From an uncultured Maricaulis sp. (GTDB lineage Bacteria; Pseudomonadota; Alphaproteobacteria; Caulobacterales; Maricaulaceae), in assembly GCF_947259345.1 (NCBI RefSeq), contig NZ_CAMYLS010000015.1, forward strand, positions 1 to 64,000: a stretch of 64,000 nt of DNA, in the 5' to 3' direction. A program made the position numbers and the translations under genes. Positions 1-64,000 of this stretch are shown one piece after another; position 1 is the first letter of the stretch, and every line of letters begins with the position of its first letter. The notes below the pieces were generated by a model. That model did not search any database and was not told the origin of the DNA. It was given only the letters and a program-made list of their open reading frames with translations.

Positions 1-60
1 AAGGGTGACGCGCCCATTCGCGCCATGACGATTTCGCCTGGCGGTGTGGGCCGTAGAGGG

Positions 61-126
61 GTGCGAGGTGCCTTGCCGGTGCCTTGCTATGGAATTTGTG
101 TAGGTGGCGCCGGGGGCACCTCGCAC
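61..126. other. Perfect 12-bp hairpin, possible structured RNA
   Basis: GTGCGAGGTGCC (61-72) pairs perfectly with GGCACCTCGCAC (115-126) around a 42-base loop that can fold further. No convincing reading frame covers it. It could be part of a small RNA or the leader of a gene lying left of the window. I could not match it to RNase P, tmRNA, SRP RNA or a known riboswitch; 6S RNA was considered and not supported. Confidence 0.35.
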
Positions 127-369
127 ACGGAGATTTACTCAAGGCCGTTACCGGCCCCGTCTCGAAACCGACAGGATCAAACGGTCGAGCTTTGTGCCGC
201 CGTCCTGCCGATGGCCACGCCGGGTCGGATGGTGGTCAAATCCACCCAACCGGACGAGCTCCGTCCTCCCCACGCCCCCGGATAACCAATCCGGGCCTCA
301 GGTGACGCGGGAACAAGGGGAGTATGCGCTGGCGCCGAGGGGGTGGGGATAAGTTTTTCGCCCCACACA

Positions 370-475
370 CCGTCATCCCGGCGCAGGCCGGGACCCAGAT
401 TGCGACACAAGTTGTTGCCAAGATTGGCCAAATCGGGCCTGCGAGACTGGTTCCTGACTTGCGTCAGGATGACGG
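370..475. repeat. Palindromic intergenic repeat, copy 1
   Basis: The element begins CCGTCATCCCGGCGCAGG and ends with an imperfect reverse complement of that start (…CTGACTTGCGTCAGGATGACGG). Each end also forms its own small hairpin (TCCCGGC/GCCGGGA and CCTGAC/GTCAGG). 'GTCATCCCGG…' palindromes of this kind are widespread between genes in alphaproteobacterial genomes (recalled, not searched). It has no coding potential. Confidence 0.65.
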
Positions 476-516
476 GTGCGTGTGGTAATCGCGGGGATAA
501 ACGCCCGGTCTGCGAG

Positions 517-636
517 CTTGTCATCCCCGCTGGATGTCCGGCGAAGGCCGGACGCAAGGCGGGGACCCAAGTGTTCGACCAGCTAGGTCCCTGATCTTCG
601 CCCGGCCTGCGCCGGGCGTCCGTCAGGGATGACAAG
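517..636. repeat. Palindromic intergenic repeat, copy 2
   Basis: It starts CTTGTCATCC and ends GGATGACAAG, exact 10-base terminal inverted repeats. Internal hairpins are GTCCGGC/GCCGGAC and GCCCGGC/GCCGGGC. It resembles the neighbouring element at 370-475 but is not identical, so the two look like separate insertions of one repeat family. The rest of 1-663 has no supportable gene. Confidence 0.65.
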
Positions 637-663
637 GATTAGGGCGCTACGCGCGGACCGAAG

Positions 664-2172
664 TCATCCCAACTCAATCCCCAATTCCCCCCAGATCGCG
701 TCGATCCGCGCCTTGGTCTTGTCGTCCATGTCGAGCTTTTCGCCCCATTCCCGCGTCGTCTCGTGGCCGGTCTTGTTGGTCGCATCCAGCCCGATCTTGG
801 AGCCGAGGCCGGAGACCGGGGAGGCGAAGTCGAGATAGTCGATGGGGGTGTTTTCAACCGTGACGATGTCGCGGGCCGGGTCCATGCGGGTCGAGACGGC
901 CCACATCACATCCTTCCAGTCGCGCGCATTGATGTCCGCGTCCACGACGATGATCCATTTGGTGTACATGAATTGCCGCAGGAAGGACCAGGCGCCCATC
1001 ATCACGCGCTTGGCATGGCCGGCATAGGCCTTCTTCATCGAGATCACGGCGATGCGGTAGGAACAGCCCTCCGGCGGCAGCCAGAAATCGAGGATTTCCG
1101 GGAATTGCTGCTGCAGGAGCGGAATGAAGACCTCGTTGAGGGCCTCGCCCAGCACCGCCGGCTCGTCCGGCGGACGGCCGGTATAGGTGGTCAGATAGAT
1201 CGGATCCGTGCGCATGGTGATGGCGCTGATCTGGAAGACCGGGAAATGCTCGACGGAATTATAGTAGCCGGTGTGGTCGCCATAGGGGCCTTCCGGGCCG
1301 TATTCGTCGAGCAGGACATGGCCTTCCAGGATGATCTCGGCTTCGGCCGGCACTTTGAGCGGGACCGTCTTGCAGTCGACCAGCTCGGCCTTCTTGCTGC
1401 GCAATATGCCGGCGAACTGGTATTCCGACAGCGTGTCCGGGATCGGCGTGACCGCCGCGAGGATGGTGCCGGGATCGGCGCCGAGCACGACGGCGGCGGG
1501 CAATGGGTCGGGCTTGGTGTCTTTCCAGCGCTGATAATGCTGGGCGCCGCCGCGATGCTTGAGCCAGCGCATCAGCGTGCGGTCCTTGCCGAGCTTTTGC
1601 ATGCGGTAGATGCCGAGATTGAAATCATCCTGCTTGTCGTCTGACGGACCCTTGGTGACGACCAGGGGCCAGGTGATGAGCGGGGCGGGTTCGCCGGGCC
1701 AGCAGGTCTGGATGGGCAGGCGGTCGAGATCGATATCATCGCCGGTCAGGACCACGTCCTGGCAGGGCGCCTTTTTGACGGTCTTGGGCCGCATCGACAT
1801 CACGGTCCTGGCGAGCGGCAGGAGTTCGGCGGCTTCCTTCAGCCCACGCGGTGGCTCGGGCTGGCGCAGGAAGGCAAGAAGCTCGCCAACTTCGCGCAGC
1901 TCGGCGCCGGTGGTGCGGGCCTCGCCGCCCAGCGTGACCGCCTGGGCGACCCTTTTGACCGTGCCGAACAGATTGACCAGGCACGGCATCTCGCTCCTTT
2001 CGCCGCGTTCATTGATGACATTTTCAAACAGGATGGCCGGGCCGCCGGCATGCAGGGTGCGCTTGTGAATCTCGGTCATTTCCAGCTCGGTCGAAACCGG
2101 CGTGGTGACACGGACGAGATCGCCCTCGGCCTCGAGCTGGTCGATGAATTCGCGAAGCGACTTGTAGGCCAT
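664..2172 (-). CDS. ubiD: UbiD family 3-polyprenyl-4-hydroxybenzoate decarboxylase
   Basis: Predicted prenylated-FMN-dependent decarboxylase acting in ubiquinone biosynthesis, downstream of UbiA, whose gene also lies in this window (12671-13597). The 502-residue length is normal for UbiD. Family hallmarks are visible: NLGIYRMQ at residues 185-192 (cofactor-binding region) and [11 protein letters not shown] at 294-304, which carries acidic active-site residues. It starts at ATG 2172 and is transcribed alone, with an AT-rich stretch (about 2275-2340) upstream. UbiD relatives decarboxylate other aromatic acids, but the close fit in length and motifs and the presence of ubiA favour the ubiquinone role. 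The prFMN synthase partner UbiX is not in the window. Confidence 0.9.
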
Positions 2173-2358
2173 GCGGGCGGTCCTGCTTTGTTATGCTCCC
2201 GAAACTGCAACTTCACCGGCGAAAGTCCAGCCCGCTTTCTGCCGCAGGGCCAGAGACTTGCCCGGGATCGGAAAAATTTGAACTGAATTCGAGACAAATC
2301 CGGCTCAAATTCTTGAAAAGATTTTCAAAATTTTGGCCTAAATCGCGAGCCCTGCACA

Positions 2359-2814
2359 ATGGAAGTGGATGCCCGCATGCTGCACAGAATGGTCCTCGCG
2401 GCCCGTACGACGGTTGAGACAGGGCGTGTCGCCTTGACCGGTGAGCTTGGATCGCTTCTGGCGTGCTGCCTTCAAACCAGTGTCGATGACGGGCTGACCG
2501 GGGGACTGGTTGTCGAAGCGGGCCTTCTGCTCGAAGTCATTGAAGGTGCTAGTCCAGATCTTTGCGCCTACCATCAGTGCGCCGAAGGCGATCCGCGGAT
2601 CTTTGACCTGCAGGTACTGGAATTTGTACCGGTCCTGCGCCGCCAGTTCGAAACCTGGGCGGTGGCTCATACCCCCGACTCGCGAGCCAATTGTACGCTG
2701 GCCAGCGCGATCAATGAGAAACGCGCCGGTCCCTTCGCGGTCAGCCAGCACATTCGTCAGGCCTTGATGCAGGGCATGATTGCCGAGACGCCGCCGCTCT
2801 GCGTCGCCGCCTAG
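2359..2814 (+). CDS. Hypothetical protein, 151 aa
   Basis: I do not recognise this protein. The frame has GC-rich third codon positions typical of the neighbours, which favours it over the overlapping reverse-strand frame at 2338-2751. The product is soluble-looking, without a signal peptide or membrane helix, mixed alpha/beta in composition, with four cysteines scattered and no metal motif. The ATG at 2359 lacks a clear ribosome-binding site; ATG 2380 is an alternative. It is convergent with the serine hydrolase gene ending at 2832. Function unknown. Confidence 0.5.
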   Translation: MEVDARMLHRMVLAARTTVETGRVALTGELGSLLACCLQTSVDDGLTGGLVVEAGLLLEVIEGASPDLCAYHQCAEGDPRIFDLQVLEFVPVLRRQFETWAVAHTPDSRANCTLASAINEKRAGPFAVSQHIRQALMQGMIAETPPLCVAA

Positions 2815-2831
2815 GTGATCATCCAGACCCG

Positions 2832-4253
2832 CTATTCGTCAGGCGTCGGGCTGTCTTCCGATGTCTCCCCGACAATCGCGTCCGGCTCCGTTACCGGCGG
2901 TTGAAGCGAGTCCAGCACGGCCAGGGCGAGCCCGCCCGAGCGTGAGTTTACGCCCATGGTCGCGCCGAAGCGCACAATCACCAGGTCCTGTTCCGGCATG
3001 ACATAGGCCCACTGGCCCTGGAAACCGCTCATCATGATGGTGTCGGCCGGCAGGCTGGAGCGCTCATTGGGCAGCCAGAAGCCCATCCCGTATTCGCCGT
3101 TCGAACCCGGGGTCGGCTCGGCGACGATGTCATACCAGTCCTCCGGCAGGAGGCGTTCGCCATCGACCATGCCGTCATTCATGTAGAGCAGGGCCAGGCG
3201 GGCCCAGTCATGGGCGGTGGCATACATGTAGGACGAACCCTGGAAGACGCCGTTCTCACCCGGTTCCATGATCGCGGAATAAATGCCCAGCGGTTCGAAA
3301 ATGCGCGCGCGCAGCCCGGTGACCTGTTCCCGCAAGGTGTCACCCAGCAGGCGCTGCATGGTGTCGGTCGCGAGGATGGTGTTGCCGCTCATGTACTGCC
3401 AGTGATCGCCCGGCGCGTGCAGGCGTTCGCGTGTCGCCGCATAGCGCGGCATGTCGGACTGGGTGAAGAGCATCTCCGAATTCGGGTCGGTGCCGCTATT
3501 GTCCTCGGCGATGGCCAGACCGCCGGCCATGCGCAGGAGGTGGGAGATGGTGATCTCCGACAGGCGGATATCGTCGATTTCGGCGAGGGCCGGGACAGCG
3601 CCCTCGGCATGGATGTCCAGACGGCCTTCCTCGACCAGGGCGCCAGCCAGTGTGGTCATTGTGCTCTTGGTCATCGACCAGCCGTGAAAGCGCGTCTCGC
3701 GGCTGGCGCCCGGCGCATAATGCTCGGCGACCAGGCGGCCCTGGTGCAGGACGGCGACGCCGAGTGTCTGCCGGCTGTCAGCTTCGACATTATCGAACGC
3801 GTCGGCGATGGCGGCGTCCAGTGCCTCCGTGTCGAACCATTGATCGCGGTGGGTCGCGTCGAGCTCGAGCGGGATGAAGTCCTGTTCTACCGGAACGGCC
3901 AGATCGGGGTCGAAATCCGCGCCGCCATGGACCAGCGTACAGCCCAGTCCGTCACGCCAGACGGCGCGTTGATGCCAGAACAGGCCGAGCACGGAGGATG
4001 TGACCTCGCGATTCTCCTCATCCATGTCATAGCCGATCAGACTGCCCGCATCGCCCAGGAGGGGGGCGAGATAGAAGTCATAAGCCTGATCGGACTCAAG
4101 GCCGGACACCCAGGTCAGGGAACACATCTGCTTGGCCACGATGCCGGTGCCCGAGGGCAGGTAGATCCGGCCGATCGGCGACAGGTTGAGGGCCGTGACA
4201 CCGGCGGCCAGAAGGACGGCCAGCGTGCCGCCAAGAATGTAGCGCTTCTTCAT
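2832..4253 (-). CDS. Serine hydrolase, beta-lactamase/NylB-like family
   Basis: A predicted exported or membrane-anchored serine hydrolase of the class C beta-lactamase/S12 peptidase fold. A basic start and hydrophobic segment (about residues 4-24) give a membrane anchor or uncleaved signal. The nucleophile motif is SMTK (193-196), followed by YMSGN (287-291), which matches the YxSGN form of 6-aminohexanoate-dimer hydrolase (NylB) more than the YxN of true beta-lactamases. The C-terminal tail is acidic and proline-containing. Substrate unknown: a peptide, amide or ester. It is the first of three S12-fold proteins in the window; they are not adjacent and differ in extra domains. Confidence 0.8.
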   Translation of the reverse strand: MKKRYILGGTLAVLLAAGVTALNLSPIGRIYLPSGTGIVAKQMCSLTWVSGLESDQAYDFYLAPLLGDAGSLIGYDMDEENREVTSSVLGLFWHQRAVWRDGLGCTLVHGGADFDPDLAVPVEQDFIPLELDATHRDQWFDTEALDAAIADAFDNVEADSRQTLGVAVLHQGRLVAEHYAPGASRETRFHGWSMTKSTMTTLAGALVEEGRLDIHAEGAVPALAEIDDIRLSEITISHLLRMAGGLAIAEDNSGTDPNSEMLFTQSDMPRYAATRERLHAPGDHWQYMSGNTILATDTMQRLLGDTLREQVTGLRARIFEPLGIYSAIMEPGENGVFQGSSYMYATAHDWARLALLYMNDGMVDGERLLPEDWYDIVAEPTPGSNGEYGMGFWLPNERSSLPADTIMMSGFQGQWAYVMPEQDLVIVRFGATMGVNSRSGGLALAVLDSLQPPVTEPDAIVGETSEDSPTPDE

Positions 4254-4292
4254 GATGTTTCCCCTGAAATCCCCGCGTGCAGTCTGGCCTGA

Positions 4293-5069
4293 TCAGCCCA
4301 ATTTGTCGAAATCCGGAGCGCGGCGCTCCAGGAAGGCCGCGGCCGCTTCGGCAAATTCCGGCGATTGCAGTTGCGAGGCGAAGATGGCGTTCTCGCGGTC
4401 CATGCGGGCCTCGATGCTCTCGGCCGGCGTGCGCATCAGCGCCTTGGAAGCCTTCAGCGAGCTCGGCGCCTTGGCGGCCAGGATCGCGGCCATGAAACGT
4501 GCGGTTTCTTCCATTTTGGCGGGCTCGGTGACGCGATTGACCAGGCCGGTCTCGCGGGCGCGATTGGAATCCCAGGTGTCGCCCAGCAGGAGGAGTTCGG
4601 CGGCGACGGCATGGCCGAAAATACGCGGCATGAGCTGGGAGGAGGCGTATTCCGGCGCGAGGGCGAGATCGACGAAAGGCGTCTTGAAGACGGCCCGGTC
4701 GGAGGCGACCACGAGGTCGCAGTGCAGGAGCAGGGTGACACCGATGCCGATGGCCAGGCCGTCCACGGCGGCGATGACCGGCTTCTCGGCCTTCAGCAGC
4801 GCCATCATGAAACGTCGCACCGGCGGCGTATCGTGCTCACCGAATTCCGGCGGGCGCTGGGTGAAGTCGACAATGTCATTGCCGGCTGTGAAGACGCCCT
4901 CGGCGCCGGTCAGGATGCTGACGCGGACCGACGGGTCTGCGTCGGCTGTTTCCAGAGCCATGGCGGCGGCGGTGTACATGTCCTGGGTGAGAGCATTCTT
5001 TTTCTCAGGACGATTGAAACGGATGGTGCGGATACGATCCGCAGTCTCGACCAAAACCAGTTCGCTCAC
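4293..5069 (-). CDS. Enoyl-CoA hydratase/isomerase (crotonase) family protein
   Basis: A 258-residue crotonase-fold enzyme, probably acting on acyl-CoA in fatty-acid or branched-chain amino-acid breakdown. The oxyanion-hole segments AGND (62-65) and GLAIGIG (104-110) are present. Around the active site it reads APEYASSQLMPR (138-149) with Glu140, closer to delta3,delta2-enoyl-CoA isomerases than to classical hydratases, which usually carry two glutamates. It starts with GTG at 5069, preceded by a good GGGAGG site. A perfect palindrome (5139-5154) lies 70 bases upstream and probably controls it; a MarR gene ends just beyond. Confidence 0.85.
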   Translation of the reverse strand: MSELVLVETADRIRTIRFNRPEKKNALTQDMYTAAAMALETADADPSVRVSILTGAEGVFTAGNDIVDFTQRPPEFGEHDTPPVRRFMMALLKAEKPVIAAVDGLAIGIGVTLLLHCDLVVASDRAVFKTPFVDLALAPEYASSQLMPRIFGHAVAAELLLLGDTWDSNRARETGLVNRVTEPAKMEETARFMAAILAAKAPSSLKASKALMRTPAESIEARMDRENAIFASQLQSPEFAEAAAAFLERRAPDFDKLG

Positions 5070-5138
5070 GCGAGCCTCCCTTGTGATGTTTTGCGGGAGC
5101 CTAGAGCAAAAGCGGGGCGGCTGAACACCCTGAATCAG

Positions 5139-5154
5139 TTGACGTAAACGTCAA
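5139..5154. promoter_or_regulatory. Palindromic operator TTGACGTAAACGTCAA
   Basis: A perfect 7+2+7 inverted repeat between the crotonase start (5069) and the end of the MarR gene (5177). Position and symmetry indicate a transcription-factor site for the crotonase gene. From memory it resembles sites of LiuR-type (MerR family) regulators of branched-chain amino-acid and fatty-acid catabolism in proteobacteria; the adjacent MarR protein is the other candidate. Confidence 0.6.
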
Positions 5155-5176
5155 TCTGGCCGGGTCGGCCCTGTTG

Positions 5177-5608
5177 TCAGATATCGACCGCGAGGCGGGT
5201 CAGGACGCGGTGCAGCATGTCGCTGTCATCCTCCCCCAGGCGCGCTTCCAGCTCGGTATTGAGATCGCGCAGGATGTGATCGGCCGTATCGCCGAGGGCC
5301 CGGCCCTTCTCGGTCAGCGAAACAACGGCCGAGCGCTTGTCACTGGCGGAGACGGTCTTGGTGACCAGGCCCAGCGCTTCCATGCGGTTGACCAGTCCGG
5401 TGACAGCCGGCGGATGAAGCGAAAGCGTCTCGCCGATATCGCCCATGCGCCGTTCGCCGCGGCGCCCCAGCAGGAAAAGTACGGCCGCCTGGGCCGAGGT
5501 CACGCCGGCGACAGATTTCAGGCGAGCATCGGCATCCCGGTTGAGTTTCCGGGCGGCAATCTCGAGCAGGAGGAATAATCGCCGGTCAACGGCGCGAGCG
5601 CGGGCCAT
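5177..5608 (-). CDS. MarR family transcriptional regulator
   Basis: A 143-residue winged-helix regulator of MarR type. The recognition helix and wing region (about residues 55-95) contain the pattern LSLHPPAVTGLVNRMEALGL followed by the charged wing ASDKRSAVVSLTEKG, typical of the family. The N terminus is basic. It lies on the same strand as, and upstream of, the crotonase gene, with the palindrome 5139-5154 between them, so it may control that gene. The start at ATG 5608 has only a weak ribosome-binding site. Ligand unknown. Confidence 0.85.
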   Translation of the reverse strand: MARARAVDRRLFLLLEIAARKLNRDADARLKSVAGVTSAQAAVLFLLGRRGERRMGDIGETLSLHPPAVTGLVNRMEALGLVTKTVSASDKRSAVVSLTEKGRALGDTADHILRDLNTELEARLGEDDSDMLHRVLTRLAVDI

Positions 5609-5645
5609 GCTTCATACTGGTTTGATTCTTCAGGCGGGGGGAATG

Positions 5646-6305
5646 TCAGAGATAGCGCCAGACCTTGGCCTGCCGGACTTCGCGGTCCTCGAGGTCCCGC
5701 GTGACCGGGACGGTGTATTCGGCCAGACGCTCGAGCTTGTCCTGGGGCAGAAAGGAACGGCCGGGATCGCCGATCAGCACGGTCGCACCGCGCGTGTTGA
5801 GCGTCTCCAGCCAGCCCCCGATCAGGCGCGCCGGCTCTGCTTCGTAGAAGACATCGCCGGCGAGGATTGCATCCCAGCCCTCATCCGTGCCGACCAGATC
5901 ATCCAGCCGGGCCGTCAGCGCGACCCCGTTGGCCGCCGCATTGCTCTCGATCGCGGCGATGGCAAACGCGTCCAGCTCGCAGGCCTCGACCGAGCTGGCA
6001 CCGGCCTTCTTGGCAGCGATGCCGGACACGGCCCCCCCGGCGGCAAAGTCCAAAACGCGCTTGCCGGCGACGATGTCGGGATTGTCGAGGCAATAGCGGG
6101 CGAGTGCCTGTCCGCCGGCCCAGGCAAAGGCCCAGAAGGGCGGTGGCAGGCCCATTTCGCCCAGCGCTTCCTCCGTCTGTTCCCAGATGGCCACCGTCTC
6201 GACGGCCAAATGGAGCGAGACCTCCGGCACCAGGGGCGGGGCCATCAGGGCGCAGGTCTGCCGGATGAAAGCGTGCGGATCGTCGAGCCGGGGGGTGCCC
6301 GTCAT
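5646..6305 (-). CDS. Class I methyltransferase, ETFB-lysine/NNT1-like
   Basis: A 219-residue SAM-dependent methyltransferase. The motif I region VLDFAAGGAVSGIAA is at 84-98. The preceding PPFWAFAWAGGQALARY (55-71) is characteristic of the group related to electron-transfer-flavoprotein beta-subunit lysine methyltransferase and predicted 'nicotinamide N-methyltransferase' (COG3897). The post-motif segment AGDVFYE (about residues 168-174) fits the catalytic DxFY-type loop. A ribosome-binding site AGGAAG precedes ATG 6305. The most likely role is protein lysine methylation, perhaps of ETF, which would suit the acyl-CoA enzyme nearby; this is inference. Confidence 0.75.
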   Translation of the reverse strand: MTGTPRLDDPHAFIRQTCALMAPPLVPEVSLHLAVETVAIWEQTEEALGEMGLPPPFWAFAWAGGQALARYCLDNPDIVAGKRVLDFAAGGAVSGIAAKKAGASSVEACELDAFAIAAIESNAAANGVALTARLDDLVGTDEGWDAILAGDVFYEAEPARLIGGWLETLNTRGATVLIGDPGRSFLPQDKLERLAEYTVPVTRDLEDREVRQAKVWRYL

Positions 6306-6379
6306 GATGCTTCCTGTCAGAATGGCCGGACGGTATGCCGGACCCTCCGGTTAGGCGGCTCGGGCCAAAGGAGCAAGCC

Positions 6380-6748
6380 ATGACGACACGCGTGACACGA
6401 TCCACCTATGTTCTGGCGGTCAATGACCTGGAGTCCACCGCGCGCTGGTGGGTTGAAAAGCTGGGCTTTGAACACTGGATCGAGGTGGAGGGCTGGGCCT
6501 TCCTGCGCCGCGATAATTGCTATCTGCGGATCGGTCATTGTGTTGATGCCATCCCGCCCGCGAAGCTGGGGGACCACCAGTTTTTCGCCTATGTCGAGCT
6601 GGAGGATGTGAAGGCCTTCCATGACGAGATTGCCGGGCCCGGGGTCGACATTCTTTTCCCGCCGACCGACCAGCCTTGGGGCATGCGCGAGTTTGGCGTC
6701 AGGACGCCGGACGGTCACCGCATCATGTTCGCGCAGGATATCGAGTGA
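6380..6748 (+). CDS. VOC superfamily (glyoxalase/bleomycin-resistance-like) protein
   Basis: A 122-residue single-domain vicinal-oxygen-chelate protein. Both beta-alpha-beta repeats are visible: the first begins YVLAVNDLESTARWW, the second FFAYVELEDVKAFH, and the C terminus ends FGVRTPDGHRIMFAQ with the usual strand carrying a metal or ligand residue. The start was set at ATG 6380 because AAAGGAG sits just upstream; an in-frame start at 6335 would lack this. The substrate cannot be predicted. A REP-like hairpin follows directly after the stop. Confidence 0.8.
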   Translation: MTTRVTRSTYVLAVNDLESTARWWVEKLGFEHWIEVEGWAFLRRDNCYLRIGHCVDAIPPAKLGDHQFFAYVELEDVKAFHDEIAGPGVDILFPPTDQPWGMREFGVRTPDGHRIMFAQDIE

Positions 6749-6751
6749 AAT

Positions 6752-6796
6752 GGGGACAGGTAGAATGAACGCGTGGCGCTAATTCTACCTGTCCCC
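6752..6796. repeat. REP-like hairpin, GGGGACAGGTAGAAT inverted repeat
   Basis: Perfect 15-bp arms (6752-6766 and 6782-6796) with a 15-base loop between convergent genes. The GGGGACAG…CTGTCCCC signature is like repetitive extragenic palindromes linked to REP-associated transposases in many proteobacteria (recalled). It may also act as a bidirectional terminator for the VOC and M16 genes, although no U-tract follows. Confidence 0.65.
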
Positions 6797-6809
6797 CAAT
6801 CGGCTCCGC

Positions 6810-8219
6810 CTATTCCCGGATCTCGGCCGCGGCGACTTCCGGCAAGGCGCGGACGTCCTCGCTGATCACGGACAGGTCACCGACAAGGACCAGAACCATC
6901 TGGTCGAGCGGCAGGTATTCGCGCGCCATGGCCGAAATATCCTCATCGCTGACGGCGAGGATATTGGGCACATACTGGTCGAGATAATCATCCGGCAGAC
7001 CATAGAGGTCGCGCTGGCCGAGCTGGTTGATCAGCCCGCCGGTCGAGGCGTTCTGCAGGATGAAGATGCCGGCCAGCCAGTTTCGCATGCCGCCGGCCTC
7101 GTCGGCCGGCGGGGTCTCGTTCTGCAGGCGCGTGATCTCGTTGAAGGTCTCACGCAGGGCGGCAGCCGTGTCGGCGGCGGTGACATCGGCATTGAAGGTC
7201 CAGAAGCCGCCATCCATCGTCCAGGTTTCACCGGATCCGGGCGAATAGGTATAGCCCTTGTCCTCGCGCAGATTGCGGGTGAGGCGTGAGGTGAAGGATC
7301 CGCCGAGGAGCGCATTCATGACCTCGAAGGCCGGCGCGTCCTCATCGCCAATCCCCATGATGGGGAAGCCGAGGCGGATGGTGGTCTGCGGGGCGCCCGG
7401 ACGATCGATCAATTGCACGATCGGACCGGCGCTGGCCGGGGCGCTGGCCGCCGTGTCGGCCGTGCCGCGCGCCCAGTCACCGAAGGCCTCGCGAATAGCG
7501 CTTTCCATGGCGGCTTCGTCGAAATGACCAGCGACATAGAGGCGTGACCGGCCGGCGCCGTAATGAGCGTCGTAGAAGGCCTGCACATCGGCCATCTCAT
7601 AGCCGCGCAACTGCTCTTCACGGGGCAGGGTATTGCCGTAGGGATGGTCCGGACCGAACAGGATGCGGCGATAGGCTTCGGTCGCGATGGAGCCCGGCTG
7701 GGCGCGCTGAACATCCACATCACGCACCAGATTGGCGCGCACCCGCTCGAACTCGGCCTCGTCGAAATTCGGACGCAGGGCGAGATCGGCCAGGAGGGCG
7801 ACTGCGTCGGGACCGTACTGGCTGAGCACGCCCGTGCCGATATTGGTCGTATGGCGACCGACACCGACATTGAGCGCGCCACCCATGGCGGCAATCTCGG
7901 TAGCGACCTCTTGAGCCGAGCGTCCGCCCGCGCCTTCCTCCATCATCGCGCCGGTCAGGTCGGCGAGAAAGGTCTGGGCGCCATCATCGAGATTGGCGGC
8001 GCGGACTTGCAGGGAAAGGTTCACCGTCGGCGCCAGGCCGAAGGGGATGAAGGTCACCTCCAGCCCGTTATCGAGCGTAAAATTACGGGTTTCCGGCAGT
8101 TCAAAAGGAACCGGTTCACCGATGGGCGGTTGCTCGCTGGGTTGCTGGGCCTGGGCGAGGCTTGGCAGGAGGGCGAGGCTGGCAGCCGACAGGGCCGCCT
8201 GGAAAAGTCGAATGGTCAT
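6810..8219 (-). CDS. M16 peptidase family protein, inactive-type subunit (copy 1)
   Basis: A secreted M16 (pitrilysin-like) protein of about 469 residues with signal peptide MTIRLFQAALSAASLALLPSLAQA. The zinc motif HxxEH is absent: at the matching place it reads LADLTGAMMEEG, where the active partner has AHLFEHLMFAG. It is therefore predicted to be the non-catalytic half of a two-subunit peptidase, with the product of 8246-9676 as its partner. The start is ATG 8219 with AAGGA upstream; a GTG overlapping the previous stop (8249) is also in frame and would give translational coupling. It is paralogous to 9766-11181. Confidence 0.88.
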   Translation of the reverse strand: MTIRLFQAALSAASLALLPSLAQAQQPSEQPPIGEPVPFELPETRNFTLDNGLEVTFIPFGLAPTVNLSLQVRAANLDDGAQTFLADLTGAMMEEGAGGRSAQEVATEIAAMGGALNVGVGRHTTNIGTGVLSQYGPDAVALLADLALRPNFDEAEFERVRANLVRDVDVQRAQPGSIATEAYRRILFGPDHPYGNTLPREEQLRGYEMADVQAFYDAHYGAGRSRLYVAGHFDEAAMESAIREAFGDWARGTADTAASAPASAGPIVQLIDRPGAPQTTIRLGFPIMGIGDEDAPAFEVMNALLGGSFTSRLTRNLREDKGYTYSPGSGETWTMDGGFWTFNADVTAADTAAALRETFNEITRLQNETPPADEAGGMRNWLAGIFILQNASTGGLINQLGQRDLYGLPDDYLDQYVPNILAVSDEDISAMAREYLPLDQMVLVLVGDLSVISEDVRALPEVAAAEIRE

Positions 8220-8245
8220 CTGTCTCATTCCTTCCGGGGTCCTGG

Positions 8246-9676
8246 TCACTCAGTGCCGTCTTCGTCCGCGAGGCGGACTTCGAGCACGGTGCGATTGGTC
8301 GGGCGCAGATAGTCCTGCGCGGTGGCGCGGATCAATTCGGGCGTCACCTGTTCAAAGCCTTCAGTGATGCGATTGATCCGGCTGGGGTCGTCATCAAACA
8401 TCGCGAAGGAGGCCAGAAGGTCGACCAGGCCGAAGCGGGTGGCGGTGTCCACCGTACCGTAGAAATCCGACAACAGCTTGGTGCGGGCGCGTTCCAGATC
8501 CGCCTCACTGACCAGATCCGTGCGCACGCCTTCAATCGTGGCATCCAGCGACGTCATGACGTCGGAGACGGTGAACTCGCTGTCGTGGATCATGCCGACC
8601 GTCCACAGCATCGGGCCGTTATAGTTGAAGGCATTGCCGAGCAGGTTGATGCCGCCGAAGACGCCGGAGGCGAAGCCTTCCTCATTGACCAGGGACTGGT
8701 TGAGGCGGCTGTCATCGCCCTGGACCAGCAATTGGTCGATCAGGATCATGGCGTAGTATTCCGGCGTGCCGCGCTCGGGCATGTGATAGCCGACGGCGAG
8801 GGCGGGCTGATTGGCCAGCTCATCTTCGCGAACGGCGAATTTCTCTTCTTCCTGGCGCGGTTCCGACGTGTCGATCTCGGGCAGGGCGTCCCCGGCGGGA
8901 ATGGCGGAGAAATACTGCTCGATCGTCGCCAGCGTCTCGTCGCGATCAATGGCGCCGGCGACCACGATGACGGCGTTATTGGGGGCGTAGAACTGGTCGA
9001 AGAAGGCCTGGGCGTCTTCCAGGCTGGCGGCGTCGAGATCGGTCAGATCGCCGTAGAAATTGTGCGAATTGTGCCAGTTTTCATTGGCCGCCATCGGCAG
9101 GTCGATCCAGATCCAGCCGCCATAGGGCTGGTTGATCACATTGACGAAGACCTCATTGCGCACGACCTCGCGCTGATTGTCGAGCTGGGCTTCGTCCAAA
9201 TTGGGCGCCCGCATGCGGTCAGCCTCGGCCCACAGCACCGCTGTCAGGGCATTGGAGGGCACGACCTCATAGTAATTGGTGAAGTCATAGCGGGTGGAGC
9301 CATTATTCACGCCCCCGGACCCGTAGATCAGCGTGTCGAAGGCGCCATGTGGCAGATTTTCCGACCCGGCGAACATCAGGTGTTCGAACAGATGCGCAAA
9401 ACCGGTACGGCCGCGCGGCTCATTGCGGAAACCGACGCCGTAATAGACAGCCACGGTCGCGGTCGGCACGCTGTCATCCTCGGACAGGACAACACGCAGC
9501 CCATTGTCGAGCTCGTGATAGCTGACATCGACGGTGAAATCGGTCGAGAGGCTGGTCTCGGCCATGTTTGCCGGTGCCGTATCGGTTGATGCCGTGTCAT
9601 CCGGCGCGCTCGCCGGCTGGCAGGCCGCCAGGAGGAGTGCGCCGAATCCGGTCGCCAAGCCTCTGTAAACTTTCAT
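8246..9676 (-). CDS. M16 zinc peptidase, lipoprotein, active-type subunit (copy 1)
   Basis: Predicted zinc metallopeptidase with HLFEH (residues 95-99) as zinc-binding and catalytic motif, and Glu175 in VVRNEVF as the third zinc ligand. The N terminus (MKVYRGLATGFGALLLAAC) is a lipoprotein signal with Cys19 as the lipidated residue, so it acts at a periplasm-facing or surface membrane. The start is ATG 9676 with GGGGA upstream. The gene is followed immediately by the inactive-type partner (6810-8219), the usual arrangement for heterodimeric M16 enzymes. It probably degrades peptides; the substrate is unknown. It is paralogous to 11181-12587. Confidence 0.9.
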   Translation of the reverse strand: MKVYRGLATGFGALLLAACQPASAPDDTASTDTAPANMAETSLSTDFTVDVSYHELDNGLRVVLSEDDSVPTATVAVYYGVGFRNEPRGRTGFAHLFEHLMFAGSENLPHGAFDTLIYGSGGVNNGSTRYDFTNYYEVVPSNALTAVLWAEADRMRAPNLDEAQLDNQREVVRNEVFVNVINQPYGGWIWIDLPMAANENWHNSHNFYGDLTDLDAASLEDAQAFFDQFYAPNNAVIVVAGAIDRDETLATIEQYFSAIPAGDALPEIDTSEPRQEEEKFAVREDELANQPALAVGYHMPERGTPEYYAMILIDQLLVQGDDSRLNQSLVNEEGFASGVFGGINLLGNAFNYNGPMLWTVGMIHDSEFTVSDVMTSLDATIEGVRTDLVSEADLERARTKLLSDFYGTVDTATRFGLVDLLASFAMFDDDPSRINRITEGFEQVTPELIRATAQDYLRPTNRTVLEVRLADEDGTE

Positions 9677-9765
9677 GATATCCCCGCTCGTGACTGCAAT
9701 AGCCGTGTTGGAAGACTGTATCAAAGCCCTCCCGCTCGAGCGGGTCAAACTGTCATGACGAAGAT

Positions 9766-11181
9766 TTAATCCGTCGGGGCGGCCTCGTGGCGGACAATAT
9801 CGGCCAGGCGCAGGCTGGGCATGCCGCGGATATCATCCTCGATCCGGTCCAGATCGCCGACGATAACGAGGGTGAAGCGGTCATCGCGCAGATAGGCCCG
9901 GGCGATGGCGCTCACTTCGCGATCGCTGGTGCCCATCAGGGTCTGGACACGCTGGTCCAGATAATCGTGATCGAGACCGAAACTGTCCCTCAAGCCGAGA
10001 TGTTCCAGCAGGCCGTAGGATGATCCCGCCGACATCACGAAACGGCTCGCGAGCCAGCGGCGCGTGCTCTCCATGTCCCAGTCGTACTGGCGCAGCGACC
10101 CGATGGTGTCGAAGACCGCGGTCAGGGCGAGCAGGGTGCGCGGTGTGTCGATATCATCGGTATAGGTCCACATGCCGCCGCCACGGGTCCATTGCACGAA
10201 GCTGGTCGGCGAGTAGGACCAGCCGGCCTCGCGCATACGCGAGGCGATGGCGCCGCCCAGTGCCGCATCCATGATCGAGATCGCAGTGGCATCCTTCGAG
10301 ATCACGCTGCCGACCGGGTAGACAAGGTGAACCGTGCTTTGTGGCGCGCCAGGGCGGTTCACGAGGTGGACGACCGGGCCACGTGCCGGCACCGCTTGCG
10401 GGGCGGCATCCGGGGCACCGCGCGGCCAGTCACCGAAGGCGTCGCGCACAGCGGCCTCCATCTCCTGCACATCAAAACGGCCGGCGATGTAGAGATGGGT
10501 TCGCCCGGCGCTGAAATGGCGGGCGTGAAAATCGCGAACATCCTCGACCGAATAGCGGTCGATCTGGCCCGGCCGCGGCAGACCGAAATGATAAGGATGA
10601 CCTTCCGGGAAAAGGGAATGGAAGGCCGTGACAAAGGCTTGGGTTCCCGGTTCCGTGCGGCGTCTTTCAATGTCGCGTGACATGCCGGAGCGGATGCGCT
10701 CGAGCGCCTCGGCCGGGAAGTCGGGCCGGCGCACAGCGTCGGCGATCAGATGCAGCGCCGCTTCGCCATGCTCGGCCAGGACATAGCTGCCCATCAGCGT
10801 ACTGGACTGGGTGACGGTCGTATTGAGCGAGCCGCCCATCGCCCCGAAACGGGCCCCGATCTCGGCCCGGTCCAGGCCCGCGAAGCCCTCCTCCATCATG
10901 GCGGCCGTCAGGTCGGCGATCCAGGTCTGCTCACCATCATCGATATTGCCCGCCCGTACCGAGACGATCACATCCATCGTCGGTGTCATGCCCCAGGGCA
11001 CGAAGGTGACGGTCAGACCATTCTCCAGGGTCAGGGTCTGGCTGGCGGGGAGTTCAAAGGGAATGGGCTCACCGGGCGCAGGTGGTCGCGGGCCGCGGCC
11101 CGGCTCATCGGCCACGGCCGCCAAGCTGGCCAATGCGGACAGCAGCGCGACGAAGGCGGCGAGGAGGAGGACGCGCACCAT
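9766..11181 (-). CDS. M16 peptidase family protein, inactive-type subunit (copy 2)
   Basis: A secreted M16-fold protein of about 471 residues. The hydrophobic N terminus (MVRVLLLAAFVALLSALASL) is a signal peptide. As in its paralogue at 6810-8219, the zinc site is missing: IADLTAAMMEEGFAG replaces AHLFEH. The start ATG at 11181 overlaps the stop of the upstream active-type gene (TGATG), so the two are translationally coupled and should be made in equal amounts. It is probably the structural and substrate-holding half of a heterodimer. Confidence 0.88.
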   Translation of the reverse strand: MVRVLLLAAFVALLSALASLAAVADEPGRGPRPPAPGEPIPFELPASQTLTLENGLTVTFVPWGMTPTMDVIVSVRAGNIDDGEQTWIADLTAAMMEEGFAGLDRAEIGARFGAMGGSLNTTVTQSSTLMGSYVLAEHGEAALHLIADAVRRPDFPAEALERIRSGMSRDIERRRTEPGTQAFVTAFHSLFPEGHPYHFGLPRPGQIDRYSVEDVRDFHARHFSAGRTHLYIAGRFDVQEMEAAVRDAFGDWPRGAPDAAPQAVPARGPVVHLVNRPGAPQSTVHLVYPVGSVISKDATAISIMDAALGGAIASRMREAGWSYSPTSFVQWTRGGGMWTYTDDIDTPRTLLALTAVFDTIGSLRQYDWDMESTRRWLASRFVMSAGSSYGLLEHLGLRDSFGLDHDYLDQRVQTLMGTSDREVSAIARAYLRDDRFTLVIVGDLDRIEDDIRGMPSLRLADIVRHEAAPTD

Positions 11182-12587
11182 CAATCGGCCTCTTCGGTTG
11201 CCGGTGTCGCCGCGTCAACGCCGCCAGGACGCAACTCCAGGACGGTCCGGTTCTGCGGCCTCAGCCAGGTCTGTGCGGTGCGCTGGATCAGCTCCGGGGT
11301 CACCTGCTCAAAGCCGTCCTCGATCCGGTTGATACGGCTTGGATCGTCGTCGAACAGCGCAAAGCTTGCCAAGAGATCGACTACGCCGAAGCGGGTGGAG
11401 TAGTCGAGGCTGGAATAGAATTCGGTGAGAAACTTGCTGCGCGCTGCAGCGAGCTCCTGACGGCTCACCCGGGTGGTGCGCAGAGTGTCGATCACCTGAT
11501 CAAAATCGGTTCGGACCTGATCCGACCCCACCGCATCATCATGGATGATGCTGGCGGTCCACAGCATCGGACCGTCATAATTGAACACATTGCCCAGTAG
11601 ATTGATTCCGCCGGAAATCTGGGTGCCGTAGCCGAGCTCGTCGACCAGGCGTTGGCGGAGGCGGGCATCGCCGCCGCGCACCAGGATCTGGTCGATCAGG
11701 ATCATGGCGAAATAGTCCGGCGTGCCGCGTTCGGGCATGTGATAGGCGATGGCCAGCCCCGGCTCGGTGGCCAGAGGATCGGTCATCTCCGCCCTTTTTT
11801 CTTCTGTCTGGGGCGGTTCGGAGACGTCGATTTCCGGCAGTTCGGGTCCGGTAGGAATATCGCCGAAATACTGTTGGATCGTAGCCAGCGTGTCGTCGGT
11901 ATCGAAACTGCCGGCAACAACCAGGACCGCGTTGCGCGGCGTGTAGTACTGCTCGAAGAAAGCGCGCGCCTCCTCGACCGTGGCTGCGTCGAGATCGCTC
12001 AGATCGCCATAGAAATTATGGGCATTGTGCCAATTCTCATTGGCCACCATGGGCAGGTCGATCCAGGTCCAGTCGCCATAGGCCTGGTTCTGGACATTGA
12101 CGAATATCTCATTGCGGACGACGTCGCGCTCGCGCTGGAAGATTTGCGCATTGATCGTTGGCGCCGCCATGCGATCGGCCTCGGCCCACAGGAAGGCGTC
12201 CAGGGCATTGGCCGGAACCACGCCGAAATAATTGGTGAAATCCAGCCGTGTCGAGCCATTGGCGATGCCGCCCATGCCCGAGATGAAGTAGTAGAAGACC
12301 GATTCCGGCAGGTTCTCCGATCCGGCGAAGAAGACGTGCTCGAACAGATGGGCAAAGCCGGTGCGGCCGCGCGGCTCATTGCGATAGCCGACCCCGTAAT
12401 AGACGGCGACCGTGGCGGTCGGCACGGTATGATCCTCCGCCAGCACGACCCGCAGGCCATTCTCGAGCGTCTCATAGCGCACCGGAATGTGCAGTTCGCC
12501 TTGCAGGGCAGGCGTCGATTGGGCACTGGCCAGTCCGGCACACAGGCTCAGGGCGAGCCCGGCAAAAGCCCGGAAAACAAGACGCAT
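11181..12587 (-). CDS. M16 zinc peptidase, active-type subunit (copy 2)
   Basis: Predicted zinc metallopeptidase with HLFEH at residues 80-84 and the downstream ligand Glu160 in RDVVRNE. The signal peptide MRLVFRAFAGLALSLCAGLASAQ has an Ala-x-Ala-type cleavage site and no lipobox, unlike the active subunit of copy 1, so this version should be soluble in the periplasm or secreted. The start is ATG 12587 (ATG 12596 is possible). It heads the four-gene M16 run 12587→6810. The sequence is closely similar to 8246-9676 through the catalytic region, which supports duplication of a two-gene unit. Confidence 0.9.
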   Translation of the reverse strand: MRLVFRAFAGLALSLCAGLASAQSTPALQGELHIPVRYETLENGLRVVLAEDHTVPTATVAVYYGVGYRNEPRGRTGFAHLFEHVFFAGSENLPESVFYYFISGMGGIANGSTRLDFTNYFGVVPANALDAFLWAEADRMAAPTINAQIFQRERDVVRNEIFVNVQNQAYGDWTWIDLPMVANENWHNAHNFYGDLSDLDAATVEEARAFFEQYYTPRNAVLVVAGSFDTDDTLATIQQYFGDIPTGPELPEIDVSEPPQTEEKRAEMTDPLATEPGLAIAYHMPERGTPDYFAMILIDQILVRGGDARLRQRLVDELGYGTQISGGINLLGNVFNYDGPMLWTASIIHDDAVGSDQVRTDFDQVIDTLRTTRVSRQELAAARSKFLTEFYSSLDYSTRFGVVDLLASFALFDDDPSRINRIEDGFEQVTPELIQRTAQTWLRPQNRTVLELRPGGVDAATPATEEAD

Positions 12588-12670
12588 GAGACCCATCCTG
12601 ACTGGTAGTGCGATCTGACACTCGGCGCGGCGTGCGTGCCGACCTATCAAGCCAGCGCCGCGCGCCGGGG

Positions 12671-13597
12671 TCAAATCAGGGCGCCGGTCATCAGCGTCGC
12701 GACAAGCAGCAGGCCGCTGACCCGGTTCGATTTGAACAGGGTGAGGCAACGCTCCCCATTGTCGATATCGAGGCGGCGAACCTGGTTGAACAGATGCGCG
12801 GTGTAGAGCGTGAAGGGGATGACGATCCAGGGCGAGGCCTGGCTCAACCAGATCGCCAGGGCGACCAGGATTGCATTCGCGCCGTAAAAGCCGGCAACCC
12901 AGTATTGCGAGCTCTCACCGAACAGGCGGGCTGTCGACTTGACCCCGACCAGGGCGTCATCCTCGCTGTCCTGGTGCGCGTAGATCGTGTCATAGCCCAG
13001 CGTCCACAGGACGCAGGCGGCATAGAGCGCGATCAACACGGCGTCGATCCGGCCGGTGGCGGCGACATAGGCGACCGGAAGGCCCCAATTGAAGGTCAGG
13101 CCGAGCCAGGCCTGGGGCCACCAGGTGATGCGCTTCATGAAGGGGTAGGCGGCGACCAGCAGTAGCGAGGCCAGGCCGACCGCGATGGCGAATAGCGGCA
13201 ATTGCAGCAGCACGACCAGGCCGACCAGGGCTTGTCCGGTGAGGAAAAGCCAGGCCTCCTTGACCGTCACTGTTCCGGCCGCCAACGGCCGGTCGGCGGT
13301 GCGCGCGACGCGGGCATCGAGCTCGCGGTCGATGATGTCGTTATAGGTACAGCCGGCCCCGCGCATGGCGACCGCCCCGATGGCGAACAGCACGGCCAGC
13401 CACAGATCGTGCACGGACAGGCCGGTCCCGATCCGCGCCGCCATCAGCCCCATCCAGCAGGGCAGGGCCAGCAGCCAGAAACCGATGGGCCGGTCATAGC
13501 GGGCCAGACGCAGATAGGGGCGCAGGGCGAGCGGCGCTCGGTCGACCCAGGATGTTGGCAGGCTGTCGGCGACCCGACGATCGAAATTCAGTTGCAT
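12671..13597 (-). CDS. ubiA: 4-hydroxybenzoate polyprenyltransferase UbiA
   Basis: An integral membrane prenyltransferase that joins the polyprenyl tail to 4-hydroxybenzoate in ubiquinone synthesis. It has 308 residues and about eight hydrophobic helices. Both aspartate-rich magnesium/diphosphate motifs are intact: NDIIDRELD (86-94) and DSEDD (210-214), the latter in YAHQDSEDDALVGVKSTA. The start was placed at ATG 13597; the frame runs open further upstream without coding character. It is divergent from rsmE, with about 100 bases between. UbiD, the next enzyme acting on its product, is encoded at 664-2172. Confidence 0.93.
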   Translation of the reverse strand: MQLNFDRRVADSLPTSWVDRAPLALRPYLRLARYDRPIGFWLLALPCWMGLMAARIGTGLSVHDLWLAVLFAIGAVAMRGAGCTYNDIIDRELDARVARTADRPLAAGTVTVKEAWLFLTGQALVGLVVLLQLPLFAIAVGLASLLLVAAYPFMKRITWWPQAWLGLTFNWGLPVAYVAATGRIDAVLIALYAACVLWTLGYDTIYAHQDSEDDALVGVKSTARLFGESSQYWVAGFYGANAILVALAIWLSQASPWIVIPFTLYTAHLFNQVRRLDIDNGERCLTLFKSNRVSGLLLVATLMTGALI

Positions 13598-13696
13598 CAA
13601 GGGTGTGTGGCAAAGCCTGACGGCCAATTCAAGGCGCGAGTGCGTCGCGGGCTGCGGGACTTGACGTCGCGGGGCGGCGCGGCCAAAGCGAAAGGC

Positions 13697-14464
13697 ATGT
13701 CCACCGATCCCCGCCTCTTCATCGATGCCCCCCTGTCTGCAGGTGCTGCCGTGCCGCTGTCGCGGGAGGATGCGCATTATCTGCTCAATGTCATGCGCCG
13801 CGGTGAGGGCGACCCGGTGCGCGTTTTCAATGGCCGCGATGGTGAATGGTCGGCGCAGATCAGCCACGCCTCGAAGAAGGCCGCGGCCCTGACCGTCGGC
13901 GCGCAGACCCGGCCACAGCTCGGCGTGCCCGATCTCTGGCTGCTCTTCGCCCCGGTCAAGCGCCAGAAAACCGATCTCATCGTCGAAAAGGCGACCGAGC
14001 TCGGCGTGGCCGCGATCTGCCCGGTGACTACGGCGCGCACCCAGTCCGACCGGATCAAGTATGAGCGCTTTCAGGCCATCGCCAAGGAAGCTGCCGAGCA
14101 AACTGAACGCCTCGACCTGCCTGAAATCCGTGACATCGAAAAGCTCGACCGGGTCCTGGACGCCTGGCCGGCCGACCGGGTGATCATCTTCTGCGATGAA
14201 AGCGGCGATGAAGCGGGCGAAGCCTGGGGCGGAGCGCGGGGCCGGGGGCGCCCCATGGCGGCAGCGCTCACCCCGTTCGACCCGTCCCGGCCCGCCGCGA
14301 TCCTGATCGGCCCGGAAGGCGGCTTCTCACCGGCGGAACGGGAGCGCCTCCGCGCCCTCGATCACGTCATTCCGGTCACGCTGGGCCCGCGAATCCTGCG
14401 CGCCGAGACGGCGGCGATTGCGGCGCTGACCATCTGGCAATCGGCCTGCGGGGACTGGCGCTGA
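13697..14464 (+). CDS. rsmE: 16S rRNA (uracil1498-N3)-methyltransferase RsmE
   Basis: A SPOUT-class methyltransferase that modifies U1498 of 16S rRNA, 255 residues. The knot motifs are visible: KTDLIVEKATELGV (about residues 92-105), then IGPEGGFSPAE near residue 200 and LGPRILRAETAAIAAL close to the C terminus, which form the SAM site. An N-terminal PUA-like region begins RLFIDAPL. A 35-residue charged, Gly/Arg-rich insertion (about 160-185, GEAWGGARGRGRP) sits before the SAM motif. ATG 13697 follows AAAGG. It is convergent with the serine hydrolase, with only 7 bases between the stops. Confidence 0.92.
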   Translation: MSTDPRLFIDAPLSAGAAVPLSREDAHYLLNVMRRGEGDPVRVFNGRDGEWSAQISHASKKAAALTVGAQTRPQLGVPDLWLLFAPVKRQKTDLIVEKATELGVAAICPVTTARTQSDRIKYERFQAIAKEAAEQTERLDLPEIRDIEKLDRVLDAWPADRVIIFCDESGDEAGEAWGGARGRGRPMAAALTPFDPSRPAAILIGPEGGFSPAERERLRALDHVIPVTLGPRILRAETAAIAALTIWQSACGDWR

Positions 14465-14471
14465 GGCGGGA

Positions 14472-16145
14472 TCAATCCGCCCGGACCAGATCGAATTCCG
14501 ATCCGTAGAGATTGATCCGCACGCGATCGCCAGTTTCCGACAGAATCAGCGAGATCGGAGCGCTGCGCTGGAAGTAGGTGCGAGGCCCGGAGCGATGGAT
14601 CGCCGCCGGTGGCTGCCCGGGCAATTGCAGGGTCAGCCCGTCATCCTTCGCCCGGATGGTGAAAATGTCACCTGATGCCATTTCCCAGCGCCCGACCAGG
14701 CTGCGGCTTTCCTCCGGGTTCAGCGGCGTCGAGACCTGTATGCCTTCCAGAGCCCCGACGTCACGTTGGGCGACCCGGCTGTCCAATAACGGACCGACAT
14801 ACGTCAACACGCTCCCGTCAGCCTCGGGCGATGCGGTGAATTGCAGATGGGCGAGGCTGTCGGGCCAGTACAGCAGCCGTCCCCCCGCCCAGGCCAGTTC
14901 TCGCCAGCGGCCATTGTCGAGATTGTAGCGGATGCCGTCTTGCACATGCAGTTGCAGGAGGCTGCCATCCTCCAGCCGGTAGCGCCCCTCGAAGGGCCGC
15001 CAATAGGCCTCGTCCAGCGCCTGTTCGGCAAAGTCCGGGACCGGCTGACCGGCGAGATCTGCCAGGATGCGGCAGGCCGAGGTGGTGACATTGGGTAGGT
15101 AATAGCCGTTCGAGAGGATGGCCACGGCGCGCCCGGAGTCCGGCAGATACATCCAGACTGATTGGAAGCCATTGATCGAACCGGTGTGCCAGATGGCGCG
15201 TTCGCCGAGAAACTCTCCGACATTGAAACCAAGCCCATAGCCGGTTTCCTCGTTGTCTGGCGTCGTGCGGCTTTGCCAGGCGCTCGCGAGCGTGTCCGGA
15301 CGCGCGAGGCGGTTGTCGCGCAGGGCCTGGGTGAAGGCCAGCATGTCCTCGGCCGACGCCATCAGCGAACCCGCACCATGAGCGAGGCTGGTCTCGGCGG
15401 TGATTGTGTTGACGGTGGTATCGCCGTCATGGTCATAGCCCGCTGCCCGACGCGGTATGATGGCGGCCTGTCGGTCGTAGTGCGCATCGTCCATGCCCGC
15501 CGGATCGAAAATTCGCTCGTTCAGCACGGTTTCATAGGGGCGCCCTTGCGGATCGCGCGCGGCGACAAGCTGGGCCAGCAGGACATAGTTGAAGTTCGAA
15601 TAAGCCCATCGCTGACCGGGCTCGAACTGCAGTTCGGCGTCCGCCATCAGTGCGACAATGGCGTCAGGCGCAATTGGGTTGCGCATGATCTGGGGGATGG
15701 AGGGCAGGGCGAAATGGTCAGGCAGGCCAGACATGTGGCTCAGCAGGTCGCGGACGCTGGGCGCGCCGAGCTGATCCGGCAGGTCCGGCAGGTAGTGGCC
15801 TACGGGTTGACCGAGGTCGAGCCGACCCTCCTCTGCCAATTGCAGGACAGCCAGGGCCGTCAGGGGCTTGCTGATGGAGCCGATCCGGAAGGACGTGTCA
15901 GTCGTGTTCGGCTGCTGCCACTCGATATCGGCCATGCCGTAGGCGGATAGCGAGGTGGTGTCTCCATCCATCACCATGATCGCCGCGCCCGCATTGGTGC
16001 CACCATACGTGTTTTCCATGAAGGCGTCGGCGCGATCGAGGCTGTCGGCAAGCTGTGTGCAGGCGAAGGCGTTTGGCACGATCAGGGCCAGGACGAACGC
16101 GGCGCCGGCGGCGAGATTGCGGGGGCTGTTGGAATGGCGGCTCAT
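14472..16145 (-). CDS. Serine hydrolase, class C beta-lactamase fold with C-terminal domain
   Basis: A 557-residue secreted S12-type hydrolase. The signal peptide spans about residues 1-28 (…AFVLALIVPNAFA). The catalytic triad motifs are SISK (90-93), YSN (182-184) and HTG in WHTGSINGF. After the roughly 350-residue catalytic domain comes a beta-rich tail (about 370-557, FEGRYRLEDGSLLQLHV and a repeat-like VGRWEMASGDIF) resembling the lipocalin-like extra domains of this family. The start codon overlaps the stop of the upstream MarR gene (ATGA), so the two form a coupled operon. It probably hydrolyses D-amino-acid peptides or esters. Confidence 0.85.
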   Translation of the reverse strand: MSRHSNSPRNLAAGAAFVLALIVPNAFACTQLADSLDRADAFMENTYGGTNAGAAIMVMDGDTTSLSAYGMADIEWQQPNTTDTSFRIGSISKPLTALAVLQLAEEGRLDLGQPVGHYLPDLPDQLGAPSVRDLLSHMSGLPDHFALPSIPQIMRNPIAPDAIVALMADAELQFEPGQRWAYSNFNYVLLAQLVAARDPQGRPYETVLNERIFDPAGMDDAHYDRQAAIIPRRAAGYDHDGDTTVNTITAETSLAHGAGSLMASAEDMLAFTQALRDNRLARPDTLASAWQSRTTPDNEETGYGLGFNVGEFLGERAIWHTGSINGFQSVWMYLPDSGRAVAILSNGYYLPNVTTSACRILADLAGQPVPDFAEQALDEAYWRPFEGRYRLEDGSLLQLHVQDGIRYNLDNGRWRELAWAGGRLLYWPDSLAHLQFTASPEADGSVLTYVGPLLDSRVAQRDVGALEGIQVSTPLNPEESRSLVGRWEMASGDIFTIRAKDDGLTLQLPGQPPAAIHRSGPRTYFQRSAPISLILSETGDRVRINLYGSEFDLVRAD

Positions 16146-16633
16146 GCGCTCGCCTCCCGCCGGTGGTGCGGAAAGCGGTCGGTCAGCCGTTCCAGAAGGG
16201 CGCGTTCGGCGAGAGCGGCCTCGAATTTCAACAATGCCTGTTCAAGATCGATCCCGAGTTCTTCCCAAAGCGCCTCATAGACTCGTTCGAAGTCTGCCAT
16301 GACGCCAACGATCTCATCGACAATCGGTGCGGCCGCGGGGGCAAAATCATAGATGCGCTTGCGGGAATCACGCGGATCGCGCCGCGAGACCAGAAATCCG
16401 TCCGCCACGACCGGCTTGAGCCGCGCTTCTATCAGCTGACGGGAGTGTCCGATCCTGTCAGCGAGCTCCGAGGAGGACAGGGGGCCGTGGCGGTGCAGTG
16501 CCAGTACGATCGATACCTTGCGCGCATCCAGCGGAATTCCGAGTGCGGAAAAGGCGTCCTGACCTTGCTGGCCGACGCGTTCGCTGGCACGAAAAAGAAT
16601 AGCACCAAATTGGGGAGAGCGGGGTTGAGGCAT
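16142..16633 (-). CDS. MarR-like winged-helix regulator
   Basis: A 163-residue winged-helix protein of MarR type. The DNA-binding part is LSSSELADRIGHSRQLIEARL (about residues 51-71, recognition helix included) followed by the wing SRRDPRDSRKRIYDF. The C-terminal half is helical and acidic, suited to dimerisation. It is co-translated with the following serine hydrolase (4-base overlap at 16142-16145). An inverted repeat at 16645-16664 covers its own translation start region and is a likely autoregulatory operator. Its inducer is unknown; control of the hydrolase is inferred from the operon. Confidence 0.78.
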   Translation of the reverse strand: MPQPRSPQFGAILFRASERVGQQGQDAFSALGIPLDARKVSIVLALHRHGPLSSSELADRIGHSRQLIEARLKPVVADGFLVSRRDPRDSRKRIYDFAPAAAPIVDEIVGVMADFERVYEALWEELGIDLEQALLKFEAALAERALLERLTDRFPHHRREASA

Positions 16634-16644
16634 GGAAAACTCCT

Positions 16645-16664
16645 TTGAGCAATCATTTGCGCAA
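16645..16664. promoter_or_regulatory. Candidate MarR autoregulatory operator
   Basis: TTGAGCAA and TTGCGCAA flank a 4-base spacer, an inverted repeat with one mismatch, 12 bases upstream of the MarR start and next to its ribosome-binding site. Symmetric 16-20 bp TTG…CAA sites are usual for MarR proteins. A T-run follows it on the + strand. Confidence 0.5.
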
Positions 16665-16814
16665 TTTTTTTCGTAATGTCAATCGGGCTCTCGAAACGGG
16701 TCGGCGGACGGGCCCGCGCCGTCACAACGCTGTGAATCTCAGCGCCTTGCTCTTGTTCCGGGCGCAGTGCCCCCATATCTGTTGCGGACATTTTGAACGG
16801 CGGGGGCGCTTGAT

Positions 16815-18188
16815 ATGAGCGGCACGTATAATTCGGGCGGCGAAGGCGCACCCATTGAAAGCCTGGACCAGCTGACGGCCTATTTCGCCGCTGGCGAAAA
16901 GCCGGACGCGGCCTTCCGCATCGGCACCGAGCACGAAAAATTCGGCTTCGCTCTGGGCGATCACACGCCCCTGGCCTTCCGCGCTGAAGGGCCGAGCGTC
17001 GAGAAGATGCTGTCGGGCCTCGAACGCTTTGGCTGGCAGCCCGTGCGTGAGGGCGGCGAGCTGATTGCCCTCAAGCGCGATGGCGCCTCGATCACGCTGG
17101 AGCCCGGCGGGCAGTTCGAATTGTCCGGTGCGCCGCTGGAAACCATCCACCAGACCTGTGCCGAGGTGAACGCGCATCTGAAGGAAGTGCGCGAAGTCGC
17201 TGACGAGATCGGTGCCGGCTTCCTGGGTCTCGGCTTCTCGCCGAAATGGTCGCTGGAAGAAACGCCGATGATGCCGAAGGCCCGCTACGGGCTGATGAAG
17301 GCCTATATGCCCAAGGTCGGCACGATGGGGCATCAAATGATGTTCCGCTCCTGCACCGTGCAGACCAATCTCGACTTCTCGACCGAAGCCGACATGGCGA
17401 AGAAATTCCGCGTCTCGCTGGCCCTGCAGCCTTTGGCCACGGCGCTGTTCGCCAATTCGCCGTTCAAGGATGGCGGGCTGCACGGCTTCCTGTCCTACCG
17501 GGCCCATGTCTGGACCGACACCGACAATAACCGCACCGGCATGCTGCCCTTTGTCTTCGATGAGGGCTTCGGCTATGAGCAATATCGCGACTGGGCGCTC
17601 GATGTGCCGATGTATTTCGTCAAGCGTGACGGCGAGTACAAGGACGCCACCGGCAAGTCCTTCCGCGACTTCCTCGATGGCAAGCTTGACATCCTGCCCG
17701 GCGAAAAGCCGGTGATCAGCGATTGGGAAGACCATCTCTCCACCGTCTTCCCAGAAGTGCGCCTGAAGACCTTCCTGGAAATGCGCGGCGCCGATAGCGG
17801 TCCGTGGAACACGCTGTGTGCCCTGCCGGCCTTCTGGGTCGGGCTGCTCTATGATGGCGCGTCGCTGGATGCGGCCTGGGATCTGGTCAAGGACTGGTCC
17901 AGCGAAGAGCGTGATGCTCTGCGTGTCGGCGCGGCGAAAACCGGTCTGCACACGCCCTTCCGCAATGGCACACTGCAGGACATTGCCCGCGAAGCCCTGG
18001 CCATTGCCCGGTCCGGCCTGCGTGCCCGCGCGAAGCTGAATGGTCACGGCGAGAGCGAGACGCTTTTCCTGGATGATCTCGACGAGATCGCCCGTACTGG
18101 TGTGACCCGGGCTGAAGACCTGATCGCGCGCTATAACGGCGAATGGGGTGGTTCCATCGAGCCGGTCTTCACCGAATGCGCCTACTAG
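16815..18188 (+). CDS. gshA: Glutamate--cysteine ligase, plant/proteobacterial type
   Basis: Catalyses ATP-dependent joining of glutamate and cysteine, the first step of glutathione synthesis. It has 457 residues, the usual length of the plant-like (class 3) enzyme common in alphaproteobacteria. The active-site glutamate cluster GTEHEKFGF (37-45) and EPGGQFELSG (about residues 96-105), which bind metal and substrate, are intact. It is transcribed alone and divergent from the MarR–hydrolase operon. The ribosome-binding site is not strong; ATG 16815 is preferred because the conserved N-terminal region starts soon after. Confidence 0.93.
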   Translation: MSGTYNSGGEGAPIESLDQLTAYFAAGEKPDAAFRIGTEHEKFGFALGDHTPLAFRAEGPSVEKMLSGLERFGWQPVREGGELIALKRDGASITLEPGGQFELSGAPLETIHQTCAEVNAHLKEVREVADEIGAGFLGLGFSPKWSLEETPMMPKARYGLMKAYMPKVGTMGHQMMFRSCTVQTNLDFSTEADMAKKFRVSLALQPLATALFANSPFKDGGLHGFLSYRAHVWTDTDNNRTGMLPFVFDEGFGYEQYRDWALDVPMYFVKRDGEYKDATGKSFRDFLDGKLDILPGEKPVISDWEDHLSTVFPEVRLKTFLEMRGADSGPWNTLCALPAFWVGLLYDGASLDAAWDLVKDWSSEERDALRVGAAKTGLHTPFRNGTLQDIAREALAIARSGLRARAKLNGHGESETLFLDDLDEIARTGVTRAEDLIARYNGEWGGSIEPVFTECAY

Positions 18189-18346
18189 TGCGCGGCGGAA
18201 ACTCCGTCCCCGGATGAACGCTGCACACCTGAATGTGTAGCGCCCCCATGCATCAGGCCGCCCTGAAGGCTTGAGCCTTCCCCGTGCGCGTGGTCAATTG
18301 CGCGCCTATTTAAAGCCCGCGTGGGGCGGGTACTGGGGAGAGACGC

Positions 18347-20167
18347 GTGACGGACACGACCGCAACGCCGGGTAATGCACCCAATCAAGAAAACAAGGAC
18401 ACCTCCTTCTTCGGACATCCGAAGGGGCTGGCCATCCTGTTCCTGACAGAAATGTGGGAGCGCTTTTCCTATTACGGGATGCGCGCCCTGCTCATCATCT
18501 ACCTGACTCAACACTTCCTGTTCTCGGAAGCACAGTCGGGCATCATCTACGGGGCCTACACGGCGCTCGTTTATGTGATGACGATTATCGGCGGCACCCT
18601 GGCTGACCGCTATCTGGGGCAGCGAAAAGCCGTCACCTTTGGCGCCATCCTGCTGGTGCTGGGGCACGGGCTCATGGCCTTTGAAGGGTCCGGGTCGCAG
18701 CAGATCCTGACCTATGAAGGCAGCGAGTATGTGATCGAGCTGGATGGCCGCAGCGCGACTGCCAATCAGATCCTGGTCTCGGACACCGGATCCTCGCCGA
18801 TTTCCTTCTCCGAAGGCGGTGCGAGCATCCTGGTCGAGCAGCCCGACGCTGTCGGCCTGCCGGCCGAGTTCCCGTATGACGAAAGCATGTCCCGCGTCGA
18901 GCAGCAGGAACTCTACGTCAATATCCTCTATCTCGCTCTGGCGCTGATCATCGCCGGTGTCGGCTTCCTGAAAGCCAATATCTCGACCATTGTCGGCTCG
19001 CTCTACGGCCTCGGCGATACGCGCCGTGATTCCGGTTTCACCATTTTCTACATGGGGATCAATCTGGGCTCGCTGCTGTCGTCCGCGACCATTGCCTGGA
19101 TCGGGATTGTCTATGGCTGGGCCTGGGGCTTCGGCCTCGCCGGTATCGGCATGCTGGCCGGTCTGGCGACCTTCCTGATCTTCCAGCCCTGGCTGGAGGG
19201 ACGCGCGGATCCGCCCAACCCGGAGAAGCTCAAGCAGAAGATCTTCGGTCCGATCAATGTCGAGTATGCCTGCTATCTGTCAGGCTTGGCCATCATCGCG
19301 ATCGCCATGCTGGCCGTGATGAACCCGCAATATATGGGTGGCATTCTCGGCCCGCTCGGCGTGATCATGTTCCTGGTCCTCTCGGGCATGGCCCTGTTCA
19401 CGATGAAGGGGCTGGAGCGGCGGCAGATGTTCGCGGCGATCTATTTCGTGCTCGCACAGATCCCGTTCTGGGCCCTGTTCGAGCAGGCCGGGTCCTCGCT
19501 CAACCTGTTCACCTTCCGTCTTGTTGATACCACCATTTTCGGCATCAATATTCCGGGCACGGTGTTCCAGGGGCTGAATTCCGGCTTCATCGTTATCTTC
19601 GCGCCGCTTCTGGCCTGGCTCTGGATCGCCCTGGCCAAGCGCAAGCTGAACCCGTCCACGCCTGTGAAGTTCGCCCTCGGCGTCTTCATGGCCGGACTCG
19701 GCTTCTTCGTCCTGGTGTTGGGGATCAACTCGGTGGGCGCCTCGGCGCTGACACCGGTCATCTTCATCTTCGCAATCTACTGGATCCACACCATGGGTGA
19801 GCTGATGCTCTCGCCGGTCGGTCTGTCAGCCGTCACCAAGCTGGCACCGGCCCGTGTGGTCGGTATGACGATGGGGGCCTGGTTCCTCTATTCGGGCCTG
19901 TCCAACTTCCTTGCCGGGGTGATTGCGTCCTCGACAGGTGCCGAGACCCTCGGTGGGCAGCTCACGGATGTCGCCGGTGCGAAGGCCGGTTATGCCGAGG
20001 TCTATTCCTATGTCGGCCTGGTCGCGATGGGTATTGCGGTGCTGATGTTGCTGATCTCGCCCGCAATCAAATGGCTGATGGCCGGAGCTGACGACCAGAT
20101 GACTCCGCATCCGACCGCGACCGAAGGCGGCGGCCCGTCCATGGACCGGACGTCGGACGCGCCGTAA
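18347..20167 (+). CDS. POT/PTR family proton-dependent oligopeptide transporter
   Basis: Inner-membrane importer of di- and tripeptides driven by protons. The signature EMWERFSYYG (35-44) is the canonical ExxERFxYYG of the POT family. About 12-14 hydrophobic helices follow. At 606 residues it is longer than typical bacterial POTs (about 500), mainly because of a polar insert at about residues 113-188, between early transmembrane helices, rich in Ser, Glu and Asp. It starts with GTG 18347 after GGGGAGAGA. A strong terminator follows at 20191. It suits a peptide-feeding lifestyle with the M16 peptidases nearby. Confidence 0.92.
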   Translation: MTDTTATPGNAPNQENKDTSFFGHPKGLAILFLTEMWERFSYYGMRALLIIYLTQHFLFSEAQSGIIYGAYTALVYVMTIIGGTLADRYLGQRKAVTFGAILLVLGHGLMAFEGSGSQQILTYEGSEYVIELDGRSATANQILVSDTGSSPISFSEGGASILVEQPDAVGLPAEFPYDESMSRVEQQELYVNILYLALALIIAGVGFLKANISTIVGSLYGLGDTRRDSGFTIFYMGINLGSLLSSATIAWIGIVYGWAWGFGLAGIGMLAGLATFLIFQPWLEGRADPPNPEKLKQKIFGPINVEYACYLSGLAIIAIAMLAVMNPQYMGGILGPLGVIMFLVLSGMALFTMKGLERRQMFAAIYFVLAQIPFWALFEQAGSSLNLFTFRLVDTTIFGINIPGTVFQGLNSGFIVIFAPLLAWLWIALAKRKLNPSTPVKFALGVFMAGLGFFVLVLGINSVGASALTPVIFIFAIYWIHTMGELMLSPVGLSAVTKLAPARVVGMTMGAWFLYSGLSNFLAGVIASSTGAETLGGQLTDVAGAKAGYAEVYSYVGLVAMGIAVLMLLISPAIKWLMAGADDQMTPHPTATEGGGPSMDRTSDAP

Positions 20168-20190
20168 GTCGCGCTCGAAACACGCATGAG

Positions 20191-20227
20191 AAAGGCCGCG
20201 GAACCCGGGTTCCGCGGCCTTTTTCTT
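20191..20227. terminator. Bidirectional rho-independent terminator
   Basis: AAAGGCCGCGGAACCC / GGGTTCCGCGGCCTTT form a 16-bp perfect stem with almost no loop, with T-runs on both sides (TTTTTC on +, AAAGG… on the opposite strand). It ends transcription of the POT gene and of the protease gene coming from the other strand (stop at 20247). Confidence 0.85.
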
Positions 20228-20246
20228 TGCGCTGCAGTGGCGGGAT

Positions 20247-21206
20247 TCAGAGGCCGGGCATCTGGACGCGGTCGCCATTGCATTGTGTGTCTTCGGTGGT
20301 GCCGGATATCTCGAAGACGCCGCTGGTCCGGTCGACGCGGATGCGGGCATGGCGCAATGTGTCCATGCCGATCACCATGGCGGGTTCATCCGCCCAGCCC
20401 AGCGCGTCGAAGACATCGAGGTCGGATTGCAAGGCCGGCGACTGGTCGACGCAAAGCCCCCCGATCTGAAGCTGGCGGAGGAGGACGGGACGTGCCTCTT
20501 CAGGCTCTTCATCCTCAATCCCGGTGACCGCCACATTGATGTTGAACTGGACTCCGGCATCGAAAAGATGACGGCGCAGCTGGCGATTGATCAGCGTGTG
20601 CGAACTGCCGGTATCGATGATGACATGGATAGGCGACGAGCGACGGCGCAGCTGGGCTTCGCCGATCAACAGGCCCCGGCGTTCGATCTGACCGTCCGGA
20701 TGGAGGGCATTGCCGGTCTCGAGAATGAGCTGAAGCGTGTCGACATTGATCTCATAGCGGTCCGCGCTGATCGCATCGGCGCCGAGCAGGCCGGCGACGG
20801 GCAGGGGGTGTTCCGAGGGCACGGGAATAATCACGCTGTTGACGGCGACCGGATCAAGGCCGGGCAGGTAGAGCCGCTCGATCGGATAGCGCTCGGCGTC
20901 AAAGCGCGCATTGAGCGACTGGACGAGATCATAGCGCTCCCATTGCGACACGAAGCCGATGCCTTCGGCAACAGGCTGGGCGATGGCCGTATTGCTGGCG
21001 CCGGTGTCGAGAATGAAAGTCTGTGGCTCGCTTTCATTGAGCGAGACGGGAATCAGCAGGTGGCCACTGGGCGCCCGGGCCAGGTTGACCGTGGTCTGGG
21101 CCTGTGCGACCGCGCTCAGGCCGAGCGTGGACAGGGCCAGGACGGTGCCGGCAAGCAGCGCCCGGGGTAGCCGGTGAGACCTGGTGTCAGCATCGCGTAC
21201 GCGCAT
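20247..21206 (-). CDS. Retropepsin-like aspartic protease, exported
   Basis: A 319-residue secreted protein with two aspartyl-protease signature motifs in one chain: FILDTGAS (Asp67-Thr-Gly) and VIIDTGSS (Asp198-Thr-Gly). This is the pseudo-twofold arrangement of two retropepsin-like lobes. The signal peptide (about residues 14-36) ends SAVAQA. AGGAGG lies just upstream of ATG 21206. Related exported proteins in alphaproteobacteria are annotated only as retropepsin-like; their substrates are unknown. It is on the same strand and directly downstream of a TonB-dependent receptor gene, separated by a hairpin, so the two may be functionally linked in protein use. Confidence 0.82.
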   Translation of the reverse strand: MRVRDADTRSHRLPRALLAGTVLALSTLGLSAVAQAQTTVNLARAPSGHLLIPVSLNESEPQTFILDTGASNTAIAQPVAEGIGFVSQWERYDLVQSLNARFDAERYPIERLYLPGLDPVAVNSVIIPVPSEHPLPVAGLLGADAISADRYEINVDTLQLILETGNALHPDGQIERRGLLIGEAQLRRRSSPIHVIIDTGSSHTLINRQLRRHLFDAGVQFNINVAVTGIEDEEPEEARPVLLRQLQIGGLCVDQSPALQSDLDVFDALGWADEPAMVIGMDTLRHARIRVDRTSGVFEISGTTEDTQCNGDRVQMPGL

Positions 21207-21384
21207 ATAGCCTCCTGTGCCTGCCTTGCGATGGGATCACCGCTGCAGCTCGTTTGCGCCAGCAGCCCCCACACCGGCACAGGATAAATTCCGGGTCCGG
21301 ACTCGCTGGCCCGGACAGGGTTCAGATTAGCGGCAGCTGTTTCGCGCCGCTACCGGATTGATGCGGCGCTCTCTTCAATGTGAT

Positions 21385-21413
21385 CGGCGCCGACAGCGAG
21401 GCTGTCGGCGCCG
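21385..21413 (-). terminator. Hairpin after TonB-dependent receptor gene
   Basis: CGGCGCCGACAGC / GCTGTCGGCGCCG, a 13-bp perfect stem with a 3-base loop, 6 bases past the receptor stop codon at 21419. No clean U-tract follows on the minus strand, so it may be a weak terminator, or may stabilise the receptor mRNA while letting some transcription continue into the protease gene. Confidence 0.55.
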
Positions 21414-21418
21414 TGTCA

Positions 21419-23533
21419 TCAGAATGTGCTGCGCGCACTGATCTGGAAGGTCCGGCCCATCGACCAGTTTTGATAGTCGATCGAGTCGATGATGCCATTG
21501 GCGCGGGAGCCGTCATAGAAGACACGCCGACGGTCATCGCCATCATTGAAGACGCCATCCACCTGGGCGCGCAGGGTCACGCCAAAAAAGCGGGTCGTCT
21601 CGACGTAGATATCCAGATCGCCGTCGGTGTTGTCGTGTTCCTGGTACTCGCGCGCCCGGAAGACTTCGCCATTCGAGAGCCAGAAATAATCCCAACCCCA
21701 GGCCATCTGGCTTTGCGGGAAGGTCTGGCGGAAATCCAGTCGCAGCTCCCATTCGCGATAACCCGACCAGTGCCGGTCCTCGCCGGTCAGTGGGTCTTCG
21801 ACATTGGTATTGTACCATTCGAGGAAGACATCGAGGACGGCATTGTTGAGGCCGAGGGAGTCCAGCGGGGTGGTCATATTGCCGGTGACCCGCAGATTGG
21901 TGCCATCGCCGATATTGCCGGGGGCATCGAAGACGCCGGTCGGCGTCGTGATCGATATCCAGCCATCCAGATCCTCGACCCAGTCATAGCCGATCTGCAA
22001 GGAGAAGGAGCCTTCATCACCGAAGCGTCGCTCCCACTCGCCTTCCAGTGTCCAGGTACGCTGGGGCACATAGTCCGGATTGCCCAGAGTGGAATTGCCG
22101 TCCTGGACATCCACCGAAGAGGCGAATTTGCCGAAGTCCAGCTGGTCCACATCCCGGCGTCCGCTGAGGCGGAAGCGATTGCGGTCGTCGGAGCGGTAAT
22201 TCAGCGTCACGCTCGGTTTCGGGTAGGTGAAGGAGCGCGTCTGCTCCGCATCGCCGGTCTGGGTGATCTCGGAGAATTCGTAGCGCAGCCCGCTTTCCAG
22301 ACTGAACCGGTCATTGATTTGCCAGACATGGTTGGCGAAGAGTTCGCTGCGCGCTTCCTCGACGCGGGTCGAGGCGACTGGCAGGTCCAGCATTGTCACC
22401 GTCGTGCCGTCATCGATCGCGATCGCAAAGTCCGTGTCCCGCGCGTTGACGGCATGCTCGCCACCGACCTCAAGCGAATGCTGTTCATCGGGGTCCCATG
22501 ACAGGGTCTGGCGGAAGGCGGTTTCTTCGATTTCGCCCGAGGCGTCGACGATCTGGGCGCCGGTGAAACCACTGAGCGGGTCATAGGTTTCATAGGCCTC
22601 CGGACCATCCTCGTAACGCTCGCGGGTGGCGAGGAGGAGGGTTTCCGACGTCAATTGTTCACTCAGGTCACGCTGGTATGACAACGTGCCTGAATAGAGA
22701 CTGCCATGGTTTTCCGTCTCGTTGTGTTCAAACCAGGCCGGCGTCAGGGTCGTGCCCGATACAGTCTGGAATTCGGCGAAGCGCACGCGGTGCCAGGTCC
22801 AGATATTGGCGCGCGCATCAACGCGCAGACGAGATTCATCATCAATGTCCCAGTTCATCGACCAGCTCGGCGCGAACTCCTCATACTGGCGTTGGTCATT
22901 GTCATGCCCGCGCCGGAGCTCGACATCACTTGCGTCATGGTCTGCCGTATGGCGCTCCACACGATTGCCGCTCATCCCGGTATCAAGACCAAATGTCATC
23001 TCGGTCGGGCCGACCGGCGTCGTATAGGAGGCGATCAGGCGCGGACCCAGCCGTCCACTGTCGGAGATCTGCACGCGCGCATCCCAGGAACCGGACCGGC
23101 CAGCCCCTTCGCGCAACACCACATTCACCAGGCGCGAATGGCCGCGCATGTCGTATTGCGGCAGCGCTTCCTGGATCAGCTCGACATGGGCGACGTCATC
23201 GGCCGGAATGCGTTGAAGCACAGTCTGCAGCGAGAGTGACTTGTTCGATGGGCGGCGCCCATTGATCAGCAGATTGCCGAAACTGTCGCCCAGTCCGCGC
23301 CGACTGGTATCGCCGTTCGACAGGCCGAAGCCCGGAACCCGCGATACCATGTCCAGCGCCGTGACCGGCGCGTAGTCGGTGAAGAAACCCGGTTGATAGG
23401 TGGCGACGCCCGATTGGGTGCGCACTTGTGGCGTGCTGGTCGCGGACGGGCCGCTCTGCCAGGCCAGTGCCGGCGTGCCCATGAGCGCGCCGAGAGCCAA
23501 ACCGGCAACGCTGCTTTTCAAAATCCCTCGCAT
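21419..23533 (-). CDS. TonB-dependent outer-membrane receptor (paralogue A)
   Basis: A 704-residue predicted outer-membrane receptor. A signal peptide (residues 1-24, ending PALA) is followed by a plug domain with YAPVTALDMVSRVPGF (about 53-68), LLINGRRPSNKS and LVNVVLREGAG, typical of TonB plugs. A long series of amphipathic strands follows, ending in Phe (…ISARSTF), the outer-membrane insertion signature. The substrate is unknown; the family often imports siderophores, sugars or peptides. It is clearly related to 23792-25831 along the plug, so they are tandem paralogues. Direct repeats lie 73-90 bases upstream of its start. Confidence 0.85.
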   Translation of the reverse strand: MRGILKSSVAGLALGALMGTPALAWQSGPSATSTPQVRTQSGVATYQPGFFTDYAPVTALDMVSRVPGFGLSNGDTSRRGLGDSFGNLLINGRRPSNKSLSLQTVLQRIPADDVAHVELIQEALPQYDMRGHSRLVNVVLREGAGRSGSWDARVQISDSGRLGPRLIASYTTPVGPTEMTFGLDTGMSGNRVERHTADHDASDVELRRGHDNDQRQYEEFAPSWSMNWDIDDESRLRVDARANIWTWHRVRFAEFQTVSGTTLTPAWFEHNETENHGSLYSGTLSYQRDLSEQLTSETLLLATRERYEDGPEAYETYDPLSGFTGAQIVDASGEIEETAFRQTLSWDPDEQHSLEVGGEHAVNARDTDFAIAIDDGTTVTMLDLPVASTRVEEARSELFANHVWQINDRFSLESGLRYEFSEITQTGDAEQTRSFTYPKPSVTLNYRSDDRNRFRLSGRRDVDQLDFGKFASSVDVQDGNSTLGNPDYVPQRTWTLEGEWERRFGDEGSFSLQIGYDWVEDLDGWISITTPTGVFDAPGNIGDGTNLRVTGNMTTPLDSLGLNNAVLDVFLEWYNTNVEDPLTGEDRHWSGYREWELRLDFRQTFPQSQMAWGWDYFWLSNGEVFRAREYQEHDNTDGDLDIYVETTRFFGVTLRAQVDGVFNDGDDRRRVFYDGSRANGIIDSIDYQNWSMGRTFQISARSTF

Positions 23534-23605
23534 AATGTCCCTACGCTTTGTGCCTGCCCAACACCCCGTGACGTTGCTTTACGGGGGGGCTCCGGGCGGC
23601 ACCAT

Positions 23606-23623
23606 GTAACCTTCCGTAACCTT
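23606..23623 (-). promoter_or_regulatory. Direct repeat GTAACCTT-cc-GTAACCTT upstream of receptor A
   Basis: Two identical 8-base direct repeats start 10 bases apart, one helical turn, upstream of the receptor gene at 21419-23533. Tandem repeats with this spacing are typical of OmpR/PhoB-type response-regulator sites. The rest of the 258-base interval 23534-23791 shows no gene. Confidence 0.35.
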
Positions 23624-23791
23624 GCTCACAGCGCCGTTATGCGGCTGGGTCGAGATTGCGAGTGCGTCGCGCTATTCGCCTGCCGGGGCAGGCGAACATG
23701 GCTCCACGCGTCTCGGACAGAATCCCTTCATGAAATTTCGGTCAGGTATGAAATGGCGGCGCCGGACTCCCGGCGCCGGGACCGCTCGGGC

Positions 23792-25831
23792 TCAGAATGT
23801 TCCGCGCAATTGCAGATAAATCCGACCGCCCTGGCGGGAGCGCCGATATTCATATTCGGTGATATCGGGCCGCCCGCGCGTGATCAGGCGGTCACGGGCC
23901 CGGTCGAAAGCATGGTCGATGCCCAGGCGCAATGTCCCGAAGGGCAGATGACGGCTTTCGATATAGCCGGACCACTCCGTGATGTTCTCGGTCTCGCGGG
24001 TCTCGTTCAGGCGATACTCCACGGGATCACCATTGCGCGTTACGCTGAGCGACCAGGCCAGGTCGCGTTCGGGCAGGTCCTGTCGCAGGGCGATGCGATA
24101 GGTGTGGGGTTGCTGGCCCGAAATTTCGCGCTCGATGCCTGTGAGCGGGTCGGTGATCCGTGAGGTCTCGTACCATCCGCTCAGATCAAGTCGCCCGTGC
24201 GACAGCCCGGCCGCGTCGAGCGGCAGGGTCGCATCCACCGAGATGCGCCAACGTGTGCCGTCCCCGATATTGCCCGGCGCGTCCAGCTGGCCACCGAAGA
24301 CGGGCACCCGGTCGATGACATCGGTGATCCGGTCATGACTGGCAGTGGCGGCCAGGCTGGCCCCGTTCTGCCAGGCCGTTTCATAGCCCAGCTCGACCCG
24401 CCAGAAATGCTCCGGAGCGAGGTCGGGATTGCCGCCATTGGTCGATCCCATATTGATATCGACCACGCTGATGAAGTCGGCGAAGTTGAGTTGTCCGACC
24501 TGGCGCTCCAGGCCCAGGCGCCAACTGGTCTGCGGATTGACCTGCCAGGTGAGGCGCGCGGAGGGCTTGATGAAGGCGAAGTCCTGGCTGCGCGATGACG
24601 GTCCTGCGACCGTCAGGGTCGAGCCTTCCCGCGCCAGGCGAAGTTCGGCATTGAGCCGGTCGGAGATTGACCAGCTGTCCGCAATGAAGAGGTCGACCCG
24701 ATCCTCGCTGACCTCGGCATTGGATCCGGGCAGGCTGACCGGTGTGCAGCCCGTGGGGGTCTGAAGGCACAGGGCAAAAGCCTGGTCGCGCGTATTGCGC
24801 GAGGCTTCGATTCCGGCGCGCAGGGCATGGTTCCGGAAGCCGGACCAGTGCGCCGCATAGCGCAGGATCTGTTCGCGCTCCTGCCGGTTGAGGTCCGACA
24901 GGCTGGCCTGAACGCCCGGCTCGCCCGGCGTGGTGGTCGAGGTGTCCTCGAAAATGCGCTGGCGCCACAGCACGGTCACTTCGCTCGACAGGTTGTCTCC
25001 ATGCTCGCGTTCGAGATCACTGTTGAACTCGACGATCCGGTTGGTGCGCTCGGTGAAGCTGGAATCGCCGTGGCGGAAGGTGAGCGTGCCATTGGCGTCT
25101 GGCCGGTGAACCCGCCAGTGGCCCGGACGCCGGAACTCGAAATAGCTCGTATGCAGACTGGCGCGGATCAGCATCCGGTCGAGGCGCTGTTCGAAATTGC
25201 CGGTGGCCGCGCCTTCGAAGAAATTCCACTTGTCGGTGAAATCGCGGCGCTCGATCAGTTGACCGTCCGGGGTCAGGACGCGCTCAGTCCCGCGCCAGGG
25301 ATTGTGGTCGAAATGGAGACCGCCATTGATCGAGAAACTGCGCGCGCCGCTGAACCGGGCATGGGTGAGATTGATCTGCGGTGAGGCCCGCCCGTCGCTG
25401 CGCCGCTCGATCAGGGCGTCATAACTCGTGCTGCCCGCGCCGCCCTCGCGAAGCACGATATTGACCACCCGGCTTCGGCCGCGCAGATCGATGGTGTCGG
25501 TCGAGGCGCGCAGGACGTCGAGACGTGCGACATCATCTGCCGCGATCCGGCCCAAAATATCGGCCAGGCGGTTGGTCTTGGTGCTCGGGTACTGTCCATT
25601 GATCAGGACATTGCCATAGGACCCGCCGAGGCCGCGCACCGCTGCGCCTTCTTCGAGCGTGAAGCTGGGGATGCGCTGGACCATGTCGAGCGCCGTGACC
25701 GGGGCGTAGGCCTCGAACCAGGCCCGGTCGAAGGAATTGGCCGACGGCTCGCTGCCGGTCTCCTGGCTCCAGGCCGGTGCGGCCATACCCAGGAGTGCGG
25801 CGGCGATGGCCGCGCGTTGAAAATGAAACAT
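23792..25831 (-). CDS. TonB-dependent outer-membrane receptor (paralogue B)
   Basis: A 679-residue predicted outer-membrane receptor. The signal peptide MFHFQRAAIAAALLGMAAPAWS starts at ATG 25831, after a GGGGA site; a longer frame to 25861 is open but less likely. The plug carries YAPVTALDMVQRIPSF, VLINGQYPSTKT and VVNIVLREGG, closely matching paralogue A. The C terminus ends IYLQLRGTF with terminal Phe. A two-cysteine loop (about residues 340-360, LCLQTPTGCTP) may form an extracellular disulphide. It sits upstream of paralogue A on the same strand with 258 bases between, so it probably has its own promoter. Confidence 0.85.
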   Translation of the reverse strand: MFHFQRAAIAAALLGMAAPAWSQETGSEPSANSFDRAWFEAYAPVTALDMVQRIPSFTLEEGAAVRGLGGSYGNVLINGQYPSTKTNRLADILGRIAADDVARLDVLRASTDTIDLRGRSRVVNIVLREGGAGSTSYDALIERRSDGRASPQINLTHARFSGARSFSINGGLHFDHNPWRGTERVLTPDGQLIERRDFTDKWNFFEGAATGNFEQRLDRMLIRASLHTSYFEFRRPGHWRVHRPDANGTLTFRHGDSSFTERTNRIVEFNSDLEREHGDNLSSEVTVLWRQRIFEDTSTTTPGEPGVQASLSDLNRQEREQILRYAAHWSGFRNHALRAGIEASRNTRDQAFALCLQTPTGCTPVSLPGSNAEVSEDRVDLFIADSWSISDRLNAELRLAREGSTLTVAGPSSRSQDFAFIKPSARLTWQVNPQTSWRLGLERQVGQLNFADFISVVDINMGSTNGGNPDLAPEHFWRVELGYETAWQNGASLAATASHDRITDVIDRVPVFGGQLDAPGNIGDGTRWRISVDATLPLDAAGLSHGRLDLSGWYETSRITDPLTGIEREISGQQPHTYRIALRQDLPERDLAWSLSVTRNGDPVEYRLNETRETENITEWSGYIESRHLPFGTLRLGIDHAFDRARDRLITRGRPDITEYEYRRSRQGGRIYLQLRGTF

Positions 25832-25964
25832 GGTGTCCCCGCTCTGTCTCGCATTCCCCAACCCGAGAGTGGTCAGTCCTAGGCGAGCACGCGGAGCGGC
25901 GGCCAGACACGATGGGCTGGCCGGGACTCACTTCAGGGTGATGTCGATGAAAAGGCGGTAAGGA

Positions 25965-27380
25965 TCAGCTGCCCGACCCACCGACCGTGAGGCCGGAGAT
26001 TTTCAGGCTGGGCTGGCCGACGCCGACGGGGACGCCCTGTCCGGCCTTGCCGCACATGCCGACTCCCGGATCCATCTCGAAATCATCGCCGATCATGGTG
26101 ATCTGGGTGAGGGCGGTCGGGCCGTCACCGATCAGGGTGGCCCCCTTGACCGGGGCGACGACTTTGCCGTCCTGCACGCGATAGGCCTCGGTGCATTGGA
26201 AGACGAATTTGCCCGAGGTGATATCGACCTGGCCGCCGCCGAAATTCACGGCATAGATGCCGTCCTTCAGGCTCTCGACCATTTCATCGCGCTTGTGCTC
26301 ACCGGCCAGCATGTAGGTATTGGTCATGCGCGGCAGGGGCGGGTGGGCATAGGATTGACGGCGGCCATTGCCGGTCGGCTTCTGGCCCATCAGGCGGGCA
26401 TTCATGCGGTCCTGCATATAGCCGGTCAGGATACCATCCTCGATCAGCACGGAGCGTTCGGTTGGCGTGCCTTCATCATCAATGGTCAGCGAACCGCGCC
26501 GTTCCGGCATGGTGCCGTCATCGACCACGGTCACGCCCTTGGCGGCAACCTGCTCGCCCATGCGCCCGGCAAAGGCAGACGAGCCCTTGCGGTTGAAATC
26601 GCCCTCCAGGCCATGTCCGACGGCTTCGTGCAGCAGGACAGCGGGCCAGCCCGGTCCGAGCACAACGTCGAACACACCGGCCGGCGCATCGACCGCATCG
26701 AGATTGACCCGGGCGATACGCAGGGCTTCGTCGGCCAGCGGCTTCCAGGCGTCCGGGGTGATCCAGCGATCAAACTCGGCTCGGCCACCAGCGCCGGCCG
26801 AGCCGGTCTCGCGGCGACCGCCGCGTTCCACGGTGACCGAGACATTGAGTCGGACCAGCGGGCGGATATCGGTTTTCAGATCCCCGCCGGCGCGCAGGAT
26901 CGAGACCGCGCGTTTGGCACCGGCGATCGAGGCGGAGACCTGGACCACGCTGGCATCCTTCGTGCGGCAATAGGCATCGATCTCCTGCAGCAGGGCGGCC
27001 TTGGCCTCGAAACCGGGCCGGGCCACCGGGTCGATGGCGTCATAGAGTTTGCGATTCGTCCCGGCCGGCGGCGGTGCCAGCACGCCGGCATGGCCGCGCT
27101 TTACGGCCGAGGCGGCTTCCGCGGCGCGGCGGACGGCTTCCAGGGTCGGATCGGAGGAGTGGGCATAGCCGAAGGCCTCGCCCGCAACACAACGCAGGCC
27201 GAAACCGCGCGCCGAATCAAGATTGGCCGCTTTCAGACGCCCGTCATCAAAGACCAGCGATTCGGAAACCTCGGTTTCCAGGAAAAGTTCGCCATCATCG
27301 GCCCCGTGCAGCGCGTCGTGCAGAATCGGCTGCACACTGTCGGCATCAAAATCGAACTGGCTGATCGGATCATCGGACAT
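25965..27380 (-). CDS. tldD: Metalloprotease TldD
   Basis: TldD forms a heterodimeric zinc protease with TldE (PmbA) that cleaves unfolded peptides and helps mature microcins or degrade antitoxins in other bacteria. It has about 471 residues. The HExxxH-type zinc motif is present as LLHEAVGHGLEGD (His251, Glu252, His256). The C-terminal segment GMCGKAGQGVPVGVGQP carries the conserved cysteine zinc ligand region. The start was set at ATG 27380; in-frame ATGs at 27416 and 27443 lie upstream. The partner gene tldE/pmbA is not in the window. Confidence 0.92.
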   Translation of the reverse strand: MSDDPISQFDFDADSVQPILHDALHGADDGELFLETEVSESLVFDDGRLKAANLDSARGFGLRCVAGEAFGYAHSSDPTLEAVRRAAEAASAVKRGHAGVLAPPPAGTNRKLYDAIDPVARPGFEAKAALLQEIDAYCRTKDASVVQVSASIAGAKRAVSILRAGGDLKTDIRPLVRLNVSVTVERGGRRETGSAGAGGRAEFDRWITPDAWKPLADEALRIARVNLDAVDAPAGVFDVVLGPGWPAVLLHEAVGHGLEGDFNRKGSSAFAGRMGEQVAAKGVTVVDDGTMPERRGSLTIDDEGTPTERSVLIEDGILTGYMQDRMNARLMGQKPTGNGRRQSYAHPPLPRMTNTYMLAGEHKRDEMVESLKDGIYAVNFGGGQVDITSGKFVFQCTEAYRVQDGKVVAPVKGATLIGDGPTALTQITMIGDDFEMDPGVGMCGKAGQGVPVGVGQPSLKISGLTVGGSGS

Positions 27381-27493
27381 GATGCGCACTCCCGGGGGCT
27401 TCTCGACATCATACATAGTCGAGCCGACCCCGGGCGTGAACACAAGGCGGGTCGCGCTACGCAGTCACCGCCCGTCGCCGGCGGCATTGCTGC

Positions 27494-28048
27494 TTAACGC
27501 GAAGTGATGCGGAAGCGCGACAACTCATCCTGTGGCAGGTCCCAGCCGGGCCGCAACCGGCGCGCCTGACGATAGGAATCATAGGCCGCGGCGAGTTCAT
27601 CCATGGCTTCAAGCGCCAGGCCGCGATTGAACCAGGCATCCGCCTCGCGACTGTCCTGGGCCCGAATGGCCAGATCCGCCTGTGCGACAGCTTCGGCGTA
27701 GCGGCCCAGTCCGATCAGGGCGCAGGCCCGATTCACCGCCAGTGCGCTGGGGGCGAAATCATGCAGGGATTCGGCCCGCTCGAAGTCTTCGAGGGCTTCA
27801 TCCTGGCGATTCTGGTGGATCCGCAAAATGCCCCGATTGACCAGTGTGGCGGCGCGGTCTCGGCGGGTTACGCGGTTGTCGCGCAGCGCCATGTCGCAGT
27901 CCTGGATGGCTCTGACATCGTGGCGGGCTGCCACGGCATGTTCGAAACAGGTTGCGGCGGCCGAACGGCCGAGCACCTGGAATTGGGCTGTTGCCGGTGC
28001 AGTACTCATACAAACTACAAGGGCAGCGAGTGAGACGAATAGACGCAT
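27494..28048 (-). CDS. Exported TPR-repeat protein
   Basis: A 184-residue protein with a signal peptide (MRLFVSLAALVVCMSTAPATA) and about three tetratricopeptide repeats, seen as alternating ATLVNRGILRIHQNRQDEALEDF, NRACALIGLGRYAEAVAQAD and WFNRGLALEAMDELAAAYDSY spaced near 34 residues. TPRs form a binding scaffold, so a periplasmic protein-protein role is likely. ATG 28048 follows AAAGGAG. It is divergent from the cytochrome oxidase operon across a 248-base region and may be unrelated to it. Specific function unknown. Confidence 0.75.
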   Translation of the reverse strand: MRLFVSLAALVVCMSTAPATAQFQVLGRSAAATCFEHAVAARHDVRAIQDCDMALRDNRVTRRDRAATLVNRGILRIHQNRQDEALEDFERAESLHDFAPSALAVNRACALIGLGRYAEAVAQADLAIRAQDSREADAWFNRGLALEAMDELAAAYDSYRQARRLRPGWDLPQDELSRFRITSR

Positions 28049-28212
28049 CGGTCGCTCCTTTCCGTTGCTATGAACCGCTCCATGATATCCCCATGATGAC
28101 AAAAGCGCCGATCATAACTTCGCGAGCTGGGCATGCGGCCTTTTCCAGGCGGGCAATCTCCTGTAATGCGGCGCCCAGTGTGTATGACACGAGAAAAAAT
28201 GCCGTTGATGGC

Positions 28213-28241
28213 CTGACAGGGCCGGAGACGGGCTCTATATT
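28213..28241 (+). promoter_or_regulatory. Candidate promoter of the cytochrome oxidase operon
   Basis: CTGACA and TATATT with a 17-base spacer match sigma-70 boxes (5 of 6 at -35), about 55 bases upstream of ctaC. The remainder of 28049-28296 has no evident gene. Confidence 0.4.
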
Positions 28242-28296
28242 CCGCCGCCATCGGTGGGGGATTCCCGCCTTAATGCCTGACTTGTATGGGGAAGCC

Positions 28297-29148
28297 ATGC
28301 GATTCCTGACCGCACTTGCGCTCACTTGGACGACCTTCGCCGCCGGCGCGTTTGCCACGCCCGGCCAGCCGACCGACGGAGCGCTGGGCCTTCAGCCCGC
28401 CGTGACACCGATCATGGAAGACATCGTGTCCTTCCATAATATCCTGCTGGTCATCATCACCGTGATCACGCTCTTCGTGATGGGGCTGCTGATCTATGTG
28501 ATGATCCGCTACAACCGGAAGGCCAATCCGACGCCCTCCAAGTTCAGCCACAACACGCTGCTTGAAGTGGTGTGGACGGCGGTGCCGGTTCTGATCCTGA
28601 TCGGGATCGCGATCCCGTCCTTCCCGCTCCTGTACAAGCAGGACGTGATCCCGGCTGAAATCGATTTCACGCTGAAGGCGACCGGCAATCAGTGGAACTG
28701 GTCCTACGAGTATCCGGATCACGAAGTCGCGGAATACTTCTCCAACATGGTGGAAGACGAGGACCTCGAGCCGGGCCAGCTGCGCAATCTGTCGGTTGAT
28801 TACCCGCTTGTGGTGCCGGTCAATGCGACGGTCCGCCTGCAGGTTACGGCTTCCGACGTCATCCATAACTGGGCGATGCCGGCCTTTGGCACCAAGATGG
28901 ACGCCATTCCGGGCCGCATCAATGAAGCCTGGTTCCAGGCGACCCAGGAAGGCGTCTATTACGGCCAGTGCTCCGAGCTTTGCGGCCTTCGCCACGCTTT
29001 CATGCCGATCGAAGTCCATGTCGTGCCCCAGGATGTCTTTGATGCCTGGATCGCGGCCAAGGCCGAGGACGAGTACTCCGAGGCCGCTGATGCGATCATT
29101 GCTGAATATTCCGCCGCGCGGGAAACGCGCCTGGCGCAACTCGACTAG
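28297..29148 (+). CDS. ctaC: Cytochrome c oxidase subunit II
   Basis: Carries the CuA centre that takes electrons from cytochrome c and passes them to subunit I. It has 283 residues: signal peptide, two transmembrane helices (about 45-70 and 90-112), then the periplasmic cupredoxin domain. All CuA ligands are in place: His190, Cys225, Glu227 (backbone), Cys229, His233 and Met236 in CSELCGLRHAFM. The tryptophan-rich electron-entry motif is QWNWSYEYPD. It has no C-terminal haem c domain, so it is the simple aa3 type. It is the first gene of the operon ctaC-D-B-small-G-E. Confidence 0.96.
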   Translation: MRFLTALALTWTTFAAGAFATPGQPTDGALGLQPAVTPIMEDIVSFHNILLVIITVITLFVMGLLIYVMIRYNRKANPTPSKFSHNTLLEVVWTAVPVLILIGIAIPSFPLLYKQDVIPAEIDFTLKATGNQWNWSYEYPDHEVAEYFSNMVEDEDLEPGQLRNLSVDYPLVVPVNATVRLQVTASDVIHNWAMPAFGTKMDAIPGRINEAWFQATQEGVYYGQCSELCGLRHAFMPIEVHVVPQDVFDAWIAAKAEDEYSEAADAIIAEYSAARETRLAQLD

Positions 29149-29159
29149 GGATGGGCTGA

Positions 29160-30797
<1,638 letters not shown>

Positions 30798-30800
30798 GGT

Positions 30801-31796
30801 TTGACCTTGGACACGATCGTGACCCCAAGCGACAATCGCGCAGAGGGCGAGGCTGTTTCGACAGCCTCGCCCCGCGACTATTTTGACCTGATGAAACCGC
30901 GGGTGATGACGCTGGTCGTCTTCACCGCCTTTGCCGGTCTCATCGCGGCACCGGTCGATGCCGATCCGTTCCTGGCGGTGATGTCGATCCTGTGCCTGGC
31001 CGTGGGTGCCGGTGCTGCCGGTGCGCTCAACATGGCCTATGATGCCGATATCGACGCCACCATGCAGCGCACGCGCAAGCGTCCGATCCCGCGCGGCGTG
31101 GTCTCGGTGGCCAATGCCTATGGCTTCGGCGTTGTGGCCGCGATCCTGTCGGTCCTGCTGATGGCACTGGCGAGCAATTACCTCGCCGCCGGCCTGCTGG
31201 CCTTCTCGATTTTCTTCTACGCCGTCATTTACACAATGATCCTCAAGCGTTCGACGCCGCAGAATATCGTTATTGGTGGCGCCGCCGGGGCCTTCCCGCC
31301 GATGATTGGCTGGGTCGCGGTGACCGGCGAGATTTCACTCGATGCGGTCATTCTTTTCATGATCATCTTCCTGTGGACGCCGCCTCACTCCTGGGCGCTG
31401 GCGCTCTACAAGTCCGGCGACTATGCCGCGGCCAATGTGCCGATGATGCCGGTGGCCAAGGGCGCCAAGTCGACCCGCCTGCAAATCCTGCTCTATTCCA
31501 TCGTGTTGGTGGTCTTTGCCGGTGCCCCGGTTCTGACCGGGCTCGGCGGCGCCGTCTATGGTGCGACATCTTTGGGTGGCGGTGCGCTCTTCCTGCTGCT
31601 GGCCTGGCGGATCTTCCGTTCGCGGGCCGGTGAGGCGGGGTCGGCGGAAGAGGGCGCGCTTTATGCCGTCCGGGCCGGTGACAAGGCAGCGCGCGATCTC
31701 TTCGCCTACTCGATCGGCTATCTGACGGTCCTTTTTGCCGCATTGATTATTGAGCACGCATTTGGTGCCTATGTCGCCATTCCGGGAGTGGGATGA
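30801..31796 (+). CDS. ctaB: Protoheme IX farnesyltransferase (haem O synthase)
   Basis: Membrane enzyme that adds a farnesyl group to haem b, making haem O on the way to haem a for the oxidase. It has about 331 residues and up to nine membrane helices. The prenyl-diphosphate motif is ALNMAYDADIDATMQRTRKR (75-94, NxxxDxxID). It starts with TTG at 30801; TTG 30807 and GTG 30819 are alternatives, and the conserved part begins DYFDLMKPRVM. The stop overlaps the next gene by a few bases. The CtaA haem A synthase is not in the window. Confidence 0.93.
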   Translation: MTLDTIVTPSDNRAEGEAVSTASPRDYFDLMKPRVMTLVVFTAFAGLIAAPVDADPFLAVMSILCLAVGAGAAGALNMAYDADIDATMQRTRKRPIPRGVVSVANAYGFGVVAAILSVLLMALASNYLAAGLLAFSIFFYAVIYTMILKRSTPQNIVIGGAAGAFPPMIGWVAVTGEISLDAVILFMIIFLWTPPHSWALALYKSGDYAAANVPMMPVAKGAKSTRLQILLYSIVLVVFAGAPVLTGLGGAVYGATSLGGGALFLLLAWRIFRSRAGEAGSAEEGALYAVRAGDKAARDLFAYSIGYLTVLFAALIIEHAFGAYVAIPGVG

Positions 31797-32041
31797 TGAC
31801 CGAGAACGAAACTGGCAAGTCCAAGAAGTCCGTTGGCGAGATGATCGAGGAGGTCATCGAGTCCAAACAGCCGGACTATACGCAGTCGACGGAGACCGTG
31901 CGTCTGACACCGGAGCAGGAAAAGGCCCGGAGCCGCCGCAATGTGGTGATCGCCTTGTCTCTTGTTGGCTTCATGGTCGCTGTCTTCGCGATCACCGTGG
32001 TACGCCTGAGCCAGAATATCGCCGCGGGAGCCGGCGCATGA
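31793..32041 (+). CDS. Small single-span membrane protein of the cox operon (CoxF-like)
   Basis: An 82-residue (or 81, if ATG 31796 is used) protein with a charged, lysine/glutamate-rich cytoplasmic N terminus and one transmembrane helix at about residues 50-72 (VVIALSLVGFMVAVFAITVV). It overlaps the ctaB stop at its start and the ctaG start at its end, so translation is tightly coupled. Small proteins at this place in alphaproteobacterial oxidase operons are known as CoxF or unnamed; a role in oxidase assembly or subunit association is likely but not shown by sequence. Confidence 0.75.
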   Translation: MMTENETGKSKKSVGEMIEEVIESKQPDYTQSTETVRLTPEQEKARSRRNVVIALSLVGFMVAVFAITVVRLSQNIAAGAGA

Positions 32042-32604
32042 TTCGTATGCCGCTCAACAAGAATGCCCGCGTCGCCGCATTCTCGGCTCTGGCCGCCGCT
32101 GTCATGGTCGGTGCCGCCTATGCGGCTGTTCCGCTTTACGACCTTTTCTGCCGCGTGACCGGATATGGCGGTACGACCCAGGTTGCGGTCGGCGAAGCCG
32201 GGGCCATCCTGGATCGCGAAGTTACGGTGTATTTCGACGCCAATACCAATCGCAACCTGCCCTGGAGTTTCGAGCCGGTGCAGCGCTCGATCACCGTGCG
32301 GGTCGGCGAAACGGCGCTCGCCTATTACACGGCGACCAATAATTCGAGCCAGCCGGTGACCGGTGTGGCGACCTATAATGTCGCGCCCTACAAGGCAGCG
32401 ACCTATTTTTCCAAACTGGAATGCTTCTGCTTTACCGAGCAGACGCTGCAACCGGGTGAGAGCATCGAGATGCCTGTTCTCTTCTTTGTCGATCCGCTGA
32501 TCGACGAGGAACGGCGCATGGATGATGTCGCGTCGATCACCTTGTCCTATACGTTTTTTGAGTCCGAAGACGGGGGGTCGGCTTCGTCCGACGCCGCGCC
32601 TTAG
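32038..32604 (+). CDS. ctaG: Cytochrome c oxidase assembly protein CtaG/Cox11
   Basis: Copper chaperone needed to insert CuB into subunit I. It has 188 residues: one N-terminal membrane anchor (about 12-32) and a periplasmic immunoglobulin-like domain. The copper motif CFCF is at 129-132 in LECFCFTEQ, and the second conserved cysteine Cys38 in LFCRVTGYGG is also present. The start ATG overlaps the stop of the preceding small gene (ATGA). A longer frame opens at 31750 but runs through the neighbouring gene and is not the real start. Confidence 0.95.
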   Translation: MIRMPLNKNARVAAFSALAAAVMVGAAYAAVPLYDLFCRVTGYGGTTQVAVGEAGAILDREVTVYFDANTNRNLPWSFEPVQRSITVRVGETALAYYTATNNSSQPVTGVATYNVAPYKAATYFSKLECFCFTEQTLQPGESIEMPVLFFVDPLIDEERRMDDVASITLSYTFFESEDGGSASSDAAP

Positions 32605-32674
32605 CATTGAACCTTTCGAGTGTGCCGCGTATCAGAAGCACACTTCGCTGATTTGAGATCGCAGGAGATTCGCG

Positions 32675-33529
32675 ATGGCTGGGCATGCCGCTAAGCACGA
32701 CTACCACCTGGTTGACCCGAGCCCGTGGCCGTTTGTGGGCTCGGTGGGCGCCTTCCTTCTGGCCATCGGTGCCGTCGGCAACATGGCCGGCCTGGTCTCG
32801 GCCGAGCATCCGCTGGCCTTCATGTATGCAGATGGCTCCTGGGGCGGCCTCGCCCTCGGCTTCCTCATCGTCATCTGGACGATGATCGGCTGGTGGGGTG
32901 ACATGATCAAGGAATCAAAGCGCGGCGACCACACGGCCGTTGTCGATATCGGCATGCGCTATGGCATGATCCTGTTCATCGCCTCGGAAGTCATGTTCTT
33001 CGTGGCCTGGTTCTGGTCCTTCTTCGAATACGCCATCTTCCATGAGGTTCGGATGGACCCGGCGCTCGCCACCTGGCCGCCGGCCGGGGTCGAGACCTTC
33101 AACCCCTGGCACATCCCGCTGATGAATACGCTCATCCTGCTGCTCTCGGGCACCACGGTGACCTGGGCGCACCACGCGCTCCAGCATGATGACCGCAAGG
33201 GGGCGATCACCGGTCTGATCTTCACGGTCGCGCTGGGCATGTGCTTCACTGCCCTGCAGGTCTACGAGTATTCGGAAGCCCACTTCGCCTTCTCCATGGC
33301 CGATGGCGGCAATCTCTACGGGTCGACCTTCTACATGGCGACGGGCTTCCACGGCGCTCACGTGGTGATCGGCACCATCTTCCTCGCTGTCTGCCTCTTC
33401 CGCCTCCTGGCCGGTCAAATGAGCGCGAAGAAGCATTTCGGTCTCGAAGCGGCCGCCTGGTACTGGCACTTCGTTGACGTGGTCTGGCTCTTCCTCTTCG
33501 CCTTCGTCTACGTCGTCTATCAAGGCTGA
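32675..33529 (+). CDS. ctaE: Cytochrome c oxidase subunit III
   Basis: Membrane subunit that stabilises the oxidase and its proton uptake. It has 284 residues and seven predicted helices. Family patterns are visible: HDYHLVDPSPWPF near the start, EVMFFVAWFWSFFEYA (about 104-119), FNPWHIPLMNTLILLLSGTTVTWAHH, GFHGAHVVIGTIFL and a C-terminal WYWHFVDVVWLFLFA. AGGAG lies upstream of ATG 32675. It follows ctaG after 70 bases. Confidence 0.96.
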   Translation: MAGHAAKHDYHLVDPSPWPFVGSVGAFLLAIGAVGNMAGLVSAEHPLAFMYADGSWGGLALGFLIVIWTMIGWWGDMIKESKRGDHTAVVDIGMRYGMILFIASEVMFFVAWFWSFFEYAIFHEVRMDPALATWPPAGVETFNPWHIPLMNTLILLLSGTTVTWAHHALQHDDRKGAITGLIFTVALGMCFTALQVYEYSEAHFAFSMADGGNLYGSTFYMATGFHGAHVVIGTIFLAVCLFRLLAGQMSAKKHFGLEAAAWYWHFVDVVWLFLFAFVYVVYQG

Positions 33530-33537
33530 CCCTTCCC

Positions 33538-33897
33538 ATGACAAAACCCTCCCCGTTTTCGACCGGCGTCCAGGGGCGCTGCCCGAAATGCGGGGAGGGG
33601 GCCATGTTTGACGGGCTGCTGAAGATCGCGCCACGCTGTGATGTCTGCGGCGCCGACTTTGAAAGCGCGGATGTCGGCGACGGCGCTTCGGTCTTCGTCC
33701 TCTTCATTGTCGGCTTTCTGGCCATGGTCCTCTTCCTGCTGGTCGAGGCGGCCTTCAGCCCACCTTGGTGGGTGCACGCAATCTTCCAATTGCCCTTCGT
33801 GCCCATCGCCTGCATTGCCGCCCTGCGGCCGATCAAGGGCCTGCTCTTCGCCCTGCAATTCCAGCATGACGCCCAGGAGGCGCGGCTGGACGATTGA
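33538..33897 (+). CDS. DUF983 membrane protein
   Basis: A 119-residue DUF983 protein. Four cysteines form two CxxC pairs (Cys15/Cys18 in CPKCGEG, Cys34/Cys37 in CDVCGAD), a probable zinc ribbon, followed by two transmembrane helices (about 48-72 and 78-100). It begins 8 bases after ctaE and is followed by surf1, as in many alphaproteobacterial oxidase loci, so a part in oxidase biogenesis is likely. Its biochemical role is unknown. Confidence 0.85.
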   Translation: MTKPSPFSTGVQGRCPKCGEGAMFDGLLKIAPRCDVCGADFESADVGDGASVFVLFIVGFLAMVLFLLVEAAFSPPWWVHAIFQLPFVPIACIAALRPIKGLLFALQFQHDAQEARLDD

Positions 33898-33941
33898 GGC
33901 CTGACAGCCTCGCCCCTTTTTGGTGATGGACCCTGTCCGCC

Positions 33942-34655
33942 ATGCCCCGCTTCCAGCCGCTCCCGCTGCTCACCGTATTCACCTTGGCCAGCCTTGCCTT
34001 GCTGGTGACGCTGGGCAGCTGGCAGATGCAGCGCATGTCCTGGAAGGCCGACCAGATCGCGGCCTATGAGGCGCGCGGCGAGGCGGTCAGCTTTCGCACG
34101 GCCCTGTGTGAGCCGGAAGATGGCGCCTTCTCGCCGCCGGTCACCGGGCCGGTCCCGTTGGGCGGCCCGACACTGCGCCTCTACGCCATGCGCGAGACGG
34201 CCGGCTGGATGCGTCTGGCGCTGATGCCGGCACCACGCTGCCGTGCGGATGACCCGGCGCGCTATCTGATGGTGGAAGTGGCCTTCGAGGACTTGCGGAC
34301 CGAAACCCAGTCTTCCGTGCAGGTCTGGCGGCTCGAGATGCCACCGGAGCCGGGTCTTTTCACACCCGGAAACGATCCGGATACCAATCAGTGGTATAGC
34401 CATGATCGTGCAGCCATGGCGGCGACCTTCGGGATTGAACCGGACAGCCTGCTGCCGGTCTGGGCACGCGCCGATACCGGCATGCCGGCCTCACTGAGCC
34501 GGACGCCGCCGGCCAAGCATCTGGGCTATGCCCTGACCTGGTATGGTCTGGCGCTGGCTCTGATCGGGGTGTATCTCGCCCTGCATGTCAGCCGGGGACG
34601 GCTGCGCTTTAACAAGCCATCGCGCGATGGCGACAAGAACCAGAAGGCGGACTAG
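33942..34655 (+). CDS. surf1: SURF1 family oxidase assembly protein
   Basis: Assembly factor for aa3 oxidase, thought to assist haem a insertion. It has 237 residues. The classical topology is visible: an N-terminal transmembrane helix (about 6-24) with the GSWQMQRMSWK segment (26-36), a periplasmic domain, and a second helix near 203-221 (YGLALALIGVYLALHV). The middle contains TNQWYSHDRAAMA, which matches the family's NQWY element. It sits at the end of the cox cluster. Confidence 0.9.
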   Translation: MPRFQPLPLLTVFTLASLALLVTLGSWQMQRMSWKADQIAAYEARGEAVSFRTALCEPEDGAFSPPVTGPVPLGGPTLRLYAMRETAGWMRLALMPAPRCRADDPARYLMVEVAFEDLRTETQSSVQVWRLEMPPEPGLFTPGNDPDTNQWYSHDRAAMAATFGIEPDSLLPVWARADTGMPASLSRTPPAKHLGYALTWYGLALALIGVYLALHVSRGRLRFNKPSRDGDKNQKAD

Positions 34656-34681
34656 TATCCGCCCGGATACGGAGATGGAAT

Positions 34682-35260
34682 TTGGCAGTTTGGCGCGAAA
34701 CTTCCTGGGACGAGACCCTGACTGGCCAGGGCATTCGCCTGCGGGCCCCGACGCTTTCCGATTACGAAGACTGGGCCAAGCTGCGCAGCGCCTCTCGTGC
34801 CCATACCGAGCCCTGGGAACCGGCCTGGACGAGCGATGAATTGTCCAAGGGCGCCTTTCGCCGCCGCATTGATCGCTACCAGGCGGATCGTGATGCCGGC
34901 CTGGGCTACCCATTCTTTGTCGTTCGCGCGCGCGATGACGTTCTGCTGGGCGCCTGCAATCTGAACAATGTGCGCCGTGGCGTCCTGCAATCGGCCGATG
35001 TCGGCTACTGGATCGGCTCGCCCTATGTTCGCAAGGGACACACGCGGGCTGCCGTGCGCCGGGTGCTGGCCTTCGCCTTCGATGAGCTGCGTCTGCACCG
35101 TGTCGAGGCCGCCTGCCAACCGAATAATGCCGCCTCGCGCACGCTGCTGGAACAGGTTGGGTTCGTGAAGGAGGGGCGTTCGCGCGCTTTCCTCAACATC
35201 GCGGGTGAGTGGCGCGATCATGATCGTTTCGCCATCCTGTCCACCGATCCTCGCAAATGA
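34682..35260 (+). CDS. GNAT acetyltransferase, RimJ/RimL type
   Basis: A 192-residue N-acetyltransferase related to RimJ, which acetylates ribosomal-protein N termini. The acetyl-CoA motif reads SPYVRKGHTRAAVRRVL (about 114-130, the R/Q-x-x-G-x-G/A loop in modified form) and the C terminal part RVEAACQPNNAASRTLLEQVGF is the family's motif B. It starts with TTG 34682 after GGAGATGG. The stop overlaps the EAL gene start (ATGA), so the two are coupled. The true substrate is not shown by sequence. Confidence 0.85.
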   Translation: MAVWRETSWDETLTGQGIRLRAPTLSDYEDWAKLRSASRAHTEPWEPAWTSDELSKGAFRRRIDRYQADRDAGLGYPFFVVRARDDVLLGACNLNNVRRGVLQSADVGYWIGSPYVRKGHTRAAVRRVLAFAFDELRLHRVEAACQPNNAASRTLLEQVGFVKEGRSRAFLNIAGEWRDHDRFAILSTDPRK

Positions 35261-36393
35261 CGGAAACCGGATATGAAGCCGGGGTCCGGGCGGCCGGCGC
35301 GCTCGCCTTTGCCTGTGACCTTGTTGCCGGTCAGGTCCGCCTGACCGGGGATGCGGCGGCGTTCGGCTTCGAACGGGCCGAGATGGACTGGCAGGGCTTC
35401 CTCGATCGCCTCGGACCGGCCGACCAGTCGCGGCTGGCTGCGGCTGTCGAGGGCGACACGCTGGATTTGCGTATTCGACTGATCGGCGCCGGTGATCGTC
35501 TGGCCTATGTGCGGTTGCTGGGAAAACGCGGCGATGACGGGCGGATCGAGGGGCTGATGACGCCAGCCGGTGCGACGCGTGACCTCGCCGGGCGAATCGG
35601 TGAGGAGCACGCCCTGGCCAAGGGCGTTGCTTCAGGCGAAGTCATGGCCTGGTATCAGCCCATTATTGCGCTCGATACCGGCCGCCTCGCGGGTTTCGAG
35701 GCGCTGGCACGCTGGGACCGGCCCGGAGTCGGCATTCTGTCGCCCGATGATTTCCTCGATATGGCAGGTGAGCTCGATCTGCTCAACCGGATCAGCACCA
35801 CGGTGCGCGGCCATGCTGCGGCAGACCTGTCCTCCTGGCGCGTCGCCCATGGTGCGGCTGCCGACATCTTCATCTCCGCCAATGCGACGGTCAGCGAATT
35901 GGTGGATCCGGCATTTGTCACGGATCTCCTGGAGACCGTCACAGCCGCGAAGCTTCCAGCGGGCGCCTTCAAGCTCGAAATCGCAGAGACCGAGATCATG
36001 CAGGACCCCGACATGGCGGCTGCGGCGATGCGGCGCCTTGCCGAGGGCGGCGTGTCGCTGGCACTCGATGATTTTGGTACCGGCTATTCCTCCCTGGCCC
36101 GCCTCGACATGTTGCCCTTCGACGTGGTCAAGATTGATCGCTATTTCGTGCGCGCCATGATGGGCGATGAAAGCGCCGGGACCGTGGTGAAGTCCGTGAT
36201 CCAGCTGGCCACGCATTTTGGCATGAAAGTCGTGGCTGAAGGTGTGGAGAGTGCGGCCGCCGCCGAGCGGCTCGCCGCCATGGGGTGCCAGTATGCGCAA
36301 GGCTATCGCTATGCGGGGGCGCTGGCGCCGGATGTCGCCGAGCAGGCCTTGCTTGCCGGACTGGACGGGCGATTCAAGCCCGCAGGCGCTTGA
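35257..36393 (+). CDS. EAL-domain cyclic-di-GMP phosphodiesterase
   Basis: A 378-residue cytoplasmic protein. The C-terminal EAL domain (about 122-375) keeps all catalytic elements: FEAL (Glu148), ISAN, EIAETE, LDDFGTGYSSL, KIDRYF, AEGVES and AQGY. It should therefore hydrolyse c-di-GMP. The N-terminal 110 residues resemble a degenerate PAS-like sensor (…WQGFLDRLGPADQSRLAAAV…). No GGDEF domain and no membrane helix. It is translationally coupled to the GNAT gene and overlaps the convergent thioesterase gene by 20 bases. Confidence 0.9.
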   Translation: MTETGYEAGVRAAGALAFACDLVAGQVRLTGDAAAFGFERAEMDWQGFLDRLGPADQSRLAAAVEGDTLDLRIRLIGAGDRLAYVRLLGKRGDDGRIEGLMTPAGATRDLAGRIGEEHALAKGVASGEVMAWYQPIIALDTGRLAGFEALARWDRPGVGILSPDDFLDMAGELDLLNRISTTVRGHAAADLSSWRVAHGAAADIFISANATVSELVDPAFVTDLLETVTAAKLPAGAFKLEIAETEIMQDPDMAAAAMRRLAEGGVSLALDDFGTGYSSLARLDMLPFDVVKIDRYFVRAMMGDESAGTVVKSVIQLATHFGMKVVAEGVESAAAAERLAAMGCQYAQGYRYAGALAPDVAEQALLAGLDGRFKPAGA

Positions 36394-36796
36394 TCGTCCC
36401 GGAAAAATTGAGCACCGGCGCGCCATCGCCCGTGATCAGGCCGCGCACGAAAATAAGTGAGCCGCCGGCCCGCAGGACTTCACCCCGCGCCTCCATCAGG
36501 ACCCCTTCCTTCGCACCCGAAATAAATTCGGATGTGAACGCGACCGTGACGCCATAGCCGGAGGGCTTGAGCTCCTCATGGGCGATCCCGAACAGGGCGA
36601 AATCGGCAAAACTCATCAGGCAGCCGCCATGCACGGCGCCCATGCCGTTGAGATGGTGGCGCTCGGCGCGAAAGGCCATTTCCGGTCCATCCGGTCCGAC
36701 GCGCATGAAAAACGGGCCGGCACTCTGTTCGAACGGGTCGTCGGGCCAGATGCGCCAGCCGGCGAACTCGCCGTTCTCGACAATATGGGGAGCCAT
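36374..36796 (-). CDS. PaaI-like hotdog thioesterase
   Basis: A 140-residue hotdog-fold acyl-CoA thioesterase of the PaaI group. The family signature HLNGMGAVHGGCLMSFAD (about 67-84) contains the conserved HGG with its catalytic acidic residue near the following helix. It is probably a tetramer acting on acyl- or aryl-CoA. The start at ATG 36796 is preferred over upstream in-frame ATGs, which lie within yqgE. The 3' end overlaps the EAL gene by 20 bases. Confidence 0.85.
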   Translation of the reverse strand: MAPHIVENGEFAGWRIWPDDPFEQSAGPFFMRVGPDGPEMAFRAERHHLNGMGAVHGGCLMSFADFALFGIAHEELKPSGYGVTVAFTSEFISGAKEGVLMEARGEVLRAGGSLIFVRGLITGDGAPVLNFSGTIKRLRA

Positions 36797-36818
36797 GGAA
36801 AATCCGTATTGAGGGCGG

Positions 36819-37415
36819 TCAGGCGTGGCCCGACAGGGCGGAAAGATGTTCGGGGCTGACACCGAGAAGGTCCAGCGCGCGCGGCCATTTTTCCGCGTCA
36901 TGCGTCTCGAAGACAAGGTCCTCGTCCAGCTCGGTCACCAGCCAGGCATTGGCAGCCAGCTCGTTTTCCAGCTGGCCAGCCCCCCAACCGGCATAGCCCA
37001 GGGCCAGCAAGCTTCGACGGGGCGGCGCTGCTGATGCCATCGCTTCAAGCACATCCTTGGTCGCGGTCAGGCCGATTCGCGCGCAGACAGGCAGGGTGGC
37101 GTCGTCACTGGAATAATCGCGCGTGTGCAGGACAAAGCCTCGATCCTGGTCAACCGGTCCACCCATCAGCACCGGCTTGTCCGGCGCCGGGTGTGAACCG
37201 ACCACGCCCAGCTGATCGAAAAGCTCGGGCAGGCGCAGGTCGTCGGCGGGCTTGTTGAGAATGATCCCCATCGCGTGTTCAGGGCTGTGATCACACATGA
37301 GTATGACGGTGCGGTCAAAGCGCGGATCGCCAATGCTCGGCGTAGCGATCAAAAGCTTGCCGCCGAGGAAGGTCTCGTCCACATCTGTCGGGCGTGCCGG
37401 TTCCATGGCTGACAT
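36819..37415 (-). CDS. YqgE/AlgH family protein
   Basis: A 198-residue protein of the UPF0301/AlgH family. Conserved segments are visible: FLGGKLLIATPSIGDPRFDRTV near the N terminus, HAMGIILNKPADDL (about 47-60), LMGGPVDQDRGFVLH (about 83-97) and LALGYAGWGAGQLENE (about 136-151). The molecular role is not known. It is divergent from the peroxiredoxin gene; the thioesterase follows it on the same strand. ATG 37406 is an alternative start. Confidence 0.9.
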   Translation of the reverse strand: MSAMEPARPTDVDETFLGGKLLIATPSIGDPRFDRTVILMCDHSPEHAMGIILNKPADDLRLPELFDQLGVVGSHPAPDKPVLMGGPVDQDRGFVLHTRDYSSDDATLPVCARIGLTATKDVLEAMASAAPPRRSLLALGYAGWGAGQLENELAANAWLVTELDEDLVFETHDAEKWPRALDLLGVSPEHLSALSGHA

Positions 37416-37504
37416 GTTCCACCCAAAAGGGGGATGCGTCCAGCCGGGTTCCCGCTATCTTGCCGTGCGGAATACCGCTCATACTGATCAACAGGAGAAA
37501 TGCC

Positions 37505-38002
37505 ATGACCATCTCGGTCGGAGAACGTCTTCCCGAAGCCACTTTCATGACCATGACGGCGGACGGACCGAACAAGCTGAGCACGGCTGACGTGTTCGCT
37601 GGCAAGACCGTCGCCCTGTTCGCAGTGCCCGGTGCCTTCACGCCGACCTGTTCGGCCAAACACCTGCCGGGCTTCATCGAAAAGTCGGCTGAAATCAAGG
37701 CCAAGGGCGTCGACACGATTGCCTGCCTCTCGGTCAATGATGTCTTCGTCATGGATGCCTGGGCCAAGTCCCAGAATGCCGGTGACGAGGTCGTCATGCT
37801 GGCAGATGGCAATGGCGAGTTCGCCAAGGCGGTCGGCCTGGAGATGGACGGCACGGGTTTCGGCATGGGCGTGCGGGCCCAGCGCTTTTCCATCCTCGTG
37901 AAGGATGGCGAGGTCGCCGAACTGAATGTCGAGGCCCCCGGTGAATTCAAGGTGTCGTCTGCCGACCATATCCTGGGTCAGCTCGACGGTGTTTCTGCCT
38001 GA
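37505..38002 (+). CDS. Peroxiredoxin, Prx5-like
   Basis: Reduces hydrogen peroxide and alkyl hydroperoxides, probably with glutathione or glutaredoxin. It has 165 residues. The peroxidatic cysteine is Cys49 in PGAFTPTCSAKHLPGF, the Prx5/AhpE-type loop. A second cysteine in DTIACLSVND (about residue 76) may resolve it. The ATG follows AGGAGAAATGCC. GshA is encoded elsewhere in this window, so a glutathione supply exists. Not a 2-Cys AhpC. Confidence 0.92.
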   Translation: MTISVGERLPEATFMTMTADGPNKLSTADVFAGKTVALFAVPGAFTPTCSAKHLPGFIEKSAEIKAKGVDTIACLSVNDVFVMDAWAKSQNAGDEVVMLADGNGEFAKAVGLEMDGTGFGMGVRAQRFSILVKDGEVAELNVEAPGEFKVSSADHILGQLDGVSA

Positions 38003-38049
38003 CCGTCCTCGATTGAGGGGGCTTTCAATAACAAGAAGGAGGGGTTCGC

Positions 38050-38988
38050 ATGGACTTCGGATTGATCGGTATTGGTGTATTCTTGCTGCTGGCGCTGTTT
38101 CTCATCGCCTCGGTGGTCAAGACAGTGCCCCAGGGGCGGGAATTCACGGTCGAGCGCTTCGGACGTTTCACGCGAACCCTGAAACCCGGACTACACTTCC
38201 TGACGCCTTTCGTGGACGTGGTCGGCTACAAGATGAATATGCGCGAGCGCGTGCTCGACGTGCCGAACCAGGATGTCATCACCAAGGATAATGCGACGGT
38301 GTCCGTTGACGCGGTCGTGTTCATCCAGGTGCTGGATGCGCCGCGCGCAGCCTATGAAGTCGACAATCTCGACTTCGCCATCATCAACCTCTCGCTGACC
38401 AATGTGCGGACGGTGATCGGTGCGATGGACCTGGACGAAACCCTGTCCAAACGGGACGAGATCAATGCCCGCCTGCTGGGCGTGATCGATGCCGCCACCA
38501 ATCCCTGGGGCGTGAAAGTGACCCGGATCGAGATCCGCGACCTGTCACCGCCGGTCGATATCACCGAGGCCATGGCCCGGCAGATGAAGGCCGAGCGTCT
38601 CAAGCGCGCCGAAATCCTGGAAGCGGAAGGCGCCAAGCAGTCCGCCATCCTGCGTGCCGAGGGCGAGAAGGAAGCGGCGATCCGCGAGGCCGAGGGACGC
38701 AAGGAAAGTGCCTTCCTGGATGCCGAGGCCCGCGAACGTGAAGCCGAGGCCGAAGCTCGCGCAACCCAGATGGTGTCCGACGCCATCGCCAAGGGCGATG
38801 TGTCCGCGATCAACTACTTCCTAGGCCAGAAATACATCGAGGCCTTCGGCAAGCTGGCCACCAGTGAGCAACAGCGTACGGTGATCATCCCGGCCGAATT
38901 CTCCAATATTCTGTCCACCATCACGGGCGTTGGCGAACTAGGCAAGGCGGCGCATGACGCCGTTTCCGAGGCCACCCGCAAGAGCTAG
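38050..38988 (+). CDS. SPFH/stomatin-like protein (paraslipin)
   Basis: A 312-residue membrane protein of the stomatin/band-7 group. An N-terminal helix (about 4-24) anchors it; the SPFH domain has VPQGREFTVERFGRFTRTL (about 30-48) and EIRDLSPPVDITEAMARQMKAE, followed by a helical, Glu/Arg/Ala-rich coiled-coil (about 175-255) ending in SAINYFLGQKYIEAF. Such proteins form membrane oligomers and, with NfeD-family partners, affect membrane quality control. The nfeD gene follows 25 bases later, supporting a complex. AAGGAGG precedes the start. Confidence 0.93.
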   Translation: MDFGLIGIGVFLLLALFLIASVVKTVPQGREFTVERFGRFTRTLKPGLHFLTPFVDVVGYKMNMRERVLDVPNQDVITKDNATVSVDAVVFIQVLDAPRAAYEVDNLDFAIINLSLTNVRTVIGAMDLDETLSKRDEINARLLGVIDAATNPWGVKVTRIEIRDLSPPVDITEAMARQMKAERLKRAEILEAEGAKQSAILRAEGEKEAAIREAEGRKESAFLDAEAREREAEAEARATQMVSDAIAKGDVSAINYFLGQKYIEAFGKLATSEQQRTVIIPAEFSNILSTITGVGELGKAAHDAVSEATRKS

Positions 38989-39013
38989 GCCGCAGGGTCA
39001 AGAAGGAGATGTC

Positions 39014-39478
39014 ATGATGGATTTGTGGATGTCGGTCTTTGACCGCATGAATCTCTGGGCCTGGTGGGCGATTGCCGGCGTGATCCTGATCGCCGAATTG
39101 CTCACCGGCACGACCTATCTGCTCTGGCCTGCCGCGGCGGCTTTCCTGACCGGCTTTGTCGCGATGGAGATGCTGGGTGTGAGCTGGCCGGTCCAGTGGG
39201 CCGTCTTCGCCATCCTGTCGCTGGGCTTGTTATGGGTCGGAGACCGCTGGGTCCGTCCGGCCATGAAGGCCGGTTCGGTCTTCGGCCTGAATGACCGCTC
39301 CTCGCGGATGATCGGTCAGCGGGTCACTGTTGTCAGCGATTTTGTCGCCGGCCGCGGCCGGGTCAAATATGGTGATGGCGAGTGGGCGGCCGAGACGCCG
39401 GACGGGACCGATCCGGTCGCTGGATCAACGGTGACGGTCAGCGCGGTGAACGGTGTCATGCTCACAGTTGTTTCGTGA
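39014..39478 (+). CDS. NfeD-family membrane protein
   Basis: A 154-residue NfeD-like protein without the protease domain. Two or three transmembrane helices occupy about residues 12-72 and the C-terminal part (about 92-150) is a beta-barrel OB-fold, visible as RMIGQRVTVVSDFVAGRGRVKYGDGEWAAE. It pairs with the SPFH protein just upstream, the standard genomic partnership. AGGAGATGTC lies before ATG 39014; ATG 39017 is also possible. Confidence 0.9.
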   Translation: MMDLWMSVFDRMNLWAWWAIAGVILIAELLTGTTYLLWPAAAAFLTGFVAMEMLGVSWPVQWAVFAILSLGLLWVGDRWVRPAMKAGSVFGLNDRSSRMIGQRVTVVSDFVAGRGRVKYGDGEWAAETPDGTDPVAGSTVTVSAVNGVMLTVVS

Positions 39479-39490
39479 GTGAAGTAAAAG

Positions 39491-39525
39491 GGCGGATCTG
39501 ATCATACGATATGATCGGATTCGCT
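39491..39525 (+). terminator. Stem-loop after the SPFH–nfeD operon
   Basis: About 16 bp of stem with two G-U wobbles; the inner part GATCATA-cga-TATGATC (39500-39516) is a perfect inverted repeat. It ends close to CGACTTTT, so it acts as a likely terminator. The DNA palindrome might also bind a regulator of the downstream gene. Confidence 0.5.
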
Positions 39526-39614
39526 CGACTTTTAGCGATTCCAGCAAGCTGGCAGAAATTTCACAGGCTTACACCCTCGCTCGTCTTTGCCATCAACAAC
39601 GCCGAGTGAGCGCC

Positions 39615-39962
39615 ATGAAAAAGCAAATCCTTTCCGCCCTTGTCTGCATCTCTGCCATCGCCGCCCCGATTGCCCTGACCGCGCCGGCTGCTGCCAACAA
39701 CACCACGACCCGTGAATCTGTTGAGCTGGTCGCGCCGGAATATCCGCGTGGGGCCGAGCGTCGCGGCATTGAGGGCACGGTACGCGTGTCCTACTCGATC
39801 GACGCCGATGGCCGAGTGGTCAATGCTGAAGTCGTCGAAGCCACGCCGGAAGGGGTCTTCGACCGCGCCGCCCTGGCAGCCATCGAAGCCTGGCGTTATG
39901 CGCCGGCCGCGGCCCAGACGGACGGCCATTCCCGTGAGCTGGAATTCCGCCTGAACGACTGA
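39615..39962 (+). CDS. Exported TonB C-terminal domain protein
   Basis: A 115-residue protein made of a cleavable signal peptide (MKKQILSALVCISAIAAPIALTAPAAA in two pieces around residue 20) and a TonB C-terminal domain: PEYPRGAERRGIEGTVRVSY (about 41-60), DADGRVVNAEVVEATPEGVFD and AALAAIEAWRYAPA. It lacks the membrane anchor and proline-rich spacer of a normal TonB, so it cannot on its own link to ExbB/ExbD. It may be a free periplasmic partner of TonB-dependent receptors. The start was set at ATG 39615; GTG 39606 is in frame. A strong terminator follows. Confidence 0.85.
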   Translation: MKKQILSALVCISAIAAPIALTAPAAANNTTTRESVELVAPEYPRGAERRGIEGTVRVSYSIDADGRVVNAEVVEATPEGVFDRAALAAIEAWRYAPAAAQTDGHSRELEFRLND

Positions 39963-40009
39963 TTGTCGGACCGGTCAGCTGGTTCCTACCCTTTCAGCTG
40001 ATTGTCCCG

Positions 40010-40043
40010 AAAGGCCGCGGTGGTGACACCGCGGCCTTTTCTT
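40010..40043. terminator. Rho-independent terminator
   Basis: AAAGGCCGCGGTG / CACCGCGGCCTTT with a 4-base loop and a TTTT tract on the + strand (and an A-rich mirror). It terminates the TonB-domain gene and, from the other side, rnhA. Confidence 0.85.
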
Positions 40044-40075
40044 TGTTCCAGATACCTGACGCACGTCGCGGGCAA

Positions 40076-40519
40076 CTAGCTTCCGCGCGCCTCGGCCAGC
40101 CCTTCGCGCGCCAGCTCGTCGGCCCGCTCATTGCCCGGGTCACCGGCATGGCCCTTCACCCAGCGCCAGTCGATCGTGTGCGCGCGGGTGAGGTCGTCCA
40201 GGCGTTGCCACAGATCGACATTCTTCACCGGCTTTTTGTCGGCGGTCTTCCAGCCGCGCTTTTTCCAGCCATGGATCCATTTGGTGATGCCGTCGCGCAG
40301 ATAGACGCTGTCCGTGATCAGGATAACCGAGCGGTCGGCCTTTTTCAGCGCCTCGAGCGCCTGGATGGCGGCCATCATCTCCATGCGGTTATTGGTCGTG
40401 TCGGCCTCGCCGCCCTTGAGTTCCTTGCGGTGGCCATTCCATTCCAGGATGGCGCCCCAGCCGCCCGGTCCCGGATTGCCGGAACAGGCGCCGTCGGTAT
40501 GGATGGTGATCGTGCTCAC
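40076..40519 (-). CDS. rnhA: Ribonuclease HI
   Basis: Cleaves RNA in RNA–DNA hybrids, removing primers and R-loops. It has 147 residues. Catalytic residues are all present: Asp9 in [13 protein letters not shown], Glu47 in NRMEMMAA, Asp70 in ITDSVYL, Asp134 in NERADELA, with His124 in KGHAGD. It starts at GTG 40519, overlapping the stop of the DUF1801 gene (GTGA), so both belong to one operon ispH–DUF1801–rnhA. An aromatic basic handle ([11 protein letters not shown]) assists hybrid binding. Confidence 0.96.
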
Positions 40520-40935
40520 AATGGGTATTTCTTCGCCATGTCGTCGAGGCCGGCGCGGATGATCTCTTCCAGGACCGCCATGTCCACATCGGCCAGCTTG
40601 TTGATGTAAAGACAGGATTTGCCAAGCTTGTGCTTGCCGAGGCGGGCGAGATGAGCGGAGTAATCGCTGTAACCGGGCATGATGTAGACGACCATGTTGG
40701 CCTTGCGCGGGGAAAAGCCCGTGCGCATGAAGTCGCCCTCGCGGCCGCTCTCATATTTGTAGTGATAGGTCCCGAAACCGATGATTGCCGGACCCCACAT
40801 TTGCGGCTTCCAGCCGGTGATGCGTTCCATCAGGGCGAGCAGGGTGCGGGCATCCTCACGCCGCACGGGATGCTCGACGGCTTCAACATACTCGGCGGGT
40901 TTGATCGCGGTGGGTTGGGTCTTGTTTTCGGCCAT
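40516..40935 (-). CDS. DUF1801 domain protein
   Basis: A 139-residue DUF1801 (YdhG-like) protein. Conserved features include [19 protein letters not shown] (about residues 23-41), the segment [20 protein letters not shown] (about 46-65) and ITKLADVD-like [17 protein letters not shown] near the C terminus. The fold is known from structures, but the role is not established. It sits between ispH and rnhA and is translationally coupled to rnhA. Confidence 0.85.
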
Positions 40936-40944
40936 TGAATGTCC

Positions 40945-41895
40945 TCAGGCGACAGCGCGGGGCAGTTTGAAAACGACATCCTCATCGGTGACGCGGATAT
41001 CTTCCAGCTGCACATCATAGCGCTCGCGGAAGGCATTGATGAGCCCTTCGACGAGATCTTCCGGAGCCGAGGCGCCGGCGGTGATGCCCACCGTGCGGAT
41101 CGACCCGATGGTCGACCAGTCGACATCAGCGGCACAGGACACAAGCCGGGCATCGCCGGCGCCGGAGCGCTGGGCGACTTCGACCAGGCGCACCGAGTTG
41201 GACGAGTTCGGCGAGCCGATCACGAAGACCAGGTCGCTGCGCGGGGCCATTGCCTTGACCGCCGCCTGGCGATTGGTGGTGGCGTAGCAAATGTCTTCCT
41301 TGTGCGGGGCCTTCATATCGGGAAAGCGGGCCTGCAGACGATCGACAATGGCCGAGGTGTCGTCCACCGAAAGCGTGGTCTGGGTGACAAAGGCAATGTG
41401 CTGCGGATCGCGCGGCGTGAATCGGTCTGCATCCTCGACGGTTTCGACCAGGCTGATCGCCCCGTCAGGCAATTGCCCCATTGTGCCGACCACTTCGGGA
41501 TGGCCCGCATGGCCGATCAGAACGATCTCATCGCCATTGGCGAAATGGCGTTGGGCCTCGACATGGACTTTCGAAACCAGCGGGCAGGTCGCATCGACAT
41601 AGATCATCTCGCGGCGTTCGGCCTCGGCCGGTACCGTCTTGGGCACGCCATGGGCGGAGAAGACAACCGGGCGGTCATTCGGACACTCATCGAGCTCCTC
41701 GACGAACACCGCGCCTAGGGCTTCCAGTCGTTCGACGACATGCCGGTTATGAACGATCTCGTGGCGCACATAGACCGGCGCGCCAAAGCGCTCGATCGCC
41801 CGCTCGACGATCTGGATCGCGCGGTCGACGCCGGCACAGAAACCGCGCGGTGCGGCGCGCAATATGGTCAGCGGGGGGCGGGGTGTCGCAGTCAC
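40945..41895 (-). CDS. ispH: 4-hydroxy-3-methylbut-2-enyl diphosphate reductase
   Basis: Last step of the MEP pathway, making IPP and DMAPP for ubiquinone tails and other isoprenoids. It has 316 residues. The three iron–sulphur cysteines are in CAGVDRAI (Cys20), DATCPL and SCAADVDW-type C-terminal context, and the substrate motifs [37 protein letters not shown] and [12 protein letters not shown] are all present. It starts at GTG 41895 with AAGGAG upstream, and heads the operon with DUF1801 and rnhA. It is divergent from the lipoprotein gene. Confidence 0.96.
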
Positions 41896-42014
41896 GCTTG
41901 TGTCTCCTTCAGCGATGGCGTTGCGGAAGCGGCATCTCCATCGTATGACCGTGGTAACAAAGAGCCCGGTCCCAAGCCAGCGACCGGGTCTGTTTCCAGG
42001 ACAGGTAGTACATA

Positions 42015-42593
42015 ATGTCGTTCAAATCCGTGCGTTCTCTTGCCGCAATGGCTGCCTTGGCCGGCCTGCTGTCGTCCTGTCAGTCTGTGGGTCGCGTCTT
42101 CTCTGATCCCGAGCCGAATATCGGCCCGTGCCCGTCTGCCCTGTCCCTGTATGACGCGCACCGCATTGTCGAATTCCACGGCAGTGACGTCGTCTATGAG
42201 AATGTCGGTTTCACCGGCGAAGTGCTCGCGGTTCGCTCCCTGTGCAGCTATTACGGCGATCGCCCGATCCTGGCCAATCTGGAAATCGATTTCGGCTTTG
42301 GCCGCGGTCCCGCGGCCCAGGGCCGTGAGCGGACCTATGAATTCTTCGTCGCGGTGACCCGCCGCGACATGGCGGTCATCGAGAAGGAAATCTTCCCGGT
42401 CCGTGTCCGCTTTGATGCCGACCAGGATCGCGTCTTCCTGACCGAGACCATCGATGCCATCTCCATCCCGCGCGCCGATGAAGGCACGTCGGGCGTCAAT
42501 TTCGAAATCCTCGTCGGCTTCGAGCTGACCCCGGAACAGATCGCCTTCAACCGCTCCGGACAGCGTTTCCGCGTGGCGGCCGGCCAGGACTAG
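42015..42593 (+). CDS. Predicted lipoprotein, 192 aa
   Basis: A lipoprotein signal, [15 protein letters not shown], puts the lipidated cysteine at residue 22. The mature part has one further cysteine pair (CPSALSL and SLCSYYGDR) and beta-rich sequence with no recognised domain. It probably lies on the periplasmic face of a membrane. Stretches such as [26 protein letters not shown] look conserved-type rather than random. A weak stem-loop (about 41962-41990) and GGACAGG lie before the ATG. It precedes argS by 4 bases, so they are co-transcribed. Function unknown. Confidence 0.75.
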
Positions 42594-42597
42594 ACAC

Positions 42598-44364
42598 ATG
42601 CCTTCTATCGCCGATCAGCTCAGCGCCGTGCTGGGCGACGCGTTTGCTTCCCTTGGGCTTCCGCGTGAGCTGGGCCGTGTGACCCCGTCCAAACAGAATC
42701 CGGAAGTCTTCCCCTTCCAGTGCAATGGCGCCATGCCGGCGGCCAAGCAGGCGAAGTCGAATCCGCGCGAGATCGCGGGCAAGCTGGTCGACTTTCTGCA
42801 CGGTCTGCCGCAGATCGGCGCGGCCGAGATCGCCGGCCCGGGTTTCATCAATCTGCGTCCGGCCGATCATCTCTATGGTGAGCGCGCGGCGGAGATCGCT
42901 GCTGACGAGCGCGCCGGCGCGCCGGTTACCGAACAGCCAAAAACCGTGATGATCGATTTTGGCGGCCCGAATGTTGCCAAGCCGATGCATGTCGGCCATT
43001 TGCGCTCCTCCGTGCTGGGCGACAGCCTGCAGCGCTTGTTCCGCTTCCGCGGTGACAAGGTGGTGTCCGACATCCACCTTGGCGATTGGGGCCTGCAAAT
43101 GGGCCATCTCATCACCGAGCTGCGCGAAGAACAGCCTGACCTGGTCTATTTCGACGCCGACCATAAGGGCGACTACCCGTCCGAGCCGCCGGTCAATATC
43201 GAGGATCTCGCACGGCTCTACCCGCAGGCCTCGGCCAAGGCCAAGGCGGATGCGGCGCGTCTGGAAGTCTCGCGCACGGCGACCGCCGAGCTGCAAGCCG
43301 GTCGGGCCGGCTATCGCGCCCTGTTGCGCCATTTCATTGAAGTGTCGGTCGCCGCGCTGAAGCGTGATTTTGGTGCGCTGGGCGTGCATTTCGACCTGTG
43401 GAAGGGCGAGAGCGATGTCGATCCGCTCATTCCCGGCCTGGTCGAGGATTTCAAGACGCGCGGTGTGGCCGAACAGAGCGAAGGTGCCTGGGTCGTGCGG
43501 GTGGCCCGTGACGGCGACAAGAAGGAACTGGCCCCGCTTATCCTGGTCACGTCGGGCGGTGCCTCCCTCTACGGCACGACTGACCTCGCCACCATTCTCG
43601 ATCGCAAGCAGTCGGTCGGCCCGGACCTCACCCTCTATGTCGTCGACCTGGCCCAGTCGGACCATTTCGAACAGGTCTTCCGCGCCGCCGAGAAGGCCGG
43701 CCTCGCCGCTGAGGGCGCGCTGGAGCATGTGAAGTTCGGCACGGTCAACGGCAAGGATGGCAAGCGTCTTCGCACCCGTGATGGCGGGACGTTCCGCCTT
43801 GCCGACCTGATCTCCAGTGCCATCGAGCGCGCCGATGAACGCCTCAAGGAGGCGGGGCTCGCCGCGGATGTCGGCGCCGAAGAGCATGGCCGCGTCGCCC
43901 GCATGGTCGGGCTGGCCGCGATCAAATTCGCTGATCTGCAAAATTACCGCACCACGAATTACGTCTTCGATCTGGACCGTTTCACCAGTTTCGAAGGCAA
44001 GACCGGTCCTTATCTTCTCTATGCCGCGGTGCGCGTGAAATCGCTGATGCGCCGGGCCGAAGAGGCGGGCGTGACGCCGGGCAAGATCGCCATAGACGCC
44101 CAGGAAGAGCGCGATCTCCTGCTGGCGCTCGACGCGTTCGGCGCCGCCCTCGACCAGGCCATCGAGAACCGCGCCCCCAACGCCATCTGCGACCACGCCT
44201 TCACCCTGGCCCAGGCCTTCTCGAAATTCTACGCGGCCTGCCCGGTCCTCGTGGCGGAAGACGACGCGGTGAAAGCCTCCCGCCTGGCGCTGGCGGAAGC
44301 GACGCTGAAACAGCTGGAACTCTGTCTCGACCTGCTGGGCCTGGAAGCACCGGAACGGATGTAG
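42598..44364 (+). CDS. argS: Arginyl-tRNA synthetase
   Basis: Charges tRNA-Arg. It has 588 residues, normal length. The class I HIGH motif appears as HVGH (131-134) in NVAKPMHVGHLRSSVLGD; the KMSK position is in the variant form KDGKRLRTRDGG, as in many bacterial ArgRS. The N-terminal tRNA-binding domain (about 1-110) and the DALR anticodon-binding domain with FDLDRFTSFEGKTGPYLLYA and IENRAPNAICDHAFTLAQAFSKFY are recognisable. It follows the lipoprotein gene by 4 bases. Confidence 0.97.
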   Translation: MPSIADQLSAVLGDAFASLGLPRELGRVTPSKQNPEVFPFQCNGAMPAAKQAKSNPREIAGKLVDFLHGLPQIGAAEIAGPGFINLRPADHLYGERAAEIAADERAGAPVTEQPKTVMIDFGGPNVAKPMHVGHLRSSVLGDSLQRLFRFRGDKVVSDIHLGDWGLQMGHLITELREEQPDLVYFDADHKGDYPSEPPVNIEDLARLYPQASAKAKADAARLEVSRTATAELQAGRAGYRALLRHFIEVSVAALKRDFGALGVHFDLWKGESDVDPLIPGLVEDFKTRGVAEQSEGAWVVRVARDGDKKELAPLILVTSGGASLYGTTDLATILDRKQSVGPDLTLYVVDLAQSDHFEQVFRAAEKAGLAAEGALEHVKFGTVNGKDGKRLRTRDGGTFRLADLISSAIERADERLKEAGLAADVGAEEHGRVARMVGLAAIKFADLQNYRTTNYVFDLDRFTSFEGKTGPYLLYAAVRVKSLMRRAEEAGVTPGKIAIDAQEERDLLLALDAFGAALDQAIENRAPNAICDHAFTLAQAFSKFYAACPVLVAEDDAVKASRLALAEATLKQLELCLDLLGLEAPERM

Positions 44365-44370
44365 GTCATA

Positions 44371-44421
44371 CCCTTCCTTCTCCCTCGGGGAGAGGGTGGC
44401 CCGAAGGGCTGGATGAGGGGG
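44371..44421 (+). repeat. Intergenic repeat, copy 1 (direct)
   Basis: Begins CCCTTCCTTCTCCCTCGGGG and runs through GAGAGGGTGGCCCGAAGGGC to GATGAGGGGG. It contains a CTCCC/GGGAG hairpin and a GCCC/GGGC hairpin. Repeats of this sort are frequent between genes in proteobacteria (recalled). Confidence 0.75.
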
Positions 44422-44434
44422 CGCGCGGCCCATT

Positions 44435-44815
44435 CTACCGCCGCGCGTCCGGATTTTTCGGATGAACCGCGTAGTGGACCGTCTCGCCGATCACCTCCAT
44501 TACACTGTCAATATCGGCCAGGATGGCGTGGTTCCAGAAGCGGAGAACCTGATAGCCGCGATGCTCCAGGAAAGCCGTACGCTCCGCGTCTTGGGATTCG
44601 GTCTCACCGTGCTGGCCGCCATCGGCTTCAACGATCACGCGGGCTTCGCGCGAAGCGAAATCGGCGATGTAGGGACCAATTGGCACCTGCCGCCGAAACT
44701 TCACGCCGAGGAGGTTGCGATTGCGTAGTCGCGACCAGAGGCGCGCCTCTGCGGGTGTTTGCGCCTTGCGCATGGACCGCGCGAGATGCCGGTTCTTGAG
44801 GACGGTGTGCGTCAT
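44435..44815 (-). CDS. DUF559 (Vsr/PD-(D/E)xK nuclease-like) protein
   Basis: A 126-residue DUF559 protein. It has the fold of very-short-patch-repair endonucleases: RKAQTPAEARLWSRLRNRNL (17-36), FRRQVPIGPYIADFAS (40-55) with Asp52, and VIVEADGGQH (60-69) with Glu63 and Asp65, the PD-(D/E)xK-like acidic set. The function is not established. It lies between two inverted copies of an intergenic repeat (44371-44421 and 44835-44883), which suggests the gene and repeats move or spread together. It has no obvious operon partner. Confidence 0.85.
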   Translation of the reverse strand: MTHTVLKNRHLARSMRKAQTPAEARLWSRLRNRNLLGVKFRRQVPIGPYIADFASREARVIVEADGGQHGETESQDAERTAFLEHRGYQVLRFWNHAILADIDSVMEVIGETVHYAVHPKNPDARR

Positions 44816-44834
44816 CCTGCTTGCTCCGGGGCTT

Positions 44835-44883
44835 CCCCCTCACCCGGCCTTTGGCCACCCTCTCCCCTAGGGAGAGGGAAGGT
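44835..44883 (-). repeat. Intergenic repeat, copy 2 (inverted)
   Basis: Reverse complement of the unit at 44371-44421 with small changes (CCCCCTCACCCGGCC… to …CTAGGGAGAGGGAAGG). With copy 1 it brackets the DUF559 gene as an inverted pair. Confidence 0.75.
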
Positions 44884-44937
44884 GAATGCGCTCAATCTAA
44901 TACGGGACCATGTCTGTGTGGCGTGATTTGGCTCACT

Positions 44938-44990
44938 CCCTTCCTTCTCCCTTAGGAGAAGGTGGCCCGCAGGGCCGGATGAGGGGGAGT
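44938..44990 (+). repeat. Intergenic repeat, copy 3 (direct)
   Basis: CCCTTCCTTCTCCCTTAGGA… to …GGCCGGATGAGGGGGAG, same orientation as copy 1, 55 bases beyond copy 2. Between 44816 and 45080 no gene is seen; the space is mainly copies 2 and 3. Confidence 0.75.
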
Positions 44991-45080
44991 CCTCAGGCGG
45001 AACTGTCTCCCCCCGAACAGGGGAGGGCAGAGGCCGGTAAATGCGCTAGGCTGGCGCCTGTTCAATGAGGAGATACCCTG

Positions 45081-45467
45081 ATGATTGTCAGCCTGATCGC
45101 CAGTCTTGCCAGCCTTGCCGCGACCGAATTCCCCGATGATCCGGAGCAGTTTTCTGCCTGGATGCAGCAATCCTGTCAGGTCCAGCAAATGCGCCGGTCG
45201 GGTGGTGAGCCATCCGATCACGAGGCCTTTTGCAGCTGCCTTGATGGTGCGTTGAGCGCGGGCCTGTCGCCCGCCGCCTATCGGGTCATCGCGCTGGGCT
45301 CTCAGGGCGCGATCCAGGGCGAGGCCATGGTTGATGACTGGGAGGCCGCGCGTGATGCCGCAGCGACCGAAGTTGCGACCCTGGATCCCGAGGAACAGGC
45401 GGCGATCCAGCCGGCGCTTCAGTCCGGTCTCGGTATCTGTCTGCCCATGTCCTATCAGGGCGAGTAA
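45081..45467 (+). CDS. Hypothetical exported protein, 128 aa
   Basis: I do not recognise this protein. A short hydrophobic start (MIVSLIASLASLAA) is a plausible signal peptide. The mature part has four cysteines (SCQVQ, FCSCLD and ICLP), with FCSCLDGAL suggesting a small helical disulphide-linked domain; helical, acidic composition. AGGAGATACCC lies before ATG 45081. Such small secreted cysteine proteins are common and mostly uncharacterised in this group. Convergent with the serine hydrolase at 45582. Confidence 0.65.
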   Translation: MIVSLIASLASLAATEFPDDPEQFSAWMQQSCQVQQMRRSGGEPSDHEAFCSCLDGALSAGLSPAAYRVIALGSQGAIQGEAMVDDWEAARDAAATEVATLDPEEQAAIQPALQSGLGICLPMSYQGE

Positions 45468-45507
45468 CCGGGCGCCGGTCAATCGCCCCGAAGGCGCAAT
45501 CGCCCTG

Positions 45508-45545
45508 GCAAGGAGCAGACAGCTTGAGCTCTGCCCCCTCCTTGC
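45508..45545. terminator. Stem-loop between convergent genes
   Basis: GCAAGGAG / CTCCTTGC outer stem with an inner GCAGA / TCTGC stem. It lies between the hypothetical gene (stop 45467) and the hydrolase (stop 45582) and may end both transcripts; there is no clear U-tract. Confidence 0.4.
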
Positions 45546-45581
45546 AGGTTGAAAGCGACGTAGCGGATGTAGGCGCCGGTG

Positions 45582-47096
45582 CTATTGCGCACCAGTTTCC
45601 AGTTCGGCGATACGGGTCCGGGCATTCTCGCACCAGCCGCATCCGCCGTCGTCCGGCGCCAGCGTCAGCGATGTGCGGAAAGCTGAGAGCGCGGCCTCGG
45701 TATTGCCCAGCGCGAATTGCCCTTCACCGAGGCTGTCATACAGATTGCCATCGCCCGGGAAGAGCGTGGTGTTCAACTCGAACAGGGCGACGGCCCAGTC
45801 ACCGCGTTCTTCACCCAGCAGATAAAAGCCGACCCGGTTGAGAATGCGGCGGTCGCTGAGCTCGCGCCCGGAAATCATTTCCAGGTGCGCGGGCAGATCG
45901 GCGACCCGCTCAACTGGCTGGCTCTGGCTGAACTGGTTGATCAGCGTATAGGGCGAGGCGTGAACCGGGTTGGCCTCGTAGGCCGGGTCTACCAGCATGC
46001 GACGCACCACCGGGCCCATGCGATCCGCGGCGGGGCGGCTTTCATTGGTCCAGTGCATGATCAGAATGTCGTCTGCCGGATAGCGGCGGATCGTGGCATT
46101 GAAGAGCCCGTTCGAGCCGGCATGATTGACGGGCATTCCCTCGGATCCAGTTTCCACGATCCAGCCATAGCCATAATGATCCGGATCGCCTGCTTCCCAA
46201 GGGACATGCGGTGCCTGCATCTGTGCGGTGGATTCCGCGGATAGAATAGTGCCGTCCTGCAGCGCGCGGTGCCATTTGCCCATGTCGACAAGCGTTGTGT
46301 AGAGGCCGCCATTGCCCAACATGTGCCAAGAGACTTCCTCTTCGCGCCACCGGTCGATGAAGCTGCCGATATCGGCCCGTTCAGGGTCCAGGAAGCCATG
46401 GAAATACATGTGCGCCAGGTCTTCATCAGCCCAGTCGCGCTGGCGATAACCGGTCTGGTCCATCCCGGCCGGGTCCAGAACTGCCTCGATCAGGAAGTGT
46501 TCATAATCCGTGCCGCTGACGTCCTCGATGATCGCGGCGAGAACTGTGTATCCGGCATTGCTGTATTCCAGCGACGTGCCCGGCTCACGGCTCAGCGGAC
46601 TGGCAAACAGCGCGGCAAAGAAATCTTCGCGTGACTTGTAGGGGCTGTGATCGCTGCCTTCATAACCGCCGGTATGGTCCGACAGGCCGGACGTGTGCGT
46701 CAGCAGCTGGTGGATGGTAATACCGGTCTTGTCTGCAGGCAGATCGGCAAAATACCGATCCAGTGTATCATTGACGCTCAGCTGGCCGCGCTCCTCGAGT
46801 ACCAGTATGGCCGCTGCGGTGAACTGTTTGGTCAGCGAGCCCATGTCGAACACGCTTTCCGGCGTTGCGGGATATTGCGCGCCGCGATTGGCCAGTCCGT
46901 ACCCGGTTGAAATGAGGGTTTCATCACCGATCGTGACCAAGAGGCCGCCGGCCGAGCCAACCGCCTCTGCCGTGGCGATATAGTCCGTGATGCGCCGCTC
47001 TGTGTCCTCGTTGATCGTCACGATCTGGGCGAATGCCGAAGAAGAAATGAGTGAGGTGGCCGCCAGAAGACTGGCCGCAAAAATCTTGAAAGACAT
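45582..47096 (-). CDS. Serine hydrolase, class C beta-lactamase fold with C-terminal TPR
   Basis: A 504-residue secreted S12-type hydrolase. The signal peptide ends SSAFAQ (about residue 24). Catalytic motifs are SLTK (87-90), YSN (178-180) and HAGS in NHAGSNGLF. The last 60 residues form a TPR-like pair of helices (DSLGEGQFALGNTEAALSAFRTSLTLAPDD), ending CGWCENARTRIAELE with a CxxC pair. The substrate is unknown: D-peptides, esters or beta-lactams. It is divergent from the glycine riboswitch and gcv operon. Confidence 0.85.
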   Translation of the reverse strand: MSFKIFAASLLAATSLISSSAFAQIVTINEDTERRITDYIATAEAVGSAGGLLVTIGDETLISTGYGLANRGAQYPATPESVFDMGSLTKQFTAAAILVLEERGQLSVNDTLDRYFADLPADKTGITIHQLLTHTSGLSDHTGGYEGSDHSPYKSREDFFAALFASPLSREPGTSLEYSNAGYTVLAAIIEDVSGTDYEHFLIEAVLDPAGMDQTGYRQRDWADEDLAHMYFHGFLDPERADIGSFIDRWREEEVSWHMLGNGGLYTTLVDMGKWHRALQDGTILSAESTAQMQAPHVPWEAGDPDHYGYGWIVETGSEGMPVNHAGSNGLFNATIRRYPADDILIMHWTNESRPAADRMGPVVRRMLVDPAYEANPVHASPYTLINQFSQSQPVERVADLPAHLEMISGRELSDRRILNRVGFYLLGEERGDWAVALFELNTTLFPGDGNLYDSLGEGQFALGNTEAALSAFRTSLTLAPDDGGCGWCENARTRIAELETGAQ

Positions 47097-47279
47097 GAAA
47101 CTATCCCGGGTTTGTACGCTGCTGTGATGTGAGCGGGACGCGATTTGGATGCAATCGGGACTCAGCGGGCTGCAGTCTCCGTACCTTGTCTGGGGAAGCA
47201 GTGTTCGCTTTATCCGTTTCCGGTCTTCCCCTGTCCTGTCAGGGCGAGTAATTCCTCACGATTTTACCGCCGCCCGCGA

Positions 47280-47307
47280 TTGACTCTCGGGCCCGGAATC
47301 ATAGAGT
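47280..47307 (+). promoter_or_regulatory. Candidate promoter of the gcv operon
   Basis: TTGACT and TAGAGT with a 16-base spacer, about 55 bases upstream of the first glycine aptamer. Between 47097 and 47622 the other content is the riboswitch and the hydrolase leader. Confidence 0.4.
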
Positions 47308-47360
47308 CCGCGGCAATCGCAAAACCCGCATGAAAGCGGGCGGAGCGGGACCAAACTCCC

Positions 47361-47565
47361 CGCGGGAGAGACCGGCGAATATGCCGGCGCCGAAGGCGCA
47401 ACCGCCCCGGAAACGCTCAGGCCAAGGGACCGCGGGAGAGACGAACGCTGGAAAGCGGGTGAGGGATCAGTCCCTTGCCCCACCGACGGAGCAAGTGCGG
47501 CCGGTCCCGATCGGGGGGCATTAGCGGCGCGCACGGAATCTCTCAGGTATTCGGGACAGCGGGGG
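47361..47565 (+). ncRNA. Tandem glycine riboswitch (gcvT element)
   Basis: Two glycine aptamers in series. The first starts CGCGGGAGAGACCGGC (47361) and ends with AAACGCTCAGGCCAAGGGACCG; the second starts GCGGGAGAGACGAACGC (about 47432) and ends TCTCTCAGGTATTCGGGACAG (about 47540-47559). The GGGAGAGA…CTCAGG(C/T)…GGGACAG pattern, repeated, is the defining signature. It lies 60 bases upstream of gcvT and is expected to switch on the operon when glycine is plentiful. Confidence 0.93.
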
Positions 47566-47622
47566 CGATCAGCTTGCAGGCCTTGCCGGGCGTGCAGGAT
47601 CGCACCTTTGCAAGGACCCGAC

Positions 47623-48720
47623 ATGACCGAAACGCTTCACAAGACACCGCTCCACGCCCTCCATGTCGAGCTTGGCGGCAAGATGGTGCCCTTCGCCGAC
47701 TATGACATGCCGGTGCAATACCCGCTCGGCATCATGGGCGAGCACAGGCATTGCCGCGACAAGGTCGGCCTGTTCGACGTCTCCCATATGGGCCAGGCGC
47801 GCTATGTCGGTGACGAGGCGGCGCTGGAAGCCCTTTTGACCTGCGACCTGACCGAGATCAGCGCCGGCGAACAGAAATACACCCTCCTGCCCAATGAGCG
47901 CGGCGGTATCCGCGACGACCTGATGGTCTCGCGCCCGGATGGCAATGGCATTTACCTGGTCGTCAATGCCGCCACCAAGGATGCCGACTTCGCCCATATC
48001 GAAGCGGCCACGGCCGGCAAGGGCACACTGACCCGCATTCCCGAGCGCGCGCTTCTCGCGCTGCAGGGTCCGGCGGCGAAGGATGTCATGGCGCGGCTCT
48101 GCCCGGAGGCCTGCAAGATGGTCTTCATGCAGTGCGGCGTGTTCACGCTGGACGGCGTCGAGGTGATGATGTCGCGCTCGGGCTATACCGGCGAGGACGG
48201 GTTCGAGATTTCCATCCCCGCGGCCGAGGCCGACCGCATTGCGCGCCTGCTTCTGGCCCAGGACGAAGTCGAGGCCATCGGCCTTGGCGCCCGCGACAGC
48301 CTGCGCCTGGAAGCCGGCCTCTGCCTCTATGGGCACGACATGGACGAGAACCGCACGGCGGTCGAAGCCTCCCTGATCTGGGCCCTGGCCAAGACACGCC
48401 GGGAGCGTGGGGATTTCCCGGGCGCTGACGTGATCGCCAAGCAGATCGAAGAGAAGACCTGCCAGAAGCGGGTCGGCCTGACGCTGTCCGGCGCGCCGGC
48501 CCGCGAAGGCGCCGAGATCGCTGACAAGTCCGGCAATATCATCGGTGTCGTGACCTCCGGCGGCTTCGGCCCGACCGTGAACGGTCCGGTCGCCATGGGC
48601 TATGTGGACCGGGACTTCATGCAGCCGGGCACCGAAGTCGACATTCTCGTGCGCGGCAAGGCGCGCGCCGCCACCATCACCAAATTGCCGTTCGTACCGG
48701 CGAATTTCTATCGGGGCTGA
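47623..48720 (+). CDS. gcvT: Glycine cleavage system T protein (aminomethyltransferase)
   Basis: Transfers the methylene group from the lipoyl arm of GcvH to tetrahydrofolate, releasing ammonia. It has 365 residues. Conserved parts: ALHVELGGKMVPFADYDMPV (N terminus), FDVSHMGQ, RDDLMVSR (catalytic aspartate region), YTGEDGFEI and ARDSLRLEAGLCLYGHDMD. AAGGACCCGAC is upstream of ATG 47623; TTG 47608 is also in frame but less likely. It opens the operon gcvT-H-PA-PB under the riboswitch at 47361. Confidence 0.96.
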   Translation: MTETLHKTPLHALHVELGGKMVPFADYDMPVQYPLGIMGEHRHCRDKVGLFDVSHMGQARYVGDEAALEALLTCDLTEISAGEQKYTLLPNERGGIRDDLMVSRPDGNGIYLVVNAATKDADFAHIEAATAGKGTLTRIPERALLALQGPAAKDVMARLCPEACKMVFMQCGVFTLDGVEVMMSRSGYTGEDGFEISIPAAEADRIARLLLAQDEVEAIGLGARDSLRLEAGLCLYGHDMDENRTAVEASLIWALAKTRRERGDFPGADVIAKQIEEKTCQKRVGLTLSGAPAREGAEIADKSGNIIGVVTSGGFGPTVNGPVAMGYVDRDFMQPGTEVDILVRGKARAATITKLPFVPANFYRG

Positions 48721-48756
48721 GGCCCGACCATCTTTCTGGGGCAGGAGATTTAACCC

Positions 48757-49122
48757 ATGACCACGCGTTACACTGAAGACCATGAATGGATCACCGTTGA
48801 CGGCGATATCGCCACTGTCGGCATCACTGCCTACGCAGCCGGCCAGCTGGGCGATGTCGTCTTTGTCGAATTGCCGGAAGTCGGCAAGTCGCTGAGCAAG
48901 GGCGACGAGTTCGCCGTTGTTGAGTCGGTGAAGGCTGCCTCGGAAGTCTATGCCCCGGTCGATGGCGAGATCACCGCTATCAATGACGCGCTCGAAGGCG
49001 AGCCGGCCAAGGTCAATGAAGACGCCACCGGCGAGGGCTGGTTCGTCAAGATCAAGCTCGCCGACGCCTCCCAGCTCGACGGCCTGATGGACGAAGCCGC
49101 CTACACCGCACACACCGCATAA
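48757..49122 (+). CDS. gcvH: Glycine cleavage system H protein
   Basis: Small lipoylated carrier that shuttles the aminomethyl group between P, T and L proteins. It has 121 residues. The lipoylation lysine is Lys59 in [18 protein letters not shown], the canonical site, and the N terminus starts YTEDHEWI, typical of GcvH. AGGAG lies upstream of ATG 48757. It sits 36 bases after gcvT and 13 bases before gcvPA. Confidence 0.97.
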
Positions 49123-49135
49123 AAGGGAAGACCCT

Positions 49136-50479
49136 ATGCGATACCTCCCCCACACAGATACCGACCGGAAGGCCATGCTCGATGCGATCGGCGTGGCCTC
49201 CATCGACGACCTGTTCACCGATGTGCCGGAAGCGGCGCGTCTGGATGGTCTGATCGACCTGCCGACCAAGCAGGGCGAATTGCAGGTCGAACGGGCCCTG
49301 TCGGCCATGGCGTCGCGCAATATCGCCGCCAGCCAGGCGCCCTTCTTTGTGGGGGCAGGTGCCTACAAGCACCATATTCCCTCGACCGTGGATCACCTGA
49401 TCCAGCGTTCCGAATTCCTGACCGCCTATACGCCCTACCAGCCGGAAATCTCCCAGGGGACCTTGCAGACCCTGTTTGAATTCCAGACCCAGGTCGCGCT
49501 TCTCACCGGCATGGATGTGGCCAATGCCTCCATGTATGACGGCTCCACGGCCTGCGCCGAAGCGGTCATGATGGCCGCCCGCGTCACGCGCCGGAACAAG
49601 GCTGTCATGGCCGGCTCGGTCCACCCGCATTATGTCGAGGCCTCGCAGACCCTGGCCAAGTATTCCGACGTCTCCATCTCTGTGACCGATGCGGCGCCGG
49701 CCGATCTGGATGCCGTGATTGCCGAGATCGACGACACGACCGCCTGCGTCGTCATCCAGACGCCGGACATTTTCGGTCGCCTGCACGATCTGCGCGAAGT
49801 CTCCCGCATCGCCCATGAAAAGGGCGCGCTGGTCATCGCTGTTTTCACCGAAGCCGTGTCGCTGGGCCTGGTCGAGGCGCCGGGGAATATGGGTGCGGAC
49901 ATCGCTGTGGGTGAGGGCCAGTCGATCGGCGTCGGTCTGAATTTCGGCGGGCCCTATGTCGGCCTCTTTGCCTGCAAGAATGATCGTCGTTTCATCCGCC
50001 AGATGCCGGGCCGTCTGGCTGGCGAGACCATCGATGCCGATGGCCGCCGTGGTTATGTGCTGACCCTGTCGACCCGCGAGCAGCATATCCGCCGTGACAA
50101 GGCGACGTCGAATATCTGCACCAATGCCGGCCTGTGCTCGCTGGCCTGGACCATCCACATGACGCTCTTGGGCGAAAAGGGTCTGACCACGCTGGCCCGT
50201 CTCAATCACGAGACCGCCTGTGAGCTGGCCGATGCGCTGGGCTCCATCCCGGGCGTGGAAGTGGTCAATGACAGCTTCTTCAACGAGTTCACCCTGTTGC
50301 TGCCGAAGAATGCGGACCAGGTAGTGAATGAGCTGGCTCATGTCGGCGTGCTGGGCGGTGTCCCCGCCAGCCGCCTCTATCCGGGTCGGTTCGAGAATTA
50401 TCTCATCGTCGCCGCGACCGAAACCAACACGCCGGAAGACATCGCTGTCTTCGCGAAGGCTCTGGCTGGAGTGCTGTAA
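49136..50479 (+). CDS. gcvPA: Glycine dehydrogenase (decarboxylating), subunit 1
   Basis: First half of the two-subunit P protein, 447 residues, which with subunit 2 decarboxylates glycine using pyridoxal phosphate. Markers are [53 protein letters not shown] and [18 protein letters not shown]. This half carries no PLP lysine, as expected; it provides substrate and structure. Split GcvP is the usual form in many alphaproteobacteria. One base separates its stop from gcvPB. Confidence 0.97.
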
Positions 50480-50480
50480 G

Positions 50481-52070
50481 ATGGGCATGAACACACAAGG
50501 ACGTCCCACCCGCATGGCCGGGAATATCGCCCCCGATAATCTGGCAACCGGTGGCTATGCCGACACCATCTCCGGCAGCCGCGGTCTCGACCAGGCCGAG
50601 GCGCTCATCTTCGAGCGCGGCGCCATGGATCGCTGCGGTGTCGACCTGCCAGAACCCAAGGGTCTCAAGACCCGCCTGGGCGGCCAGGAGCGCAAGGGCG
50701 AGATCGGCCTGCCCGGCCTCGCCGAGCCGGAGACGATGCGTCATTATGTGCGCCTCAGCCGGAAGAATTACGCCATCGATCTGGGCCTCTACCCGCTCGG
50801 CTCGTGCACGATGAAGCATAATCCGCGTCTCAATGAGAAAGTCGCGCGTATGCCCGGCTTCGCCGATGTGCACCCGCTGCAGCCGGCCTCGACCGTGCAA
50901 GGCGCCTATCAGCTGATGGGTGAGCTCTCGCATTGGCTGATGACGCTGACCAACATGCCCGCCGTCGCCCTGTCGCCGAAAGCCGGTGCCCATGGTGAAT
51001 TCTGCGGCATGATGGCGATCCGCGCCCGTCTGGACGCGGATGGCGAAAGCAATCGCCGCCGTGTCCTGGTGCCCGAAAGCGCCCATGGCACCAATCCGGC
51101 CACCGCGGTCCAGTGCGGCTTCACCGTGGACGAGATCCCGGCCGACAAGACCGGCCGTGTCGACATGGAGGCCTTCAAGGCCAAGCTCGGTGATGATGTC
51201 GCCGGCATCATGCTGACCAATCCCAATACCTGCGGCCTGTTCGAGCGGGATATTCGGGAAATTGCCGACCTGATCCACGAAGCAGGCGGCTATTTCTACT
51301 GCGACGGCGCCAATTTCAACGCCATTGTCGGCCGGGTCCGCCCGGGCGATCTTGGCGTTGATGCGATGCATATCAATCTGCACAAGACCTTCTCCACCCC
51401 GCATGGCGGCGGTGGCCCGGGTTCCGGCCCGACTGTGCTCTCCGAGGCGCTCGCGCCCTATGCGCCGGTCCCCTATGTCGTCGAGAACGGCAAGGGCGGC
51501 TGGGAGCTGGTCGAGCACATGGACGATGCTGAGGGCGATCCCTTTGGTCGCATGGCGGCCTTCCATGGCCAGATGGGCATGTTCACCCGCGCGCTCACCT
51601 ACATGATGAGCCATGGCTCGGATGGGCTGAAACAGGTCGCCGAGGATGCGGTGCTCAACGCCAATTACATCCAGGCCCGCCTCAGCCATGTCATGACGGC
51701 CGCCTTCGAAGGCACTTGCATGCACGAGGCGCTGTTTGACGACCGCTTCCTAAAGGACACAGGGGTGACCACGCTCGATTTCGCCAAGGCGATGATCGAT
51801 GAGGGTTATCACCCGATGACCATGTATTTCCCGCTGGTCGTCCATGGCGCCATGCTGATCGAGCCGACCGAGACCGAATCGATGAGTGGCCTCGACCGCT
51901 TCATTGACGTGCTTGAAGCGCTCGCCACCGCGGCCAAGGAGGGTGACACCGACCGCTTCCTGGCGGCCCCGGTGCACGCGCCGACCAAGCGCCTGGACGA
52001 GACGCGGGCTGCGCGCCAGCCGGTCCTGCGCTGGACTGCGCCGACCGATACGGTCGAAGCCGCAGAATAG
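50481..52070 (+). CDS. gcvPB: Glycine dehydrogenase (decarboxylating), subunit 2
   Basis: Catalytic half of P protein, 529 residues. The PLP-binding lysine is Lys302 in HINLHKTFSTPHGGGGPGSG. Other conserved parts are LYPLGSCTMKHNPRLNE (104-120), HGTNPATAVQCGF and YFYCDGANFNAI. The start was placed at ATG 50481, one base past the gcvPA stop; ATG 50487 is also possible. A longer frame opens upstream at 50328 but runs through gcvPA and is not the start. Last gene of the operon. Confidence 0.97.
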   Translation: MGMNTQGRPTRMAGNIAPDNLATGGYADTISGSRGLDQAEALIFERGAMDRCGVDLPEPKGLKTRLGGQERKGEIGLPGLAEPETMRHYVRLSRKNYAIDLGLYPLGSCTMKHNPRLNEKVARMPGFADVHPLQPASTVQGAYQLMGELSHWLMTLTNMPAVALSPKAGAHGEFCGMMAIRARLDADGESNRRRVLVPESAHGTNPATAVQCGFTVDEIPADKTGRVDMEAFKAKLGDDVAGIMLTNPNTCGLFERDIREIADLIHEAGGYFYCDGANFNAIVGRVRPGDLGVDAMHINLHKTFSTPHGGGGPGSGPTVLSEALAPYAPVPYVVENGKGGWELVEHMDDAEGDPFGRMAAFHGQMGMFTRALTYMMSHGSDGLKQVAEDAVLNANYIQARLSHVMTAAFEGTCMHEALFDDRFLKDTGVTTLDFAKAMIDEGYHPMTMYFPLVVHGAMLIEPTETESMSGLDRFIDVLEALATAAKEGDTDRFLAAPVHAPTKRLDETRAARQPVLRWTAPTDTVEAAE

Positions 52071-52080
52071 GCCTGCCTTG

Positions 52081-52111
52081 ATCCGGGATCGCCGCGGCGG
52101 TGATCCCGGAT
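52081..52111. terminator. Hairpin after the gcv operon
   Basis: ATCCGGGATC / GATCCCGGAT, 10-bp inverted repeat with GC-rich loop, just after the gcvPB stop. It continues into GGATGACAGG, like the palindromic repeats at 370-636, so it may be a repeat remnant that also terminates transcription. The 328-base interval 52071-52398 holds no gene that I can support. Confidence 0.45.
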
Positions 52112-52398
52112 GACAGGCGGCTAGATCGCCGGATAAATTATTCCCACTTTCACGGTCGTGGCCCGCCTGCGGCAGTGCAGCAGCGAACCGGGTGTGCGGA
52201 ACCCCCTTTCCTGCAATGCCGGTTCGTGAAACCGGTGCGCAGATACAACATGCCGAAGGCGAGTGACAGCGGCCGCCCGAATTTCGGCGCTTTTGTCTCG
52301 CATTGGGGTGATGTTTACGCGTTTATGGTTGTCTGTTCGTCCGCGCGTCCCATATCGGAGATGCGCCCCGACGAACGGGGTTGGAGATGGTTGCAGCG

Positions 52399-52704
52399 AT
52401 GAATGAGAGCCTGAATGGTTGGGCCAAGAGCCACCCGATCGGCGCCTTTGTCGTGCTGATCATCCGTGGCTTTTGTATCGCCATCGGCCTTGTCCTGATG
52501 GTGCTCTCGGTCCCGATTGCCATCCTGACACCTTTTCCACTCGTACCGATCGGCGCCTTTGTCGGCCTCTTTGGCCTGGTCCTTGTGGCCGGCGCGTCCA
52601 AGACGCTGCACAGCAAGATCACCGACCTGCTGCGCAAAGTGCCCTGGCTCTGGAAGCGCGTGCGCTGGGCCTTCGGCGAAAAGGATACGGATCCGGCCGA
52701 ATAG
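52399..52704 (+). CDS. Small integral membrane protein, 101 aa
   Basis: A short protein with two hydrophobic helices (about residues 13-38 and 40-62: IGAFVVLIIRGFCIAIGLVLM and AILTPFPLVPIGAFVGLFGLV) and a basic C-terminal tail (LLRKVPWLWKRVRWAFGE). Proline-rich TPFPLVP between the helices gives a hairpin-like turn. It resembles the uncharacterised PGPGW/YrhK-like family but I am not sure. GGAGATGG upstream favours ATG 52399; TTG 52381 and ATG 52387 are alternatives. Convergent with gdhA. Confidence 0.7.
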   Translation: MNESLNGWAKSHPIGAFVVLIIRGFCIAIGLVLMVLSVPIAILTPFPLVPIGAFVGLFGLVLVAGASKTLHSKITDLLRKVPWLWKRVRWAFGEKDTDPAE

Positions 52705-52723
52705 TCGGGCCGGCGCGGTACAA

Positions 52724-54070
52724 CTAGCCCACGCCCTGAGCGATCATCGCCTCTGCCAGCCGGTGGAAAGCGGCAATATTGGCACCGGCCGCATAGTCGC
52801 CCTCGCGCGGTGCCGCCTCGCAGCATTGCTCGAAGATATGGCTCATGACATTGCGCAATTCGTCGTCAAGCGCGGACGGGTTGAGCGCGGAGAAGCGGGC
52901 ATTGCGCGCCATTTCGAACCCAGAGACCGCGACGCCGCCGGCATTGGCGGCCTTGGACGGTGCATAGACCAGACCCTCGGCCTCGCGCAGGAATTTCTGG
53001 GCCTGGGCGGTGGAAGCCATGTTGGAGCCCTCCGCCACCATCCAGCAACCCGTCTCCGCCAATCGGCGGGCGTCGGCCTCGTCGAGCTCGTTCTGGGTTG
53101 CGCAGGGCATGGCGATATCGCCATCGACCTCGAAGGCCGACAAGCCGTCATGCCAGCTGGCGCCAACCTCGCCTGCGAGCCTCGACAGATCACGCTCGCC
53201 CGCCGCGCGGGCTTCGCGAAGGCTTAGTATGGCCGCGTGGTCTGCACCGTCCTTCCAGATCAGCGTACCGGCGCGACCGGACAGTGTTTTGACTTTGGCG
53301 CCCTGGGCAATCAGGCATTCGGCGGCATGGCTGGCGACATTGCCACTTCCCGAGACAATCACGCTGTGACCCTCCATCTCCTTGCCGACGGCCCTGGCTG
53401 CGAGCGCCGCAAAATGGACAAGGCCATGGCCGGTGGCCGCTTCGCGCACCGGCGATCCACCCCAGCCCGTTCCCTTGCCGGTCAATGCGCCTTCAAAGGC
53501 ATTGCTCATGCGTCGATACTGGCCGAACAGATAGCCGATCTCCCGCGTGCCAACATTGATGTCGCCCGCGGGTATGTCGGTGCGGGCACCGATATGCGGA
53601 GCCAGGCGCGTCATGAAAGCCTGGCAGAAACGCATGATTTCCTGCTCGCTGCAGCCACGCGGATCAAAATCGGCACCGCCTTTGGCGCCGCCGAGCGTGA
53701 GCGGTGTCAGCGCGTTCTTGAATGTCTGTTCCAGTGCCAGGAATTTGAGCTCGGACTCATGGACATCACCATGGAAACGCAGGCCGCCCTTGTAGGGGCC
53801 AAGCACATCGCTGTGCTGCACGCGCCAACCGCGATTGAGCGCGATCGAGCCGTCATCCCGGGTCCAGTTCACCTTGAAGCTGATGATGCGATCCGGCGCC
53901 ATCAGCCGCTCGATGACCCGCCAGTCTCGATAGCGCGGTGATTGTTCGATGACCGGCCAGACGTCGACAGCGATCTCCCGCAATGCTTGCAGATACTCGC
54001 CGTCCTCGTGATGGCCCCTTTCGGCGGCCTCGAGAAAAGAGTTCAGGTCGATAGGTGTGTTCTTTGTCAT
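52724..54070 (-). CDS. gdhA: Glutamate dehydrogenase, NADP-type hexameric
   Basis: Interconverts 2-oxoglutarate plus ammonia and glutamate. It has about 448 residues. Substrate and catalytic motifs: HSDVLGPYKGGLRFH, FKNALTPLTLGGAKGGADFDP (catalytic lysine in GGAKGG), DIPAGDINVGTREIGYLFGQY, and the nucleotide-binding VIVSGSGNVASHAAE. It resembles the hexameric anabolic form. The start is ATG 54070; GTG 54088 is in frame; neither has a clear ribosome-binding site. Divergent from dps over a 213-base region with several AT-rich stretches. It uses ammonia that the glycine system releases. Confidence 0.93.
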   Translation of the reverse strand: MTKNTPIDLNSFLEAAERGHHEDGEYLQALREIAVDVWPVIEQSPRYRDWRVIERLMAPDRIISFKVNWTRDDGSIALNRGWRVQHSDVLGPYKGGLRFHGDVHESELKFLALEQTFKNALTPLTLGGAKGGADFDPRGCSEQEIMRFCQAFMTRLAPHIGARTDIPAGDINVGTREIGYLFGQYRRMSNAFEGALTGKGTGWGGSPVREAATGHGLVHFAALAARAVGKEMEGHSVIVSGSGNVASHAAECLIAQGAKVKTLSGRAGTLIWKDGADHAAILSLREARAAGERDLSRLAGEVGASWHDGLSAFEVDGDIAMPCATQNELDEADARRLAETGCWMVAEGSNMASTAQAQKFLREAEGLVYAPSKAANAGGVAVSGFEMARNARFSALNPSALDDELRNVMSHIFEQCCEAAPREGDYAAGANIAAFHRLAEAMIAQGVG

Positions 54071-54283
54071 GCCGATAGAACTAATCACAAATATTCTGTC
54101 GACAATGAGAGTGCTGCGATCGGACTACAAAATTTTTTCCAATAAGGCGATCAAAAGTCGGCAGCAAAGGTAATGGGCATGTTTCGGATCTTTGCTTGTC
54201 TTGTAAAAACGTTCGGTACCCGCTGTTGAAATTCGTGAGGTGATTACTATTTGGGGATTATCGCAGCACTCAAGGAGGTTTTC

Positions 54284-54790
54284 ATGTCCAGCGCATTGAA
54301 AGCGCGTTCCGAGACGATCCCCGTGTCCAGCAGTGTCAGCGCGGAGGACCGGACAGCGGTTGCCAAGGGAATCGCCAAGGCCCTCAGCAGCACCTACGTC
54401 CTTTATCACAAGACCCATGGCTTCCATTGGAATGTCACGGGCCCGCTTTTCTACAGCGTACACAAGCTCACTGATGATCAGTATCAGGACCTCGCTGCCG
54501 CGGTTGACGATCTCGCAGAACGCATTCGTGCTCTGGGTGCGGCGGCGCCGATGGGGCTGGAGGGGTATATCGATCAGAGTGTCGTCGAAGACGTGAATGA
54601 CTTTCCCAATACCGGCGAAATGGTCAAGCAATTGGCGCGGGACCACCTCGCCGTAGCCGATCAGATGCGCGAAGTTGTTGCGCGCGCTGACCAGGCGCAG
54701 GACGTCTATTCGGCTGATTTGCTGACCGCTCGCATTGGCGTTCACGAAGAAGCGGCCTGGATGCTCAACGCGATCGCCGTTGATGGTTGA
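54284..54790 (+). CDS. dps: DNA-protecting ferritin-like protein Dps
   Basis: Stores iron and protects DNA during starvation and oxidative stress, forming a dodecamer. It has 168 residues. The inter-subunit ferroxidase residues are conserved: His48 in HGFHWNVTG, His60, Asp64, Asp75 and Glu79 in VDDLAERIRALG. The start at ATG 54284 has a strong AAGGAGG. The N-terminal tail (MSSALKARSETIPVSSSV) has two basic residues, which may help DNA binding. A strong terminator follows. Confidence 0.94.
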   Translation: MSSALKARSETIPVSSSVSAEDRTAVAKGIAKALSSTYVLYHKTHGFHWNVTGPLFYSVHKLTDDQYQDLAAAVDDLAERIRALGAAAPMGLEGYIDQSVVEDVNDFPNTGEMVKQLARDHLAVADQMREVVARADQAQDVYSADLLTARIGVHEEAAWMLNAIAVDG

Positions 54791-54825
54791 TCCGGGACGT
54801 TACGCGGCTCAAGTCACCGGCAATA

Positions 54826-54857
54826 AAAAGGCCCGCGGCGCATACCGCGGGCCTTTT
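54826..54857. terminator. Bidirectional rho-independent terminator
   Basis: AAAAGGCCCGCGG / CCGCGGGCCTTTT, 13-bp stem with 6-base loop and T-run on both strands. It ends dps (from the left) and atpF (from the right). Confidence 0.88.
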
Positions 54858-54880
54858 CGCATTTGCTTCGACCGAAAGGC

Positions 54881-55429
54881 CTAGTTCAGCTGGCTGCCAA
54901 CACTCTTGATGTCAGCATCGACGATCTTGTTGAGGTCGGTTTTCTTCAGCTGGGTCTTGAGGATTTCCTCGGCCGCCTGGGCTGCGAGTTCGGCAGCGGC
55001 CGCTTTGACCTCCGCAGCAGCCTGGGCCTCAGCCTGGGCGATGCGCTGCTCGGCCATGGCGGTGCGGCGTTCCAGACGCTCCGTCATTTCCTTGCGGGCT
55101 TCGGCCTTCAGCGATTTCGCCTCGGACTTGGCCTGGGTGATGATGGCTTCGGCTTCGGCTTCCGCCTCGCGCTGCTTGCGCTGATAGGAGGCCAGCATTT
55201 CCGCGGCTTCCTCGCGCAGGCGCTTGGCATCTTCCAGCTCCGAGGAGATGGCATCAGCCCGGTCATCCAGGGTCTTGGCGATCGTCCTGTGAACACCCAT
55301 GCGCAGGAGCAGGGCGAAAAAGACGAGCAGCGCCAGGAAAGCGTAGAAGGACGGGTCACCCGGTTGGGCGGCCAGCCACTCCATCACACCACCTTCGCCG
55401 TGTCCGGTTTCTTCTGCACGGATCATCAT
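54881..55429 (-). CDS. atpF: ATP synthase F0 subunit b
   Basis: Peripheral stalk subunit of F0F1 ATP synthase. It has 182 residues: one transmembrane helix (about residues 27-45, FYAFLALLVFFALLLRMG) and a long charged coiled-coil (about 50-170) that holds F1. It sits after atpF' with a 3-base gap. AAGGAGG overlaps the end of atpF' upstream of ATG 55429. The operon on the minus strand is atpI-B-E-F'-F; the F1 genes are elsewhere. Confidence 0.95.
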   Translation of the reverse strand: MMIRAEETGHGEGGVMEWLAAQPGDPSFYAFLALLVFFALLLRMGVHRTIAKTLDDRADAISSELEDAKRLREEAAEMLASYQRKQREAEAEAEAIITQAKSEAKSLKAEARKEMTERLERRTAMAEQRIAQAEAQAAAEVKAAAAELAAQAAEEILKTQLKKTDLNKIVDADIKSVGSQLN

Positions 55430-55432
55430 GGA

Positions 55433-56002
55433 CTAGGCCTCCTTCGCCTTGAGCAGGCCGTCGACGGTCTTGCCGGCATCAGCCTCGGAGATTTCGACGC
55501 CGGCCAGGGCTGCGACAGCCGCGGAGGTCGCGGTGGTGGCAATGCCGCGGACCTCGGCGAAGGCCTTGTCCTTGGCCTTGCGTATGGCCGCTTCGGCATG
55601 CTCCTGCTTGGTCGCCAGTTCGGCTTCCACGCCAGCGGTTTCCTTGGCGATCTCGGCGTCCAGCGCCTTGCGCGTATCGGCCGCGATGCCGTGCGCCTTG
55701 GCGCGGGCTTCAGCGAGCGACTTCTCATACGCTTCGCCGGCCGCCTCGGCATCAGCCTTGGCCTGGGCAGCAGCGTCAAGATCGTCCGCGATGCGGTCGC
55801 GGCGGTCTTCAATCGTCGTCTTGATCTTCGGCAGAATGAAACGATCCAGCGCGACGTACAAAATCACGAAGAAGATCGCCAGCCAGAAGAGCTGCGACGC
55901 GAAATAGGTCGGGTCGAAGGGCGGAAACACGCCCGAGTCTGCATGATCGGTAGCAGAGTCGGCGACGTGTTGGGCCACTTCTGAATGCGGTGCGTGCGTC
56001 AT
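55433..56002 (-). CDS. atpG: ATP synthase F0 subunit b'
   Basis: Second stalk subunit found in alphaproteobacteria, cyanobacteria and chloroplasts, 189 residues. It starts with a polar, histidine-containing tail (MTHAPHSEVAQHVADS), then FDPTYFASQLFWLAIFFVI, characteristic of b', followed by an Ala/Lys/Glu-rich coiled coil (about 70-165). The pair b/b' forms a heterodimeric stator. Naming: the gene is called atpF', atpX or atpG in different genomes. Confidence 0.93.
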   Translation of the reverse strand: MTHAPHSEVAQHVADSATDHADSGVFPPFDPTYFASQLFWLAIFFVILYVALDRFILPKIKTTIEDRRDRIADDLDAAAQAKADAEAAGEAYEKSLAEARAKAHGIAADTRKALDAEIAKETAGVEAELATKQEHAEAAIRKAKDKAFAEVRGIATTATSAAVAALAGVEISEADAGKTVDGLLKAKEA

Positions 56003-56079
56003 GGGACGCCAGCTCCTCTAATCAGGTGGAGCGAAGAAGGAGTGAGGCCGCGCCGGGTGACGCGGCCACAACTCATTGA

Positions 56080-56304
56080 TCAGGCCACGAAGAGCAGGAT
56101 CAGAGCGATGAGCAGCGAGAAGATGCCCAGGGCTTCCGTCACGGCGAAGCCGAAGATCAGGTTGCCGAACTGCGACTGGGCAGCCGACGGGTTGCGCATG
56201 GCGCCCTGCAGGAAGGAACCGAAGATGTTACCCACGCCGATTGCAGCGCCGAGCATGCCGAGGCAAGCGAGGCCAGCACCGATGTATTTGCCCATTTCTT
56301 CCAT
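56080..56304 (-). CDS. atpE: ATP synthase F0 subunit c
   Basis: Proteolipid of the rotating ring, 74 residues, two helices joined by a polar loop. The proton-carrying carboxylate is Glu57 in [10 protein letters not shown]; the first helix has the glycine-rich [18 protein letters not shown]. The loop is RNPSAAQS. The residues around Glu57 suggest proton rather than sodium coupling. It lies between atpF' (78 bases) and atpB (58 bases). Confidence 0.96.
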
Positions 56305-56361
56305 ATCAAAAACTCCTTTGAGGGGGCTGTATCAGGTTGTTGCGGTTGTGACGCCTGCGGA

Positions 56362-57156
56362 TCAGTGACCCGGATGCAGGGCGTCGTTGAGATAGATGCA
56401 GGTCAGGATCGCGAAGACATAGGCCTGCAGGAAGGCGACCAGGAATTCCAGCGCCGTCAGGCCCAGCGTCATTGCGAAGGGGAAAATACCGGCCAGATAG
56501 CCCGGCAGCTCGCCCCAGCCCATCGAGGCCGAACCGGCCGCCATCATGACGATGAAGCCGGCGAACACCTTTAGCAGGATGTGCCCGGCCAGCATGTTCG
56601 CGAAAAGACGGACCGAGTGGCTGATCGGACGGGACACGAAGGAGATGATCTCGATCAGGGTCACGAAAGGCAGGATGAAGATCGGCACACCGGACGGCAC
56701 GAAAATCCGCAGGAATTTCGCACCATTCTTGAAGACGCCATAAACAATGACGGTCAGCCAGACCAGCATCGCCAGGGCGACGGTCACGATCAGATGGCTG
56801 GTAATGGTGAAGGAGTGGGCACCCGGCGCCGGGAAATAGGGGAACATGCCGAGCATGTTGGCGACCAGGATAAAGATAAAGAGCGTGAAGACGAAGGGGA
56901 AGAAGCGCAGGCCTTCCTGTCCGGCGGTCGATCGGACCATGTCGGCGACGAAACCATAAATGATCTCCGCTACGGACTGGGCCCTGTTCGGCACCAGCGC
57001 CCGGCTCGACATGGCGACGGCGAAGAGCACAATGGTCAGGACCGCCGTCAGCATCATGAAGAAGCTGGAATTGGTGAAAGCCAGATTCAGACCGAAGGCC
57101 TCGAAGGGGAAAACTTCGTGGACTTCGAACTGCTTGATCGGGTTGGTGTCTGCCAC
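56362..57156 (-). CDS. atpB: ATP synthase F0 subunit a
   Basis: Forms the stationary proton channel against the c ring. It has 264 residues and about six helices. The essential arginine is Arg183 in HSVRLFANMLAGHILLKV, facing Glu57 of subunit c. Other conserved residues are in ANMLGMFPYF and LTALEFLVAFLQAYVFAIL near the C terminus. A different reading frame overlapping it is longer but has no conserved features. Confidence 0.96.
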   Translation of the reverse strand: MADTNPIKQFEVHEVFPFEAFGLNLAFTNSSFFMMLTAVLTIVLFAVAMSSRALVPNRAQSVAEIIYGFVADMVRSTAGQEGLRFFPFVFTLFIFILVANMLGMFPYFPAPGAHSFTITSHLIVTVALAMLVWLTVIVYGVFKNGAKFLRIFVPSGVPIFILPFVTLIEIISFVSRPISHSVRLFANMLAGHILLKVFAGFIVMMAAGSASMGWGELPGYLAGIFPFAMTLGLTALEFLVAFLQAYVFAILTCIYLNDALHPGH

Positions 57157-57209
57157 GCCCGGCCTCTTTCATGTCTTGCGGCTAGAGCCGTCTTGAACCC
57201 GCGAAACCG

Positions 57210-57536
57210 TCAGGCGTCATCGCCGTTCGATTCCGAACTTATCTCGCTAGCGGCGCGCACCACATTGAGAGTGCCTGCCGCGAAACCCAGCATCGTACCG
57301 ATGATCAGTCCGAAAGGACTGATTCCGGCGAACACGTCGAGCACATAGCCCAGTACGCCGCCAACCAGCACGCCGCCGAAGAATTCCGACCCGTAACGCA
57401 TGCCCAGCGACCAAGCGGAGCTGGGCTGTTTTCCAGCCGGTTCCTGGTGCTTGCCGCGCGTCGCATCAATGCGCTGCTGCAGCTCGTCCAGGTCGGCTCG
57501 TGAATGGGTGCGCGGGTTGTCGTCTTCGCCTGACAT
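57210..57536 (-). CDS. atpI: AtpI-like F0 accessory protein
   Basis: A 108-residue membrane protein heading the F0 operon, of the AtpZ/AtpI type. An N-terminal polar part (residues 1-45) is followed by two helices with the glycine-rich FFGGVLVGGVLGYVLDVFAG and FGLIIGTMLGFAAGTLNVV. AtpI is thought to help assemble the c ring or to transport magnesium. ATG 57536 has no good ribosome-binding site. The first gene in the operon after the candidate promoter at 57584-57612. Confidence 0.88.
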   Translation of the reverse strand: MSGEDDNPRTHSRADLDELQQRIDATRGKHQEPAGKQPSSAWSLGMRYGSEFFGGVLVGGVLGYVLDVFAGISPFGLIIGTMLGFAAGTLNVVRAASEISSESNGDDA

Positions 57537-57583
57537 GTTGGACCGGTCTGCCTACGGAAGAAGAGCCCCCCACAGGCGCGCGC

Positions 57584-57612
57584 ACACTATCCACGGCCCT
57601 CCGGCAAGTCAA
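57584..57612 (-). promoter_or_regulatory. Candidate promoter of the F0 ATP synthase operon
   Basis: On the minus strand, TTGACT (57612-57607) and TAGTGT (57589-57584) with 17 bases between, about 48 bases before atpI. The -35 box overlaps an inverted repeat (57609-57630). Confidence 0.4.
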
Positions 57613-57630
57613 GCAAGGCTGCTTGCTTGA
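57609..57630. promoter_or_regulatory. Inverted repeat TCAAGCAAG-gctg-CTTGCTTGA
   Basis: Perfect 9-bp arms with a 4-base loop between the smc stop (57660) and the atp promoter. It could be a weak smc terminator (no U-tract) or an operator over the atp -35 region. Confidence 0.45.
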
Positions 57631-57659
57631 TAAGCACTTGAAATAAATAGGTGTTTAAG

Positions 57660-60600
57660 CTACTCGGCGGCGACAAGCTGTTCCGCGCTCACCAGGTCGA
57701 CCGAGACGAGCTGGGAAACGCCGCGTTCGGCCATGGTGACCCCGTAGAGCCGGTCCATCCGGGACATCGTCAAAGCGTTGTGGGTGATAACCAGGAAGCG
57801 CGTCTCCGTCAGCCTGCGCATCTCCGTCAGCATTCGGCAGTACCGGTCGACATTGGCATCATCCAGCGGCGCATCAACCTCGTCGAGGACACAGACCGGT
57901 GCCGGATTGGACAGGAAGACCGCGAAGATCAGGGCCGAGGCGGTCAGGGCCTGCTCGCCGCCCGACATCAGCGCCATATTGTCGAGCCGCTTGCCGGGCG
58001 GGCAAGCGAAAATTTCCAGACCGGCTTCCAGCGGATCATCATGCTCGGTCAGGCGCAGCTCGGCATGGCCGCCCTCGAACAGGGTCTCGAACAGGGTCTG
58101 GAAGTGATTATTGACGATGTCGAAGGCTTCCAGGAGCCGGGCGCGACCCTCGCGGGACAATTCGTCGACAGCCTTGCGCAGGCGGGCAATGGCCTCGACG
58201 AGATCATCGCGCTCGCGCCTCATCTCTTCCATCTTGGTCGATAATTCCTCGGCTTCGTCATCGGCACGCAGATTGACCGCGCCCAGGCGCTCGCGGGATT
58301 GACGCGCCTCGTCGAGGCGCCGCTCCAGCTCGGACGGGCTGAGTTCGGACATTTCGTCCTCGTCGAACCGCGTGCTCAGCGTTCCGGGGGCTTCGCCGGT
58401 GGCGTCCTGCAGCCGGTCGGTGGTTTCGGCCAGACGCTCGCGCGCCGCATTGAGGATGGCTTCGGCGGCGGCGCGGCCCTCGCGGGCGGCAGAGGCGGCG
58501 GCTTCAGCCTGACGGGCCGCACTGTCGGCCTGCTTGACCTCGCCCTCATTCGCAGAGGCCGCCTGGCGCGCCTCCTCAGCAGTCGCCTCGGCGGCGCGCA
58601 GCTTGCCGGCCAGTTCGAAGAGCTGATCCTCGATCACCTCCGGGCGCGCGCGCGCAGCTTCGAGGCGTTCCTCCGCGCCGGCGCGCTCGCGGGCAATATC
58701 TTCCAGTCGGGCCTCGGCGGATTTGCAGCGCTCCGCCCAGGCATCATGGTCGCGCTTGAAACCCATGCGGCGTTGGCGCCGCTGTTCGCGCTCGCGCTTG
58801 ACGCTTTCCAGGGCAGCTCGGGCATCGGCAGCGGCGCGGCGTGCTGCGTCGGCGGTTTCGCGCGCCGCATCGAGGGCATCGGTATCGCCTTCGGCCGTCT
58901 CGGCTTCAACGAGAAGGGCGCGGGCCTGGTCGATCGCGGCGCGATTCTCGGCTTGTTCGGCAGTCAGGCGATCGAGACGTTCTTCCAGGGCTGTCGCGCG
59001 GGCCGCATCCTTGGCGGCATGTTCGCGCAGATCGGAAATCCGCGCCAGGGTGTCGCGGGACTGGCGTTCCGCCGGGCCGACTTTGGCGCGGGCGTCGGTT
59101 TCTGCTTCGCGGGTCCTGCGGGCGGTGTCGCGCGCGGCAGCCTCGGCCTCGCGCGCCTGATCATGAGCGGCTTCACTCTCGTCCAGCTCGGCGCGGATGG
59201 CATCGAGGCGGTTTTTCTGTTCCAGCCGGGCCACTGCGGCTGAGGGCGCATCGGCGCGGGCGACCAGACCATCCCAACGCCACAGATCGCCTTCTCGGGT
59301 GACCAGGCGCTGACCGGGTTTCAATTTGGCAGCCGCATCGGCGGCTTTCTCGGACTTGATCACGCCCACGGCATCGAGGCGGGCTTTCAGGGCCGGCGGC
59401 GCCTGGACATGGTCGGACAGGGGCACACAACCGCCGGGCAGGCTGTCGGCATGGCAGTTCGTCTCGGCCCAGTGCCGCGCTGCACTGGCGTCAAGCGAGG
59501 CTTCCAGATCATCACCCAGCGCAGCGGCGAGCGCATGTTCATAGCCGGGCCGAGCGCGCACGGCCTCGATGGCCGGAGAGAGGGTTTCCGCCTGGGATCC
59601 GGCGAGTAGACGTTCGAGTGCCCGCGCTTCGCGTTCCAGCGTTTCGCGCTGGCCGGAGGCTTCGCGCCAGGCATCAGCAGCAGTCTCCAGCGCCTGGGCG
59701 GCGGTCTGGCGAGCCGTTTCGGCGGCCTCGAGCGCTGTCCGGGCCTCGACGAGGGCGGTTTCTGCCGTACTGGCGTCGGTTTCGGCCCGCTCCAGATCGG
59801 CGAGGGCAGTGGATTGGCGGACCCGGTCAAGCTCGGCCCGGGCCGAGTCGATTTCGCGATCAATCTGGGCGAGGCGGGATTCATGACGACCCAGATCGCG
59901 CCGGGCGGTTTCGATTGAAGCGCGTTTGTCAGCGGCTTCGGCGGCGCGCCGGTCAAGCTCTTCCTCGGCGGCCTGACGGGCCGTCTCGGCCTCGAGGGAC
60001 GCGGCCTCGGCGCTGTCGAGCGAGGCTTGTTCGCGGCTGGTTTCTTCGTCGAGGCGGGCGATCTGGGCCTCCGCTTCGGCGCGGCTGGTGCGCGCGTCCT
60101 CGGCGATATCGGTTTCGCGGCGCGTGGCATTGGCCAGGTCATCGAGCCGACGCTCGAGGCCGTGAATGGAGCGCTGGACCTCTTCGGCATCGCGTTGCAG
60201 GCGATCACGTTCACGCTCCAGCAGGCGCAGGGCGGCCGCGGCTTCGGCTTCGGCCTGACGGGCCGGCTCGCGGGAGGCGGCGAGGACTTCGGCCCGTGTG
60301 CGCGCTTCGGCGGCAGCGAGGGAGGCATCCTCGGTGGCGGTCTGCTTGTCGGCGAGACTGGCCTCGGCGGTCTCCACGGCGCTGGCGGCTTCGCGCCAGC
60401 GATTGAGCCAGACCGCGGCTTCCAGGGCGCGGATCGAGGCGGACAGTTTGCGATAGCGCGAGGCCTGGCGGGCCTGGCGCTGCAGCGAGCCGTGGCGGGT
60501 GGTGATCTCGTCGATCACTTCCTGCAGCCGGTCGAGATTGGTCTCGGCGCCCTTCAGGCGAAGCTCGGCCTCGTGGCGACGGGCGCGCAAGCCGGACACG

Positions 60601-61106
60601 CCGGCGGCCTCTTCCAGCACCCGGCGCCGGTTCTGTGGTTTTGAGGCGATCAGTTCGGAAATCTGGCCCTGGCGGACAAGGGCGGGTGAGTTGGCCCCGG
60701 TACCGGCATCCATGAAAAGGAGCTGGACGTCCTTGGCCCGCACTTCCTCGCCATTGATCTTGTAGGCCGAGCCGGCGCCGCGGGTGATGCGACGCGTGAC
60801 GTCGAGTACGTCCGCATCGTTGAAACGGGCCGGGGCGAGCTTTTCGGCATTGTCGACCGTGAGGACGACTTCGGCGTAATTGCGGGAGGGGCGGGCATCC
60901 GTGCCGGAGAAGATCACGTCTTCCATGCCGTCACCGCGCAGCGATTTGGCAGAGGTCGCGCCCATAACCCAGCGCAGGGCTTCAAGCAGATTCGACTTGC
61001 CGCAACCGTTGGGTCCGATCACGCCTGTTAGGCCCGGATCAATCCGTAATTCCGTCGGATCGACGAATGACTTGAATCCGGCCAGCCTGAGCTGTGTGAA
61101 CTTCAC
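57660..61106 (-). CDS. smc: Chromosome segregation ATPase SMC
   Basis: Condensin-type ATPase that organises and separates the chromosome. It has 1148 residues: N-terminal head with Walker A GPNGCGKSN (31-39), long coiled coil, hinge at about 515-650 (AVRARPGYEHALAAALGDD), second coiled coil, then C-terminal head with signature MSGGEQALTAS and Walker B VCVLDEVDAPLDD. It starts at GTG 61106 with GGGAG upstream. The coiled-coil arms are very rich in Ala, Glu and Arg. ScpA/B partners are not here. Confidence 0.97.
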   Translation of the reverse strand: MKFTQLRLAGFKSFVDPTELRIDPGLTGVIGPNGCGKSNLLEALRWVMGATSAKSLRGDGMEDVIFSGTDARPSRNYAEVVLTVDNAEKLAPARFNDADVLDVTRRITRGAGSAYKINGEEVRAKDVQLLFMDAGTGANSPALVRQGQISELIASKPQNRRRVLEEAAGVSGLRARRHEAELRLKGAETNLDRLQEVIDEITTRHGSLQRQARQASRYRKLSASIRALEAAVWLNRWREAASAVETAEASLADKQTATEDASLAAAEARTRAEVLAASREPARQAEAEAAAALRLLERERDRLQRDAEEVQRSIHGLERRLDDLANATRRETDIAEDARTSRAEAEAQIARLDEETSREQASLDSAEAASLEAETARQAAEEELDRRAAEAADKRASIETARRDLGRHESRLAQIDREIDSARAELDRVRQSTALADLERAETDASTAETALVEARTALEAAETARQTAAQALETAADAWREASGQRETLEREARALERLLAGSQAETLSPAIEAVRARPGYEHALAAALGDDLEASLDASAARHWAETNCHADSLPGGCVPLSDHVQAPPALKARLDAVGVIKSEKAADAAAKLKPGQRLVTREGDLWRWDGLVARADAPSAAVARLEQKNRLDAIRAELDESEAAHDQAREAEAAARDTARRTREAETDARAKVGPAERQSRDTLARISDLREHAAKDAARATALEERLDRLTAEQAENRAAIDQARALLVEAETAEGDTDALDAARETADAARRAAADARAALESVKREREQRRQRRMGFKRDHDAWAERCKSAEARLEDIARERAGAEERLEAARARPEVIEDQLFELAGKLRAAEATAEEARQAASANEGEVKQADSAARQAEAAASAAREGRAAAEAILNAARERLAETTDRLQDATGEAPGTLSTRFDEDEMSELSPSELERRLDEARQSRERLGAVNLRADDEAEELSTKMEEMRRERDDLVEAIARLRKAVDELSREGRARLLEAFDIVNNHFQTLFETLFEGGHAELRLTEHDDPLEAGLEIFACPPGKRLDNMALMSGGEQALTASALIFAVFLSNPAPVCVLDEVDAPLDDANVDRYCRMLTEMRRLTETRFLVITHNALTMSRMDRLYGVTMAERGVSQLVSVDLVSAEQLVAAE

Positions 61107-61188
61107 CCGGTCTCCCTTGCGCCGCGAATACCCACTCTGACATCCAATTGCGGCGCCGGCGTGAAGCCTGACTGTTCAGATTGCCCGC

Positions 61189-61947
61189 CTAGTCAGCCGA
61201 ATCGGACTCATCGAGGAAGTGAAGGATGATTCGGCGGAAGGAGTCTTCGTCCAAACGACCGGGGACGGTTTCCCCATTGATCAGAAGCGGTTCGCCGCCA
61301 TGCAGGAAGATGGTCGGGCCGGCCGTGGCGTGATTGTGGGTCCCGCTTTCCTCGCCTTCATGGCCGATGGCGAGCAAGGCACCGTCGATGATGAAGCTGG
61401 GGGTGGAGCGGATGCCGTCTTCCGAGGCCGCGATGGCGAGTGCGTTGACGCGCTCATTGGCGGCAGGGTCCTGGAGGCAGGCCAGCAGGCCTTCTGCGGA
61501 TCCGCCGGTCGCGGCCGCGATGCGGTTGTAGACCCCCAGGACATCCCCGCCATCGCGCGCCGTCTGGAAAATCGTGCCCTGCTCGGCAAAGAGCAGGTCG
61601 ACGGCGTCGAAATAGCGGTCGTCCGGGATGCATTCGCTGAGAATGATGCCGGCGCCGGCGATCTGGGGGGGTGAGGTCACCATCGGCCGGATCGAATAGC
61701 GGACGAGACCGGTCTCGACGAACTCGCTCTCGATCATCGGCCAGATTTCCGTCTGGAAGGACGCGCAATGCGGACAGGCAAAGGAGGCGTATTCGATGAT
61801 CAGCAGATCCGCGTCCGGCGACCCCGTCACCCGATCCGTCGGCCGCAGCGCGCCGGCACCGTCGGCAAGCTGGGCCTCCGCCGCGCCTGGCAGGGCGAGG
61901 GCAGCAGCAAGAGCGAGTGAGGTGACGAGATTACGCAGAACACTCAT
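61189..61947 (-). CDS. DsbA-like thiol:disulphide oxidoreductase (CPHC)
   Basis: A 252-residue exported thioredoxin-fold protein. A signal peptide (about 1-26, ALALPGAAEA) is followed by a thioredoxin domain with active site Cys58-Pro-His-Cys61 in YASFACPHCASF, the CPHC of DsbA oxidases. The all-helical insert is about 90-170, and the cis-Pro loop is GIRSTPSFIIDG. The C-terminal part contains a DsbA-type helix. It follows its neighbour at 61956 by 8 bases and precedes smc. It probably introduces disulphides into periplasmic proteins. Confidence 0.9.
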   Translation of the reverse strand: MSVLRNLVTSLALAAALALPGAAEAQLADGAGALRPTDRVTGSPDADLLIIEYASFACPHCASFQTEIWPMIESEFVETGLVRYSIRPMVTSPPQIAGAGIILSECIPDDRYFDAVDLLFAEQGTIFQTARDGGDVLGVYNRIAAATGGSAEGLLACLQDPAANERVNALAIAASEDGIRSTPSFIIDGALLAIGHEGEESGTHNHATAGPTIFLHGGEPLLINGETVPGRLDEDSFRRIILHFLDESDSAD

Positions 61948-61955
61948 TTTGGACT

Positions 61956-62729
61956 CTATTCTTCCGTAGCTTCAGTGGTGCCGCCCTCGCTGGCGGTTTC
62001 GCCGGAACTTTCGGCGATGAGATGGTTGAGGATGCGGCGGAAGGTGTCGGCGTCCGAATAATTCGGCACCGGCTCGCCGTCGATGATCAGCTGCTCATTG
62101 CCGAGGAAATAGGTGTATGCGGACTCGCCCGGCGCGCGGCGCGAGTCGAGCAATTCGCCGTTGAGGACAAAGCGCGGCGTCCCGGTAATGCCTTCATCGC
62201 CGGCCCGGTCATTCGCATCCAGAATGTCCTGGGTGATGCTTTCATCGGACAGGCATTGGGTGAAATCGGCTTCGCTCATGCCCATCGACCGGGCAATCGC
62301 GAGATACTGGTTGCGGGCGCTGCCCTGGGTCTGTGCTGCCTGGAAGATGGCGTTCTGCTGATGGAAGAGGAGTTCGACCATGTCGTAATACCGGTCTTCC
62401 GGCACACAATGGGCCAGCGAGAAGCCGGCAATGGCGAATTGCGGCGAGCCGGTGATCATTTCGCGCAGGACGAAGCGGACCTGTCCGGTCTCGATGAACT
62501 CGCTCTTGATGACCGGGTAGATTTCATTGTGGAAGGCGGCACAAGCGCCGCAGGCCACGGACGCGTATTCGATCATGGTGACCGGCGCCGTCGGGCTGCC
62601 GAGACCACGATCACCCTCGCGCTCGAAACTGGTCTGGCCTCCGGCGGGCGCGTCGCTGCTGCCACAGGCGGACACGGCGAGCGCGGCTGTCATGGCCGCA
62701 GCGGAAAAAAGTCGTCGGGTCAGGCTCAT
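61956..62729 (-). CDS. DsbA-like oxidoreductase, predicted lipoprotein (CGAC)
   Basis: A 257-residue thioredoxin-fold protein related to the gene downstream. The N terminus is a lipoprotein signal with the modified cysteine at 22 (TAALAVSAC), so it would be anchored at a membrane. The active site is Cys60-Gly-Ala-Cys63 in YASVACGACAAFHNE, differing from the standard CPHC. The cis-Pro loop reads GITGTPRFVLNG. The start was set at ATG 62729; the longer open frame overlaps dciA. Tandem duplication with 61189-61947 is likely. Confidence 0.87.
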   Translation of the reverse strand: MSLTRRLFSAAAMTAALAVSACGSSDAPAGGQTSFEREGDRGLGSPTAPVTMIEYASVACGACAAFHNEIYPVIKSEFIETGQVRFVLREMITGSPQFAIAGFSLAHCVPEDRYYDMVELLFHQQNAIFQAAQTQGSARNQYLAIARSMGMSEADFTQCLSDESITQDILDANDRAGDEGITGTPRFVLNGELLDSRRAPGESAYTYFLGNEQLIIDGEPVPNYSDADTFRRILNHLIAESSGETASEGGTTEATEE

Positions 62730-62751
62730 TTGGGGTCCCCCTGCCAGTAAG

Positions 62752-63294
62752 TCACGATCCCTCGCGGGCTTTGACCGATTTTCCAAACCGGTTGAGCGCC
62801 GACAATAGGCGGGCCTCGGGCGTTTGTTCCACCCCCTCGCTCACTTGTGACGATGAATTCATGGGCTTCACGGATACTTGAGCTGCAGGAGGCACGGTCG
62901 GCGCCGCGTGTCGGGCCTGGCCCTGAATAACCCGGATCCGGGTCGGTGCGCGATCCCCGGCAAAGGTGCGCACCCGTTCCAGTATCCGCCGCGATTCCGC
63001 CTGCAAGATGGCCCCGGCAGCGCCGCGGGCTCGGATCACGAGTGTATTGATGCCGCCGGAGCGCTGGATGGTTTCCGGCTCGCTCCACTTGGCCAGGCGT
63101 TCGCCGACAATCTCGCTCCAATGTTCGCGCAATTGCTCGACGCCGACCCCGAACCGGCGGGCCAGGGGCTTCATCACCCGCTCGACCGCGCGCGCGATCG
63201 AGGGCTGTGGCCGCGCCGCGGGGCGGCCGCGACGACTGCTGATGAAATTGCTGGCAGCCTGTTCCAGCATTGACGGAGGCGGTTTGCGCATCAT
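62752..63294 (-). CDS. dciA: DciA-like DnaB helicase loader (DUF721)
   Basis: A 180-residue DUF721 protein, now known as DciA, which loads the replicative helicase where DnaC/DnaI is absent. The KH-like core is visible around LARRFGVGVEQLREHWSEIVGERLAKWSEPETI (about residues 44-76), with LVIRARGAAGAILQAESRRILERV following. The N terminus is basic; the C-terminal 60 residues are low complexity. It is divergent from mutY (50 bases) and heads the run dciA–dsbA–dsbA–smc. Confidence 0.85.
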   Translation of the reverse strand: MMRKPPPSMLEQAASNFISSRRGRPAARPQPSIARAVERVMKPLARRFGVGVEQLREHWSEIVGERLAKWSEPETIQRSGGINTLVIRARGAAGAILQAESRRILERVRTFAGDRAPTRIRVIQGQARHAAPTVPPAAQVSVKPMNSSSQVSEGVEQTPEARLLSALNRFGKSVKAREGS

Positions 63295-63344
63295 GCTTCC
63301 AGTGTCGCCCTGAACGTCTTTGCCCGCAACCGGTCTGCTCCGTC

Positions 63345-64000
63345 ATGACATCCGAAATTCCCCGACTGCGCCGGACCTTGCTGGACTGGTATGATCGCGA
63401 AGGCCGCAGTTTGCCCTGGCGCATTCGGCCCGAAGACCGGTCTGCCGGCGCGGTGGCCGACGCTTACGCGATCTGGCTGTCGGAGATCATGCTGCAACAA
63501 ACCACCGTGCCGCACGCGACGCCCTATTGGCATCGCTTCCTCGCGCTGTGGCCGCGGGTCGAGGATCTCGCCGCGGCGCCGCGCGATGATGTCCTGCGCG
63601 AGTGGGCGGGGCTGGGCTATTATGCCCGCGCTCGCAATCTGCACGCCTGTGCCGTCGCGGTCGCGCAGGACCATCACGGGCAATTCCCCGACACGATGGA
63701 CGGGCTGCGCGCCCTGCCGGGCATCGGCGACTACACCGCCAATGCCATTCTGGCGGCCGCCTTCGACAAACCGGCCAGCGTGGTCGATGGCAATGTCGAG
63801 CGGGTGATCACCCGTTTGCGCCGGATCGCCACGCCGATGCCCAAGGCAAAACCGGACATTCGTCGCGAGGCTGCGGCGATTGCCGACCCAGCGCGCTCGG
63901 GGGATTATGCCCAGGCGATCATGGATCTGGGTGCCACGGTCTGCACCCCGCGCAATCCGGACTGCGCCGTGTGTTGCTGGCGCTTCGCCTGTGCGGCGGC
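63345..64000 (+). CDS. mutY: A/G-specific adenine glycosylase MutY (partial)
   Basis: Removes adenine mispaired with 8-oxoguanine. The window ends inside the gene after 218 residues. Present: catalytic Glu47 in SEIMLQQTTV, the helix-hairpin-helix LPGIGDYTA (124-132), catalytic Asp148 in VVDGNVERV, and the iron–sulphur cysteines Cys200, Cys207, Cys210 and Cys216 in CTPRNPDCAVCCWRFAC, matching C-x6-C-x2-C-x5-C. The C-terminal 8-oxoG-recognition domain lies outside the window. ATG 63345 is the start; divergent from dciA. Confidence 0.95.
   Translation, partial: MTSEIPRLRRTLLDWYDREGRSLPWRIRPEDRSAGAVADAYAIWLSEIMLQQTTVPHATPYWHRFLALWPRVEDLAAAPRDDVLREWAGLGYYARARNLHACAVAVAQDHHGQFPDTMDGLRALPGIGDYTANAILAAAFDKPASVVDGNVERVITRLRRIATPMPKAKPDIRREAAAIADPARSGDYAQAIMDLGATVCTPRNPDCAVCCWRFACAA

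Follow-up and report, generated by a model that had tools for sequence, protein, structure and literature searches.

Tandem duplication of a two-gene M16B peptidase module in Maricaulis and a remodelled R/Y loop in the helper of one copy

Four M16 genes, i.e. two pairs of an active and a helper gene, are found on the minus strand between ubiA and a methyltransferase-like gene in an uncultured Maricaulis sp. (NCBI RefSeq assembly GCF_947259345.1, contig NZ_CAMYLS010000015.1, positions 1 to 64,000 of the forward strand; this stretch of 64,000 nucleotides is called the window below). Such a locus raises the question of whether the two copies of the module, pair A (12587-9766) and pair B (9676-6810), differ only in the place where they act or also in what they do. 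The features are collected in Table 1.

Table 1. Features of the duplicated M16B module and its neighbours (window positions).
Feature	Position	Strand	Basis
UbiA prenyltransferase gene, upstream neighbour of the module	12671..13600	minus	Pfam PF01040, synteny
A-active: M16B zinc subunit, plain signal peptide, derived copy	11181..12587	minus	Pfam, alignment, no lipobox in 10/10
A-active HLFEH zinc motif	12336..12350	minus	sequence, alignment
A-active distal zinc-ligand Glu codon	12108..12110	minus	sequence, alignment
A-helper: non-catalytic M16B subunit, plain signal peptide	9766..11181	minus	Pfam, model match to SPH2682 (3amj_B)
A-helper remodelled R/Y loop (Tyr codon 10215-10213)	10207..10242	minus	95-helper alignment, AF2 model
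B-active: M16B zinc subunit, predicted lipoprotein, ancestral copy	8246..9676	minus	Pfam, lipobox
B-active lipobox LAAC	9620..9631	minus	sequence, conservation
B-active HLFEH zinc motif	9380..9394	minus	sequence, alignment
B-active distal zinc-ligand Glu codon	9152..9154	minus	sequence, alignment
B-helper: non-catalytic M16B subunit, intact R/Y pair, ancestral copy	6810..8219	minus	Pfam, PDB sequence matches 3gwb and 3amj_B
B-helper R/Y pair (Arg318 codon 7268-7266, Tyr325 codon 7247-7245)	7245..7268	minus	helper alignment, 3amj_B alignment
Methyltransferase-like gene (named from sequence alone), downstream neighbour	5646..6305	minus	synteny

An earlier, sequence-only reading of this DNA had described two active/inactive M16 pairs on the minus strand. 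All four open reading frames are present there, and in each of the chains of about 50 kDa the Peptidase_M16 (PF00675) and Peptidase_M16_C (PF05193) domains score above the curated Pfam thresholds. The same reading had seen HLFEH in the first gene of each pair and not in the second, and in agreement with this HxxEH occurs in none of the 95 aligned helper rows. The zinc residues, i.e. HxxEH and the distal Glu, are kept by the A actives (10 out of 10) and by all other active rows that have letters at these positions (88 out of 88). The overlapping starts claimed for both pairs were real in one of them. The ATG of the A-helper overlaps the stop codon of the A-active (TGATG), and all 10 A pairs offer such an overlapping start. 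For pair B, on the other hand, the GTGA overlap requires a GTG start at 8249, whereas the coordinates given in that reading use the ATG at 8219, which is 27 bases past the B-active stop. As an overlapping start is possible in 5 out of 9 Maricaulis B pairs whereas an ATG 18-28 bases past the stop is found in all nine, coupling of pair B is not established. The numbers of promoter-like (0) and terminator-like (3) sites at the module were not above those of shuffles.

Some further elements were noted around the module. Two serine beta-lactamase-family proteins (PF00144) flank the M16 region (window 2832-4253 and 14472-16145). An inverted pair of a 15-base repeat is located just downstream of the B-helper gene (window 6752-6796); the same genome has 24 half sites with at most one mismatch and 12 close inverted pairs, against 0 for the reversed control, and the exact repeat is present in only 3 of 19 genus genomes, this one included. 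It resembles a REPIN-type element, but a search of the same genome for a Y1 transposase (PF01797) found none. Another contig of this genome encodes two more M16 proteins, both of them long (open frames of 943 and 962 aa), which are separate from the module.

The relationship of the two pairs was investigated with trees of 29 active and 30 helper proteins. Pair A forms one clade with a support of 100/100 in both trees. The Maricaulis B clade is supported by 98/96 (actives) and 91/89 (helpers), and the grouping of A with Maricaulis B by 93/90 and 98/93, respectively. When 19 distant rows were added to each tree (Sphingomonas, Bacteroidota, Acidobacteriota, Myxococcota and others), A and Maricaulis B were still found together, with SH-aLRT values of 90 for the actives, which is below the starred level, and 96 for the helpers. 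A sister-group tree had been named beforehand as the refuting test of the duplication, and the pairs are sisters for both subunits. The trees thus indicate that the locus is a tandem duplication of a two-gene M16 module within Maricaulis. The proposed duplication is in this way upheld by both trees, while the accompanying reading, in which the copies differ in place alone, misses the loss of an arginine column in the A-helper (see below). Horizontal acquisition of pair A from outside the family was also considered and is not supported, as A and Maricaulis B stay together in the wider trees. Note that there are long branches within A (G011 and the G001/G012/G013 group), so that the inner order of this clade is unsure.

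The distribution of the pairs was compared at this one locus in 19 genomes, ours included, of the genus to which Maricaulis maris DSM 4734 belongs. Retention is patchy: both pairs are present in five genomes (G000, G001, G006, G015, G018), only B in five (G002, G005, G008, G014, G017), only A in five (G010, G011, G012, G013, G016) and neither in four (G003, G004, G007, G009), where ubiA directly adjoins the methyltransferase gene. On the contigs that carry both pairs (G000, G001, G018), ubiA is followed by A, then by B and then by the methyltransferase gene; G006 and G015 each have the module in pieces on two contigs, and these fit the same order. Two of the assemblies are incomplete (G008 69%, G013 65%) and their gene states were read from a contiguous locus, and in G011 the methyltransferase gene was not found, i.e. 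the downstream side of the locus was not seen. At the 14 single-pair or empty loci, a tblastn search with the four proteins (E up to 0.1) gave no clear remnants of a missing pair; the sole match besides the resident pairs covers 48 residues (E 0.019, in G016).

Outside the genus the picture is simpler. A search of 137 genomes of the family (E up to 1e-66) gave matches in 27 genomes from 5 of 19 genera, 15 of them within the genus and 12 in others. One of the latter, in G436, is a 962-aa long protein with 33% identity that is not of the two-gene kind and was set aside; the other 11 genomes have a single B-like pair each. In 10 of these genomes, which belong to two other genera, the pair is next to ubiA; for the eleventh (G452), the 11.5 kb retrieved around the pair gave no ubiA. 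Since a single B-like pair beside ubiA is the arrangement of the neighbouring genera, the polarity of the duplication can be read from this comparison: pair B is the older form, and pair A is known here only from Maricaulis. In a class-wide sample of 385 genomes (E up to 1e-66) our own genome was alone among the matches listed; this sampling was not a census, as at most four candidates were scored per genome, and relatives do occur in Sphingomonas, which belongs to the same class. On a tree of the two flanking proteins nine changes of gene state are required, in line with a single duplication after which A, B or both were lost repeatedly. The states are not clearly clustered on this tree as compared to shuffled labels (values as low in 142, 124 and 70 out of 500 shuffles for A only, A+B and none, respectively) and the base of the genus is poorly resolved in it, so the pair states could also reflect exchange between Maricaulis strains.

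The first difference between the pairs concerns the lipobox. Lipoboxes were scored with a strict regular expression in rows with a readable N terminus. The early observation that one active subunit is a lipoprotein and the other has an ordinary signal peptide extends to the genus, as the lipobox is present in 10 out of 10 readable B-active rows of Maricaulis and in 0 out of 10 A-active rows. In other genera the active subunit has a strict lipobox in 6 out of 11 cases, and the remaining five, all from the Hyphobacterium group, read LFAC, which is outside the strict pattern although its Cys ends the motif at the right place. The single active subunits at the Hyphobacterium-group loci L119, L121, L122 and L125 are of this LFAC kind. 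Given this motif, anchoring may vary even where there was no duplication, and in the wider family a simple script called both lipoprotein and non-lipoprotein actives, i.e. anchoring appears labile. The simplest reading of the pattern within the genus is that the lipobox was lost on the A branch. As the contrast holds without exception among the readable Maricaulis rows of both pairs, different locations of the A and B heterodimers can reasonably be inferred.

The second difference lies in the R/Y loop, which is the helper's part of the active site. The A-helper has a five-residue deletion in this loop that had been overlooked in the sequence-only reading. The arginine column is empty in 10 out of 10 A helpers and filled in 85 out of 85 other helpers. 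Four of these 85 rows stem from contigs that other rows already represent, and the B-active retrieved 152 loci, of which the best 80 supplied the distant rows, so that the relatives of B were sampled here and not all M16B. The tyrosine column is kept in all helpers of both groups (10/10 and 85/85). In the B-helper, Arg318 and Tyr325 are seven residues apart, and the loop that contains them aligns without gaps to SPH2682 (3amj_B). In other words, the R/Y pair as a feature of M16B helpers is present in pair B and absent in pair A, where Tyr alone is kept. In seven of the 10 A helpers an arginine stands one position closer to the tyrosine, at Tyr minus 6; those of G001, G012 and G013 have no arginine at either Tyr minus 6 or Tyr minus 7.

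The AlphaFold2 models of the two helpers (mean pLDDT 91.3 and 91.5) differ in the same region. The B-helper model has two helices (295-307 and 312-320), whereas a single uninterrupted helix spans residues 299-320 in the model of the A-helper (numbered from codon 11184). The best match of the A-helper model is 3amj_B by VIA-align (Z 37.2, rmsd 2.1, 398 aligned residues, 21% identity) and 3gwb by Foldseek, which suggests that the M16B fold is kept. We also counted the conserved columns that were lost in A, i.e. columns conserved in at least 95% of the non-A rows and lost in at least 8 out of 10 A rows. The A-active lost 5 of 117 such columns and the A-helper 15 of 62, or 14 without P31, which is an artefact of trimmed A rows. 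Seven of the 15 columns lost in the A-helper are at residues 302-324, around the R/Y loop. A gain of the R/Y pair by the A-active as compensation was considered and rejected: in all active rows the column equivalent to the arginine holds V, A, I, K or a gap, and the one equivalent to the tyrosine S, G, A, D, T, N, E or a gap.

These data bear on the idea that the pairs differ in location only, i.e. that the chemistry is the same in both, the anchoring differs, and the shifted arginine of A does the old job. The fixed lipobox contrast, the intact zinc site of A and the Tyr minus 6 arginine of most A helpers are what one would expect in that case. It is harder to reconcile with the three A helpers that have no arginine at either position, with the differing helices predicted for the A and B helpers, and with the changes in other conserved columns, which are concentrated in the helper (14/62 vs 5/117 in the actives), and we consider it unlikely. 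The loss of the arginine column suggests that pairs A and B may differ in chemistry or specificity and not just in place.

How far can an M16B enzyme depart from the canonical R/Y loop? According to the accessible part of a 2025 review (PMC12731061), M16 enzymes consist of two clam-shell halves, and substrate is bound by the R/Y pair, which also completes the active site. The same part of the review places the R/Y pair in almost all M16 and most M16B proteins, with MPP and the bc1 core proteins as exceptions; membership of M16B would thus not strictly require it. MPP alpha is, from this source, an R/Y-free helper in a working enzyme, which indicates that an M16B enzyme can dispense with the pair. 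In the review's accessible description its helices alpha9 and alpha10 are joined by a glycine-rich loop, whereas the loop of the A-helper is shortened, has no added glycines and has its flanking helices merged in the model. A literature search that mostly lacked subscription journals returned no paper on M16 peptidases or their duplication in Maricaulis, and on loss of the R/Y arginine nothing beyond this review.

The module can be set beside known heterodimers. The SPH2681/SPH2682 M16B heterodimer of Sphingomonas sp. A1 (PDB 3amj) likewise has one HxxEH and one R/Y subunit; unlike it, Maricaulis can have tandem pairs and an A-helper without the arginine column, and the identity is 21%. PqqE/YmxG of Helicobacter pylori also combines an active subunit with a non-peptidase R/Y helper, as far as the accessible part of PMC8115454 describes it. 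There, cleavage fell below that of the intact pair when the R/Y region of the helper was deleted, and about 70% of the activity was seen with the active subunit by itself. In the A-helper the R/Y region was altered in nature, while the H. pylori deletion (again from the accessible part of PMC8115454) is larger and was made in the laboratory. The two-gene M16B pairs of Sphingomonas, Hymenobacter, Pontibacter, Acidobacteria and others also have the active gene followed by the helper gene, with R/Y present, and their actives are 51-61% identical to the B-active (L124-L191 without the near relatives L125 and L132). Active and helper genes were both seen in 78 of the best 80 loci, with the active alone in the examined DNA of L183 and L185. 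Unlike in Maricaulis, no second pair was seen in these loci.

Is pair A then still under constraint? Pairwise dN/dS was calculated by the Nei-Gojobori method for 14 chosen genome pairs. The values range from 0.055 to 0.46 within A as a whole and from 0.055 to 0.20 within its subclades; those between subclades reach 0.46, with a dS near 1 or above. The range for B is 0.04 to 0.27. In the five genome pairs with both copies dN is higher in A for both subunits (e.g. 0.139 in A vs 0.054 in B for the actives of G000 and G018), and dN/dS is higher in A in 9 of 10 comparisons, the exception being the helpers of G018 and G015 (0.101 in A vs 0.114 in B). The identity of A helpers between subclades is 47%. 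The translation of 20 A frames gave no stop codon. The comparisons indicate that pair A evolves faster than B yet is conserved, and in five genomes A is present although B is missing.

Decay, in which pair A is redundant, has been losing function since the duplication and is on its way out, would account for the faster evolution of A, for the R/Y deletion in its helper and for its absence from some lineages. We find it improbable, however, given open frames throughout, dN/dS well below 1, zinc ligands kept in every A active and five genomes that have A but lack B. Moreover, the deletion is common to all 10 A helpers and is therefore old.

A mixed pairing was considered as well, where the A-active uses the B-helper and the A-helper has become a regulator, a decoy or a substrate-binding protein. 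It is in line with the M16B fold retained in the A-helper model and with the larger loss of conserved columns from the helpers than from the actives. The genomes with A only, however, have no B-helper, yet both A genes are adjacent in them with overlapping starts, and mixed pairing is very improbable in our judgement.

We lean, at slightly better than an even chance, towards two paralogous M16B heterodimers, of which B is ancestral and A is soluble, with a remodelled substrate-binding half and a different or narrower set of peptides. Pair B would combine a lipid-anchored zinc subunit with a secreted helper whose R/Y pair becomes part of the active site, i.e. it would be a membrane-anchored periplasmic peptidase of the usual kind. 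After the tandem duplication, the A-active would have lost the lipobox; it retains all zinc ligands. The five-residue deletion removed the arginine column of the A-helper and, as the models suggest, merged two helices into one. Pair A is most likely a separate, soluble periplasmic heterodimer with changed rate or specificity, in which the tyrosine is still present and the substrate would be held in another way. Export and anchoring, the pairing of A with A and of B with B, and the activity and altered specificity of A are what we infer from these features.

The Tyr minus 6 arginine in 7 of the 10 A helpers speaks against this explanation in part, as it could assume the old role. The strong divergence between the A subclades and the one comparison in which dN/dS is lower in A than in B also count against it. 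Since deletion of the R/Y region lowers cleavage in H. pylori and the active subunit alone keeps much of the activity (accessible part of PMC8115454), pair A could, by analogy, also be simply a less efficient enzyme or one in which the active subunit takes the lead. A more far-reaching version of our preferred explanation is put forward tentatively and with more doubt than belief: pair A would be a working M16B heterodimer without the R/Y arginine, and a single five-residue deletion would have turned a broad peptide degrader into a peptidase of new specificity, in parallel to MPP.

The two-gene M16B module is common and its heterodimers are well described, so a tandem duplication in one genus is in itself a modest finding. 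The part worth following is the helper, which lost a column that all other helpers of this sample keep, while the zinc subunit stayed intact. A helper that lacks the arginine column beside an intact zinc subunit, next to an unaltered sister pair and with natural strains that have either pair alone, makes a ready-made comparison, and comparing A with B could show what the helper contributes and how the specificity of M16 peptidases shifts.
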